Source of the DNA: an uncultured Candidatus Woesearchaeota archaeon
Lineage (GTDB): Archaea > Nanobdellota > Nanobdellia > UBA10117
Length of the DNA stretch: 41,635 nucleotides
Direction of reading: 5' to 3'
NCBI GenBank assembly: GCA_903864915.1
Contig: CAIPHS010000001.1
Location: forward strand, 1 to 41,635
Shown: positions 1 to 41,635 of the stretch, piece after piece
Layout of the letters: every line of letters begins with the position of its first letter
How positions within the stretch are numbered: the stretch's first letter is position 1
Notes under the pieces: generated by a model
Database searches by the model: none
What the model saw: only the letters and a program-made list of their open reading frames with translations
Told to the model about the DNA's origin: nothing
Made by a program: the position numbers and the translations under genes

Positions 1-297
1 ATAATATGGTTTTATTTTACCTTTTGTCCCAAAAACCCTAGTCTTGACTTCTATTCTTAATTTTTTGGTTGTTAAATCAATTCCTTTGCTATGCCAATAT
101 ATTTGATATTTGCACTTAGGCAATAATTTTTGTATGGCTAGAAGTTCACCGTAAATTGATGTTAGCCTGCCTGGAGGAATTTTAGATGGAAATGGAAAAG
201 CAAACACTGCCTTTTTTAAATAATAACATATGGCATTAACCTTCTCAATATCTTCGTTTTGCCAACTCGATTTTAATTCGCCATTTTCATATTTCAT
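1..297 (-). CDS. PD-(D/E)XK nuclease-like protein (3' part cut off by window edge)
   Basis: The first 99 codons are present; the C-terminus lies beyond the left edge. The protein has an acidic residue in GELLAIQKLL (about residues 50-59), then GIDL, about ten residues, then IEVKTR (residues 72-88). This E...D-x(n)-ExK order is the core of PD-(D/E)XK nucleases, which cut DNA with Mg2+ held by the D and E. The ATG overlaps the TGA of the upstream winged-helix gene (ATGA), so the two are probably co-translated. Substrate is unknown; a restriction-like, Holliday-junction or accessory nuclease are all possible. The motif is clear by eye, but the missing half leaves the family uncertain. Confidence 0.6.
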   Translation of the reverse strand, partial: MKYENGELKSSWQNEDIEKVNAICYYLKKAVFAFPFPSKIPPGRLTSIYGELLAIQKLLPKCKYQIYWHSKGIDLTTKKLRIEVKTRVFGTKGKIKPYY

Positions 298-815
298 TTT
301 TTATTCAGCTTGGCGACCTTGGCAAGCATGACCTCCTGGTATTTCTTCTCGGCCTTCTCAGCGCTCTTTATATTCGCCTTAATCTCTTGAATCACTTTAT
401 CCTTATGCCTTAATCTATCTTCCTGCCATTTTGATTCGGGAACCACCTTTCCAAGAAGATTAACTTTTCCATTCCTGATTTCAACAAAACCAAGCACACA
501 AAGATCTTTCGTGCTATCATAAATGTAAGAATAAGGTGCATTAAGCAATTGCGAAAGCCTTCGCATATTCATGGGACCGGCTAAATACAAAGCTTTCAAA
601 ACATCTATTTGAATAGAACTTGAAATATAAGCCATAACCGCCACGGAAAAATCGCCCTCATCGGCTAAATCCAATTCACCGCCATGTAGCTTTATCATGT
701 TGTTGATATTCAAGTCGGATATATGCATTCGCAAATTCTTAGAAAGCCTGAGGTCTATTATTGCATAAAGCCTATTGGCCCCGAAATCAATTACGATATC
801 GTAATCACCTTTCAT
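294..815 (-). CDS. winged-helix protein with C-terminal coiled coil
   Basis: 173 aa. The N-terminal 70 residues are an unrecognised alpha/beta region. Residues about 70-125 (IDVLKALYLAGPMNMRRLSQLL...LGFVEIRNGKVNLLGKV) read as a winged helix: three helices followed by a beta hairpin wing. The last 40 residues are charged helix (KANIKSAEKAEKKYQEVM), probably a coiled coil. It shares an ATGA junction with the downstream nuclease-like gene, so it may be that protein's regulator or DNA-targeting partner. A TATA-like box (TTTTAATAAG, about 839-848) lies 27 nt before the ATG and abuts an inverted repeat at 844-866, which could be an autoregulatory site. The function is inferred from fold only. Confidence 0.65.
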   Translation of the reverse strand: MKGDYDIVIDFGANRLYAIIDLRLSKNLRMHISDLNINNMIKLHGGELDLADEGDFSVAVMAYISSSIQIDVLKALYLAGPMNMRRLSQLLNAPYSYIYDSTKDLCVLGFVEIRNGKVNLLGKVVPESKWQEDRLRHKDKVIQEIKANIKSAEKAEKKYQEVMLAKVAKLNKK

Positions 816-843
816 ATCGAAAAATCAAATGTTAACTTATTAA

Positions 844-866
844 AATTATCTGTGGCACAGATAATT
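844..866. repeat. 9-bp inverted repeat, candidate operator
   Basis: Arms AATTATCTG and CAGATAATT are perfect complements separated by 5 nt. The left arm overlaps the TATA/BRE region of the winged-helix gene that starts at 815. It could be an operator for that protein, or a termination hairpin for the minus-strand gene ending at 907. The sequence shows the symmetry; the role is inferred. Confidence 0.5.
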
Positions 867-906
867 AATTAAGCAAGCTTTATCGGGGAAATGGGGGATT
901 TAAACT

Positions 907-1320
907 TTACTTCCACAAGTAATATTCGATGATTATCAGAATAACTATGAACAATAGAACAAGCCATTTATGTTTTGCATAAAATCGCCAGTCCTTTAAT
1001 GCTGATAGCCTAATCTTTTTTCTTCTGTAAATTGCAGGCAATAGTAACATACCTAAACCTGCAAAGCCCATAATTAAACCAAATAAAACTAGATTAAACG
1101 GAATTAACTTAGCTAAATGATTAGCGAGGAGACCGGTATAAGCAACTATTCCAGAAAAACCAGCAATTAGTAGGATAAATGCAAAAATATAATAAATTAA
1201 TTTAAGTCCGCCTATGAATAATTCCGCATCAAACGTAGCTACCTCTTCATCTTCAGCTTTTTTGCGTTTGTCATATTCCCTCTTAGATTCATAAATAACA
1301 TGTATTAGCTTGTCTGTCAT
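907..1320 (-). CDS. small membrane protein, three predicted TM helices
   Basis: 137 aa, not recognised. A charged cytosolic N-terminus (YESKREYDKRKKAEDEE) precedes two hydrophobic segments (LKLIYYIFAFILLIAGFSGIV; FNLVLFGLIMGFAGLGMLLL), a basic loop (YRRKKIR) and a last helix ending the protein (WLVLLFIVILIIIEYYLWK). The frame stays open to an ATG at 1365, but a TATA-like box at 1342-1349 is 26 nt upstream of ATG 1320, favouring the shorter leaderless form. It is A/T-rich like its neighbours. Confidence 0.6.
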   Translation of the reverse strand: MTDKLIHVIYESKREYDKRKKAEDEEVATFDAELFIGGLKLIYYIFAFILLIAGFSGIVAYTGLLANHLAKLIPFNLVLFGLIMGFAGLGMLLLPAIYRRKKIRLSALKDWRFYAKHKWLVLLFIVILIIIEYYLWK

Positions 1321-1341
1321 AAGACAATAAGGAACATGCGG

Positions 1342-1349
1342 GGATTTAA
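1342..1349 (-). promoter_or_regulatory. TATA-like box deciding start of the 907-1320 gene
   Basis: TTAAATCC on the minus strand, followed by GCAT and then CCTTATTG at fixed spacing. The start codon at 1320 is 26 nt downstream. The same arrangement recurs upstream of the HAD gene at 4551-4590, 20 of 25 positions being identical. Confidence 0.5.
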
Positions 1350-1407
1350 GGTTTTTCTTGCTCATAGCACGATATATTTTTATAATGGCCTTAGTTTAAT
1401 CTGAGAT

Positions 1408-1806
1408 ATGGCTACTAATCCAAATACGATAAAAGAAATTAGAATAATCAGTAAAATTATCAGTAACATTAAACTGTGGGGCAAAAAAACAAGGGAAATA
1501 AAGAGCAGGCAGGCAGGACTAATACCTGCCTATGAGCTTGCTGAATGGGTAGCTGCTTTTGATGAAGATGTATTGAGTCATTTTGACTTTTTAAAAAATT
1601 ATGAATTTAGAGATGGCAGTGGACCTAATGCAAAAAAACTAGAGCTTGAAGAACTTTTTGTTGCCAAGAGCCATCTAATGGACGTTCGCAGAGCACTCTT
1701 GTCTGCAAAATTCCAGAATTTAGACATCAAACAAATATTCGTTCATTTGAGCAAAGCAATTGTAGAGCTCAAAAAACTAAAAGGTATGGAAATAAGGCTA
1801 GGCTGA
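1408..1806 (+). CDS. unknown helical protein
   Basis: 132 aa, mostly predicted helix, with a basic N-terminal third (KKTREIKSRQ) and a C-terminal amphipathic helix (LSKAIVELKKLKGMEIRLG). No family is recognised. A TATA-like box (TTTTTATAAT, about 1376-1385) lies about 27 nt before the ATG, supporting this start. The divergent membrane protein gene is transcribed away from it on the other strand. No signal peptide or catalytic motif is visible. Confidence 0.6.
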   Translation: MATNPNTIKEIRIISKIISNIKLWGKKTREIKSRQAGLIPAYELAEWVAAFDEDVLSHFDFLKNYEFRDGSGPNAKKLELEELFVAKSHLMDVRRALLSAKFQNLDIKQIFVHLSKAIVELKKLKGMEIRLG

Positions 1807-1871
1807 TTAGGGGATTTAAGGATTATGCTGGTTTGCAAATAGTTTTTATTCCTATGCTTTTCTAATTGTGC

Positions 1872-2375
1872 ATGATTAACCGCACTTTTGAAGCCCCGCC
1901 AGACATGTTTGCCGGCTATCTGACAAACACAGATTTTATCCTGAAGATCCTGGCGCCGGAAATAAGGAATTACAAGTCAAAGAATAAAATCGAATTATTT
2001 GCGCTAAAAAAGCGGAAACCTGCCGAGTCCCTCGATTTATCTAAGATTGTAAAAATTGGCAGCGATGTGTATTCCAGATTTTATGATGCTGGTTTAAAGA
2101 ACCTTGACGCAGCCAGGCAATACTATGTGCTGTCCGGCACAAGCCCTCTTTTGTTTGTAAGGACAGAATTCGGCGACGATGCCTGCGGCTTTGTGGTCCG
2201 CGATGTAAGAACGAAATATGAAAGTAAATTAGAGCACTGGGTTGACCATTATATGGCGGACAAGGGAAAACCATGGACTGCCCACGTCAAGCTTCAGGGC
2301 GAGAACCCTGGCAAGCTGGTAACCCAGCTATATGAGCGCATTGCAGGCCATTACATCATAGCTGAAGAGAAATAA
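1872..2375 (+). CDS. unknown cytosolic protein
   Basis: 167 aa, mixed alpha/beta, no recognised family. The frame opens at TTG 1866, but ATG 1872 is preferred because GTTTTTATT (about 1840-1849) lies 27 nt upstream. The C-terminal third contains WVDHYMADKGKPWTAHVK and ends with a helix. Base composition is more balanced than in the upstream genes, as in the core genes of the window. Function unknown. Confidence 0.55.
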   Translation: MINRTFEAPPDMFAGYLTNTDFILKILAPEIRNYKSKNKIELFALKKRKPAESLDLSKIVKIGSDVYSRFYDAGLKNLDAARQYYVLSGTSPLLFVRTEFGDDACGFVVRDVRTKYESKLEHWVDHYMADKGKPWTAHVKLQGENPGKLVTQLYERIAGHYIIAEEK

Positions 2376-2471
2376 ATCCGGATGATTATTTTTCAGGCGC
2401 TTTGGCCGCGTGAAATAAACTGAACCCTAGAAAGGCTTTAAAGACAATTGTTTGCTCTACTAAACAATAAC

Positions 2472-3107
2472 ATGGATAGTGCGGGTCTTGAACATGAATT
2501 GTGTGGAGCGTGCCTTGAATCAGATATCGGCACGAACCCTGCGGCGCAAACGCTGGCCAATTCGGAAAGGCCATTCTATGTGCAAGGACAAGACTGTGCA
2601 GTCCAATACCTGAAAAAGCCATGGGATATATTCACCAGCCCTGAACTGAAGGAAATCAGGAAAAAGGTTTTCGGATATTTATGCAGCAAGATTGGCGAAG
2701 CCTGGTATGAAAAGCACGAGCCTAAGTTCCTAGAGTGCGTCATGAATTGGAATATGTTCGCGGCTACTCCTTCAAAATTGGAAAAGGCCTTCAAGAAAGA
2801 GTTTGCCGAACTGTACAGCAACATCAGGAGCGCTTACTTTAATGCCATTACTGATTTCAGCATGGGTTTCTGGGAGGGTGCCCGCAAGGAAACATACAAG
2901 CGGACTGTGGATATGCTTTTCTGGTTCATGCCAGGCAATAACGTTGCCAAATTCGACAAACTGCGGAGAACGCCCGATGTTCCAGGCATGATCAAGCTGT
3001 ATCATGAACATTCTGAGGAAATCAACAAGGCACACGAGGGCGCTGAGGAGTTCATGAACTTTGTGGAAAGCAAGGTGCAGAAACAAAAGATAGATGCAGA
3101 GATTTAA
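2472..3107 (+). CDS. unknown helical protein
   Basis: 211 aa, helical, with aromatic patches (KKPWDIFTSPELKEIRKKVFGY; FWEGARKETYKRTVDMLFWFM). A TATA-like box (GGCTTTAAAG, about 2433-2442) points to ATG 2472 rather than the upstream TTG 2448. Four cysteines sit near the N- and C-halves without a clear zinc pattern. It lies between two other unknown plus-strand genes with their own promoters. No function can be proposed. Confidence 0.55.
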   Translation: MDSAGLEHELCGACLESDIGTNPAAQTLANSERPFYVQGQDCAVQYLKKPWDIFTSPELKEIRKKVFGYLCSKIGEAWYEKHEPKFLECVMNWNMFAATPSKLEKAFKKEFAELYSNIRSAYFNAITDFSMGFWEGARKETYKRTVDMLFWFMPGNNVAKFDKLRRTPDVPGMIKLYHEHSEEINKAHEGAEEFMNFVESKVQKQKIDAEI

Positions 3108-3144
3108 AGCAAACTTTATAATCATGCAAGCTGGTTATAGCAAT

Positions 3145-3810
3145 ATGGGTTCTGAGGACGCTGCATACGGCCAATTCATTAAGACTCTTGGAAAAGTCGA
3201 AAAGATAGCTCCCAAAAAGTACATCGGCCAGCTTAATGCGCTGAGGAACTATACCAAAAAAATCTTTGCTATTTCTAAAGTAGTTGAAAAAACCGGAGAT
3301 GATCGCAATACATATGTAAGACTGGAGCAAATGATGACTGGAACGCCAGGTTTGCCCGCCGGCCTGAAAACAGCTTATGACTATATACTTCTGGAGGCGA
3401 TTGCATGCGCAAAAGCAAGCGCCGGCAGCAGGCAACAGTACATGGCGAATTATGCACAGGCAATCAAAAACCAGCTTGCTTTTAGCAGCACATGGATGGA
3501 AGAGCGGATAGTGGCTGCTGAAAGAAGGCTTGCCGCAGAAAATCCGGCCGAATTCAGCCGCAGCAAAAAAGTTTTTGACACTCTCAAGAAAGTGGTTGTT
3601 GGAATGGCGGTTCTTCCTATTTATGCGGGTTACAAGGTTGTCTCAAAAGTAGGCGCTTTCAATACGCTCATACTTATCCTGTTCGGATATTATTTTATGA
3701 TGGCATGCTTGCTGGAACAACAAGGCAATATTACCGGCTCAGTTATGCACATAATAGTTGGCAATATTATTTTTATGGGTGGCATGCTAGTCCAAGGTAA
3801 AAGCCATTAG
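3145..3810 (+). CDS. unknown protein with C-terminal membrane anchor
   Basis: 221 aa. Residues 1-150 are soluble and helix-rich; the last 70 hold about two hydrophobic segments (FNTLILILFGYYFMMACLL and VMHIIVGNIIFMGGMLV), giving a tail-anchored hairpin. ACTTTATAA (3112-3120) lies 29 nt before ATG 3145, so the two earlier in-frame ATGs (3094, 3124) are less likely. The reading frame of the gene before it ends at 3107, inside this promoter. Function unknown. Confidence 0.55.
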   Translation: MGSEDAAYGQFIKTLGKVEKIAPKKYIGQLNALRNYTKKIFAISKVVEKTGDDRNTYVRLEQMMTGTPGLPAGLKTAYDYILLEAIACAKASAGSRQQYMANYAQAIKNQLAFSSTWMEERIVAAERRLAAENPAEFSRSKKVFDTLKKVVVGMAVLPIYAGYKVVSKVGAFNTLILILFGYYFMMACLLEQQGNITGSVMHIIVGNIIFMGGMLVQGKSH

Positions 3811-3839
3811 AGGTAACGCGCGAATAGAAAATAATGATT

Positions 3840-4544
3840 TTAATTTTTAAAAATTATGGGGACTATTTCGGAGAGTGTTTTAACGACTGCGATAGGGGGC
3901 TTTAGAGTGTCATTCTTGCTGAAAGGCTCTATGCCTATCGCGCACTTTATGCCTGCTTCATGAGCGCCAGAAATATCTTCTATATGTTTATCGCCGACAT
4001 GAGCGCACTCTGAAATTTTAACGCCGAGCTTCTTTGCAGCCATTTCAAAGATTCTTTTGTCCGGCTTGCCAAAGCCCATATCACAAGATATTACGATGGC
4101 ATCAAAATATTTGTACAAATCTTCCTTTTTTAGGAAATAAATGCTCTGTCTTAGCCAGGAATTTGTAACAAGAGCGATTTTGCAACCCATTTTCTTAAGT
4201 TCGCTAAGAACTTGCCTGCAATCCTTGCGGAATTCCCAGTAAAAATCGTAGGTTTCGTGGATGTTAACAATTTTTTTTAAATCTGCATCGTTGATTTCCA
4301 TATCCTTGAAAACAAATTCTTTGAATGCCGTTTCAGGACCCAGATGAATATTGAACTCTTTCGCAAGGTTCTCGTATTTTTGTAAACATTCAGCCTTTCT
4401 TTTCCGGTATTCTTCAAAAGCAATTTTGTAGCCTTTGCTTTGGAGATACTCAACCGCTTTTTGGTTCGCAGTTAACAGCGTTTCATTGTTGACTCCGCCA
4501 GTAACTAGCGTGTTCCATAAGTCAAAGAATACTGCTTTGATCAT
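3840..4544 (-). CDS. HAD-superfamily hydrolase (phosphatase-like)
   Basis: 234 aa. Motif I is VFFDLWNTLV near the N-terminus; its first Asp is the HAD nucleophile, and the usual second Asp is replaced by Trp-Asn, as in some subgroup-I dehalogenase/phosphatase members. Motif II is ALVTNS, the motif III lysine is GFGKPDKRIF, and motif IV is HVGDKHIEDISGAHEAG. The cap is helical, so this is subfamily I. It probably dephosphorylates a small metabolite or a nucleotide. The frame extends to 4604, but HAD motif I normally begins the protein, and a TATA-like box at 4584-4589 leaves only a short leader before ATG 4544. Confidence 0.8.
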   Translation of the reverse strand: MIKAVFFDLWNTLVTGGVNNETLLTANQKAVEYLQSKGYKIAFEEYRKRKAECLQKYENLAKEFNIHLGPETAFKEFVFKDMEINDADLKKIVNIHETYDFYWEFRKDCRQVLSELKKMGCKIALVTNSWLRQSIYFLKKEDLYKYFDAIVISCDMGFGKPDKRIFEMAAKKLGVKISECAHVGDKHIEDISGAHEAGIKCAIGIEPFSKNDTLKPPIAVVKTLSEIVPIIFKN

Positions 4545-4583
4545 TTGTTCATCTCGCTTAGTGCAATAAGGCTGATGCAAGGA

Positions 4584-4589
4584 TTTAAA
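4584..4589. promoter_or_regulatory. divergent TATA-like box
   Basis: The symmetric TTTAAA core lies 27 nt before ATG 4614 on plus and about 42 nt before ATG 4544 on minus. It would serve the 50-aa protein gene as a leaderless promoter and the HAD gene with a leader of about 16 nt. Confidence 0.5.
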
Positions 4590-4613
4590 TTTTGCTAGTG
4601 ACATTCGCGATTG

Positions 4614-4766
4614 ATGGTCATACGGAAACTGCCCTCTGGTAAATGGCGGCTTTACAGCCGCAGCCTGAATCCCAAGACTGGCAAAAAGAGGAATCTGGGG
4701 ACATTTACTTCAAAGGAAGCTGCCATGAAGCATGAACGGCAGGTGCAGTTCTTCAAGCGACGATAG
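4614..4766 (+). CDS. 50-aa basic protein resembling an integrase Arm/AP2-like DNA-binding domain
   Basis: A short gene in what otherwise looks like a 260-nt gap. The product begins MVIRKLPSGKWRLYSRSLNP and ends with a helix AAMKHERQVQFFKRR. The layout is three short beta strands (RKLPSGKWRLYS, KTGKKRNLGTF) then TSKEAAMKHE, matching the pattern GKWR...R.LGTF.TK.EA seen in Arm-type DNA-binding domains of tyrosine recombinases and related stand-alone proteins. It is strongly basic, with about 15 Lys/Arg. TATA-like TTTAAA at 4584-4589 is 27 nt upstream of the ATG. It stands alone, with no recombinase catalytic domain beside it. Nucleic-acid binding is inferred. Confidence 0.65.
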   Translation: MVIRKLPSGKWRLYSRSLNPKTGKKRNLGTFTSKEAAMKHERQVQFFKRR

Positions 4767-4806
4767 AAAGTCTTTTTAGACAATAGCAGTATTTGTTTAC
4801 TTACTT

Positions 4807-5226
4807 ATGGAGTCAAGCTCCAGCTACCTGAAATACAAGGACTTCGAACGGGCCCTAAAAGATTTTACGAGAATTATTCCGTCTGAGGAAGGCGAGCCCG
4901 GGAAAACTCTTCCAAAGATAATCTGCTCAAGGGCTGTTGCAGAGATGGTGGCAGACAAGCCGTACAGGGTTGTCTATTACCATGATGCCCCAATTTATCT
5001 GTTAATATTGTGCCGGAACAAAGTAAAGGGCAACGAAGGTGACATCGGTTTTGCATTTTATGATGACCAGCACGGCTTCTTTGAAGGGGAAGTGGCTGAC
5101 TTCCTGATGAACCAGCCAAAGCTCAGGATCAGGGAATTGCAGGTAAGGGCTACTGTGGGTCTGGAAGAAACTTTAAAGGAAACTGAAAAGCCTGGTTTGG
5201 CAGGCAGCGGTTCTAAGCAAAACTGA
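4807..5226 (+). CDS. unknown small protein overlapping nreA
   Basis: 139 aa, alpha/beta (YRVVYYHDAPIYLLILC; GDIGFAFYDDQHGFFEGEVADFLMNQP) with a Gly/Ser/Lys-rich tail. No family is recognised. Its last 54 nt overlap, tail to tail, the 3' end of nreA on the other strand. The overlapped part encodes its low-complexity tail, so the constraint there probably comes mainly from nreA. CTTTTTAG about 30 nt before the ATG is a plausible TATA box. Confidence 0.55.
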   Translation: MESSSSYLKYKDFERALKDFTRIIPSEEGEPGKTLPKIICSRAVAEMVADKPYRVVYYHDAPIYLLILCRNKVKGNEGDIGFAFYDDQHGFFEGEVADFLMNQPKLRIRELQVRATVGLEETLKETEKPGLAGSGSKQN

Positions 5227-6336
5227 TTCGCTTGTAAATCTTTCAATCGGGAGATATAATTTTGTTTTGATATAGTCTAAAGATTCTTTCAATGTGGAAA
5301 AGCTTCTTGGTGTCTGCTGCATAGCCATCTTGACATTCTCCCTGACGTTCCAGACTCCCAGAGGAATGTAATCAGAATAGGCTTCCCTGAAGACGATGGC
5401 GCCGGCCTGCCTCTTAAGTTTTGAAAGATGTTCTGCGATTGCAAATCTTGCGGAGTAATAGCAGCCACCCTGCTCCGAGTAACCTTTTTTGCCGGTGTAA
5501 GGCTCCCAGTCTCCGAAAAACACAACTTCATTCCCCAGAACGTGAATGAAAGCCTCGAAGTTCTCGTATTGCCATGGTGTTGGCATCAGCATGATGGCAA
5601 AATAATTGGCCAATGACTTGAATTCGTAGACCTGGTAAGTTTCAAGCAAAGGGTTCATCTTTACTTCAGAGAGGAAATGCTTGCCAAGGATGTCATCGAC
5701 TGCCGTGATAGACCATCTCGTAGGGACTAATTTTCTATTTTTTCCCAAACCAGTAGTGCCAACAGAGAAGGCTTTCTGTATTTGTGAGAACAATATGTCC
5801 TTGTCATAAAGCTTGATCACCGCTTCCGCAGATTTCAGGTCTGTGTCGTGATAGACTTTTTCCAGTTGATGTCCCCACTTGACATTGCCCACATCAAATT
5901 TCGTTATCTGGGCGGAAGGCCCATAGGGCTGGTGGTCTTCATTAAAGGAAACGCCACGAGGTTTTGACTTGAACTCAGCTTCTGTTTCTGCAGACGTTTT
6001 AGCTAAAGCAATGTCTTTCAGTTTTGTGACAAACTTGTTGTTGACATCTTTGATAGAAACTAAAGATTTCCCCCTGACTAATTGTAATCTGAAATCGATT
6101 ATGTCTTTTGCAATCATCCCCTGCGGAATCCAATTCTCTGGCGTGTCCAGCATAGAGGTATCCCCGTGCTGTGTTGTCAGCATTGGGCCGGCATAGACTT
6201 TAGGGTAACCGAATTTTCCAATAAACACGGAAGGCGGCGAGCTGCCATCAAGTTTCTGCCCGATATCAACTGACTTGAAATTCTGCGTTTTAGTAGTAAG
6301 TTTATGCAGAAAAGCAGCCTTTCCTCCACCGTACAT
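5173..6336 (-). CDS. nreA: archaeal DNA repair protein NreA family, with PCNA-binding C-terminus
   Basis: 387 aa. Family hallmarks are FIGKFGYPKVYAGPM, MLDTPENW, QPYGPSAQI, NRKLVPTRWSITAVDD, GGCYYSARFAIAEHL with RQAGAIVFREAYSDY, and PLGVWNVREN. NreA proteins act in archaeal DNA-damage responses and bind PCNA through a C-terminal PIP peptide. Here residues 380-387 are QTRLFSFL, which fits QxxLxxF(F/L). The N-terminal CxxC/CxxxxC zinc knuckle normally preceding the core is absent: the protein starts MYGGGKAAFLHKL and reaches the core by residue 35. A TATA-like GATTTAA about 20 nt before the ATG supports this start. The PIP-encoding end overlaps the neighbouring plus-strand gene by 54 nt. Confidence 0.88.
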   Translation of the reverse strand: MYGGGKAAFLHKLTTKTQNFKSVDIGQKLDGSSPPSVFIGKFGYPKVYAGPMLTTQHGDTSMLDTPENWIPQGMIAKDIIDFRLQLVRGKSLVSIKDVNNKFVTKLKDIALAKTSAETEAEFKSKPRGVSFNEDHQPYGPSAQITKFDVGNVKWGHQLEKVYHDTDLKSAEAVIKLYDKDILFSQIQKAFSVGTTGLGKNRKLVPTRWSITAVDDILGKHFLSEVKMNPLLETYQVYEFKSLANYFAIMLMPTPWQYENFEAFIHVLGNEVVFFGDWEPYTGKKGYSEQGGCYYSARFAIAEHLSKLKRQAGAIVFREAYSDYIPLGVWNVRENVKMAMQQTPRSFSTLKESLDYIKTKLYLPIERFTSESVLLRTAACQTRLFSFL

Positions 6337-6420
6337 GCTTTGTAATCGGTTAAATCTTATTTATGTTTTGTTGAACTCAAGAACACAATCTTTTTAGAGC
6401 TATTTCTCCATAGAAATGGT

Positions 6421-6888
6421 ATGGGAAAAACAAAAGGCTTCATGCCAATGCCTCTTTCTATAAAAATAATATTTGTGCTTTTCGTAATGGGGTTGGTGTT
6501 ATCATTTTTCATGATCCTATTCATATCAACGACCGGCGTAAGCTTTCTCGGAATGGTTCTTACGGGCGCGCCAGGCATCCTTGCCCTGTCGTTTGCAATA
6601 GCATTGCAGGTGATATTTATCATAAGCTTTTGGAACAGGTATCCTTGGGCATGGAAATATGGATTGGCATTTATGGCGTACAGTATGACAAGTTCGATAT
6701 TAAGCATGCTGATGGTACCTTCAAAAATCGAGGAATCATTTGCCTCGCTGGCCTATGTGCAGGGTACTACAGAGGCCGCAAAGTCAATCGCAACAATGAG
6801 TGCAACTTTTGGCATTGTTTTCAGCATCGTGATATACGGAATATTCGCATACTTCATGTACAGACACAGGGCATATTTCAAGGGTTAA
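6421..6888 (+). CDS. membrane protein with four or five predicted TM helices
   Basis: 155 aa, unrecognised. Hydrophobic segments include IKIIFVLFVMGLVLSFFMIL, VSFLGMVLTGAPGILALSFA with ALQVIFIISFW, a weaker LAFMAYSMTSSILSMLMV, and FGIVFSIVIYGIFAYFMY, followed by a basic end (RHRAYFKG). CTTTTTAGAG (6388-6397) is about 27 nt before ATG 6421. It is followed by a membrane-anchored thioredoxin-like gene with its own TATA box. No transport motif is visible. Confidence 0.6.
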   Translation: MGKTKGFMPMPLSIKIIFVLFVMGLVLSFFMILFISTTGVSFLGMVLTGAPGILALSFAIALQVIFIISFWNRYPWAWKYGLAFMAYSMTSSILSMLMVPSKIEESFASLAYVQGTTEAAKSIATMSATFGIVFSIVIYGIFAYFMYRHRAYFKG

Positions 6889-6918
6889 AATTATAAATCT
6901 TCTATTTGAGGTTCTGTA

Positions 6919-7575
6919 ATGGTACTGTGCTTAGTGGCTGCAGTGGTTCTCGGCATAGTCTCAATTTTCAGCGCCAGATACAGGACTTATGCGAAGGAAG
7001 CCTTCAGGTGCGTCTTCAGGATGGCCACCTTAAGGAAATGCGATACAGATTTCGACAGAAAGCTGAAGTCTGCTGTTGTCGGAAGATTAATAGCAAAATG
7101 GCCCAAGTTTGCGGGCTTTGTTTACAGGCAGTTTGAAATCATTTCATGGATATTTACAATAATATTTTTTGTATCGCTGGCTTATACAGGATACTCTGTT
7201 TACAATCTTGCAGTTTACAATAACTGCAATGGTGCTGGTGGCGGAGCCTGTGTTTTTGTGCAGAATGCGCAGAACGAGACTAACTGTGTTGCAGGCGACG
7301 TGCCGGTATCACCACCAGTTTATTTTGACCTGAATGCTTCCGTAATGTTCTTCTATAGGGATGGCTGCCAGTGGTGTGAAAAGGAAAAATTGGTTTTAGT
7401 GGATTTGAGCAAATCAGGGTATGCCATAAATCCAATGCACATAGATGCGCATCCGGAATATATCAAGAATTATAATATTCAAGTCACGCCGACATTTATC
7501 GGTAAAAACGGCACAAGATTAGAGGGCTACCAGGAAGAAAATGTGTTAAAAGCCTTCCTTGACGCAAACAAGTAA
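6919..7575 (+). CDS. membrane-anchored thioredoxin-fold protein
   Basis: 218 aa. An N-terminal hydrophobic segment (VLCLVAAVVLGIVSIFSA), a basic stretch (residues about 20-65) and a second TM segment (IISWIFTIIFFVSLAYTGYSVYNL) precede a thioredoxin-like domain. The active site is FFYRDGCQWCEKEK (CxxC) and the cis-proline region is IQVTPTFI. The topology suggests a redox or disulfide protein on the membrane. Extra cysteines between TM2 and the domain (NNCNG, GACVF, TNCVA) could form structural disulfides. ATTATAAAT at about 6891 gives the start. The SufS-type gene begins one base after its stop, so the two are probably co-expressed. Confidence 0.75.
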   Translation: MVLCLVAAVVLGIVSIFSARYRTYAKEAFRCVFRMATLRKCDTDFDRKLKSAVVGRLIAKWPKFAGFVYRQFEIISWIFTIIFFVSLAYTGYSVYNLAVYNNCNGAGGGACVFVQNAQNETNCVAGDVPVSPPVYFDLNASVMFFYRDGCQWCEKEKLVLVDLSKSGYAINPMHIDAHPEYIKNYNIQVTPTFIGKNGTRLEGYQEENVLKAFLDANK

Positions 7576-7576
7576 C

Positions 7577-8794
7577 ATGGATGTTGAAAAGATAAGGCAG
7601 GATTTTCCTGTATTGCAGAAGAAATTTGGCGGGAAGCCGCTAATCTATTTTGACAATGCTTGCCAGAGCCTTAGGCCAAGGCAAGTCATAGATGAAATTA
7701 ATCGTTATTATAATGAATTCCCAGCATGTGGCGGCCGCTCGATGCATAAACTAGGCAAGAGAGTCACGGAAGAGATGATAATAGCAAGGGCTGCTGTTGC
7801 CAAGTTCTTTGGTGCAAAAAAGCCTGAAGAAATAGTTTTCACCAGAAATACTACTGAAGCTATCAATTTGGTTGCAAACTCATTGGGTTTCAAGGAAGGG
7901 GATGTTGTCCTGACAACAGACAAGGAGCATAATTCCAACCTGATTCCGTGGCAGATGCTTGCAAACTCGAAAGGAATTAAGAGAGTGATTACAAAATCCG
8001 GTAAGGACAACACTTTCAGCATGGAGAATTTTCAGAAAGCCATGAGCAAGAACGTCAAACTGGTGTCAATGGTCCATACTTCAAATCTTGATGGAACGAC
8101 AATTCCGGCAAAGGAAATAATTAAGATTGCGCATGAAAATGGTGCTTTGGTCTTGCTGGATGCCGCACAATCGGCACCGCATAAGGATTTGAATGCAAAA
8201 AAACTCGATGTTGATTTCTTTGCGGCAAGCGGGCACAAGATGCTTGGGCCAAGTGGCATGGGAATCCTTTACGGCAAATATAATTTGCTGGAAAACATGA
8301 CACCTTTCATAACGGGCGGCGATACCGTGATTGATACAACTTACACTTCTGCTAAATTCGAGAAGCCGCCAGCCAAATTTGAAGCGGGCTTGCAGGATTA
8401 TGCCGGAATGATGGGCTTCGCGGCAGCAGTCCAATACCTGAATAATGTTGGGATAGAAAACATTGAAAGGCATGAGATTGAATTGAACAAAAAATTAACG
8501 GAAGGAATAATCAATCTGCCAGGATTGTCCATAATCGGTCCCCAGGACGCTTCTTTGAGAGGCGGAATAACAAGTTTTAACATAAACGGGATGGACCCGC
8601 ACGAGATTGCAATGATTATGGACCAGGCCGCAAATATCGCAATCAGGTCTGGCGCTCATTGCGTGCACAGCTGGTTTAACGAGCATAATATGAAAGGTTC
8701 AGCAAGATCTTCCCTTTATTTGTACAACACAAAGGAAGAAGTTGATATATTTATAGAAAATCTGGGAAAGATTGTAAAATTCCTTAAACTCTGA
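7577..8794 (+). CDS. sufS: cysteine desulfurase, SufS/CsdA-like class V aminotransferase
   Basis: 405 aa. It would use PLP to remove sulfur from cysteine as an enzyme persulfide for Fe-S cluster or thiolated tRNA formation. Visible signs are the N-terminal IYFDNACQSLRP, the cofactor loop TRNTTEAINLVA, DKEHNSNLIPW, LLDAAQSAPH, the PLP lysine K221 in AASGHKMLGPSGMG, and the conserved active-site Cys C362 in RSGAHCVHSWF. Length is normal. No SufB, SufC or scaffold gene is in the window. It starts 1 nt after the thioredoxin-like gene, suggesting a redox/sulfur link. Its last 11 nt overlap pheT tail to tail. Confidence 0.9.
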   Translation: MDVEKIRQDFPVLQKKFGGKPLIYFDNACQSLRPRQVIDEINRYYNEFPACGGRSMHKLGKRVTEEMIIARAAVAKFFGAKKPEEIVFTRNTTEAINLVANSLGFKEGDVVLTTDKEHNSNLIPWQMLANSKGIKRVITKSGKDNTFSMENFQKAMSKNVKLVSMVHTSNLDGTTIPAKEIIKIAHENGALVLLDAAQSAPHKDLNAKKLDVDFFAASGHKMLGPSGMGILYGKYNLLENMTPFITGGDTVIDTTYTSAKFEKPPAKFEAGLQDYAGMMGFAAAVQYLNNVGIENIERHEIELNKKLTEGIINLPGLSIIGPQDASLRGGITSFNINGMDPHEIAMIMDQAANIAIRSGAHCVHSWFNEHNMKGSARSSLYLYNTKEEVDIFIENLGKIVKFLKL

Positions 8795-10436
8795 TTTCAA
8801 ACGCTATAACTGGCATCTCGAAGCCCCATTTTTCCAGCACAGAAGGATGTATTTCCCCAATTATGCCAATGTCTTCATTGTTTACGGCTATCTTTGCGCA
8901 TCTCCCGACTATGAACGAGTCATGCTCGGCATCTTTCAATTCAATTGTCTTGCCCAACGTGCGGAAGATTGCATCCAGGTTTTGTTTTGCCTCTGTGAAG
9001 TTTGCTGTTGAGTGTGTGATTGCAAAAGCCAGCCTTCTCTCCGTTTTGGAACCTTCCGGCTGCTTGCTGTCAAATATCATGACATCTCCAACTTCAAAGA
9101 TGACTTGCGGGAATTCTTTCGTGGTGTTTTGCGATAAGAATTCAAGGAGTGATGGGATTAATTTGTTCCGCATGCAGCTGTACGTCAGGGAAACAGGGTT
9201 TTCAATCTCAATTATGTTTTCTTCATTCACACCCATCTTGCTGAAGAGGTTTTCCTTGTTAGTTAATGTGAAGTTCAGGACTTCCTGCGCTCCAAGGCCT
9301 ATGCAGACTTCCCTGATTTTGTTTGACAGCTTTTCAATATCAGATAATTTGCCTGCTGTTGGTATCGGCACAGGTTCAAACGCAAAATTATCGTAGCCGT
9401 AGGATATTGCAATGTCTTCGATTATGTCGACATAATGCATGATGTCTCTCCTGTAGCACGGTATCCTTACAGAAATCAGGTTTTTGTCAGCACTTGCAGA
9501 ATACCTCATCCTTTGCAGCAATTTGACAATCTCGTCCGCATCAGTTTTGATGCCCAATACTTTGGAAACCTGTTCCGTTGAGATTTTCATAGTAGTTGTT
9601 TCAAAGTTTGGAGTTACATCCGGCTTCCTGTAAGTGTAATCAATGGTTACCGAGAATATTTTTCCTCCCCTTTCAGCTAAAGCAGTTGTAATGATTGTAA
9701 GGACGTGATTTACCGCGCCGTAATCCGTGCCGGTGACTTCAACCAGGATATTTTTTGTGTTTTCGTCCACTTTGCCGAGGTCTGCAGAGTTTATTACCGG
9801 CGGCATGGACAGCACTTTTCCTTCAGAGTCAATGAATATTGGATATTCTTCAAGACCCTTCAGGATATTCCCGTATTCCTGGCCTTTTGGATGTAATTTT
9901 AAGATTTCATGTGGTGCAATCTTTTCTGTAAAGTTTAAAGGAACAAAGGCGTTCTCATGCGGTTTCGTCAGCGCGTATTTGAGCGGGAATTTTACCAGGT
10001 CAAAATTGTACATGCCGATAGAAGTTTTCCTCCTGTTTCGGCCGTAAGAAGTGTCAATCTTATCCTGCAATTGCATCAGCTGCTTGATTATCGTATCATT
10101 CAGCTCAACACCTTTTACAACAGCGCAGGCAATGAATGGTCTTATCTTTTCCAGCTTGGCGTTGACAAATATTTTCAAATCTGTCGGAGTTGCCTTGTAG
10201 TCTTTCAAGCCTCTCTCCACACCAAGCATTCCTTTCAGTTCTCTTGCAATGCCTTCAGCGCCCCAGAGTTCCGGCCTGTTCGAATCCCCGAGCTTAATGG
10301 ATAAATTATCACCTTCACAGGTTTCTATCTCGCCTTTGATGTTGTGGATGTATGGCTCTAGCTCATCAATCCTGGTTGGCAGCTTGTCTCCAACCATTTT
10401 TCCCAAATCTTCAAGGCTTATGTCGATTACTGGCAT
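8784..10436 (-). CDS. pheT: phenylalanyl-tRNA synthetase beta subunit
   Basis: 550 aa, the archaeal/eukaryotic length for PheRS beta. It begins MPVIDISLEDLGKMVG; the B3/B4-type region contains YGRNRRKTSIGMYNF, typical of the archaeal form. Later come the B5-like domain (KPDVTPNFETTTMKISTEQ), the catalytic-like region (AQEVLNFTLTNKENLF; IENPVSLTYSCMRNKLIPSLL) and FEVGDVM. It partners PheS to charge tRNA-Phe. It is the last gene of an operon, its ATG lying one base past the DJ-1 stop, instead of following pheS directly. Confidence 0.93.
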   Translation of the reverse strand: MPVIDISLEDLGKMVGDKLPTRIDELEPYIHNIKGEIETCEGDNLSIKLGDSNRPELWGAEGIARELKGMLGVERGLKDYKATPTDLKIFVNAKLEKIRPFIACAVVKGVELNDTIIKQLMQLQDKIDTSYGRNRRKTSIGMYNFDLVKFPLKYALTKPHENAFVPLNFTEKIAPHEILKLHPKGQEYGNILKGLEEYPIFIDSEGKVLSMPPVINSADLGKVDENTKNILVEVTGTDYGAVNHVLTIITTALAERGGKIFSVTIDYTYRKPDVTPNFETTTMKISTEQVSKVLGIKTDADEIVKLLQRMRYSASADKNLISVRIPCYRRDIMHYVDIIEDIAISYGYDNFAFEPVPIPTAGKLSDIEKLSNKIREVCIGLGAQEVLNFTLTNKENLFSKMGVNEENIIEIENPVSLTYSCMRNKLIPSLLEFLSQNTTKEFPQVIFEVGDVMIFDSKQPEGSKTERRLAFAITHSTANFTEAKQNLDAIFRTLGKTIELKDAEHDSFIVGRCAKIAVNNEDIGIIGEIHPSVLEKWGFEMPVIAFEIRV

Positions 10437-10437
10437 T

Positions 10438-10959
10438 TCACTCCTTCAGTTTGGCGGCAATAGCCTTGCCAAACTCTTTTGACTGGTCAGGCCCGAAGGC
10501 CGTTATTAAGTTCTTATCATGGACAATTTTGTCAGTTGAATATTTTGCACCCTCATCCTCAAGTACTTTCACGAAGTTCCTGTTTGCCGGAGAGCTCCAG
10601 ACGGTTGCTCTCTTGCCTTTCAATACTCCTGCTTTTGCCAGTACGGCAGAAGAAACACAGATTGCGGCAATCAGCTTATTTTTTTCCTGCGCGGATTTGA
10701 TAAGGTCAATTACTTCCTTGTGATTTGCCAAAACAGGTGCACCAGACCCTCCAACCAAAACAAGAGCATCGTAATCATCGATTTTTGCATACCTGACAGC
10801 CAAGTCCGGTTTTACATTTCTTTCGAACATGCTTAATGCATTGTCAGTCGTGATGGATGCAACATCAACTTCAATGCCAGCTTTTTCCAGCTCAGCCCTA
10901 GTGTCAAACAGTTCTTCATCTCTGAAACCTTTCTGCGCGATTATCATTAAGACTCTCAT
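10438..10959 (-). CDS. DJ-1/PfpI family protein
   Basis: 173 aa. It starts MRVLMIIAQKGFRDEEL and has the nucleophile elbow AAICVSSAVLAKAG with C101, after VLVGGSGAP, and later AFGPDQSKEFGKAIAAKL. The family includes glutamine-amidotransferase-like proteases, chaperones and glyoxalase/deglycase enzymes; which activity applies here cannot be told. The upstream in-frame ATG at 11025 is rejected because ATG 10959 overlaps the GNAT stop as ATGA and begins the conserved first strand. It sits between GNAT and pheT in the phe operon. Confidence 0.88.
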   Translation of the reverse strand: MRVLMIIAQKGFRDEELFDTRAELEKAGIEVDVASITTDNALSMFERNVKPDLAVRYAKIDDYDALVLVGGSGAPVLANHKEVIDLIKSAQEKNKLIAAICVSSAVLAKAGVLKGKRATVWSSPANRNFVKVLEDEGAKYSTDKIVHDKNLITAFGPDQSKEFGKAIAAKLKE

Positions 10960-11483
10960 TCTTTCCACTCCTTTCTCAGCAAGCCAAGCATATACGCGTC
11001 CAGGAATTTGCCGCGCTTGAACCATTTCTTTCTTGCCAGTCCTTCCACTTTGAATCCTAATTTCTTTGCAAAATTCAGAGATCTATGATTAAATGTATAC
11101 ACATCCGCTTCAATTCTGTTTAGTTTTAATTTCTTGAAGGCAAAGTTGATAAGCAGATGAAGCGCATCAATGGAATAATTTTTCCCCCAATATTCTTTTA
11201 TAATTGACCAGCCAGCAGTTGCAAATTTGTTTTTATCGTCTAATTTAAGTCCACAAGTTCCTATAATTTTTTTGGTTTTTTTGTCAATAACCACGAAACC
11301 ACGTCTTAATTTATCTTTTTTTCCTCGCATTAACCATGCTTTCGTTTCTTTTACAGATTTGAGATTATCAATTCTGCTGCCCATATTTTTTGATATTTCG
11401 GGTTGCTTATTATTTTCAAAAACCTGTTTAGCATCAGATGGTTTTGGAGATCTAATGATGACTTTTTTGCCTATGAGTTTCAT
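10956..11483 (-). CDS. GNAT acetyltransferase, RimJ/RimL-like
   Basis: 175 aa. The start is VIIRSPKPSDAKQVFENNKQ, the usual opening of RimJ/RimL-type acetyltransferases. The acetyl-CoA region is AGWSIIKEYWGKNYSIDALHLL, followed by LNRIEADVYTFNHRSLNFAKKLGFKVEG. It probably acetylates an N-terminal or small-molecule amine. Both ends overlap neighbours (ATGA with pheS upstream and with DJ-1 downstream). It is clearly more A/T-rich and lysine-rich than pheS and pheT, which suggests a later arrival in the operon. Confidence 0.85.
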   Translation of the reverse strand: MKLIGKKVIIRSPKPSDAKQVFENNKQPEISKNMGSRIDNLKSVKETKAWLMRGKKDKLRRGFVVIDKKTKKIIGTCGLKLDDKNKFATAGWSIIKEYWGKNYSIDALHLLINFAFKKLKLNRIEADVYTFNHRSLNFAKKLGFKVEGLARKKWFKRGKFLDAYMLGLLRKEWKE

Positions 11484-13003
11484 ATCTTTGCCTCTCTCAG
11501 CCAGCGGATGTCCTGGCTGAACAGCTGCCTGATGTCAGAAATGTTTTCTTTAATCATGAATAATCTGTCAATGCCGATGCCCCACGCCAGCACAGGGACT
11601 TTAACGCCAAGAGGAATCGTGACTTCTGGCCTGAACATGCCAGCACCAAAGGCTTCTACCCATCTCTTCAGGGTTGGATGCCATATGTCTGCTTCGAGCG
11701 ATGGTTCTGTATAAGGGAAATAATGAGGCCTGAGCCTTATTTTACTGGAGCCGGTTATTTTCTTTGCGAATTCTGAAAGCAGGCTGATTAGGTTTCTGAA
11801 ATTTAGATTTTCACCCAAAACAATACCTTCGCATTGATTAAATTCAATGAGGTGTGTTGCATCAAGAACGTCTGGCCTGTAAGTCTTCGCGATTGCAAAA
11901 TATGCGCCCGGATTTTTGATTTCAGGATTAGCCATCATCCTTGCAGATAGTGCAGTTCCTTGCGATCTTAACATCAGTCTTGCAGCTTCCTGCTCATTGA
12001 ATTCGTATTGCCAGCCAATTGAGCCAGATTTTCCTCCATTCTCATGTGCTGCTTTCACAGCTTTCAGTAAATTTGCATTTACGATTTTGCCGTACTTTGG
12101 TTCTTTGACATAGTAAATATCATGTATACCTTTTGCAGGATGGTCTTGTGGCATGTATAAAGCATCATTGTTCCAAAAACTCATTTCCACTAACGGACCA
12201 GTCATCTCCTCGAAGCCCATTGCAACAAGTTCTTCCTTGACTTCATCTAGGAAGCGCTTGTAGGCCTGCTTCTTGCCAGGCCATAATTTCGGGACAGGCG
12301 CAGTTATATCGAAACGCCGGAAGGAAGAGCCTTTCCATGCACCAGTCCTTACCAACTCAGGCGTCAGCTGCCCTATTCTGCTTTCACTTGTGATAGAATC
12401 AGCAACCTGCAATCCAAGTTCCGTGGCAGAAAATTCTCTTAACTTCTTCTCCAGTTTCAGGACAAGGCCTCTTTTCTTGAGCTCTTCAAATGCCCCCTTG
12501 TCTTCATTAGCCAGCTTTTCAAAAGGAATTTCTCCTTCAGTGTTTAGTTTATGTATGAATTCTTCTTCCAGCGTTTTCTTGCCAAGGTAGCCAGTGTTTT
12601 CTCTTGTGATTGAGACTTTGCCGTCTGAGAATTCAATTATTCCTTTTTTCTTCCAGAAGCCCAATGAGAACAGAGTTTCCTGCTTGTCAAGGCTCGCTGC
12701 TTTGGCAATATCCTCTGTTGCCAGGGTTTTCTTGTCAAGCGCATGCAGGAATTTTCGTTCAGGCAGGCCCTGAACAGCATATTTTTTTCCTAAGTTATCT
12801 AAGATAACAAGAAAATGACTTTGTTCATTGACTGAAATAAGCTGTTTGTTCTGCAGCCAAAGGGCAGCCCTGTTGATGGCATCCTTGTTAAGTTGCGTCT
12901 TTGCAACAAGATCATCAGTGCTCGAGGTTACATTTCTCTTTAGGGCTTTCAGCACGACGATTTCTGCATCTTGCAAAGATTCAGCTAGCCTCTTGGCCTC
13001 CAT
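11480..13003 (-). CDS. pheS: phenylalanyl-tRNA synthetase alpha subunit
   Basis: 507 aa, the archaeal length. The N-terminal 200 residues are tandem winged-helix-like repeats (AEIVVLKALKRN, LNKDAINRAALWLQNKQLI, KRGLVLKLEKKLREFSATE). The catalytic core follows: TGAWKGSSFRRFDITAPVP, motif 2-like TALSARMMA with TYRPDVLDATHLIEFNQCEG, and motif 3 VPVLAWGIGIDRLFMI. It forms the heterotetramer with PheT. A TATA-like CTTTTAAATT about 27 nt before ATG 13003 makes this the promoter-proximal gene of pheS-GNAT-DJ1-pheT. Confidence 0.94.
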   Translation of the reverse strand: MEAKRLAESLQDAEIVVLKALKRNVTSSTDDLVAKTQLNKDAINRAALWLQNKQLISVNEQSHFLVILDNLGKKYAVQGLPERKFLHALDKKTLATEDIAKAASLDKQETLFSLGFWKKKGIIEFSDGKVSITRENTGYLGKKTLEEEFIHKLNTEGEIPFEKLANEDKGAFEELKKRGLVLKLEKKLREFSATELGLQVADSITSESRIGQLTPELVRTGAWKGSSFRRFDITAPVPKLWPGKKQAYKRFLDEVKEELVAMGFEEMTGPLVEMSFWNNDALYMPQDHPAKGIHDIYYVKEPKYGKIVNANLLKAVKAAHENGGKSGSIGWQYEFNEQEAARLMLRSQGTALSARMMANPEIKNPGAYFAIAKTYRPDVLDATHLIEFNQCEGIVLGENLNFRNLISLLSEFAKKITGSSKIRLRPHYFPYTEPSLEADIWHPTLKRWVEAFGAGMFRPEVTIPLGVKVPVLAWGIGIDRLFMIKENISDIRQLFSQDIRWLREAKI

Positions 13004-13055
13004 ACAAATCTATTGCAAGTTTCTTAATTTAAAAGCTTTGCAAAGGGTGCACAGA

Positions 13056-13943
13056 TTATTGTGCCAATTGCTGTATCTGCCCAAATTCGTTTAGTGCTTT
13101 GTCGGTGTATGTGTAAATGTTCTTGTCTGCCCATGTGCCGAATTCCGCATCAATTGTTGTTTGCGTTGGGATCATCGCATTTCCAGCAGTGCAATAACTC
13201 ACAGCAGACATTTCATCATTGTATGCGCCCATCGCATCATTCATGTCAGTCTCGGAAACAGCCTGCTCGTATTCAGTGGTGCATTTATCGTACTTGTCTA
13301 TGACATCAAGCATGTCGTTGGTGAATTTGAGGTAAATTACGCTAGAGGCCTGGCTGTATGTGGTTTTGGCTGATTGCAGTTCAGTCTTCGCTGCTGCCAG
13401 TTTGGTTTTGGCTTCAGCAGTGTTTTTAGCATACAACGCTGATACCCCGAAATTGATGTCAGAAGTGGCAGTCTCGAAATATTTGTTAGCACTAACAATT
13501 GTTTTTGAAAATTCCAGTGACTTGCCCATGTTCTGGCTTGCAAGCTCAAAGCTTTCGGTTCCAGCAAGAGCATGATTGTTTATGTCCTCAATCTGCTGCA
13601 ATTTGGTTTTCAAAGAGTCGGAAAGCTTTTCTTTCTCAAGATCCGCAGTTATTCCTTGAGCTTGTTTAATCAGGTCTTTAGTTTCTTTAAGCTGAGTTGT
13701 CATTTGGGTGTTAAGTTCCAATGCGTTGTCTATTGATGTAGTGTCCATTGCGCCAGCGCGTGATTGGAGCTTGTTTGCAGTTGTGCTGACATCCTGCATC
13801 TTCGCTTGAATCTGGTTTTCAATTTGTTCAAGATTCTTGAACTTGTCCTGTACACCAGAACTTACGCAGCCAGACATTAGCATGGCTGCAATTAAGAAAA
13901 TAGGTATTAGCATCAGTTTTCGGTAGATATTTGGTTTGTCCAT
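13056..13943 (-). CDS. coiled-coil lipoprotein
   Basis: 295 aa. Residues 1-25 are a signal sequence (RKLMLIPIFLIAAMLMSGC) with a lipobox cysteine, followed by a long helical domain rich in Gln, Thr, Ala and Lys (KFKNLEQIENQIQAKMQD; TQMTTQLKETKDLIKQAQG; NTAEAKTKLAAAKTELQSAK). It is probably exported and lipid-anchored, facing outside, with antiparallel coiled coils. Function unknown. A TATA-like GTTTTTATT about 27 nt upstream of the ATG fits a leaderless transcript. Confidence 0.75.
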   Translation of the reverse strand: MDKPNIYRKLMLIPIFLIAAMLMSGCVSSGVQDKFKNLEQIENQIQAKMQDVSTTANKLQSRAGAMDTTSIDNALELNTQMTTQLKETKDLIKQAQGITADLEKEKLSDSLKTKLQQIEDINNHALAGTESFELASQNMGKSLEFSKTIVSANKYFETATSDINFGVSALYAKNTAEAKTKLAAAKTELQSAKTTYSQASSVIYLKFTNDMLDVIDKYDKCTTEYEQAVSETDMNDAMGAYNDEMSAVSYCTAGNAMIPTQTTIDAEFGTWADKNIYTYTDKALNEFGQIQQLAQ

Positions 13944-13989
13944 ATCTGTATACTGGAGAATACGAATAAAAACCCTTCGCCAAAGAAAG

Positions 13990-14004
13990 CCGTCAAAATG
14001 ACGG
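13990..14004 (-). terminator. hairpin directly after a stop codon
   Basis: On the minus strand, immediately after the TAA at 14005, CCGTC and GACGG pair around an ATTTT loop, followed by a pyrimidine-rich run. It is a plausible terminator, although archaeal termination usually needs only the U-run. Confidence 0.45.
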
Positions 14005-14541
14005 TTATCTTCCTGCCTTGGAAATTTCCATCAAATCGCCTCGCTGTATCGTCGCCTTCTTTAAGGCAGAGTCCATGTTAATCAGCAGGCGGTCGCCACC
14101 CTTTTTTGTTATTTCATCTTCCAGCTCAATCAGCATCTGTGCCAGCTCCGGAAGCGGGTGCATCTTTGCAAGGGCTTGTTCTATGTGATCCAAAGTGGAC
14201 TTGATATGGTTCTCGCGTGACTGGCATTTAGTCAGCTCTAGTTTTGCAGAATCCCTGCCCGGCCAGTGGACCTTGGCGTGGTCCAGTATCACTGCGCATC
14301 TTTTGTTCGTCTCGAACAACTCTCTCTGTAAGTTTGCAGACATGTCCAGCATTTTTATCATCGCGTTTCTTTCATGGTCCAGCTTTTCTTTCTGTGTTAG
14401 AAGGATTGCTATGCTTTTCAGCGGCTCTTCTAGCTTGTTTAGGTCAACAACAATCCTGGTTTCAAATTTAGTTAGATAGTCAATATCCTGTATGGCTTTG
14501 TCTGCGTTAATTGCATTCCCTGAACGAAAATCGATTGGCAT
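14005..14541 (-). CDS. unknown coiled-coil protein
   Basis: 178 aa, almost entirely helical (IQDIDYLTKFETRIVVDLNKL; NAMIKMLDMSANLQRELFET; ALAKMHPLPELAQMLIELED), so a soluble coiled-coil protein. No family is recognised. The frame opens with TTG at 14562, but ATG 14541 is about 26 nt after GCTTAAATATTG (14563-14574) and is preferred. A hairpin follows the stop. Confidence 0.6.
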   Translation of the reverse strand: MPIDFRSGNAINADKAIQDIDYLTKFETRIVVDLNKLEEPLKSIAILLTQKEKLDHERNAMIKMLDMSANLQRELFETNKRCAVILDHAKVHWPGRDSAKLELTKCQSRENHIKSTLDHIEQALAKMHPLPELAQMLIELEDEITKKGGDRLLINMDSALKKATIQRGDLMEISKAGR

Positions 14542-14595
14542 GCTATTGCGTTGATTGCTCAATATTTAAGCTTTGATATTCTGCAGAATATTGAA

Positions 14596-14682
14596 TGGGC
14601 CCGGGCTGATTTGAACAGCCGACCTCTGCCTGTCTGACTTTTGATATCAGAGCAGCGCTCCACCGGACTAAGCTACGGGCCC
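14596..14682 (-). tRNA. tRNA-Ile(GAU) with a 13-nt intron
   Basis: The cloverleaf closes fully: acceptor GGGCCCG/CGGGCCC with discriminator A, D stem GCTT/GAGC, anticodon stem CTGCT/GGCAG, T arm GGCTG-TTCAAAT-CAGCC. The anticodon G34-A35-T36 lies at 14648-14646. A 13-nt insert (14644-14632) sits between positions 37 and 38, the canonical archaeal site, and TCTGA/TCAGA pairing across it forms a bulge-helix-bulge-like substrate for the splicing endonuclease. The CCA is not encoded. TTTTTAAAAG about 27 nt upstream is a TATA box. Confidence 0.9.
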
Positions 14683-14760
14683 GTAGCTTAGAATCAAATA
14701 AGGGCTTTTAAAAATCATTCGATAGGGGCGTAATTAAAAAGAAAAAACAAGAAAACAAAC

Positions 14761-15099
14761 TTACTTGCTCTTTGCTAGTTTCCAGATTTGCACTAATGCT
14801 ACTATTGTCGCGGCTGGTGCAACCATCGCTAACAAATATTTCATTATGTTAATGATGTATGTTCCAACCACTGGTAGCAAGGCAAAGCTGCCTGCTGCAA
14901 CGATCAATGCGATTGCTGCAATTAAGAAGTCCTTGACTTCTGTGGCAGTTATGTTTACCAAACCAACAATCAGGCCTAGTAAGGCTAACAAGCCCATTGC
15001 CCAACTTTTGTCTGGCATTGCAAATCCGAGGACTACTGCTAAGGCTACGCCTAGCAAGAACAGCCAATGTCCGTATTTCTCCATTCCTTTTGCTGCCAT
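14761..15099 (-). CDS. small membrane protein, four TM helices
   Basis: 112 aa. Four hydrophobic stretches: GHWLFLLGVALAVVLGFA, WAMGLLALLGLIVGLVNI, FLIAAIALIVAAGSFALLPVV, and YLLAMVAPAATIVALVQIW, ending in lysines. No family is assigned. Unlike most genes here it has a short leader with a Shine-Dalgarno-like AGAGGA 5 nt before the ATG, and a TATA-like GATTTATATT at about 15131-15140. An 18-bp perfect palindrome lies directly upstream of that box. Confidence 0.65.
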   Translation of the reverse strand: MAAKGMEKYGHWLFLLGVALAVVLGFAMPDKSWAMGLLALLGLIVGLVNITATEVKDFLIAAIALIVAAGSFALLPVVGTYIINIMKYLLAMVAPAATIVALVQIWKLAKSK

Positions 15100-15141
15100 G
15101 TTTCCTCTAGCTCCCTTTTGTGAGGGGAGAATATAAATCTG

Positions 15142-15159
15142 TATTGAAAATTTTCAATA
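15142..15159. promoter_or_regulatory. 18-bp perfect palindrome, candidate operator
   Basis: TATTGAAAATTTTCAATA reads identically on both strands. It abuts the TATA box (about 15131-15140) of the minus-strand membrane protein gene and lies 18 nt after the stop of the nucleoside phosphorylase gene. A dimeric regulator bound here would compete with TFB/TBP. It could instead be a weak terminator hairpin. Confidence 0.5.
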
Positions 15160-15176
15160 ATGTAATGTATTTGCAG

Positions 15177-16055
15177 TTAATTTAAGCCAATCATATTCTC
15201 TAGACTTTGGGCTGTTTGTCCGTCCCGCGGGTCCTTTGTTTCATTACAATTCGCTAATTCACCTTTCGATGCTATTTGTAACACAGTTGATAGCTCGTTA
15301 AAAGGTAAATTAGCAGATGGTCTCCACCTCAGTTTTGCCAGCGAATCGCTGATAACAAAAACCGCTCCTGCCCGGATATCCATTCCTTTTCGAGTAAAAT
15401 GCTCCGCTAAAGCAAAGGCTGCAGCCGCTTCCATCTCCACAGTAACCACGCCTTCACCAGAATAAGCCTTTACTTCTTTTGCTGTAGTCCTGAGCGGAGC
15501 ACAAGTGGTGTACGTTGGTGCGACCCGGGTAGGAATCTTTGATTTTATAGTCGAGGCCAAAAGTTCTTGCACCAAAGTCTTATCCGCTTCAACGTACTTG
15601 CCCGGCTCAAGATAATGATGAGATACGCCCTCGTCTCTGATCGCCTTATTGCATACAACTATGTCACCAATGTGCAAGCCAGTCTGCAGCGCACCCGCCC
15701 AGCCAGCAATTATGAAATCTTTAACTCCTACTTTGATAAGTTCCTCCATTCTGAGGGCAGTCATATCTGCGCCGTAAAATGAAAATTCCACCAAGCCGGT
15801 TTTATGTCCCAAAGCGTCAGGATTAAGAACATAAAGAGGGTCATTATGAAAGTCCAGGTATTTCCAACATTTGTTCGATTTAACAGTTTCTTTTGCGAAT
15901 TGACCGTAAGTTAATACCATGGTGTGGGGGACAGGAAGTTCAGGATTTAGTAATGGCCAACTTGGATAGTCTCCGAATAATTTGTGTTTGCTATCTAAAT
16001 CAGCGGTTATCAGTGCAGGGTCCTTGTACTTACCAGGCATATTTGGGTATGGCAT
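15177..16055 (-). CDS. nucleoside phosphorylase (uridine/purine phosphorylase family)
   Basis: 292 aa. Family marks are FIIAGWAGALQTGLHIGDIVV (the glycine-rich nucleoside/phosphate loop), VTVEMEAAAAFALAEHF (VEMEA, ribose-binding Glu) and AVFVISDSLAKLRW (the catalytic-type Asp after Ser). It probably cleaves a nucleoside with phosphate for salvage; base preference cannot be read by eye. Upstream in-frame ATGs run through the tRNA-Ala gene and are rejected; ATG 16055 has CTTTTAATAAAC (16078-16089) about 27 nt before it. An N-terminal extension of about 45 residues precedes the usual core. Confidence 0.83.
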   Translation of the reverse strand: MPYPNMPGKYKDPALITADLDSKHKLFGDYPSWPLLNPELPVPHTMVLTYGQFAKETVKSNKCWKYLDFHNDPLYVLNPDALGHKTGLVEFSFYGADMTALRMEELIKVGVKDFIIAGWAGALQTGLHIGDIVVCNKAIRDEGVSHHYLEPGKYVEADKTLVQELLASTIKSKIPTRVAPTYTTCAPLRTTAKEVKAYSGEGVVTVEMEAAAAFALAEHFTRKGMDIRAGAVFVISDSLAKLRWRPSANLPFNELSTVLQIASKGELANCNETKDPRDGQTAQSLENMIGLN

Positions 16056-16093
16056 TTGCGTGTCCGCCCTAATCTGAAGTTTATTAAAAGTAG

Positions 16094-16165
16094 TGGACTG
16101 GAGGGGATTCGCACCCCTGGCCTCTTCGTTGCGAACGGAGCGCTCTACTGCTGAGCTACCAGCCC
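16094..16165 (-). tRNA. tRNA-Ala(CGC)
   Basis: 72 nt, intronless. Acceptor GGGCTGG/CCAGTCC contains the G3-U70 wobble that specifies alanine; discriminator A; D stem GCTC/GAGC; loop TTCGCAA with anticodon CGC; T arm AGGGG-TGCGAAT-CCCCT. The anticodon stem CTCCG/CGAAG has one C-A mismatch. The CCA is not encoded. TATA-like TTTATT at 16187-16192 is shared with the divergent MBL gene. Confidence 0.92.
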
Positions 16166-16218
16166 ATAATCGAGCATACAAAAGCATTTATTCGTATATT
16201 TTAACGGTTTTGGTACGA

Positions 16219-16998
16219 ATGCCTGAGCAACTTATCTTTTTGGGGTCTGGTGGGAGCAGAGTCGTTTTAGCTTCGCAGATAGTCGGCACTGGCGGTTTTG
16301 TTCTGCAAATTGCGGGCTATCAGGTATGGATAGACCCTGGCCCTGGCGCACTGGTCCGGGCAAAGAACTACATTAGGAGCAGGCAGACAGATATAATTTT
16401 TGTTTCACACCATCATCTAGACCATTCCAACGATGTTAATGCAGTGATTGATGCAATGACGTTGGGTGGAGAGAAGAAAAGAGGAATTCTCATCTCAACT
16501 AACACAACTATAAATGGAACAGAGAAAGATTCGCCGGTTTTATTGAAAGCTTATCGTGAAGCCTTGAAAGATGCCTATGCATTGAATCCTGGCGATAAGG
16601 TTACGGTCGGGCCTCTGGTTTTTATCGCGACACCAACCCAGCACGATTGTGATGCTATCGGCTTGAGACTTGAAACACCGCTAGGGGCAATTGGATACAC
16701 CAGTAATACTAAATATTTCCCAGAACTTGTAGAAGCATTCAAGGGCTGCAAAATCATAATTGCAGATGTTTTGAGACCTGGTGCAGAGAAATGGCCAACA
16801 CATTTCTGTTCTGAAGATGCAGCAACTTTATTTAAAGAAACAAAGCCGCAGATAGGAATAATTGCCGGCTTCGGCCTGAAAATGCTGAAGGCAAATCCTG
16901 TGTGGGAAGCAAGGGATATCAGCAAGAAAGCAGGAATCACAGTTTATGCAGCAAGAGAAGGAATGAAGATAGACCTGAACACCTTATTTGTCAGTTAA
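16219..16998 (+). CDS. metallo-beta-lactamase fold hydrolase
   Basis: 259 aa. The metal motif SHHHLDHSND (H64, H66, D68, H69) is preceded by IAGYQVWIDPGPGALV, the usual second strand pair. Later ligand candidates are TQHDCDAIG and the DVLRPGAEKWPTHFCSEDA region. It resembles RNase Z/PhnP-type MBL proteins that cleave phosphoesters, but lacks the long exosite arm. ATG 16219 was chosen because upstream in-frame sequence lies in the tRNA-Ala gene and a TATA-like box sits at about 16187-16192. It converges with a 100-aa gene whose stop is one base away. Confidence 0.82.
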   Translation: MPEQLIFLGSGGSRVVLASQIVGTGGFVLQIAGYQVWIDPGPGALVRAKNYIRSRQTDIIFVSHHHLDHSNDVNAVIDAMTLGGEKKRGILISTNTTINGTEKDSPVLLKAYREALKDAYALNPGDKVTVGPLVFIATPTQHDCDAIGLRLETPLGAIGYTSNTKYFPELVEAFKGCKIIIADVLRPGAEKWPTHFCSEDAATLFKETKPQIGIIAGFGLKMLKANPVWEARDISKKAGITVYAAREGMKIDLNTLFVS

Positions 16999-16999
16999 A

Positions 17000-17302
17000 T
17001 TAAATAGAAAGTCCGCAGTTATATGAAACTTTGATTTCCTGCCCGACTTTTATTTTACCCTTTTCTCCAGAAAGCTTCTGTCTTATGATTTCTGGCACAC
17101 ATAAATTTTTAGCTATGTTAATAATATCTTCTAAATCTATGCCGACTGCAATAGGCGCATTTACTCTTTCAGGTGTGCGCACATTACATTTTTGCAATTG
17201 GTAGTAGGACTTATTTGTGAAGCGACCTTCGTAATCCCTTGCTTGATGCCTGCTTAATGTGTAAACAACACATATGCCACCCGTGAAAGGTATTTCGCCC
17301 AT
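17000..17302 (-). CDS. unknown 100-aa protein
   Basis: Alpha/beta protein ending KGKIKVGQEIKVSYNCGLSI. It carries six cysteines or histidines (GGICVVY, RHQARDY, KCNV, LCVPE, YNCG) but no clean zinc pattern. No family is recognised. A T-rich TATA-like stretch about 25-30 nt before ATG 17302 supports the start. It converges with the MBL gene. Confidence 0.5.
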   Translation of the reverse strand: MGEIPFTGGICVVYTLSRHQARDYEGRFTNKSYYQLQKCNVRTPERVNAPIAVGIDLEDIINIAKNLCVPEIIRQKLSGEKGKIKVGQEIKVSYNCGLSI

Positions 17303-17387
17303 AGGAAGTATTTTTATGATAATCTAAAAAGGCTTACTATTTTCGAGAAACTACAAAGGTATTTATCCTACTAAATCAAACAAAGCC

Positions 17388-17472
17388 TGCAGTCGCGCTC
17401 CGGCGGAGGCTGATTGCGCTTTTAACATGAATTGCCGTTCGTTAGAACTTTTTAGCGGGCGGCATTCCGCCA
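17388..17472 (+). ncRNA. candidate structured RNA with two stem-loops
   Basis: A G/C-rich island inside a 212-nt gap without a convincing gene. Stem-loop 1 (about 17388-17429): AAAGC/GCTTT, then GCAGTC/GATTGC, then CTCC/GGAG around GGC. Stem-loop 2: GAAT-GCC/GGC-ATTC enclosing GTTC-GTTA-GAAC. A TATA-like GGTATTTATCC (about 17357-17367) ends 20-25 nt upstream of stem 1, as expected for a transcription start there. The TTTTAACA after stem 1 contains an ACA triplet, so an H/ACA-type guide is possible but unproven. The strand is chosen from the TATA position. Confidence 0.4.
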
Positions 17473-17514
17473 CTTAATCATAAGTTTTAAGAGATTAATT
17501 CTCTCCGTATTCGC

Positions 17515-18111
17515 ATGGGCGGCAAAGATTCAAGGCTTCAAGAGCTTTCTAATGATGATTTAGAGAACTTAATAACAACAACTGAGGAAAAATTCGAGAA
17601 AATAATAAGCTTTGTTGAAACTGTTGCAAAAGGGTTAGGTTTACCGTACAGCCACATACGTGTGACAGATGAACCTGAACTATGTGGGCCTCAGGAGCCC
17701 AGTAAACCCAAGGACGAATATTTGCTGAAAGAGTTTCATGGTTTTACCATAGAATATAGGGATTGGAGCTGGAAGTATGGCGAGTCAAAGACCCAAAGGT
17801 GCGTGGGCCTCAATAGCAAAGGCAGATCTGTTTTGTTTTTGGTATATGACGGAGCCTCATCTGAGAAAGGTAATCGCATTCGCTCTAGTTCCTACACTTC
17901 AGGACATTGGGAGGAAGAGTTTGCAGTTTTAATGGCAAACCCTGCGAAAGCCATAGACGCATATAAGGAATTGATATATCAGAAGAATTATCAAACAACA
18001 AAAAAGCTATCTGAAAAGCAAGCTGCAAGGGCGCAGGAAATTGATGAGCATAATTGCAGAATAGAACTAATGGAACGCGCGAAAGCCTTGGGGCTTACTA
18101 AAGATTGCTAA
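17515..18111 (+). CDS. unknown protein
   Basis: 198 aa. A helical N-terminus (NDDLENLITTTEEKFEKIISFVETVAKGLG), a central beta-rich part (FHGFTIEYRDWSWKYGESKTQRCVGLNSKGRSVLFLVYDG) and a C-terminal helical tail. No family is recognised. AGTTTTAAG about 28-30 nt before the ATG fits a leaderless start. It lies just downstream of the candidate structured RNA and before valS. Confidence 0.55.
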   Translation: MGGKDSRLQELSNDDLENLITTTEEKFEKIISFVETVAKGLGLPYSHIRVTDEPELCGPQEPSKPKDEYLLKEFHGFTIEYRDWSWKYGESKTQRCVGLNSKGRSVLFLVYDGASSEKGNRIRSSSYTSGHWEEEFAVLMANPAKAIDAYKELIYQKNYQTTKKLSEKQAARAQEIDEHNCRIELMERAKALGLTKDC

Positions 18112-18160
18112 CTCTTAGTATTAAACCAAACTTTAAAAACAGCTATTGGTAGTTTTTGTT

Positions 18161-20515
18161 ATGGCACTAGCGGCTAAGCCTGACTTCAAGGCAATTGAGG
18201 CCAAATGGCAGAACTTCTGGCTAGACAAGAAAATCTTCAAGTTTGACAAGAAATCCAAGAATCAGATTTTTGCAATTGACGCGCCACCGCCAACAGTTTC
18301 CGGCGGGCTGCATATAGGGCATGCAGTAAGTTACACTCATTTTGATGTCATGGGGCATTACATGAGGCAGAGAGGCTACAACGTCCTGCAGCCAATAGGC
18401 TTTGATGACAACGGGCATCCTACTGAAACATTCGTTGAGAAGATGCACAAGATTGCGTCTAAAAATATGGACAAAACCGAGTTCAACAACATAGTCCTAA
18501 AGGAAATACCAAAACTCGAGGAGACTTACAAGAAAGATTTGATTGGTTTGGGCCATGGTTATGATTGGGATTTGACATACAAGACAATAAGTCCTGAATC
18601 GATGAAGCTTGTTCAGACGTCATTCTTGGACTTGTACAACAAAGGCTTGGCATATAGGAAAGAAGCACCCACAATCTGGTGCACGAAATGCCAGACTGCA
18701 CTCGCACAGGCAGATTTGGAAGACAAGGAAAAGGAAACTAAGTTGAATTATCTTAATTTCAAAGTTGACAAGAGTGTTATAGAAATTGCAACGACAAGGC
18801 CGGAATTCCTGCCTGCCTGCGTCGGAATATTTGTCCACCCTGATGACAAGAAATACAAGAAGTTTGTCGGAAAGGAAGCTGAGGTGCCGATATTTGGCCA
18901 GCATGTCAAGATAATGACTGATGAGAAGGTTGATCCGAACTTCGGAACTGGCGCAGTCATGATTTGCACGTTCGGTGACAAGACAGACATAGAATGGTGG
19001 CGAAAGTACAAATTGCCATTAAGGATGATACTCACAAAAGACGGCAAACTAAACGAGCTTGCCGGCAAATATGCTGGCCAGAAGATAGAGGAGGCCAGAA
19101 AAAATATAATTGCAGACCTGCAGGAAATGAATGTTCTGAAAAAGCAGGAACCTTTGAAACAAACTGTTTCAGTTTGCTGGAGATGCCCGACACCAGCAGA
19201 ATACATCGTTACAAAGCAATGGTTTGTGAAATTGCTTGAAAATAAGAGCAAGTTCAAGGAGCTCGGAAGAAAAGTCGTGTGGCATCCGGAATATTTCATA
19301 AAAATATATGAAAACTGGGTAGAAAACCTGAGCGAAGACTGGCTAATCTCAAGGCAGAGGCATTTTGGCCCGCCAATACCTGCGTGGTACTGCAAGAAAT
19401 GTGGGAAAGAAATCCTGCCTGACGAGAAAGACTTGCCAGTTAATCCTGAAAAAGACAAGCCAACCAAGAAATGTCCCTGTGGCTCGAAAGAATATGAGCC
19501 GGAACATGATGTCTTTGACACTTGGATGACATCTTCATTGACGCCACAGCTTGTTTTGGGCTGGAATAACAAGAATATACCAAAAGCGTTCCCTATGACT
19601 GTGCGTCCTTCAGCTCGCGATATAATCAGAACTTGGGAATTTTACACGATTGTAAAATCATGGTATCATTTCAAAGATTTGCCGTGGACAAACACACTAA
19701 TTAGTGGCATGGTTTATGACCCCTTTACAAAAGAGGTAATGCACAAATCCAAAGGCAATGCTGTCGCACCACAGGCAGTTATTGAAAAATACGGCGCAGA
19801 CGCTTTCAGGTACTGGGCGGTCTCGTCAATAATTGGCGAAGATTTGTGGTATCAGGAAAGAGAACTGCTGCACGCACAGAAACTCCTGATAAAACTCTGG
19901 AATGTTGCAAAATTTGTGGAGATGTGGAAGGTAAAGCCGAAGAAATTCAAGCCTTCAAACACAATTGACAGCTGGATAGCTTCCAGATTAAGCCAGGTCA
20001 CAAAGAAATTTACAGAAACTTTTGATAATTATGATCCTGTTACTGCAAAAAAAGAATTGGAGAACTTTTTCTGGCATGAATATTGTGATTTTTATCTCGA
20101 AATGATAAAATACCGCCTCTACGGACAAGATAAAGAGGCAAAGGAATCAGCAGAACAGACATTATACAGCACGTTCTACAAGATTCTGCAGATGTTTGCA
20201 CCCATTTTAGTGCATGAGACTGAAGAAATCTACCAGGAATTATTCAAGGAAAAAGAAATCTCGATACATTTGACGCAAATACCTGAAGTAGAGCCTGTTG
20301 ACCCAGAAGCAGTTGAATTGGGAAACCTTGCACTCGAGATAATTTCTGAAATAAGAAAATACAAGGCGTCAAAAGGCCTTGGCCCTGGCGCTGAAATGGA
20401 AAAATTGACAGTTAAGCATCCGGATATTAAGGCGGAAAAAGTGCTTGATGAAGTCGCAAAGACGTGCAGGATAAAGCATCTGCATATTGAGAAAGGCGAG
20501 CTTTCTGTGTTATAA
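18161..20515 (+). CDS. valS: valyl-tRNA synthetase
   Basis: 784 aa. Class Ia enzyme: HIGH motif at residues 51-54 in VSGGLHIGHAV, the KMSKS counterpart MHKSKGNAV at about 527, and the CP1 editing domain with ATTRPEFLPACVGI and DPNFGTGAVMICTFGDKTD. Zinc-type pairs are CTKC and CKKC...CPCG. The anticodon domain follows (IDSWIASRLSQV; EYCDFYLEMIKYRLYG). It charges tRNA-Val. The C-terminal coiled-coil arm is short. Start ATG 18161 is 27 nt after ACTTTAAAAAC. A diverged copy of its last 15 codons lies 1.1 kb downstream, after a radical-SAM gene. Confidence 0.94.
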   Translation: MALAAKPDFKAIEAKWQNFWLDKKIFKFDKKSKNQIFAIDAPPPTVSGGLHIGHAVSYTHFDVMGHYMRQRGYNVLQPIGFDDNGHPTETFVEKMHKIASKNMDKTEFNNIVLKEIPKLEETYKKDLIGLGHGYDWDLTYKTISPESMKLVQTSFLDLYNKGLAYRKEAPTIWCTKCQTALAQADLEDKEKETKLNYLNFKVDKSVIEIATTRPEFLPACVGIFVHPDDKKYKKFVGKEAEVPIFGQHVKIMTDEKVDPNFGTGAVMICTFGDKTDIEWWRKYKLPLRMILTKDGKLNELAGKYAGQKIEEARKNIIADLQEMNVLKKQEPLKQTVSVCWRCPTPAEYIVTKQWFVKLLENKSKFKELGRKVVWHPEYFIKIYENWVENLSEDWLISRQRHFGPPIPAWYCKKCGKEILPDEKDLPVNPEKDKPTKKCPCGSKEYEPEHDVFDTWMTSSLTPQLVLGWNNKNIPKAFPMTVRPSARDIIRTWEFYTIVKSWYHFKDLPWTNTLISGMVYDPFTKEVMHKSKGNAVAPQAVIEKYGADAFRYWAVSSIIGEDLWYQERELLHAQKLLIKLWNVAKFVEMWKVKPKKFKPSNTIDSWIASRLSQVTKKFTETFDNYDPVTAKKELENFFWHEYCDFYLEMIKYRLYGQDKEAKESAEQTLYSTFYKILQMFAPILVHETEEIYQELFKEKEISIHLTQIPEVEPVDPEAVELGNLALEIISEIRKYKASKGLGPGAEMEKLTVKHPDIKAEKVLDEVAKTCRIKHLHIEKGELSVL

Positions 20516-20618
20516 GGTATTAGCTTAAAAATTCAAAACTTCGCTAAAGTTTGTTATCTGTAATTCCCTCTGGCACATTCAAGAGTAAATTTATAAGGAA
20601 TTGGTATGTGGATTGCTT

Positions 20619-21590
20619 ATGAAAGTTATGACTGTTTTAAAAAATAGATTTGTATCACATTCACCGGTTATGCTTACGCATCTTATTACTTCTTTGTGTA
20701 ATGCCAGATGTAAAACTTGTGATTTGTGGAAAAAATCATCCGAATATCGAACTGATCTTTCCAAAGAAGACGTTTTTAAATTACTTGAAAAAGCGAAGAA
20801 AGCAGGTATGGTGAGTTATACAGTGTGGGGTGGAGAACCGCTTTTACGTAAAGATTTACCCGAAATACTACAATTTGCGAAGAAAAAAGGGTTTATTACA
20901 ACGGTAATTACAAATGGGTTTTTCTTAAAAGAAAGATGTGAAGAAATTACGCCATTTACTGATTTGATGATTGTATCTATTGATTCTAACGATTCACTCC
21001 ATGATAAAATGCGTGGAGTTGAAGGAATACTGAAAAGGGCTATTGATGGAATTGAAAAATGTAAGAAAACAAAAACTAAAGTGATTATGAACTCTGTCAT
21101 AAGTAAACTAAATTTAGATAAAATAGAAGGTTTACTTGAACTTTCTAAAAAATTGAATGTTCCCATAGCTTTTGAACCAATGGATATAAATCCAGGATAT
21201 AACGAACATCTTAAAACGACTAATAAGGAATTAAAGACCGCCTTTTCAAGAATTATAAGATATAAAAAATCAGGTTATAAAGTCATCAATTCTATTCAGT
21301 ATTTGCAAAATTTTTCCAAACAAAAAAAATATGTTTGCCATGCTCCAAAATGCTACATAGCTGTTAGCGCACACGGAAAAATAGAATCTTGTGTGGGCAC
21401 TAATTCAAAATGCTGGGGTAACATAAAAGAGACATCATTTGAAGAAATATTTAATAGCCTTGATTTCAAAGATTTTTGTAAAAAAATGGAGATGTGTAAC
21501 AAGTGTAATGTCTCATGCGTTATAGAATCATCACTTATGTATTCGTTGAATCCTTGGGTTATAATAGACAAAATCAAGAATCTGTATTAG
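20619..21590 (+). CDS. radical SAM enzyme with SPASM-like C-terminus
   Basis: 323 aa. CNARCKTC (CxxxCxxC) near residue 28 would hold the 4Fe-4S cluster that cleaves S-adenosylmethionine; YTVWGGEPLLRKDL is the GGE motif. The C-terminal part (CHAPKCYIAVSAHGKIESC, GNIKETSFEEIF, MCNKCNVSC) has the spacing of a SPASM/twitch domain for an auxiliary cluster. Substrate unknown; no precursor peptide is evident nearby. AATTTATAAGG (20586-20596) puts the start at ATG 20619. Visibly more A/T-rich than valS and aRF1, and followed by a fragment resembling the end of valS: both suggest acquisition. Confidence 0.87.
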   Translation: MKVMTVLKNRFVSHSPVMLTHLITSLCNARCKTCDLWKKSSEYRTDLSKEDVFKLLEKAKKAGMVSYTVWGGEPLLRKDLPEILQFAKKKGFITTVITNGFFLKERCEEITPFTDLMIVSIDSNDSLHDKMRGVEGILKRAIDGIEKCKKTKTKVIMNSVISKLNLDKIEGLLELSKKLNVPIAFEPMDINPGYNEHLKTTNKELKTAFSRIIRYKKSGYKVINSIQYLQNFSKQKKYVCHAPKCYIAVSAHGKIESCVGTNSKCWGNIKETSFEEIFNSLDFKDFCKKMEMCNKCNVSCVIESSLMYSLNPWVIIDKIKNLY

Positions 21591-21638
21591 AAAATCAAGC
21601 ACATACGGATAGCGAAAGGCGAGCTGATGATAGAATGA
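21591..21638 (+). pseudogene. diverged remnant of the valS 3' end
   Basis: Directly after the radical-SAM stop, codons read KIKHIRIAKGELMIE and a TGA. The end of the intact valS (20468-20515) reads RIKHLHIEKGELSVL and a TAA. Nine of 15 residues match and 12 nt (GAAAGGCGAGCT) are identical. No start codon or upstream homology is present, so it cannot be a gene alone. It looks like the displaced original tail of valS. Confidence 0.55.
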
Positions 21639-21667
21639 TTTTTATAAGTTTCTAAATCATATTAATC

Positions 21668-22111
21668 ATGATTCCGGAAATAAATTTTAACTCGCAGAAA
21701 TTTTACATTCATGAAGCCATTGCCAAGAAAAGTGGAAATACGTGCGGCATAAATCAAATTTTAGAAGATTTAGTGGGTATTGAAGCAATACACGAATTCG
21801 TCTTCAAAAGCCATGATGGAGCCGAAATGCCGGTCTATGAACTAAATGAGTGTACGGAATTTCTGCCCGCTAGAGGTTTGCAGTCTGAAGTATTTCATCT
21901 TATTAAGGATAGGAATTGGCAGGAAAATGAGGGCGCACCTTATGCTTTGGTTATGATAGGTTGTGGAGACAAAGCCAAATTAATTAAGAGAAAAATTGTA
22001 ACTGCCAGACTTCAATCTTCGCTAGTTGGTTTTTACGGAAAGAGCGAAACAATTAATGCTTTCTATCTGGCGCAGTATATAAATGATAAAAATAAATCTT
22101 TGGGTTTCTAG
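21668..22111 (+). CDS. unknown protein
   Basis: 147 aa, alpha/beta, with LVGIEAIHEFVFKSHDGAEMPVYELNE and APYALVMIGCGDKAKLIKRKI. No family is recognised. TTTTTATAAG (21639-21648) is 25 nt before the ATG, giving a leaderless start. It stands between the valS remnant and aRF1. Confidence 0.55.
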   Translation: MIPEINFNSQKFYIHEAIAKKSGNTCGINQILEDLVGIEAIHEFVFKSHDGAEMPVYELNECTEFLPARGLQSEVFHLIKDRNWQENEGAPYALVMIGCGDKAKLIKRKIVTARLQSSLVGFYGKSETINAFYLAQYINDKNKSLGF

Positions 22112-22145
22112 CAGACTTTAAAAACCACTTTTGATATCTTTAGCT

Positions 22146-23249
22146 ATGGACCAGGACAAGAAGGACAAGCAAAAGAAGAAATTCCAGCTCCGAAAGATGC
22201 TTTCGGAATTGGGCAAGTACAGAGCCAGGCATACCGAGCTTATCTCTGTTTATATTCCCGCAGGCTATCAGATTCAAAACATTCTTAACCAGATTGCAGA
22301 TGAGGCCGGGACGGCAAGAAACATCAAGTCTTCAGGCACGAGAAAAAATGTCACAACCGCACTGGAAAGGATGCTTCAGCACCTGAGGCAGTACAAGAAG
22401 ACTCCTGAAAATGGCATTGCAGTTTTTGCGGGAAATATTTCCGAGAGGGAAGGCCAGATGGATGTGAGGGACTGGAGTGTTGAGCCTCCTGAACCGTTGA
22501 ATGTCAAGATTTACAGGTGTGACCAGACATTTTTCCTGGAGCCATTAAAAGAACAGATGGAAGTAACGGCAACCTATGGCCTTGTCGTGATGGACAGAAG
22601 AGAAGCCAGCGTTGCGCTCCTGAAGGGAAAGACGATTGTGCCTGTATGGTCGGATAATTCTTTCGTGCCCGGTAAATTCGGTGTCGGCGGTCAATCTGCT
22701 GGCAGAATGGCAAGAGTCATTGAAGGGATGGCAAAGGACTGGTATAAAAAAGTTGGCGAGGTTGTCAATAAAGTTTTCACACAGGAAAAAGTTAAGGGCA
22801 TTATCATTGGCGGCCCGGGCCCTACGAAGGATGAACTTCTGGCAGGCAACGCCCTCAGGACTGAAATCAAGAAAATGGTCATTGCTGTAAAAGCTGTTGG
22901 CTATACTGGGGATTTCGGCCTGAAAGAACTTGTTGAAAGGTCTGAGGATGTTTTGTCAAAAGAAGAAGTTTCAGAAGAAACTGTTGTGATGCAGAAATTC
23001 CTGCTGCTTTTGGCTACAAGACAAAATATGGTTGCTTATGGTGAGGCAAAGGTCAATGCTGCCTTGGATGCGAGGGCGGTTGATACATTATTGGTGTCTG
23101 AAAACCTGCCTGAAGCCCAGATATTCAAGTACATAGAAAAGGCAGAAGAATCAGGGGCAGAGGTAATCTCAATCTCAATAGAAACAAAAGAAGGCCAGCA
23201 GTTGGCAGGCATGGGCGGTATTGCCGCAATTTTAAGATACGCGATTTAA
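22146..23249 (+). CDS. prf1: peptide chain release factor aRF1
   Basis: 367 aa. The stop-codon-reading motif NIKS is at residues 59-62 (ARNIKSSGTR) and the peptidyl-tRNA hydrolysis motif GGQ at 181-183 (FGVGGQSAGRM). It ends translation at all three stop codons in archaea. Domain 3 ends with the family GMGGIAAILRY. The cysteine-rich zinc minidomain normally inserted in domain 3 is missing: LLVSENLPEAQIFKYIEKAEESGAEVISIS runs straight through, so the protein is about 40 residues shorter than usual. ATG 22146 follows CTTTAAAAACC by about 27 nt. It overlaps the convergent PRTase gene by 4 nt. Confidence 0.95.
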   Translation: MDQDKKDKQKKKFQLRKMLSELGKYRARHTELISVYIPAGYQIQNILNQIADEAGTARNIKSSGTRKNVTTALERMLQHLRQYKKTPENGIAVFAGNISEREGQMDVRDWSVEPPEPLNVKIYRCDQTFFLEPLKEQMEVTATYGLVVMDRREASVALLKGKTIVPVWSDNSFVPGKFGVGGQSAGRMARVIEGMAKDWYKKVGEVVNKVFTQEKVKGIIIGGPGPTKDELLAGNALRTEIKKMVIAVKAVGYTGDFGLKELVERSEDVLSKEEVSEETVVMQKFLLLLATRQNMVAYGEAKVNAALDARAVDTLLVSENLPEAQIFKYIEKAEESGAEVISISIETKEGQQLAGMGGIAAILRYAI

Positions 23250-24223
23250 GCCCTTAATCGCTTAAGAGTTTCTTCAATGCCTATAGCTTCTCTTTGGGTT
23301 TTCATGAATTTCGCAAAAGGCTTGCAGACCTCTTCTTCGTATTGGTCCCACATTTTTTTGCAAATTTGTATATTTTCTGGAGTGATTGTCTTGTTAATAT
23401 CGAAAATCCATTCTTCACATTTTTTTACAGGGTATCCTATTGAGGGTATTTGGTAACGGAAACTATCAATCAGTTCTTCTATATCGACTATTGATTCAAC
23501 TTTGACTCCGAGAGCTTCTTGAATTTCTTCTGAAACTCTTCTATGGGACTTCCCATATAAGCCGCAATCAACACCAACAATAACACCACAAATCTCAAGA
23601 TCCTTAATGTCTGTCTTTGTGGTTAGGGCCTTAGCTTCCTTTATTATGGAATTTCCGGTTATTAAGCAGTCATCGCATATCAAGACTTTTCCGCATCTTT
23701 TCAGCTCTTCTTGCAAATTTGGTGCCGCTTCATAAACAAAATCACAATATTCATCGTTTGTGAGATGATAAGGAGGTATCGTATTTGGTTTTAAGTTCAT
23801 GTAAGTTGCTACTTCAAAGCTTACGCCTCCCCTTGGCGGGCCACTTATAAAGTCAAAATTTATATTCTTAAAAGCCGCATTAATTGTTTTTGCGTAGTAT
23901 TTTGCCAGGCTGTAGCAACCGTAACGTGCTGGCTCAGCAGTTAATTTGTTAAAAGTTTCATTCGCACAAAACATTTCATTTTGATATCCCACTGCACAAT
24001 TTCCAAAAGTAAGCGTATAACCAGCTTCAATTGGTATTTTTTCTTTGTCTCCGAGTTTTTCTTTTCTTCCGAAAGAGAGCACATTTGTTCTTAATAGTTC
24101 GTAAGCATAATTTACTCTAAAAGGCTCTTTGTGCGCTAAACTGATATATCTTTTACCATCAATGCGGGACGTAAATGATAAGTTTGACGCGTGTTTGTTC
24201 TCTTCAAACAGCGTTAGGCCCAT
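23246..24223 (-). CDS. type I phosphoribosyltransferase, orotate-PRTase-like
   Basis: 325 aa. The PRPP-binding motif VLICDDCLITGNSIIKEA is the type I signature, and FISGPPRGGVSFEVATYM is the PyrE-like loop. It has extensions on both sides: about 130 residues before the fold and about 100 after (VDIEELIDSFRYQIPSIGY, then DINKTITPENIQICKKMWDQYEEEV). The C-terminal helices resemble no domain I can name. It probably makes a nucleotide from PRPP and a base. It is A/T-rich compared with aRF1 and aIF5A. The start is fixed by a TATA box at 24247-24252 shared with aIF5A. Confidence 0.75.
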   Translation of the reverse strand: MGLTLFEENKHASNLSFTSRIDGKRYISLAHKEPFRVNYAYELLRTNVLSFGRKEKLGDKEKIPIEAGYTLTFGNCAVGYQNEMFCANETFNKLTAEPARYGCYSLAKYYAKTINAAFKNINFDFISGPPRGGVSFEVATYMNLKPNTIPPYHLTNDEYCDFVYEAAPNLQEELKRCGKVLICDDCLITGNSIIKEAKALTTKTDIKDLEICGVIVGVDCGLYGKSHRRVSEEIQEALGVKVESIVDIEELIDSFRYQIPSIGYPVKKCEEWIFDINKTITPENIQICKKMWDQYEEEVCKPFAKFMKTQREAIGIEETLKRLRA

Positions 24224-24246
24224 ATTTAAGCCGATAAGTAAACATT

Positions 24247-24252
24247 TTTAAA
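24247..24252. promoter_or_regulatory. single symmetric TATA box for two divergent leaderless genes
   Basis: TTTAAA core, with aIF5A ATG 24274 about 25 nt to the right and the PRTase ATG 24223 about 26 nt to the left. No second TATA-like box at the right distance is seen for either gene. Confidence 0.6.
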
Positions 24253-24273
24253 CCCTGAGTTATGCGATTGAAT

Positions 24274-24675
24274 ATGGAAGTCCGTTATGAGGAAGTCAGC
24301 TCTATGAAGCAGGGCAGATACGTCATGATGGATGGAAGCCCCTGCGAGATTGTTGGCCTCGACTGGTCTGCTCCGGGAAAGCACGGCCACGCAAAATACA
24401 GGCTCACAGCGATGGATATGATCACAGGCTCAAAGAAGATGGGCATTTTCACAAGCCACGACAAGATTGAAGTTCCTATTATTGAAAAAAAGAATGCACA
24501 AGTTTTGAACTTGATAGGGGAAGACAAGGCCCAGATAATGGATTTAGAAACATATGAAAACCTTGAGGCTGATATACCTGCAGAGCTGAAAGGCCAGGTC
24601 CAGCCGAATTACGGCGTCGTATACTGGGACTTGGGCGCAAAAAAAGTTATAAAGCAGATAAGGTCAAAGGAGTAA
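24274..24675 (+). CDS. eif5A: translation factor aIF5A
   Basis: 133 aa. The hypusine-site loop is WSAPGKHGHAKYRL, with modifiable lysine K36. The N-terminal SH3-like domain and C-terminal OB domain (KAQIMDLETYENLEADIP) are complete. It relieves ribosomes stalled at prolines and other poor substrates. The upstream in-frame ATG 24262 is too close to the TATA box (24247-24252), so ATG 24274 is preferred. The eL40 gene starts one base after its stop. Confidence 0.95.
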   Translation: MEVRYEEVSSMKQGRYVMMDGSPCEIVGLDWSAPGKHGHAKYRLTAMDMITGSKKMGIFTSHDKIEVPIIEKKNAQVLNLIGEDKAQIMDLETYENLEADIPAELKGQVQPNYGVVYWDLGAKKVIKQIRSKE

Positions 24676-24676
24676 A

Positions 24677-24856
24677 ATGCCAGCAAAAATACCAGAAGCA
24701 GCAGCAAGATTGTTCAGTCGGGTGTGGATATGCCGACGTTGCAAGAAAAAAATACGCGCTGATTCCTTGAAGATACAGGCTGGCCTGATTCCATGCCCGA
24801 AATGCGGCCAGAGGGCATTCAGAGGAAAGTCAAAAGAACGAAGGCTGGCTAAGTAA
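24677..24856 (+). CDS. rpl40e: ribosomal protein eL40
   Basis: 59 aa, large-subunit zinc ribosomal protein. EAAARLFSRVWICRRCKKKIRADS holds the first CxxC pair and CPKCGQRAFRGKSKE the second, as in archaeal L40e. The ATG is one base after the aIF5A stop, so the two form an operon. The product is basic and ends RRLAK. Confidence 0.93.
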   Translation: MPAKIPEAAARLFSRVWICRRCKKKIRADSLKIQAGLIPCPKCGQRAFRGKSKERRLAK

Positions 24857-24896
24857 TCACAACAAAACTTTTATTTCTATCTGTCTTTTTAAACAA

Positions 24897-25304
24897 ATGA
24901 GCAGTGCAGTAGCCTCGGAGTTATCCTTAGTCCTTAGTTCTTACCAGCCAATAGACGGAACTGTTGCATGCTTGCTTGCAATGTTGCCCAAGGAGATAGT
25001 CCAGGCAAGCGACGAACAAATCCATTCTGCCTTTTTCGAATTTAAGCAGGAATATCCCGATACAGTAAAAGAACTAAATTTTACAAGAGATAAGGGATAT
25101 ATGCATTATTCGAGCGAGTTAGAGGCCACTCTCAATAAATTCCTAAAAGATGGAATTTTGAAGTCCGTACCAGGCGACTATAAATATCTATTTCCTACCA
25201 AAGCGAAGATGCAAGTTCTTAGGTACTATTCTGATAAGTTTCCTCAAGATTATAAGCAGAATATGATGGAGCTAAGCCAAAGGCTAATGGCTTTACTCAT
25301 ATGA
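24897..25304 (+). CDS. unknown protein with possible winged-helix C-half
   Basis: 135 aa. The central part SSELEATLNKFLKDGILKSVPGDYKYLFPTKAKM looks like a recognition helix followed by a wing, and the N-terminal part (PIDGTVACLLAMLPKEIVQASDEQI) is helical. This is a fold impression only; no family is recognised. AACTTTTATTTC (about 24865-24876) is about 27 nt before the ATG. Confidence 0.55.
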   Translation: MSSAVASELSLVLSSYQPIDGTVACLLAMLPKEIVQASDEQIHSAFFEFKQEYPDTVKELNFTRDKGYMHYSSELEATLNKFLKDGILKSVPGDYKYLFPTKAKMQVLRYYSDKFPQDYKQNMMELSQRLMALLI

Positions 25305-25394
25305 ATTTTTTCGTTTCTATTCTCCAGTTTAATAATACTTAAATAGCGCCAGCCTGACGCAGACGTCCGAGGCTTGATAACATACTAACACTCA

Positions 25395-26548
25395 ATGCGA
25401 CAGTTAATCCTTTCGACAGGGGACTCGAATTAAGAAAGACCCTGATAGTCGACGGAAAAGTTCTTTGTGTTAATTTTGAGAATACTGTCCAGAAGCAGGA
25501 CCTGACAAAAGGCCATTTTAAGGATGAAGGGACTGGGACATTCCCTTATCGCAGCAAAGTCAATGTAAAGGGATTTGATCCGGAACTGCGTGCTGCAAAA
25601 AACCTGCCACCATTTAATTTCAAAGACAGGCAGGTTGTCCTTGATGAAATGAGAAAGGAGTTTGATATTCCGCACTGGTTCTCGGCCAAGGCTAATGATT
25701 TATTGGAAAACATACTGCCGTATGATATGGCCATGACTTACCAGCTGAAAGGCTGCAATTTCCACAAGGGTGGGCAAATTGACGGCTGTGTTTTTTGTTA
25801 TGTTGACGATGAAAGCAATTCAGGAAATCCCGACAAGGGCGTTTACTTATCAGTTGAAAACATAGTTGATTCTTTCCAAAAAATGCAGAAAGGGCGGGGA
25901 ACAAAAGTAATAAGGACAACTGGTGGTGAGCCATTCCTTGTTCCTGAACATATGCTTGCGCTTTACAGGGAACTGGAAAACCGCAATGTCAAGCCAATAC
26001 TTGCCCAGATTGACACGAATTTAAGCACAGGCCGCCTGATAGAGCATCTGGAGAAAGAAGGTATTGTTGAGAAGAATATTCTTGGAAAGATTGCAGAGTA
26101 TGACCCCAAGCTTCTGGTAGCCTTCAAAGGCACCAGTGACGAAAGCATAAGGCAGAACATACAGGCCGTGTGTTCAGTGGAAGAACAGACTTATACTCTT
26201 AAAAAAATCGTTGAGGCAGGCCTTGATATTTATCCTTACATTTACAACCCAGACCCAAAGACGCTCGAGAGTTTTATGGGCAAGTTGCAGGAAACGTTCC
26301 CAAATATACTTCCGAGAATCCATATCGGTCTCCTAAAAGTATATACTCCGACGAAACAAAGAATCACGCTGCTAGCCCAGAAATACGATGTGGACCCTGT
26401 GCAGCTGATTGCCAGCTATGAAAGTGCGTGGAAATCAAATTATGAAGAGTCCTGCAAAATCATGGACACCCTTTGCCTGAAACAGGAAGGCGTGCATTAC
26501 AAGGAAATCCCGAGAGTGGAAACAGAGCGCGTGAAAGTAAAGGTTTAA
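25395..26548 (+). CDS. radical SAM protein, with a likely 1-nt deletion at its start
   Basis: The cluster motif is an unusual CxxxxxxxxxxCxxC (GCNFHKGGQIDGCVFC), followed by RTTGGEPFLVPEHM (GGE motif) and LAQIDTNLSTGRL; the C-terminus has IHIGLLKVYTPTKQR. The first in-frame ATG is 25649, but the same frame encodes a convincing protein for 84 codons before it (NPFDRGLELRKTLIVDGKVL, then LRAAKNLPPFNF), with no ATG, GTG or TTG. ATG 25395 is one frame off; one extra G after it would give MATVNPFDRGLEL joined to the rest, about 384 aa. A TATA-like ACTTAAATAG lies at about 25337-25346. Substrate unknown. Confidence 0.75.
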
Positions 26549-26572
26549 AACCTATTTCTTTATTGCTACTTT

Positions 26573-27805
26573 ATGCCTGAAACTAAAACTGATGAGAAAG
26601 TTCTTCCCGAGATAACCATTGGGATGTCGGGCCATGTTGACCACGGCAAGACCACACTTACTTATGCGCTGACTGGCAAGTGGACCATGCTGCACTCAGA
26701 AGAAGTCAAAAGAGGAATCACAATCAAATTAGGTTATGGCGACGCGGAAATCAGGAGATGTCCTGAAGGTCATCTCACTATTGAGAAGGAATGTTCTGAG
26801 CATAAAAAACCAACAGAACTCGTAAGAAAAATAAGTTTTGTTGATGCACCAGGGCATGAGACTTTGATGGCTGTCATGTTGTCAGGAGCAGCAATAATGG
26901 ATGATGCAATACTGGTTGTATCCGCAGCTGAAGTGGTGCCGCAGCCGCAGACTGCAGAGCACCTGATGGCTCTCAAGATTTTGGGAATAGATAACATAAT
27001 TATTGTCCAGAACAAGATTGACCTGGTTTCAAAAGAAAAGGCAATTGAAAATTACAAGCAGATACAGGCATTCGTAAAGGAAACATTGGGCAGGGAAGTT
27101 CCGATAATACCTGTTTCCGCCCAAAGAAAAGTCAATATTGATTTATTGCTGGAAGCTATCCAGGAGCATTTCAAGACCCCAAAAAGGGACACGACAGCTG
27201 AACCTACGATGCAAATAGCAAGAAGCTTTGATGTTAACAAGCCGGGAACTGCTGTTGAAAAGCTGTCTGGCGGCATCCTTGGAGGCGCGATAGCACGGGG
27301 CATGTTCAAGGAAGGCGACAAGATTGAAATCAAGCCGGGAAGAAAGCTCGAGAAGAAGGGCCTGGCTTATTGGGAACCATTGACTACAACCATAACTGCA
27401 ATAGTGGCGGGCAATATCCATATCAAGGAAAAGGGCCCTGGCGGCTCTGTGGCGATAGGCACAGCACTGGACCCCTCACTTGCAAAGGCAGATTCTCTGG
27501 TCGGAAATGTTGTCGGGCTGGCAGGCAAGCTGCCAATACCAATGCTGGCTATTGATATAGAGCCACACTTGTTCGAATATGTCGTAGGCACGAAGGAAAA
27601 GGTAAAATTGAAGCCTTTTGCCCAGTTCGAGCCTTTAATGGTTAGCATAGGCACAGCAACAACCATAGGTGTGGTGCAGGCAGCCGGAAAAGCCCTGAAA
27701 TTGACACTAAGAAGGCCTGTTGTAGTCGAAAAAGGCGGCAAGGTCGCCTTGGCCAGGCAAGTCATGAACAGATGGCATTTAATCGGCTACGGAATTGTAA
27801 AGTAA
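26573..27805 (+). CDS. eif2g: translation initiation factor aIF2 subunit gamma
   Basis: 410 aa GTPase that carries Met-tRNAi to the small subunit. G1 is GHVDHGKTT (residues 20-28), G2 is RGITIKLGYG, G3 is DAPGHE, G4 is NKIDL and G5 is PVSAQ. Between G2 and G3 the zinc knuckle has only two cysteines (RRCPEGH...KECSEH), with histidines where cysteines are usual. Domains II and III are complete. The start follows GGTTTAAAACC by about 27 nt. The alpha and beta subunits are not in the window. Confidence 0.95.
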   Translation: MPETKTDEKVLPEITIGMSGHVDHGKTTLTYALTGKWTMLHSEEVKRGITIKLGYGDAEIRRCPEGHLTIEKECSEHKKPTELVRKISFVDAPGHETLMAVMLSGAAIMDDAILVVSAAEVVPQPQTAEHLMALKILGIDNIIIVQNKIDLVSKEKAIENYKQIQAFVKETLGREVPIIPVSAQRKVNIDLLLEAIQEHFKTPKRDTTAEPTMQIARSFDVNKPGTAVEKLSGGILGGAIARGMFKEGDKIEIKPGRKLEKKGLAYWEPLTTTITAIVAGNIHIKEKGPGGSVAIGTALDPSLAKADSLVGNVVGLAGKLPIPMLAIDIEPHLFEYVVGTKEKVKLKPFAQFEPLMVSIGTATTIGVVQAAGKALKLTLRRPVVVEKGGKVALARQVMNRWHLIGYGIVK

Positions 27806-27853
27806 ACCTTAGTTACCAAAACTCTTTTAAGATTATTATTGCAATATAGTTGT

Positions 27854-28204
27854 ATGGGATCAACAACTAAGTTTAATGATGGGCGCGATATGGATTACTT
27901 ACTTGGAAAATATGAGCGCGCATGCAGTCAACTTAATGATAATGAGAAAGCCAAACAAGAGCAGTTGGAACGTCTGCTAAGAGACGCGCAAGGTTATGAA
28001 GCAAAGCCGGATTCTATAACAAGTATTTCTGTCTGTAAACAAGAACTTGAAGCTTTGAAGAAGGTGGGACAACTAGCTGTTTCTTCAAAACCAGCTAATA
28101 AAGATCTTATACTGATTGTGGGCAGAGCAATCAAAACCTATACCACAAAGCTCGATGCGCTCGAAGCTGAAGCACGGGGATATCAGCAAGACTTTTCTAG
28201 CTAA
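27854..28204 (+). CDS. unknown coiled-coil protein
   Basis: 116 aa, helical and charged (MDYLLGKYERACSQLNDNEKAKQEQLERLLRD shortened here to its first part; later KQELEALKKVG and KLDALEAEARG). No family. ATG 27854 follows CTTTTAAGATT by about 27 nt; the earlier TTG 27839 is not preferred. An inverted repeat begins 18 nt after the stop. Confidence 0.55.
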   Translation: MGSTTKFNDGRDMDYLLGKYERACSQLNDNEKAKQEQLERLLRDAQGYEAKPDSITSISVCKQELEALKKVGQLAVSSKPANKDLILIVGRAIKTYTTKLDALEAEARGYQQDFSS

Positions 28205-28221
28205 AGTCACTATTGAAATTA

Positions 28222-28260
28222 CCAAGCAAAACTTATTTGCATTATAGCAGTTTTGCTGGG
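28222..28260. repeat. inverted repeat after the 27854-28204 gene
   Basis: AGCAAAAC (28225-28232) and GTTTTGCT (28250-28257) pair perfectly around 17 nt, extended by CC/GG beyond one mismatch. It may be a terminator-like hairpin or part of an RNA. It lies in a 198-nt gap with no gene. Confidence 0.45.
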
Positions 28261-28298
28261 TAGCTCTGAACTTTGTTCAAATCTATAGCCTGAAGCAT

Positions 28299-28365
28299 AT
28301 AAGTATTACGAACCAGAATACATTATATCGCTATTCGTAAAGAAGCCTTTATAAATAAGTATTAC
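28299..28365. repeat. direct and inverted repeats upstream of the 28403 gene
   Basis: ATAAGTATTAC occurs at 28299-28309 and again at 28355-28365. Between them TTACGAA (28306-28312) and TTCGTAA (28334-28340) form an inverted repeat. Several TATA-like boxes overlap. This looks like a duplicated promoter or operator region for the gene at 28403. No gene fits in 28205-28402. Confidence 0.4.
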
Positions 28366-28402
28366 CTTATAGAATATAATACTCACCAAAGTATCTGTGT
28401 TT

Positions 28403-28732
28403 ATGAAAACAATAACTGTCACACAAGAAATGCCCCTCCGAAAGGTCTTCGAGTCAAGGTTAGCTGTCTTCAGAGCTAAGGTAAACTTTACTGCACCTTA
28501 TAGAAAGTGCAAATACCTTTACATGGAGCCTAAAGACCTGAAAACCAAAGGCTCTTTTACGAAACATTTGATGCGAATCGCAGCAAACTGGCCAAACGGC
28601 TGTTATTACTTGAAACTTTCAAACAACCAGGTTTTTGTCCGCTTTGACATAATTGACGGCAAGATGCATAAATTATACAAAGATTCTCCAATTACAGGCA
28701 AGGCATACCCGATAACTGCTTTCTGGAAGTAA
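28403..28732 (+). CDS. unknown basic protein
   Basis: 109 aa, basic, beta-rich (KTITVTQEMPLRKVFESRLAV; NQVFVRFDIIDGKMHKLY). No family is recognised; a small nucleic-acid-binding protein is possible but unproven. GAATATAAT (28372-28380) is about 27 nt before ATG 28403, so the GTG at 28397 is less likely. It converges with the next gene, stops 3 nt apart. Confidence 0.55.
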   Translation: MKTITVTQEMPLRKVFESRLAVFRAKVNFTAPYRKCKYLYMEPKDLKTKGSFTKHLMRIAANWPNGCYYLKLSNNQVFVRFDIIDGKMHKLYKDSPITGKAYPITAFWK

Positions 28733-28735
28733 AAT

Positions 28736-29146
28736 CTACTTAGGAACGTTTCTTGAGCGCATATATTGTTCTAATGTTTCTTGCCAAGCAGCATAAAATT
28801 GTTCGAATTCTTTGCTATCTAGAGGTCGCAGAGAGTATTGTGATACATAACCAGTAGGGTCGGATGTAAACATTCCTTGCGGTAGGCCCAAAAACGTTAT
28901 CCACGTCATACCAAGTGCGCCTTTTGGTGGGTCTGCCTTGATAATTGCCTTAACCAAGCCTTCTAGTGTTTCACCTGATACAGTTGGTATGTGGTTCAGT
29001 AATACTGTATCTGATGATGTGCAAACTTCTGAACTGTTTGCTCCTGGCCATTTGTAAGCCACATATTTGGTTGTGCGGGTAGATTGAATATTTGATAAAT
29101 TTGCAGCTAAAACGTAGGTGGTTGGCTTGGAGTCATCTTTTGCCAT
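28736..29146 (-). CDS. unknown protein
   Basis: 136 aa, mixed alpha/beta: TYVLAANLSNIQSTRTTKYVAYKWPG, then ALGMTWITFLGLPQGMFTSDPTGYVSQY and a helical end (FEQFYAAWQETLEQYMRS). No family is recognised. A TATA-like CTTAAGAAAT lies about 27 nt before the ATG. Confidence 0.5.
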   Translation of the reverse strand: MAKDDSKPTTYVLAANLSNIQSTRTTKYVAYKWPGANSSEVCTSSDTVLLNHIPTVSGETLEGLVKAIIKADPPKGALGMTWITFLGLPQGMFTSDPTGYVSQYSLRPLDSKEFEQFYAAWQETLEQYMRSRNVPK

Positions 29147-29193
29147 GTGATTGTTAAGGCAAATAATTTCTTAAGCTTTGGTTTTGAGATTAA

Positions 29194-29748
29194 TTAGTAA
29201 GGCAAGAAAACTATATCGCACTTTATCATCTTTTCATAGAACGTCAAGTCTGGTTTCCTGCTGCCGGCAGTATAAAATATCTTGTCAAACCCGAACCACA
29301 TGGCAAACCAGCCTGATGGTTCCAGTACAACCAGCGCCATAGTAACAATTCTTGGAGTAATGCCTAAATCGCCCAGCATTATGGCTGTGCCCATCAATAC
29401 AAAGCCAATGATTGCAATTAGCGTGCCTTGAATCCTTAGCTTCTGGATTTCTGCATGCAGGATATCGTGATGATGTTTGAAATGGTCGCGCAGCCTGTTT
29501 TTGATTATCTTTTCAGTTCCTAAATTATGCTCGCGCTTTGGTATCTGCATGTTCAGGCTGATTCCGCCAGAAGGCTTGTCCCTGCTGGCGCGCTTCATCT
29601 CAACAAGGAAGTCGTCTGACAAAGCCCGCTCGGAATAAGGTCTCGGATCAAAATCGGAGAAAATATCATCATACGTGTCCAGCATGAGGCTGATTTCAGA
29701 CAAGTGCATCAGCTTGTGCTTTTCAGACTTCTCGATATCAGCAGCCAT
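29194..29748 (-). CDS. membrane protein with cytosolic N-terminal domain
   Basis: 184 aa. The N-terminal 100 residues are soluble, with DDIFSDFDPRPYSERALSDDFL, KPSGGISLNMQIPKR and a His-rich helix (LRDHFKHHHDILHAEI). Two hydrophobic segments follow (TLIAIIGFVLMGTAIMLG; IVTMALVVLEPSGWFAMWFGF), then a 30-residue tail. The DPRPYSERALSDDFL stretch looks like a conserved signature, but I cannot name the family. GTTTAAAAAT about 27 nt upstream sets the start. Confidence 0.6.
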   Translation of the reverse strand: MAADIEKSEKHKLMHLSEISLMLDTYDDIFSDFDPRPYSERALSDDFLVEMKRASRDKPSGGISLNMQIPKREHNLGTEKIIKNRLRDHFKHHHDILHAEIQKLRIQGTLIAIIGFVLMGTAIMLGDLGITPRIVTMALVVLEPSGWFAMWFGFDKIFYTAGSRKPDLTFYEKMIKCDIVFLPY

Positions 29749-29779
29749 TATTCACTATGACAATCAGGAGTTTAAAAAT

Positions 29780-30211
29780 CTAGTCAATCTTGCAGGTTTT
29801 GCGGGTACTTAATTTACGAAGCCCGGTTCTAAATTTGTCTGTGAACGTGGCAGCTTCCTGCTTTTCCATCTCACCTGTGAATATTATGCGGACGAAAGCT
29901 GGATTTGAATGATAATTCTCCGCAGGAGTTCTTTTGTAAAGGCTGGAATATTCAAAAACATTTATTTTGCAGCCGGGCAACTGGTATTCTGTCAGGATTT
30001 TGCATCTGCCGTGCCGGTTGCAAAAGCCTTCAAGAAAATATTTTTCATTAGACCGCAGGCTTTTGTCAAGGATGACTGATAAAAGGCTGCTTTGATCCTC
30101 TACCCTTCGCTCATTTACTTTCTGCGCCCCTTTTCCAAGCAGGTATTTTTCCAGAGGCAACTGGCCCTGCGAATCTTCCATTTTGCGTAAAAAATAGTGT
30201 GCCAATATCAT
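29780..30211 (-). CDS. unknown protein coupled to the roadblock-like gene
   Basis: 143 aa. It has five cysteines (GFCNRHGRCKIL; LPGCKI; KTCKID) and a beta strand FVRIIFTGEMEKQEA. No family is recognised. Its ATG overlaps the TGA of the upstream roadblock-like gene as ATGA, so the two are co-translated and probably act together. Confidence 0.55.
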   Translation of the reverse strand: MILAHYFLRKMEDSQGQLPLEKYLLGKGAQKVNERRVEDQSSLLSVILDKSLRSNEKYFLEGFCNRHGRCKILTEYQLPGCKINVFEYSSLYKRTPAENYHSNPAFVRIIFTGEMEKQEAATFTDKFRTGLRKLSTRKTCKID

Positions 30212-30633
30212 GTTTTCTCGCAGGGCATAGCCGGCCAGTCTGTATAAACTGGCATGTAATTCTTTGCAAAAGCAGTGTTTAGGATGGCATCAAGGCCTCC
30301 AAAATCATTCAGGTCGCCGGACCAGTTTTTCAGCTGTTCCGAATATTTATGTCCGACTTTCCGCATAAGATCATAAGCGATTTTCTGCCCGTCAAAGCCT
30401 GATTCCGTGACGACCGCGACATATGCGTCTTCAGCCCGTTCAACGCTTATGCTCCTGTCTTCGAAAACAATGCTTTTCAGGCCCTTCTTGAACGAGTCTT
30501 CTGCGAAGGCCTGGATGGCTGAGAACATTGAGCTGAGAACCTGGCTGTCTCTTGTAGGATCAAACTCGTTTGTCAGGTGCTTGATTTGTCTGCCGTCCCT
30601 GTAAACCAGAAAGACGTCTTTTACGCTGGTCAT
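30208..30633 (-). CDS. roadblock/longin-like domain protein
   Basis: 141 aa. It starts MTSVKDVFLVYRDGRQIKHL and continues DSQVLSSMFSAIQAFAEDSF, then LKSIVFEDRSISVERAEDAYVAVV. This is the strand-strand-helix-strand pattern of archaeal longin/roadblock-like domains often linked to small GTPase or signalling functions. The frame is open upstream into eL33 coding sequence, but that is caused by a frameshift there. An independent TATA-like CTTTTAAC (30654-30661) lies about 26 nt before ATG 30633. It is ATGA-coupled to the downstream 143-aa gene. Confidence 0.7.
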   Translation of the reverse strand: MTSVKDVFLVYRDGRQIKHLTNEFDPTRDSQVLSSMFSAIQAFAEDSFKKGLKSIVFEDRSISVERAEDAYVAVVTESGFDGQKIAYDLMRKVGHKYSEQLKNWSGDLNDFGGLDAILNTAFAKNYMPVYTDWPAMPCEKT

Positions 30634-30667
30634 AGTTATCGAACAAATAATAGTGTTAAAAGAGTTC

Positions 30668-30927
30668 TTACTCGATATCAACTTTGGCGCCAATTGCCTG
30701 TCCTGGGAGGCCTTTTCGGTGAAGTGAACGCGGGCAGCGCCTTTGCAGCCGTGCGCCTGTGTGATTTTGCCTTCAATTTTCTTGCCAGAAGGGGAAGTCC
30801 ATATAACTTTCTTGCCAACTATCTTGTGAACATCAGCTTTCTTGTCAATGCCCTCTACCTTAACAATCATCTGCTTGAGCTTCTTGACTTTCAAGCTTCC
30901 ACGGTAGTTGACAATGTAACCTTTCAT
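30668..30927 (-). CDS. rpl35ae: ribosomal protein eL33 (L35Ae) with a 1-nt frameshift
   Basis: It begins MKGYIVNYRGSLKVKKLKQM and continues IVGKKVIWTSPSGKKIEGKI and AHGCKGAARVHFTE, clear L35Ae. After HFTE the frame must shift: the alternative frame reads KGLPGQAIGAKVDIE and then TAA, the canonical family ending. The cause is GAAAAGGCC where GAAAAGGGCC is expected, one G missing at 30711-30712. With it restored the protein is 86 aa. All other codons are intact, so a sequencing/assembly error or very recent mutation is likelier than decay. It is leaderless from a TATA box at 30952-30957, shared with the divergent regulator. Confidence 0.85.
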
Positions 30928-30951
30928 GAAAAATGAGAGCGGAGAGTGGTT

Positions 30952-30957
30952 TTTAAA
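30952..30957. promoter_or_regulatory. single symmetric TATA box for eL33 and the ArsR-like regulator
   Basis: TTTAAA core; eL33 ATG 30927 is about 27 nt to one side and the regulator's ATG 30980 about 26 nt to the other. Both starts are leaderless. Binding of TBP in either orientation would choose between the two genes. Confidence 0.6.
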
Positions 30958-30979
30958 GCTTAGCTTTAAGCGTATTGGC

Positions 30980-31330
30980 ATGACTGATAATCTTGAAGGC
31001 AGGATGCCGGATCTACAACAGGTAAGGGCATGTGCCGATGCAATCCTGGCAATTGGAGACCCTACTAATTACAAGATAATAGAGTACATCCTTAAGGAAA
31101 ATAAGGCTGCTTTTGGAGAGATTAAAATGGAATTGAACATCAAATACAATAATGAACTGCAGTATCATTTGAAGATTTTAAAATCAAATAATCTTGTTGC
31201 CCAGAAATATGCCAGAGGGCCATATTTTATCCCTGCTGAAAGCAAGAATTTCATAGACAGGATTGCCCAGATAAGCAGGAATTTGGCAGATAAATTCCCG
31301 GAAAAGACAGAAGATTCTATTAAAAATTAA
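30980..31330 (+). CDS. ArsR-like winged-helix transcription regulator
   Basis: 116 aa. The DNA-binding domain is IGDPTNYKIIEYILKENKAAFGEI, then NNELQYHLKILKSNNLVAQK and a wing YARGPYFIP, as in ArsR-type regulators. No metal-binding cysteines are present, so it is not a classical metal sensor. It could regulate the shared promoter with eL33. Longer in-frame starts run through the promoter and are rejected. Confidence 0.78.
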   Translation: MTDNLEGRMPDLQQVRACADAILAIGDPTNYKIIEYILKENKAAFGEIKMELNIKYNNELQYHLKILKSNNLVAQKYARGPYFIPAESKNFIDRIAQISRNLADKFPEKTEDSIKN

Positions 31331-31340
31331 GAAAAAAGAG

Positions 31341-33179
31341 TTACGCTCCGATAACAATCTGCATGTCGTCTGAAAGTATCTTCTTCAGGCTTTCAATGGT
31401 GTGCTTGCTGATTGGTGTTGGCGTGCCTGCGAACTTTTCAAGAACAGCATCAATTTCCTTCAGATTGGCGTTCTCTTCCTTTCCAAAGCCGCCGTCTTTC
31501 TCAATCATGTACTTGTGGATTGCAGTTTTCGGGTCAGAAGTGTCTTTTATTACGAAAGCCATATTTGACAGGAGCCAAATGTCTGCTTTCTTATTTCCGT
31601 CATTGTAAGTGGCGGATATCTTGAACTTTTCCACTTTCTTTCCTTTTTCAGCCCGTATCAAATCGAAAGTGGCTTTAGCCAATCTATCTTCATCGAAAGT
31701 TAAAGTAGCAATCTCGCGCAAGTCTGCCTTATTCTCTTTCTTCAGCTCGGCAAGCTTCTCCAGCACTTCAGTAAACTTTGCGGGCGCGAGTTTCTTGGCA
31801 ATAAGATTCTTCTCAAATTGCTTTGCAGCGTCAGCCTCAGTTGCCTTAACACCAACCATGCCAAGTGCTGCTAGAATATCTTCAGTTACTTTATCATCGA
31901 GTTCTTTCAACTCATGTCTTGACTGCTTGATTTCCAAGTCTTTGACTAATTTGTCAAGTCTTTCGAGATATTTCTCAGACTTCTCGAATAATTCCTCAAC
32001 CTGTTTCGCTGTGACATCCTTGATTTTGCCGTGCTCGATATCTTTTCTGAACTGCAGGATTTCCTCGAGTATCTTGACCCATTTTTCTTCCAATAAGCCT
32101 GGCTTGACGAAATGTATTTTCATCTGTTCAGGTGTTTCCTTTGGGTCTGGGGGAGGAATTCCAATTAGCATCAAAGCTCCCTGTGATGGTGTCAATGTTG
32201 ACCAAAAGAAATCTTCCAGTGCGATTTCCTTCAGCTTGAATTTTGTCCTTTCCAGGATTTGCTTTCCCGATTTGATGAAAGAATCAACAGCTTCCGGAGA
32301 AGGCGTTATCTTTCCCTGTTTCAGCAAGAGTTTCCATGGCTGGAACATTCCCCTGTCGTACAACGGGATGCCGTCACGAAGCATGGTGAATATGACTGCG
32401 TTTGCAGACCTGATGGAATCCCACATTTCCGTAAGGATGTAAACTTGGATGTTCAGCTTGTTCTTGACACCGGCAGCCATGGCCGCTTCCTCAGCCATTC
32501 CCCATATCATTCCGCGTAATCGTGATCTTAATTCTGAGGCAGTCATCCTTGTGACGTCTGTGTCGTCGACAACGACAAACGTGTCGATGTCTGACTCTTC
32601 GGTTGCTCGTCCCTTGACCAGTGAGCCAGCCAGAACATAGGAAACAATATACTTCTCAAACTTTTTGAGTACCATTTGCTTGTGTATTTCAGTAACTCTT
32701 AATGCTCCCACCCATCCAGTGTCGTAGATTGGCATCGCCATCGCCAATAATCCGAGAATCTCATACTTGCCTTTACTGCACATGTCCCAGATTTCTTCCA
32801 GAATAACAGCAGAAGTATTGATCTTTTCGAGGTGCTTTGCACCCAGCTCTTTCAGCTTCTTTTCAATCTCGTCCTTTTTCTTGAATTTCTCGTCAAAGGC
32901 ACCTTCGATGTCAAGCAAGACCAGCATATCCAATGCTTGTCCCTCACCTTTTGGCGGCAGGACAACTATGCCCTTGATTTCCTTCTTGTATAATTTGATG
33001 GCTTCGTTCTTGAATTTCTCAGCCTTTGATTTTACAGATTCGAAGAATTCTTTAGCCTTCTTGGCCATATCTGCCTGTTTCAGGGCATCTATTTTGGCCA
33101 TTTCTTCAGGAGAAACGGGAGCCTTTGGAATATTTTGATTAATAGCATATTTTGGTTCTTCTGGTTGCTTTTTTGCCAT
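31341..33179 (-). CDS. double nucleotidyltransferase-fold protein with HEPN-like C-region
   Basis: 612 aa. An active-type pol-beta-family NTase domain has GSLVKGRATEESDIDTF (G185, S186; Asp 197 and 199), then VYILTEMWDSIRSANAVIFTMLRDGIPLYDRG. An HEPN-like helical part follows with RKDIEHG (R378-x4-H383), the usual Rx4-6H motif. The first 170 residues look like a second, degenerate NTase copy: LDMLVLLDIEG, then AVILEEIWDMC...MAMPIYDTGW, lacking GS and DxD. The last 180 residues are charged and helical. MNT-HEPN proteins can be toxin-antitoxin or nucleotide-transfer systems; here both are on one chain. TATA-like CTTATAAAC is about 27 nt before the ATG. Confidence 0.78.
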   Translation of the reverse strand: MAKKQPEEPKYAINQNIPKAPVSPEEMAKIDALKQADMAKKAKEFFESVKSKAEKFKNEAIKLYKKEIKGIVVLPPKGEGQALDMLVLLDIEGAFDEKFKKKDEIEKKLKELGAKHLEKINTSAVILEEIWDMCSKGKYEILGLLAMAMPIYDTGWVGALRVTEIHKQMVLKKFEKYIVSYVLAGSLVKGRATEESDIDTFVVVDDTDVTRMTASELRSRLRGMIWGMAEEAAMAAGVKNKLNIQVYILTEMWDSIRSANAVIFTMLRDGIPLYDRGMFQPWKLLLKQGKITPSPEAVDSFIKSGKQILERTKFKLKEIALEDFFWSTLTPSQGALMLIGIPPPDPKETPEQMKIHFVKPGLLEEKWVKILEEILQFRKDIEHGKIKDVTAKQVEELFEKSEKYLERLDKLVKDLEIKQSRHELKELDDKVTEDILAALGMVGVKATEADAAKQFEKNLIAKKLAPAKFTEVLEKLAELKKENKADLREIATLTFDEDRLAKATFDLIRAEKGKKVEKFKISATYNDGNKKADIWLLSNMAFVIKDTSDPKTAIHKYMIEKDGGFGKEENANLKEIDAVLEKFAGTPTPISKHTIESLKKILSDDMQIVIGA

Positions 33180-33288
33180 AAAAACAAGTCCTAAAATTTG
33201 TTTATAAGGCTTTGCGTTATGTTTGCTGGATTATACAATTGGGCCTTCAACCAGAAATTTTTATAAGTGTTTACAAGTACAAACATAC

Positions 33289-33489
33289 ATGACATACAGC
33301 AGCAACGCATCAATAAATTATGTTAGCAGCTATTCACCTAGCAGGAAGTTTGATGGTTCAAACAATGCCAGCGTAACCTACTCAACGCCCCAGTTTTACG
33401 CATCCAAAATGACGAAGGTGAATTATGATTTCTTCAAAACAAATGCGACATACACTGCACCGTCAGAAGCACAAATCTTTACGCTTTGA
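33289..33489 (+). CDS. small Ser/Tyr/Asn-rich protein
   Basis: 66 aa, start MTYSSNASINYVSSYSPSRK, low complexity, no hydrophobic helix, no family. ATG 33289 is about 27 nt after TTTTTATAAG (33257-33266), stronger evidence than the upstream open frame to 33223. TGTTT/AAACA flanking (about 33267-33284) gives a short inverted repeat between the TATA box and the start. It is transcribed against the two NTase-HEPN genes on either side. Confidence 0.5.
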   Translation: MTYSSNASINYVSSYSPSRKFDGSNNASVTYSTPQFYASKMTKVNYDFFKTNATYTAPSEAQIFTL

Positions 33490-33492
33490 TTT

Positions 33493-34344
33493 TTATTGCT
33501 TTTTCAGGAAATCGTGCTCGCCTTCCTTCGCGAGCTTTTCCATGATTCTTGTAAAATCATGCACGCGTCTGTACCATTTCTCAAGCACATCACCTTCAAT
33601 CCTGTGTACCTTGTGGTTCTTTATGTTGTGCGCAATAACGTAAAGCTCGGAATACCATTCAACATACTGCTTACTTAATTTATTTTTCTTGACATATGTT
33701 TCAGTAAGCATTTCTGCAATGTGTTCCGGCGAAGGCGGCGTCAGTCCCTTTACCATCAAAGCCGCATGTGCTGAATCAACCGTTGCCCAGTGCAAGTCAT
33801 CAATTGCAGACATAGTTTTTATCCTTGATCTCAGCAGGTGCATAGGCACTCGTGACAAAACTGTGTAGATTGCTTCTGAAGTAGGTCTTATCCTTCCCTG
33901 CATCAGCAAATATTTCAGCGGCTCAAAGAAACCCAGGTCAAGCAGGGCTATTCCATACCTGAGCATGTTGATGACTGTGGGGTCTCCAGCCCTTACATTA
34001 TCCCAGAAAGCAGAAAGCGCAACAGTGTTTACGTGCAATTTATCCCTGTTCGAATCACTCTTGATAATTTTGAATAATTCCTCGCGGTACCAGGAGACTA
34101 CTTCCTCATCCCAAACCATCGATACGTTATCAACAATAATGACTACGTCAATATCAGATTCCGGCTTTGGCGTGCCCTTGGCGGCTGAGCCGAATAAAAC
34201 AACAGATAATACCACAGGGCCAAATTGCTTGTACACTTTGGCCGCAAAATCATAAGCTATCTTGTAATCCTTTTCAGGAACGTTTGTCTTGCGCAATTCA
34301 TCCCTTTTTGTCGGAATCGGTAATTTCTTTTCAGCAATCGGCAT
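33493..34344 (-). CDS. nucleotidyltransferase-HEPN protein, paralogue of the 31.3-33.2 kb gene
   Basis: 283 aa. NTase motif VVLFGSAAKGTPKPESDIDVVII (G52, S53; Asp 64 and 66) here shortened to its key residues, then VALSAFWDNVRAGDPTVINMLRYGIALLDLG, matching the 612-aa protein's WD...MLRDGIPLYDRG. The second half is helical, HEPN-like (DDLHWATVDSAHAALMVKGL; ELYVIAHNIKNHK), but I see no clean RxxxxH there. Possible functions are nucleotide transfer to a protein or RNA. It has a strong Shine-Dalgarno sequence. Confidence 0.78.
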   Translation of the reverse strand: MPIAEKKLPIPTKRDELRKTNVPEKDYKIAYDFAAKVYKQFGPVVLSVVLFGSAAKGTPKPESDIDVVIIVDNVSMVWDEEVVSWYREELFKIIKSDSNRDKLHVNTVALSAFWDNVRAGDPTVINMLRYGIALLDLGFFEPLKYLLMQGRIRPTSEAIYTVLSRVPMHLLRSRIKTMSAIDDLHWATVDSAHAALMVKGLTPPSPEHIAEMLTETYVKKNKLSKQYVEWYSELYVIAHNIKNHKVHRIEGDVLEKWYRRVHDFTRIMEKLAKEGEHDFLKKQ

Positions 34345-34350
34345 TATACA

Positions 34351-34356
34351 TCCTCC
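34351..34356 (-). promoter_or_regulatory. strong Shine-Dalgarno sequence
   Basis: GGAGGA on the minus strand, 6 nt before ATG 34344. It is one of the few strong ribosome-binding sites in a mostly leaderless window and fixes the start. A TATA-like TTTATAA (34368-34375) lies just upstream, so this gene may have its own promoter or be read from the operon before it. Confidence 0.6.
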
Positions 34357-34404
34357 TTTTCTGTGCGATTATAAATATGGTTTATCACTCTTTCATCATT
34401 ATCA

Positions 34405-36288
34405 CTAAGCATTTGGTGTCCCTGCGAACTGGCTTCTCTGTGCAGTGCCTGGCACCGCTGCTAATGAAGGTGGCAGCCCCGTAAAGCCCGCACCGTATTC
34501 TGAATAGTGTATTGGTGGCAGCATCAAGCCATAACCTGCTGAGTAGGCGCTCGAACCCATGAAATAGCCTCCAGCCATCGGTGATTCGCCACCCCACGTA
34601 GGAGATCCCTGAAAGCCATAAGCTGGCGCATTGAAATATTGCATCGTTTTTATAGTTGGATTCTCACCAAAGTTCATTACATAGCCGCCAGCTTCAACTA
34701 TTCCCCTGATGTTTGGTGGAATCTTGCCATCTTTTTTCAACTGGTCAAGTATTTTTGTGATCGGCACATTGCCCATTCCAGGTGCAAGGTGCGCATCAAA
34801 AGAGCCGAAATTATCATGGATATGTACGTGTTTTACATCCTTTGCAAGATTCTTCAGTTCAGCAGCAATCTGGTCCTCATTATAGCCGTATCTTCTCATT
34901 AGGTTAATATGACCAACATCCCATGTGGCGCCAATGATATCTTCAGCAATTTTCTTTGCCGCGTCTGGTTTCAGGTTCTTATCGGAGACAAGCCTGTCCG
35001 CAAACATTTTTCTTGACGCATCAACAAGCGACTTCAAACTGTCTCCGCGCGCGAAGGCTTTATCGGTCTCGTTCTCAATTGTGATGATTGGTGCCTGTTC
35101 AACACCCATTATGCCCGCATCCCTTATGCCCTTCGCGTCTTCCTTGTTAAGAAATTTTTCAGGATGGCTTGAGATATCATAGCTCCTCATTGCCGCAGAA
35201 GCAAAAGTCTCAGCAGCCTTCGGAAGTGCAAATTCTTCAGCAGACTTGAAAAGCTTTGGTTTTGCCACAGCTAGTACGTGTGTGATTTTTGCCAGGTCTG
35301 GCGTCATAGCTTCATAGCTTTCGGCTTGTTGCACTTTCTTGTAACTTTGCGTAACAATATCTCTCATTTCAGGGCTGAATGCCTCTGGATTTGCACGATA
35401 TGCGTGGTCGAACGTAGTTGTTACGGCAGACATAAAGTCTTTAGAGTAAGCACGCTTTCTGTCCTCGAGTAAAGGTAGTTGTTCTGAGGGTGTGTTTTTG
35501 TCAGCTATTAACTGTTCAGTTCTTCTTATCTCCGCAAGATAATCGAGAGGTTTTCTTTTCATTTCATCCCACTGCGTTAAATTGTAATTTTCAAGCTTTT
35601 CCTTCGGCGACCAGAAGTGTCGCAAACCCGGAGCAGTCTCCCTGAACTCGCCCTGTATGGGTATCAATTGCCCGGAGACAGTGTCCACAGCAATCATCGC
35701 TTGCGGGATAATGCCTTTTAACAATGATTCCTTAAGTTCCTTGTGAGCATCTTTCTCGCCAACATTTTTTTCGTATGTTTCCAGTTCTCTTAGCATTTCA
35801 CCCGCTTTTTGAGTGTTATAAAAAGTCTGGTCTGCCGGAAGCTGGCTGGCATGGATGTTAAGAGGCACATTTGGGCCAACCAAAGCTGCCTTTTCAACAA
35901 TAGAATTAAGATGCTGTTGGGTGGCTCTCCATTGGTTTTCATCAAACTTGTTTTCTGAGAAGCCTGTTGCCTCCATCATGGGTGCGTGTATTGAAATTGG
36001 GGTAGGTCTGCCATCTTTGGTAAAATCGCGAATTAATAATTTGCCAAGCCTTCTGGCTTCCGCGAACATTTCCCGTGGTATGACTTCAAACTTTTGAGGG
36101 TCGATTACTGAAAGCTCGACATTTTCTATTCCGGAAGCCGGCAAGCTGAGCAAATCTTTCATTGCCTTGCCTGGTTCTAAGGACGTTGATGCGCCGAGAT
36201 AAGCATTCGCCCATTGGATGTTGCTTGGCGCTTTGTTAGGGTCCATTGCAGTCATATAAGAGCCGGCCTGTCCGTACATAGTAGGCAT
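34405..36288 (-). CDS. TIM-barrel protein (AP-endonuclease/xylose-isomerase-like) with Gly/Tyr/Pro-rich tail
   Basis: 627 aa. Barrel strands typical of sugar-phosphate isomerase/epimerase or endonuclease IV-like proteins include IENVELSVID, TPISIHAPMMEATG, PIITIENETD, ATWDVGHINLMRRYGY and VKHVHIHDNFGSFDAHL, with His, Glu, Asp and His in metal-ligand positions. A helical insertion (about residues 165-370) separates early and late strands. The last 80 residues are low complexity (FQGSPTWGGESPMAGG; YSEYGAGFTGLPPS). Substrate unknown. An AGGT lies 5 nt before the ATG. It is the third gene of a minus-strand operon. Confidence 0.7.
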   Translation of the reverse strand: MPTMYGQAGSYMTAMDPNKAPSNIQWANAYLGASTSLEPGKAMKDLLSLPASGIENVELSVIDPQKFEVIPREMFAEARRLGKLLIRDFTKDGRPTPISIHAPMMEATGFSENKFDENQWRATQQHLNSIVEKAALVGPNVPLNIHASQLPADQTFYNTQKAGEMLRELETYEKNVGEKDAHKELKESLLKGIIPQAMIAVDTVSGQLIPIQGEFRETAPGLRHFWSPKEKLENYNLTQWDEMKRKPLDYLAEIRRTEQLIADKNTPSEQLPLLEDRKRAYSKDFMSAVTTTFDHAYRANPEAFSPEMRDIVTQSYKKVQQAESYEAMTPDLAKITHVLAVAKPKLFKSAEEFALPKAAETFASAAMRSYDISSHPEKFLNKEDAKGIRDAGIMGVEQAPIITIENETDKAFARGDSLKSLVDASRKMFADRLVSDKNLKPDAAKKIAEDIIGATWDVGHINLMRRYGYNEDQIAAELKNLAKDVKHVHIHDNFGSFDAHLAPGMGNVPITKILDQLKKDGKIPPNIRGIVEAGGYVMNFGENPTIKTMQYFNAPAYGFQGSPTWGGESPMAGGYFMGSSAYSAGYGLMLPPIHYSEYGAGFTGLPPSLAAVPGTAQRSQFAGTPNA

Positions 36289-36300
36289 AGTTTACCTCAG

Positions 36301-36936
36301 TCAAACCCGTGTTTTATACTTTTCCTCAGTCTTTTTCCCTACTGAGAATACGTTTGAAATGTAATCAATAACTCTGGAGTAATCCGAGCTCCCAACTTCA
36401 CTTATTCCTAAAGATTCCTTTACAACATCAAAGACCTGCTTTTTTCGTTCTTCCGGCATAGCTTGCCATTCTTGCGGTGTAAATTTGTTTACAAGCTGCT
36501 GCTGTTCTGACAAATAAAAGCGCATGCTGTCAATCACTCTCTGGTGCTCATATGAGGCGGATGGTGGTGCATATTTGACGCCGGGGCCTGCTGCCGCAAC
36601 ATTAGTTGTTGGCTGGCTTTCCACTTCTTTTTCCAAAGTCGAGACTTGCTCCCTTCGCTGCACATATTTTATTGCTGGCAAAATCTCTCCGGCAGATATG
36701 TTGGGAGCAACTTCTGTTACAGACTCGAGTTTTTCCTCGAGAGGAACTTCCTTCTCAAATTTCTTTTCATGCCTAAGATGCTTTAAAGTTTCACCCAGAA
36801 GTTTCTGAACTTTCTTATTCAGCTTTGGCGTCTTAGTTTTCTTCAGAACAGATTCGAGATAATTCTTTTTATCATCAAGTGATTTAAGTTTTTCAAGTTC
36901 TTCCTTTACAGATTTAAGAGATAACTTTGCGATTAT
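36301..36936 (-). CDS. coiled-coil protein with a possible ATA start
   Basis: 211 aa if it starts at ATA 36936, which overlaps the upstream TAA as ATAA, matching the ATGA junctions seen elsewhere. The first canonical start is TTG 36681, but 85 codons before it are coherent coding sequence (LKSVKEELEKLKSLDDKKNY; LNKKVQKLLGETLKHLRHEK). The middle is flexible (PTTNVAAAGPGVKYAPPSAS) and the C-terminus is a compact helical domain (QQQLVNKFTPQEWQAMPEER). No family. A sequence error turning ATG to ATA is the other explanation. Confidence 0.6.
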   Translation of the reverse strand: MIAKLSLKSVKEELEKLKSLDDKKNYLESVLKKTKTPKLNKKVQKLLGETLKHLRHEKKFEKEVPLEEKLESVTEVAPNISAGEILPAIKYVQRREQVSTLEKEVESQPTTNVAAAGPGVKYAPPSASYEHQRVIDSMRFYLSEQQQLVNKFTPQEWQAMPEERKKQVFDVVKESLGISEVGSSDYSRVIDYISNVFSVGKKTEEKYKTRV

Positions 36937-38648
36937 GGAGGTGTTGGCATGCCGTGCTGTTTCTTGAAAACATCATAGACTTTGAATGACCCTTTTTTTG
37001 CATTTTCCTCAGCGACGAGCATCAGCCGTGCCATATTCCAGGCATCCTTGCCCCCTCGCACTGATTTTGGCAGGCTCTTGTAAATACCTTGTGCCTGCAT
37101 CTGGAATTTCTTTATTGTGCCAAATGTTTCTTTTATGAATTTTGGGAACGGGATTGCAAACTTAAGTTGCTTCTTCTCCTCTTTTTTCTCTTCTTTTTCT
37201 TCCTTCATGTATTTATCCAAATCATTGGACATTGCTTCAAGAGAATGCTTGGTCATGTCATCTACAAAGTCGAGGATTTCATCTTCCTTAAATTCCTTCA
37301 GAAGGTCTACGTGCTTCTTTTGCAGAGCATAACCAACAAACATGAAAACTTTCTTTCCGGTGAAGCCATAACCGCGCTCCTGCCTGGCTCCGACAACAGT
37401 TACTGGCGCACCCCTGAAAGCCATTCGCACTTCAATCGCAGTGAATGGCATGTCATTCTTACGTTCTTCAGAAAGTGCCAGCTCTTTTTTAATATAGCCA
37501 GGCATATTTACAACTTCCACCTTGGCGGCCTTTGTGCCTAAAAGTTCTAGATACATCTGAACTGAGTGGAAAGATGATGGCGTGGCTGCAGAGCCCAAGC
37601 CCAGTTCAGCATGCTTCTTCAGCATATCTTCGTATTCAACGGGCATCAGTTTGTTGGCTGCGATAAGATAGGGCCTCGCCCATTTTGTGTAGACTTTTAG
37701 GGCATCATTCTGCGCTTTCAGGTAAGATTTTTCCACATTGTAGCGCATTTTCAGCTCTTTTTCAGAAAGATAAATCCAGTCAATGAATTCCTTTACTCTG
37801 GGCCCAAGAATTCTTTTTACAACCTCTGTTAAGTCCATCTTTTTGACATTTTCAATTGCCTTGTCCTTGATTTCCGAGATTTTTTTGGAGTCAGCATCAG
37901 ACTTGTACCATTCATGCACGGGCACAATCATAAATGAGTCTCTTAATGTTATGAAATTCAGTTGCGCTGCCAACACATCTATTGCGGCATTTCCTTTGGT
38001 CTTGTCAACTTCGTTCAGCCATATGCCTTTCAGGGCATCCATCCCTGTTTGCTTTTGCCCAGGGCTTTGTGAGCTTATATCCTTGTAATGGCTGAGCCGC
38101 ACATCAAAAGTTTTCAGGTCATACAACAAATTGATCATAGATTTGATGACCATGTTGATGGTTCCGAAAAGCCCCTGGGCACCGCCTCCGCCCGCAATCC
38201 TTGATTCCATAGCAGTCCTTCGGCCGCCCATTTCACCGAAATAACCGGAAGATTCGGAGCTTGCAAAGAAATCTGCAGACTTTTCGACGTCGTAGTTAAG
38301 CGCTTCGCGCATGAAATCCAATACCCAGTAATAATCTGGCTCCATTGACTCGCCAAAAACATCATGAGTCAGGTTGTATGTTTCTATCGGGTCTCCTTTT
38401 AGCACCTGAGTTACGCTAAACTTCTTCTCTTTTAATTTCACATTAATTTCTCTTAGCAGTTTAGTCTTCTCTTTTTTTCTTTCATTTTCTGGATATGACT
38501 CGTCAATTTTTGCCAAAAGTAAATCAAGTTTGTTTCGGGCTTTGGTAAATTGTGTCTTGCCGCTTTTGTCTTTAGTGGCTGTGAGCTCCCCTATCTCTTT
38601 TTTGGCCTTCTCGCTAGTAGCTTTATATTTGTCTTCATCAGCAGCCAT
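36933..38648 (-). CDS. large unknown cytosolic protein
   Basis: 571 aa. The N-terminal 100 residues are charged coiled coil; the middle has DYYWVLDFMREALNYDVEK, a Gly-rich loop (AGGGGAQGLFG), long helices, and beta segments FTAIEVRMAFRGAPVTVVGA and KVFMFVGYALQKKHVDLLKEF. A Lys/Glu run (MKEEKEEKKEEKKQ) links to a C-terminal helical part. No catalytic motif or TM segment is seen. First gene of the operon with the coiled-coil and TIM-barrel proteins. The start follows a TTTAAAAAT stretch by about 25 nt. Confidence 0.6.
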   Translation of the reverse strand: MAADEDKYKATSEKAKKEIGELTATKDKSGKTQFTKARNKLDLLLAKIDESYPENERKKEKTKLLREINVKLKEKKFSVTQVLKGDPIETYNLTHDVFGESMEPDYYWVLDFMREALNYDVEKSADFFASSESSGYFGEMGGRRTAMESRIAGGGGAQGLFGTINMVIKSMINLLYDLKTFDVRLSHYKDISSQSPGQKQTGMDALKGIWLNEVDKTKGNAAIDVLAAQLNFITLRDSFMIVPVHEWYKSDADSKKISEIKDKAIENVKKMDLTEVVKRILGPRVKEFIDWIYLSEKELKMRYNVEKSYLKAQNDALKVYTKWARPYLIAANKLMPVEYEDMLKKHAELGLGSAATPSSFHSVQMYLELLGTKAAKVEVVNMPGYIKKELALSEERKNDMPFTAIEVRMAFRGAPVTVVGARQERGYGFTGKKVFMFVGYALQKKHVDLLKEFKEDEILDFVDDMTKHSLEAMSNDLDKYMKEEKEEKKEEKKQLKFAIPFPKFIKETFGTIKKFQMQAQGIYKSLPKSVRGGKDAWNMARLMLVAEENAKKGSFKVYDVFKKQHGMPTPP

Positions 38649-38732
38649 TACTTATTTCTGTTATTCCGTATTTTTAAAGCTGTCTTTAACCTCAGTAAAT
38701 TTATATACTATAAAGCGGATGTTTTGCTGGCT

Positions 38733-39122
38733 ATGGCATGGTTCAAGAAAAAGAGAAAAGATGACTATCTCGAAGTAACTCCGCCTGCAGAAGAAGGCGG
38801 TTACGGGCCGGCAGGTTATCCTGGAATGCCGCCGCAAGGCATGCCTCCGCAGAACCAGGGAATGCCTGGAATGGAGAATATGCCAGCACCGGAATTCCCG
38901 CCGATGCAGCAACAGATGCCTCCACCACTCATGCCGGCATCAATGGGCCAGTCGATGGGATCACCTCCTGAAATGGAGCACCTGAGGCAGCAGGTTGAAT
39001 CAATAAATTACAAACTTGACACTTTGAAAGCAGTACTTGACTCAATAAACAGCAGGCTTGCCAATGTAGAATCTGCATTGAAGGCTTCCCCGACAGAAAG
39101 GGGCGAAGGCTGGACCTACTAA
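38733..39122 (+). CDS. Pro/Met/Gln-rich protein with C-terminal coiled coil
   Basis: 129 aa. It starts MAWFKKKRKDDYLEVTPP, followed by about 60 residues of Pro/Met/Gln/Gly repeats (PGMPPQGMPPQNQGMPGM) and a coiled coil with leucine-type heptads (LRQQVESINYKLDTLKAVLD). The order suggests an adaptor, with a basic amphipathic N-terminus, flexible linker and oligomerising end. AATTTATATACT about 27-30 nt before the ATG sets the start. Its stop overlaps the next ATG (TAATG). Confidence 0.65.
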   Translation: MAWFKKKRKDDYLEVTPPAEEGGYGPAGYPGMPPQGMPPQNQGMPGMENMPAPEFPPMQQQMPPPLMPASMGQSMGSPPEMEHLRQQVESINYKLDTLKAVLDSINSRLANVESALKASPTERGEGWTY

Positions 39123-39919
39123 TGGGGTTCCTTAACACCTACTTCATCCAACCGATTTATACAGATTCAAGCTACAATCTTGTCAACACAACGGTTTATG
39201 CCCTGATTGCGATTGCTGCCCTGTTTGGCATCTACAAGATACTGCAGAAACTCAATTTCAAGGTTGACAACAGGTTTTTCTATGCACTTTTGCCATTCAT
39301 AGTGTTCGGCTCATCAGTAAGGGCTCTTGTGGACCATGAAATCCTTAAGTCTGGTTTTTGGTTTGTCAGCCCAGGCATTTATCTCCTGACTGCAGCAATT
39401 TTCCTGGGAATATTCTTTTTGTCATATTTTATCGGAAAACACAAGGGTGAAAATGCCTGGAAACGCACCTTAATTTCAGGCATCTTGTTAGATGCGATTT
39501 TATGGACCTATGCAGCTTCAAAAAGCATCAAGTTCACAAATCTAATTTACGGCGCCGGAATCATTTGCCTTGCTTTGCTGGCCAGCATAATCCTATATTT
39601 CATTTTCAGGAAGACCAAATTCATAGGCGGAAAATATTTCCTGCCGTTCCCGGCACACATGTTTGATGCATCAGCTACTTTTATCGCAGTTGATTTTTTG
39701 GGAGCTATTGAAAAGCATCCGTTGCCAAACATGATCAGCAGTTTTGTCGGCACAGCCGCAATAATGTATGCACTAAAACTGATTGTGCTGATACCTTTGA
39801 TGTATTTGTTGAACAAGGAGTTCAAGGACAAGAACTTTGTAGCTTATTTGGCAATCGCGATAGCAGTTTTGGGTCTTGCGGAAGGCCTCAGGGATTTGCT
39901 GACAATAATTATTGTTTAG
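39122..39919 (+). CDS. DUF63 archaeal membrane protein
   Basis: 265 aa, about eight TM segments. DUF63 marks are YNLVNTTVYALIAIAALFGIYK, FIVFGSSVRALVDHEIL, SGFWFVSPGIYLLTAAIF and HMFDASATFIAVDF. The family is archaeal and of unknown function. It is translationally coupled to the coiled-coil adaptor-like gene through TAATG. It converges with the CBS gene. Confidence 0.85.
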   Translation: MGFLNTYFIQPIYTDSSYNLVNTTVYALIAIAALFGIYKILQKLNFKVDNRFFYALLPFIVFGSSVRALVDHEILKSGFWFVSPGIYLLTAAIFLGIFFLSYFIGKHKGENAWKRTLISGILLDAILWTYAASKSIKFTNLIYGAGIICLALLASIILYFIFRKTKFIGGKYFLPFPAHMFDASATFIAVDFLGAIEKHPLPNMISSFVGTAAIMYALKLIVLIPLMYLLNKEFKDKNFVAYLAIAIAVLGLAEGLRDLLTIIIV

Positions 39920-39924
39920 GAGTT

Positions 39925-40470
39925 TTAATCGAGTTTAAGCTTGCTGCAATTGTCACACACAAACCGGTTATTCTTAAAGAAAAGATGGGATGCCTCCTGG
40001 CATAACTCACATTTCCCATAAGCCGCATAATCATCGTTAAGCTGGCCTTTGACTTTGGTCTGCTCCAGCAAAACTTCAAGGAACTCTTTTGAATTGTTCA
40101 GGACATCGCGGTTTGTAACAATGCCTACAACAACGCCATGGGCATCAACAACAGGAATCCTCGTAACATCGAATTTAGAAATCTTGTCAGCCAGAGATGA
40201 CAGGTCCTCATCAACTGTTGCAGTTACTTTTGGCGGGGATGTCATTATCTCCGCAACCGTGACTTCAGCAGCTTTCTTGTTTGCGGCAACCACGCCTTTC
40301 ATTATGTCTCTTTCAGTCAGCATGCCAACAAGCTTGCCTTGGAATACGATAGGAAGACCGCCAATCCTGAAAAGATTCATCAGGCGCGCAGCTTCCGATA
40401 TAGACATATCTGGCCGCGCAATTATAACTTCGCCAGTCATTATGTCGATAGCCTTTATGCCTGACGCCAT
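39925..40470 (-). CDS. CBS-domain pair protein with C-terminal zinc ribbon
   Basis: 181 aa. Two CBS motifs: AIDIMTGEVIIARPDMSISEAARLM with GGLPIVFQGKLVGMLTERDIM, and VAEIMTSPPKVTATVDEDL with TRIPVVDAHGVVVGIVTNRDVL. A zinc ribbon follows (CELCQEASHLFF...VCDNCSKL). CBS pairs bind adenine nucleotides; the ribbon may contact nucleic acid or protein. ATG 40470 is chosen because TATTTTAAAG (40496-40505) is about 27-30 nt upstream; the open frame to 40512 covers the promoter. Confidence 0.88.
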   Translation of the reverse strand: MASGIKAIDIMTGEVIIARPDMSISEAARLMNLFRIGGLPIVFQGKLVGMLTERDIMKGVVAANKKAAEVTVAEIMTSPPKVTATVDEDLSSLADKISKFDVTRIPVVDAHGVVVGIVTNRDVLNNSKEFLEVLLEQTKVKGQLNDDYAAYGKCELCQEASHLFFKNNRFVCDNCSKLKLD

Positions 40471-40538
40471 GGGACATATTGCGAGACATTCAGCTTTAAA
40501 ATAACTTTTCACGCGAAAAAAGATAACAAAATTTTTTT

Positions 40539-40573
40539 ACTATCACAAATCATAAGCCTTTTAAGACTATCAC
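40539..40573 (+). promoter_or_regulatory. direct repeats flanking the promoter of the NrdD-like gene
   Basis: ACTATCAC occurs at 40539-40546 and 40566-40573, on each side of a TATA-like CCTTTTAAG. Further downstream AACGTA occurs twice, with ATAC-AAC-GTAT symmetry at about 40591. These look like operator sites, possibly for the gene product's own winged helix. The leader then has AAAGGGTG before the ATG. Confidence 0.45.
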
Positions 40574-40607
40574 GCAACGTAATACAACGTATCAAAGGGT
40601 GCGAAAG

Positions 40608-41635
40608 ATGGGAGAGATTGAAGGTAAAAACCAGATAGCAGTAGGTCCTGCTGCAAGCCAAGAAAAGACCGCGATACTGGCAGATATAGCCAATAAAATC
40701 CAAGCCTTAGACAATCCGGTAAAGCTGAATATTCTCTCGTTGCTTGTGGAATCAGGCTCATTATCCATAACAGATATCGCAAAGAAACTCAATATAAATT
40801 TCTCAACAGCCCACAAGTATCTTGAACAATTAGAAGCAGCACAGTTTGTAACATCCAAGCAGATTGCTGACAACAGGCTAAAGCGAGTATTTACAATAAA
40901 AAATTTTAATATAGAGCTCAGCCCGAAGAGCTTGTTTCAGAAAGCAACAGAAGCTAACAACGGAACTAAGGCTAAATTTGGGCTTTTCGACCATAATGGA
41001 CAAATAATGGATTTTGATGAGGAAAAGTTTTCTCAGAAATACCTCAAACGTGGTATGCCGCGTGGTACGGTTCAGTTGGCATTGCAAGAAGCGCTGAAGC
41101 AATCCTACAATGGCATGACTTTGCTCGAACTCAGATCTTCGTTCCAAGACGCACTGAAAAAGAAATCAGAAAACATACAAAATGTGCTTATGCAAATCGA
41201 GGAAGATAGAAGGCATAAGAAAACATTCGGATATGCATTATGTGTTGAGCATCCTAACGCACTTAAACAGCACGCTGAAGGCGATATTTTCATAAGAAAT
41301 ATGCACAAGCCACTTATGCTGAAATTTTCACACGATATTAGAGCAATATATCTACATGGCGGAACTAAAGGAAAGCGCGCTAAAAATTTGAAAGAGCTGC
41401 TAAGCCAGATAGAAAGCGTAATAGATTCTGTTTCTGATTATGCGAAAGTTTCGCACATATTGGATTCATTTAACTATCTCATAGCACCAGTTGTAAGCAA
41501 AACATTAACAGCTGAAGATATTGCAGAACTGCAAAAATTCCTTACAAACCTTAGCTCCAAAGGCTTGCGATTTTACATCGGCCTTGACATCGGTGTACCA
41601 GAGTGGGCAAAAGAATTGCCAACCGCACATTATTA
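40608..41635 (+). CDS. winged-helix/ATP-cone/NrdD-like protein (5' part only)
   Basis: 342 codons are present; it runs off the right edge. Residues about 25-95 are an ArsR-type winged helix (LDNPVKLNILSLLVESGSLSITDIAKKLN; STAHKYLEQLEAAQFV shown in part). Residues about 120-185 resemble an ATP-cone (KFGLFDHNGQIMDFDEEKFS). The rest matches the N-terminal part of anaerobic ribonucleotide reductase: HAEGDIFIRNMHKP, SHDIRAIYLHGG, LDSFNYLIAPVVSK and FYIGLDIGVPEWAK. It would reduce ribonucleotides under ATP/dATP control. Active-site cysteines and the glycyl-radical end lie beyond the window, so catalysis cannot be confirmed. Confidence 0.72.
   Translation, partial: MGEIEGKNQIAVGPAASQEKTAILADIANKIQALDNPVKLNILSLLVESGSLSITDIAKKLNINFSTAHKYLEQLEAAQFVTSKQIADNRLKRVFTIKNFNIELSPKSLFQKATEANNGTKAKFGLFDHNGQIMDFDEEKFSQKYLKRGMPRGTVQLALQEALKQSYNGMTLLELRSSFQDALKKKSENIQNVLMQIEEDRRHKKTFGYALCVEHPNALKQHAEGDIFIRNMHKPLMLKFSHDIRAIYLHGGTKGKRAKNLKELLSQIESVIDSVSDYAKVSHILDSFNYLIAPVVSKTLTAEDIAELQKFLTNLSSKGLRFYIGLDIGVPEWAKELPTAHY

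Follow-up and report, generated by a model that had tools for sequence, protein, structure and literature searches.

Several described systems place foreign DNA at the ends of genes. Phages and genomic islands integrate into gene 3′ ends and supply a replacement tail, as e14 does in icd and as elements do at tRNA genes; the tail carried by the element keeps the gene functional, the original tail is moved to the far end, and such elements carry integrases and have identical cores. In Thaumarchaeota, integration into the 3′-distal regions of protein genes, with a stop codon supplied by the element, has been described, and 14 of 68 mapped integrations lay in protein genes (2019, PMC6563490). In bacteria, homology-facilitated illegitimate recombination has been described in three naturally competent species and in E. 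coli conjugation (PMC3240628). Little is understood of gene acquisition in symbiotic archaea whose genomes are very small.

We analysed a stretch of 41,635 nucleotides (the window) from a 0.65 Mb metagenome-assembled genome (MAG) of a Woesearchaeota archaeon (G000, 82.65% complete; 645,532 of 650,790 bases read), in which an earlier note had pointed to a second copy of the end of valS behind a radical-SAM gene. Its relatives for comparison were MAGs of Woesearchaeota, Pacearchaeota, Nanoarchaeota and Aenigmatarchaeota, whose GTDB class we take to be Nanoarchaeia. The features on which the argument rests are the following.

18161..20515, + strand: valS, valine--tRNA ligase, intact (NF009687, 970.9 bits against a cut-off of 738)
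20468..20515, + strand: valS tail now in use, encoding RIKHLHIEKGELSVL and a stop
20491..20502, + strand: current-tail copy of the identical 12-nt core GAAAGGCGAGCT
20516..21590, + strand: minimal insert (spacer, promoter, radical-SAM gene), delimited by GC of about 0.31 against about 0.43-0.45 in the flanks and by the adjacency of valS and prf1 in G001 and G004
20590..20597, + strand: putative TATA-like box TTTATAAG, read from the sequence, about 26 nt upstream of the radical-SAM ATG
20619..21590, + strand: radical-SAM/SPASM gene, 323 aa (PF04055 and PF13186 above cut-off)
21570..21578, + strand: first copy of AAAATCAAG, read from the sequence, in the end of the radical-SAM gene; repeated at 21591-21599 in the remnant
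21591..21638, + strand: displaced second valS tail (the remnant), encoding KIKHIRIAKGELMIE and a stop
21614..21625, + strand: displaced-tail copy of the identical 12-nt core GAAAGGCGAGCT
21668..22111, + strand: ORFan of 147 aa (GC3 0.35) separating the remnant from prf1, without Pfam or NCBIfam match
22146..23249, + strand: prf1 (aRF1), ancestral downstream neighbour of valS (TIGR03676; synteny)

The valS gene matches its NCBIfam model over its full length, the host frame being kept open by the tail that adjoins the insert, which reads RIKHLHIEKGELSVL and ends in TAA. The remnant (AAAATCAAGCAC...GAATGA, translating as KIKHIRIAKGELMIE and closing with TGA) begins right behind the TAG stop of the radical-SAM gene (21588-21590), with 0 nt between. 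Both tails lie on the same strand with coinciding stops and agree at 27 of 45 nucleotides and 8 of 15 residues, including the 12-nt run, and their similarity is confined to the tail, ceasing at its ends. A profile made solely from the valS tails of other genomes ranked the remnant second among the 83,176 six-frame 15-mers of the window, the real tail being first. Scored against its own genome's tail, the remnant reached 43, compared with a maximum of 38 over 60 six-frame shuffles of the window, and it was the best stop-anchored tail copy across 94 valS loci. Of 2,451 mismatched pairings of tails and regions in G000, a single one scored above 30; at 91, it is presumably a homologous pair. The second, diverged valS 3′ end at 21591-21638 is real, as the earlier note had proposed; the converse idea, that the remnant derives from some other gene to which it aligns better, was looked for and rejected, as the profile points to valS.

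The note had also described the inserted segment as richer in A/T than valS, and the composition bears this out: the radical-SAM gene has a GC content of 0.31 and a GC3 of 0.25, valS 0.42 and 0.48, and most genes in the window have a GC3 of 0.40-0.56 (about 0.47). A few further genes fall under 0.40, among them a GNAT gene, the genes 1408+ and 23246-, and the 147-aa ORFan; the remnant itself has a GC3 of 0.60, measured over 15 codons only. The radical-SAM protein has an intact CxxxCxxC motif (CNARCKTC) and scores 176 bits against TIGR03961 (PTO1314-family radical SAM), under the cut-off of 306, which makes it a relative of that family and not a member. Its best relatives in the class match at E of about 1e-38 and about 30-34% identity, and a search of about 380 genomes of the class gave no homologue above about 34%; within its own family, weak relatives occur in G001 and G002 only. 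Phage, plasmid and IMG/VR records yielded distant radical-SAM proteins or none. No homologue of the 147-aa ORFan was found in 56 relatives, and this gene is possibly foreign as well; its TATA-like box starts at the remnant's stop codon.

The genes around the insert give a second view of it. In most genomes of the order, pheS, valS and prf1 form one neighbourhood. G001 and G004 (genera other than that of G000) have prf1 right next to valS, and in other genera various genes separate the two. The insert therefore splits an old valS-prf1 pair, and does so where insertions are tolerated. The window lies on a single MAG contig, which leaves some room for misassembly, although the synteny argues against it. 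Two further observations concern the flanking genes. Upstream of valS and prf1 (18127-18164 and 22112-22149) lies a promoter-like stretch of 38 nt, 76% identical between the two genes, with a TTTAAAAAC box about 25 nt upstream of the ATG. Also, the prf1 frame is about 790 aa long at locus L267 (G080) and in G007 C56, against the usual length of about 370, probably because of an intein.

The evidence on which of the two tails is native points both ways, in a comparison over 15 codons with a remnant that is free to decay and with relatives from outside the genus of G000. Position towards prf1 favours the remnant, whereas similarity favours the current tail: the valS tails of relatives have 7-9 of 15 residues in common with the current tail and 4-7 of 15 with the remnant, and those of G001 and G004 match neither copy clearly. 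The expectation in the earlier note that relatives without the insert would end like the remnant therefore did not hold.

Copies of gene tails anchored at a stop codon were then searched for behind valS ends and all other gene ends, with a sensitivity limited to short tails. Of the 634 gene ends in G000, only the one in the window clearly has cargo. A total of about 2,400 gene ends from Nanoarchaeia-class genomes yielded five further cases in which 0.5-1.2 kb of cargo separates a gene from a displaced copy of its tail. DNA-level copies at a threshold of at least 16 occurred at 15 of 1,740 gene ends outside G000, compared with 0 in mismatched pairs, and 9 of the 15 remained after removal of tandem and repeat paralogues, five of them with cargo and four being short duplications free of cargo. 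High-scoring control matches at L336, L313, L120, L234, L281 and L250, and at G000 C3:16749, C11 and C7, were judged tandem or repeat paralogues (similarity extending upstream, or repetitive proteins), and the copies at L049 and L241 were at chance level. A valS copy 5.8 kb downstream at L267 was rejected as an isolated match beyond prf1 and the genes after it.

The second valS case lies in a Nanoarchaeota MAG (L107), where the tail TTTAARGTGGAGTTTTTGTAG flanks a two-gene insert on both sides: valS ends TTTAAGGTGGAGTTTTTGTAG, and TTTAAAGTGGAGTTTTTGTAG follows about 1.1 kb downstream, directly after a nucleotidyltransferase gene of the MNT family that closes with TAA and is itself preceded by an uncharacterised 132-aa ORF. 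At L322 and L248, the gene with the displaced tail is prf1, and the cargoes are small-protein pairs of the DUF2283 and PBECR2-like kinds. At L242, MNT and HepT genes stand between the host gene, by our own reading a TrmB-like regulator, and its displaced tail, into which HepT continues in frame. Gene order and the partners (MNT, DUF2283, PBECR2-like) are our grounds for calling these pairs toxin-antitoxin, as the 132-aa (L107), 110-aa (L322) and 76-aa (L248) cargo proteins matched no named family in our searches. L054 was picked because it encodes a relative of the window's radical-SAM gene. This relative, which lies on the opposite strand with its frame broken in two, parts what we read as a DHH-family gene from its displaced tail, which abuts the gene for ribosomal protein S3Ae; in L058, the nearest relative, S3Ae comes right after the DHH gene.

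Across these cases the displaced tails are short throughout (about 7-17 codons). In three of them (the window, L107 and L322), 0 nt lie between the stop of the cargo and the start of the displaced tail. Five of the six tail pairs contain an identical run of 12-24 nt, L054 having one of 9 nt only, and the identical cores have no sequence common to different host genes. No recombinase was found in any of these inserts. The earlier note had thought a synthetase gene end an unusual place for such an event, but the site is not special, as the same arrangement stands at prf1, the TrmB-like regulator and the DHH-family gene. The converse view of valS as a dedicated hot spot was likewise rejected: of 209 distinct valS ends with downstream DNA, 197 have at least 1 kb of it, and cargo with a displaced tail is found only at the two in the window and L107, so that insertions at valS appear sporadic. 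Separately, some short duplications of gene 3′ ends carry no cargo. At L146 (G007), the last 19 nt of valS lie within a 31-bp unit present in three tandem copies, and further duplications sit 49-94 nt downstream of prf1 in G003 (L153; 55 nt), of eIF5A at L072 (94 nt) and in G000 C3 near 48576 (49 nt); some of these cargo-free copies have diverged.

The codons of the tail pairs carry a signal of their own. In the six pairs with cargo, 18 of 31 changed codons are synonymous, compared with 4.9 expected under random change, a count that 0 of 200,000 simulations reached; without the window, the proportion is 14 of 20. Taken singly, the window pair (4 of 11, P=0.027) gives weak codon evidence. Because the differences are mainly synonymous, each tail of a pair seems to have served as a functional gene end in a lineage of its own before the two met, which argues against duplication in place and for DNA that arrived with its own version of the gene end.

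Two homologous tails with foreign-looking cargo between them and a split ancestral pair thus mark the window, and the arrangement recurs elsewhere. We consider it probable that a foreign valS 3′ end, together with the radical-SAM gene, entered the end of the resident valS by recombination, with an exchange of tails. In the incoming DNA, the radical-SAM gene would have lain behind a diverged valS 3′ end; with the homologous tails exchanged, valS would have stayed intact, one tail serving it today and the other being displaced about 1.1 kb downstream as an untranslated scar behind the radical-SAM stop. The left joint would most likely reflect homologous recombination in the 3′ part of valS, and the true left border of the insert may accordingly lie inside that gene. 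The right joint would be a short-homology or illegitimate one, flanked by the AAAATCAAG repeat (21570-21578 and 21591-21599), a possible micro-homology. Integration of a small circle carrying cargo and gene tail would be an equivalent route. Against this explanation stand the slightly closer match of relatives' tails to the current tail than to the remnant, which lends its simple version (the remnant as native tail) no direct support, the possibly foreign ORFan beside prf1, and the weak codon evidence of the window pair; the relatives in which valS and prf1 adjoin, moreover, are of other genera. In its favour, and in support of the earlier note's claim of a foreign insert with a substituted valS tail, are the split pair, the distance of the radical-SAM relatives (at most about 34% identity), the recurrence and the synonymous differences between tails. 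The explanation is also favoured by the profile match of the remnant, by the low GC3 of the radical-SAM gene and by the mosaic valS of this family (described below), which shows that recombination does occur inside the gene.

The main rival, which we regard as somewhat unlikely, is a site-specific cassette: a small circle of cargo with an att site mimicking a gene 3′ end, inserted by a recombinase acting in trans, so that the tails are attL and attR and the identical stretch is the core. The precise abutment of cargo stop and displaced tail in three loci, the in-frame run-in at L242, the uniformly short displaced tails and the identical runs in five of six pairs all suit such a cassette, and Thaumarchaeota provide a precedent with a 13-bp att site and an element-supplied stop at a protein-gene 3′ end (PMC6563490). 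However, the inserts lack a recombinase, the run at L054 is short, cores of different host genes have nothing in common, and the limited sensitivity of the scan may account for the short tails. Only the radical-SAM gene lies between the valS tails, with no integrase or casposase of its own, and in the 82.65%-complete genome no integrase exceeds its Pfam cut-off; the best PF00589 match (15.6 bits against 27.1) sits elsewhere in the genome, outside the insert. Nothing seen here would mark the insert as an element of the kind found at tRNA genes, to which the earlier note had likened it. A transposon with target-site duplication was also considered and rejected: there is no inverted pair at the insert ends and no transposase between the tails, and the tail copies are 60% identical.

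Quite unlikely, in our assessment, is displacement of the whole gene, by which a donor valS with its radical-SAM gene overwrote the resident valS save for the last 15 codons. In situ displacement is established for other genes, and segments of the G000 valS do group with different genera: codons 110-540 join G005 (100/100) and codons 565-700 join G002 (100/98), and the last 85 codons (700-784) give no resolved grouping and a long branch. On these trees, valS recombines within the gene, between genera, in this family. However, some of this recombination probably took place in the relatives (G005, G002) and not necessarily in G000, since PheS groups G005 with G003 and G006; the mosaicism shows recombination in the family and does not locate a crossover in G000. 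Additionally, the GC3 and codon use of valS are native-like nearly throughout. Two observations from these comparisons stand apart: valS at L143/L003 (G005) is split near codon 100 into two frames by a 1-nt shift, either a sequencing error or a real frameshift, and prf1 at L322 showed no clear mosaic end when compared with L328 of the same genus.

More doubtful still is a tandem duplication of the valS tail by slippage or repair, with the radical-SAM gene arriving later between the copies. Cargo-free duplications do exist (the 31-nt unit in three copies at valS of G007, and those at 55 nt for prf1 of G003, 94 nt for eIF5A of L072 and 49 nt in G000 C3), but a useless duplicate should change at random, whereas the tail pairs differ mainly synonymously, as in all five changed codons among the last 11 at L054. 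A chance resemblance between remnant and valS tail is hardly credible: although the match comprises just 15 codons with 8 identical residues and was selected by the earlier note out of a long sequence, an independent profile ranks it second in the whole window, and the stops align exactly in the expected strand and place.

The same arrangement across such archaea points to a common route by which new genes enter at the ends of essential ones. We raise tentatively, as a possibility, that archaea of the Nanoarchaeia class exchange recombinase-free cassettes that hold a single enzyme or a toxin-antitoxin pair in about 0.5-1.2 kb, with a short essential-gene 3′ end as landing sequence that would permit a tail swap at the ends of essential genes in other species and leave the old tail as a scar. 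The repeated scar, a displaced tail right behind the cargo, provides a searchable mark of insertion; it places the entry of toxin-antitoxin pairs beside essential genes for translation, with no recombinase in sight, and a comparison of occupied with empty sites can put the mechanism of joining to the test. In the part of the open literature covered, no description was found of small cargo without a recombinase or of its recurrence in this class.

Compared with e14 and the elements at tRNA genes, the tails here have diverged. Homology-facilitated illegitimate recombination (PMC3240628) resembles our proposal in having one homologous and one illegitimate joint and in allowing small linear DNA to integrate, but alone it would not predict a right joint always within the last 7-17 codons. 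The thaumarchaeal elements (PMC6563490) are like the present case in using the 3′ ends of core protein genes, in having a short direct repeat and in replacing the gene end with a new stop. They are, as we understand them, proviruses, casposons and others that bring a recombinase or casposase, whereas here the cargo is 0.5-1.2 kb without recombinase, and the tails are homologous at the codon level with mainly synonymous differences. Integration at protein-gene 3′ ends is thus already known in archaea; what would be new is recombinase-free cargo, as toxin-antitoxin pairs or single enzymes, in this class.

Follow-up and report, generated by a model that had tools for sequence, protein, structure and literature searches.

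Few archaeal phyla are as large as the Nanobdellota, whose members, most of them host-dependent, have shed most of their metabolism. Among the dark-matter protein families of the DPANN archaea, Makarova, Wolf and Koonin (2019) described cls.004259 (NEQ050), in which MNT is fused to HEPN, and the alpha-helical cls.004340 (NEQ484), both of which appear to have been ranked as high-priority dark matter (PMC6393860). The passages of that paper that concern them treat the two as separate single families and do not cover an operon, TIM-barrel or coiled-coil partners, paralogues or active sites. The NTase-HEPN and P571 families described here are very probably cls.004259 and cls.004340, matched by description and distribution only: as presented in those passages, they share the description, the DPANN group and the housekeeping context. 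Castelle (2021) defined a module of 51 mostly unknown families in the Woesearchaeota and Pacearchaeota, which may include these families as well (PMC8204110). Our literature search returned accounts of individual families and none of the operon.

The locus occupies positions 31341-38648 of the window (the whole stretch of 41,635 nucleotides that was analysed, from contig CAIPHS010000001.1 of an uncultured Candidatus Woesearchaeota archaeon, a member of the Nanobdellota of Woesearchaeota/Pacearchaeota type), and all five of its genes, P571, P211, TIM, P283 and P612, were confirmed on the minus strand. P571 and P211 overlap by 4 bases, and the remaining junctions are gaps of 12 (P211/TIM), 60 (TIM/P283) and 313 bases (P283/P612). 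Judged from sequence, the five ORFs are true genes and not chance ORFs, because they are conserved across the phylum. The preliminary description had reported five closely spaced minus-strand genes for uncharacterized proteins as a candidate undescribed system, and the analysis supports a conserved, apparently undescribed set; its domain calls (metal TIM barrel, NTase-HEPN, helical protein, coiled coil and low-complexity tail) were likewise right. The conserved unit reaches further, to a divergent plus-strand pair at 38733-39919. This pair consists of a 129-aa protein (38733..39122) with a basic N-terminus, a Gly/Pro/Met-rich middle, a coiled coil and an aromatic C-terminus (GEGWTY), and a DUF63 membrane protein (39122..39919; PF01889, E 5.2e-63). 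An N-terminal domain of ribosomal protein L35Ae, fused to a longer ORF, is encoded at 30208..30981 on the minus strand (PF01247, E 5.4e-11).

Presence was counted in a sample of Nanobdellota genomes, 110 of them near-complete, with 237 genomes used for the P612 NTase profile. The P571 and TIM profiles each match 108 of the 110 near-complete genomes and the NTase-HEPN profile matches all 110, while the NTase profile matches 236 of 237, with a full-length L-type in most. The gene set is near-universal in Nanobdellota (Woesearchaeota, Pacearchaeota and Nanoarchaeota): virtually every genome of the phylum retains these genes, which are also present in cultured organisms. Genes that are kept by organisms discarding almost everything should do something indispensable. 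The set is not indivisible in the strict sense, which weighs against a single complex: in one genome (G035) the S-type NTase went undetected save for weak short matches. In another (G023) the S-type NTase is split into two ORFs at the domain border. A scan of genome contigs with TIM alone gave no match.

Gene order is conserved to different degrees along the locus. Among the 85 genomes that carry both genes on one contig, 77 have P571 just upstream of TIM and in the same orientation, and this order is kept, tightly spaced, in 22 of the 26 families sampled. TIM is directly followed by the S-type NTase (P283) in 48 of 68 genomes with both on one contig, an arrangement found in about half of the genomes. 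These counts sustain the earlier proposal that the first three genes form an operon and in part extend it to four. Gene order in relatives had been suggested as a check on the cluster as a whole, and for most of it the outcome was favorable, the genes being almost never lost; P612, however, is clustered only in the window's order, and elsewhere occupies a separate locus or is replaced by a paralogue of about 350-400 aa. Its separation from the core outside that order counts against a single complex.

Several neighbors recur around the core. Of 42 P571 loci, 22 (21 of them divergent) carry a member of the 129-aa protein's family no more than 3 kb from the P571 5' end, in addition to the window's own. 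DUF63 is near P571 in 28 of the 42; measured from the core, it lies no farther than 4 kb away in 29 of 30 cases, from 16 families. L35Ae recurs around the core in 21 loci from 13 families and RLI/ABCE1 in 19 loci from 12 families (median 2.5 kb), the identity of both having been confirmed. Apart from the P571-TIM pair itself, no neighbor recurs in more than 30 of the 53 core loci, and no sugar-metabolism neighbors recur there. The ribosomal neighborhood may be passively inherited, which counts against a link to translation.

P571 (36933..38648, minus strand; 571 aa) is mostly helical and is a predicted scaffold. It had no significant match among PDB sequences, and its AF2 model (pLDDT 84) had no PDB or viral fold match at E<=0.001. 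With both of these searches empty, and Pfam yielding one-off weak matches only among 40 members, assignment to a known family was ruled out. P211 (36301..36936, minus strand) is a fast-evolving protein with N-terminal helices and a disordered part, and has no canonical start codon: its frame is open from 36972, with no ATG, GTG or TTG before the TTG at 36681. Because its N-terminus matches that of a relative (E 2.6e-4), this region is coding, and either its start is unusual or the sequence contains an error. In 23 loci the space separating P571 from TIM is taken up by a same-strand gene of about 100-235 aa, and the coiled-coil genes in this gap are tied together by weak pairwise homology.

TIM (34405..36288, minus strand; 627 aa) is a Xylose-isomerase-like (PF01261) TIM barrel that is interrupted by a large insertion in its central part and ends in a Gly/Tyr/Pro/Ala-rich tail. 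It scores 36.5 bits against PF01261, above the Pfam gathering score of 31.1, and its profile matches MJ1311 (E 7.6e-21). The PF01261 metal ligands E, D, H and E are kept as E405, D457, H489 and E532; together with H460, D498 and H500 they make up the metal/active site in the C-terminal half (34693..35076, minus strand), each residue being kept in 42-47 of 47 relatives, and H101 and H146 of the site lie upstream of this segment. E405, D457 and H460 are found in all 47 relatives, and H101, H146, H489 and E532 in 46. These nine positions, which would correspond to the ligand positions of endonuclease IV, hold H, E or D in 42-47 of the 47, and MJ1311 appears to share the pattern; endonuclease IV was absent among the sequence matches of TIM. 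TIM shares its barrel, and the His/Glu/Asp positions conserved at the metal site, with the MJ1311/PF01261 superfamily of epimerases and endonuclease IV, but it differs in the large central insertion, a tail of 60-80 residues with a conserved end motif, and a putative scaffold partner. Its closest solved relatives are MJ1311 and the D-tagatose/psicose/ribulose-phosphate epimerases, and its chemistry could equally well be sugar epimerization. The extreme C-terminal motif, here FAGTPNA (34408..34428, minus strand), takes the form [FW][ST]GxP[ML]x or WS[GE]xP[LM]E in the family and stands at the very end of the protein in 36 of 47 relatives, though the tail before it varies.

The S-type nucleotidyltransferase P283 (33493..34344, minus strand; PF01909, E 4.5e-11) is KNTase-like and joins an NTase to a HEPN-like helical domain that has no RX4H arginine. 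Its catalytic GS...DxD motif (G52-D66; 34147..34191, minus strand) is invariant in 44 of 44 sequences, as are G52, S53, D64, D66 and H104 individually (n = 44). The L-type P612 (31341..33179, minus strand), recognized by the NTase profile and its AF2 model, comprises a degenerate NTase, an active NTase, a HEPN domain and a C-terminal domain. It had been called a double NTase-HEPN protein, and two NTase copies are indeed present, but only one is intact: residues 40-165 (32685..33062, minus strand) are a degenerate copy, which hhalign aligns with the catalytic NTase of the same chain (probability 98.2, E 4e-14), and residues 166-300 alone retain GS...DxD. In this catalytic motif (G185-D199; 32583..32627, minus strand) G185, S186, G190, D197 and D199 are invariant (n = 70), and the general form GSX10DXD is invariant in both the P283 and P612 families. 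The HEPN domain of P612 carries an RX4H-like motif (R378-H383, RKDIEH; 32031..32048, minus strand) in which K379 and E382 are invariant and R378 is kept in 20 of 23 sequences; H383 is kept in 15 and replaced by Tyr in 7 of 23, making an RNase step doubtful. Alignment A3 was too divergent for residue patterns, and the 80 loci named in the scan with alignment A4 are the best 80 of 513 matches.

In fold searches the catalytic part of the P612 model (pLDDT 88) resembles KNTase/AadA, MNT and GlnE, analogues whose targets of adenylylation are small molecules, HepT or glutamine synthetase. The best fold match is KNTase/AadA, likewise a single-chain NTase with a HEPN-like substrate-binding domain; the NTases of the cluster differ in being housekeeping, archaeal and set in a multi-gene context, and the NCBIfam models for aminoglycoside nucleotidyltransferases (ANT), whose cut-offs are 193-595 bits, give no score above 22 bits.

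Because the genes are near-universal and many of them stand side by side, they probably encode one essential enzyme complex. We tentatively favor, with slightly less than even confidence, a cytoplasmic housekeeping multi-enzyme complex for nucleotidyl transfer, plausibly linked to translation; that the products join in a single complex is plausible, and this union, the chemistry, the direction in which nucleotides would be transferred and the substrate are all inferred. P571 is proposed as the scaffold and P211 as a flexible adaptor, and the metal-dependent TIM-barrel enzyme would dock by its C-terminal motif, a proposed docking peptide. One or two KNTase-like NTases would transfer NMP, probably AMP, while their HEPN domains would grip the recipient substrate. 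The neighboring ABCE1/RLI and L35Ae genes suggest that this substrate belongs to translation or RNA, such as the ends of tRNA or rRNA, and the endonuclease IV/epimerase-like barrel might trim or prepare the acceptor. A conserved operon that links dark-matter families, a TIM barrel and paralogous NTases allows what were separate unknowns to be tested as a single complex, and a domain pair of toxin-antitoxin type would have been converted into apparent core machinery. A bolder version, which we think rather unlikely, is a phylum-defining, possibly essential RNA/ribosome-maintenance machine with a new scaffold fold, a metal TIM-barrel phosphoesterase-like enzyme and domesticated MNT-HEPN NTases, having no counterpart in other life.

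Like GlnE, P612 has two NTase domains and helical domains in one chain, and the cluster might encode a GlnE-like AMPylating regulatory complex, whose NTases would adenylylate one or a few cell proteins while TIM provides or senses a small-molecule signal. In P612, HEPN helices accompany two NTases, one degenerate and the other active, and its model matches both GlnE halves (1v4a, prob 0.98; 3k7d, prob 0.90). HEPN domains fused to MNT have been viewed as parts domesticated from toxin-antitoxin systems that serve in substrate binding or regulation (PMC3710099). We nevertheless hold this possibility to be unlikely. GlnE and GlnD models are absent among the Pfam and NCBIfam matches, leaving a resemblance of fold only, with weak foldseek E-values (0.001-0.05); one P612 NTase is degenerate, the C-terminal domain differs from that of GlnE, and the gene context is translational, not metabolic. 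KNTase-like enzymes modify sugar hydroxyls of aminoglycosides, which, with the epimerases closest to TIM, would suit a carbohydrate or nucleotide-sugar pathway in which TIM is a sugar epimerase and its product is nucleotidylated. Such a pathway is improbable, as the genes are universal even where nearly all metabolism has been lost, including in N. acidilobi (PMC4935971), its expected neighbors do not recur, and neither a scaffold nor a tail would be expected.

The NTase-HEPN domains had also lent the locus a toxin-antitoxin flavor in the preliminary description, and Makarova et al. (2019), in the part of their paper that takes up the DPANN MNT-HEPN cluster, judged it most probably toxin-antitoxin while noting its unusual conservation (PMC6393860). 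P283 and P612 do share with the type VII MntA-HepT system an NTase fold with GSX10DXD and a HEPN helical domain. Yet a toxin-antitoxin or defence module of this kind is hardly credible here, because the genes are near-universal rather than patchy and mobile, with the S-type NTase at a vertically conserved place in about half of the genomes; moreover, HEPN is fused, not a separate toxin with RX4-6H, and a scaffold and a TIM partner accompany it. Matches to MntA, HalB and PADLOC models are short, and the MntA and HalB scores fall far under their cut-offs; the MntA family model, whose cut-off is 60 bits, gives 28.7 and 19.7 bits. PADLOC matches were restricted to the short NTase core, and a defence system was rejected. 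It is highly improbable, too, that the genes share no function and are independent housekeeping genes left adjacent by slow rearrangement. DUF63, L35Ae and ABCE1 are also kept nearby with no obvious link, but none of the neighbors approaches the tight and widely kept order of P571 and TIM. Furthermore, where P571 has been parted from TIM, in family f19 (locus L085), it divergently adjoins another NTase, of the M clade, which in our tree is the sister of P612.

Five genes lie on the minus strand between positions 38648 and 31341, as the preliminary description had placed them. They encode, in order, P571 (a helical protein and proposed scaffold), P211 (a fast-evolving coiled-coil protein), TIM (a 627-aa barrel; PF01261, E 5.6e-9), and the nucleotidyltransferase (NTase)-HEPN proteins P283 (S-type) and P612 (L-type), in which Pfam recognizes PF01909 with E-values of 4.5e-11 and 2.1e-6, respectively. 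The end of P571 overlaps the start of P211 by 4 bases, and the gaps that follow are 12 (P211-TIM), 60 (TIM-P283) and 313 bases (P283-P612). The P211 frame (36301-36972, minus strand) is open from 36972, with no ATG, GTG or TTG before 36681. Because its N-terminus aligns with a relative's protein at the equivalent position (E 2.6e-4), P211 is regarded as coding, with either an unusual start, which would be ATA or ATC at the P571 stop, or a sequence error.

The named relatives, representing the best 80 of 513 matches, are Woesearchaeota, Pacearchaeota and Nanoarchaeota MAGs, which we take to belong to the Nanobdellota (the name used by GTDB and NCBI). Among 56 related genomes TIM was found in 55, P571 in 52 and a match to the P612 query in 54, and an even draw across the phylum yielded P571 and TIM in 108 of 110 genomes each and NTase-HEPN in all 110. 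The P612 profile matches in 236/237 genomes, a count that combines long and shorter forms since the profile also picks up shorter paralogues; some families reach just ~1e-40 to 1e-75, and there the long form is seemingly absent. P571 and TIM share a contig in 85 of the 107 genomes having both, and in 77 of these 85 P571 is upstream of TIM on the same strand, at most 3.5 kb away, with a median gap of 700 bases that leaves room for P211. Loci taken by hand have this order in 22 of 26 families; in one family (f19, locus L085), a relocated P571 adjoins, divergently, an NTase of the shorter M-type. Where the S-type NTase and TIM share a contig (68 genomes), the NTase directly follows TIM in 48. In the window's order the L-type belongs to the cluster, and outside that order the M-type occupies its position or the L-type lies apart. 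Genome G023 keeps P571, TIM and the L-type, but in place of one S-type gene it has two overlapping ORFs, divided at the NTase/HEPN border (C1:276940-277684).

The closest solved relative of TIM is MJ1311 (profile E 7.6e-21), followed by tagatose/psicose epimerases. E405, D457 and H460 are kept in 47/47 proteins, H101, H146, H489 and E532 in 46, H500 in 44 and D498 in 42. The tail drifts up to a C-terminal motif that forms the last seven residues in 36/47 proteins, a heptapeptide that we predict from sequence to be a docking peptide. NEQ368 of N. equitans, which at 293 aa is a "putative endonuclease" assigned to the endonuclease IV arCOG and one of that archaeon's most abundant proteins (PMC3149612), may correspond to the barrel in reduced form.

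In the NTase tree there are three clades: S (P283), M (~340-400 aa) and L (P612), of which the latter two are sisters (support 1.0). G52, S53, D64, D66 and H104 are invariant among 44 P283 relatives, as are G185, S186, G190, D197 and D199 among 70 P612 relatives. P612 had been described as a double NTase. This holds by descent, since residues 40-165 align with the protein's own NTase as a degenerate second copy (hhalign probability 98.2, E 4e-14), but not as two catalytic copies, as only one keeps the motif. The P612 model (pLDDT 88) is similar in fold to KNTase, AadA, MNT antitoxins and GlnE, with E-values of 0.001 at best and probabilities between 1.0 and 0.9, and no match is assigned to its C-terminal part (~420-612). 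Tandem arrays of a paralogous family (~165-210 aa) adjoin the orthologue of P612 at 15 of the named loci, which are the best 80 of 513 matches, and lie downstream of the L-type at L102, L104, L110, L114, L133, L134, L136, L148 and L150; one member (L136:5986-6525) matched nothing in Pfam or NCBIfam.

Neither P571 nor P211 has a Pfam match, and the AlphaFold2 model of P571, built from 40 relatives (pLDDT 84, pTM 0.73), had no PDB or viral counterpart in Foldseek at E<=0.001. Makarova, Wolf and Koonin 2019 (PMC6393860) list two families specific to DPANN, one in which MNT is fused to HEPN (NEQ050) and one that is alpha-helical (NEQ484). Both occur in a housekeeping context; from these descriptions they are very probably the cluster's NTase-HEPN and helical families, catalogued singly. 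Castelle 2021 (PMC8204110) reports a 51-family module, mostly unknown, common to Woese- and Pacearchaeota. Because no description of the operon as such was found in the literature, we rate the assembly as new, some of its parts having already been catalogued.

A toxin-antitoxin or defence role is countered by the universality of the genes and their vertical inheritance at a conserved place, by family scores far under the cut-offs (MntA, 28.7 bits vs 60), and by PADLOC matches that span the short NTase core only. A study of the HEPN superfamily proposed that the HEPN part of MNT fusions was domesticated for substrate binding (PMC3710099), which fits. The best reading is instead a housekeeping complex for nucleotidyl transfer that includes a new scaffold and, as partner, a metal TIM barrel, and that plausibly serves translation or RNA; complex formation, reaction and substrate are all inferred. 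Protein AMPylation is the main rival.

Upstream of and divergent from P571 are a DUF63 membrane protein (near 28/42 P571 loci) and a small protein whose basic N-terminus leads into a Gly/Pro-rich middle, a coiled coil and an aromatic end (22/42). In the window this small coiled-coil protein (38733-39122, plus strand) is Gly/Pro/Met-rich and matches no known family, and its conserved aromatic C-terminus (WTY/WHF) recalls the TIM tail. Near the core, ABCE1/RLI recurs in 19 loci of 12 families (median 2.5 kb) and L35Ae in 21 loci of 13 families, with OBG-like GTPase, Trm1 and TFB farther away, and SecY comes after TIM in the Nanopusillus order. In the window's L35Ae ORF (30208-30981, minus strand; 257 aa, relatives 86 aa), the N-terminal L35Ae domain continues into a longer C-terminal extension, a possible fusion.
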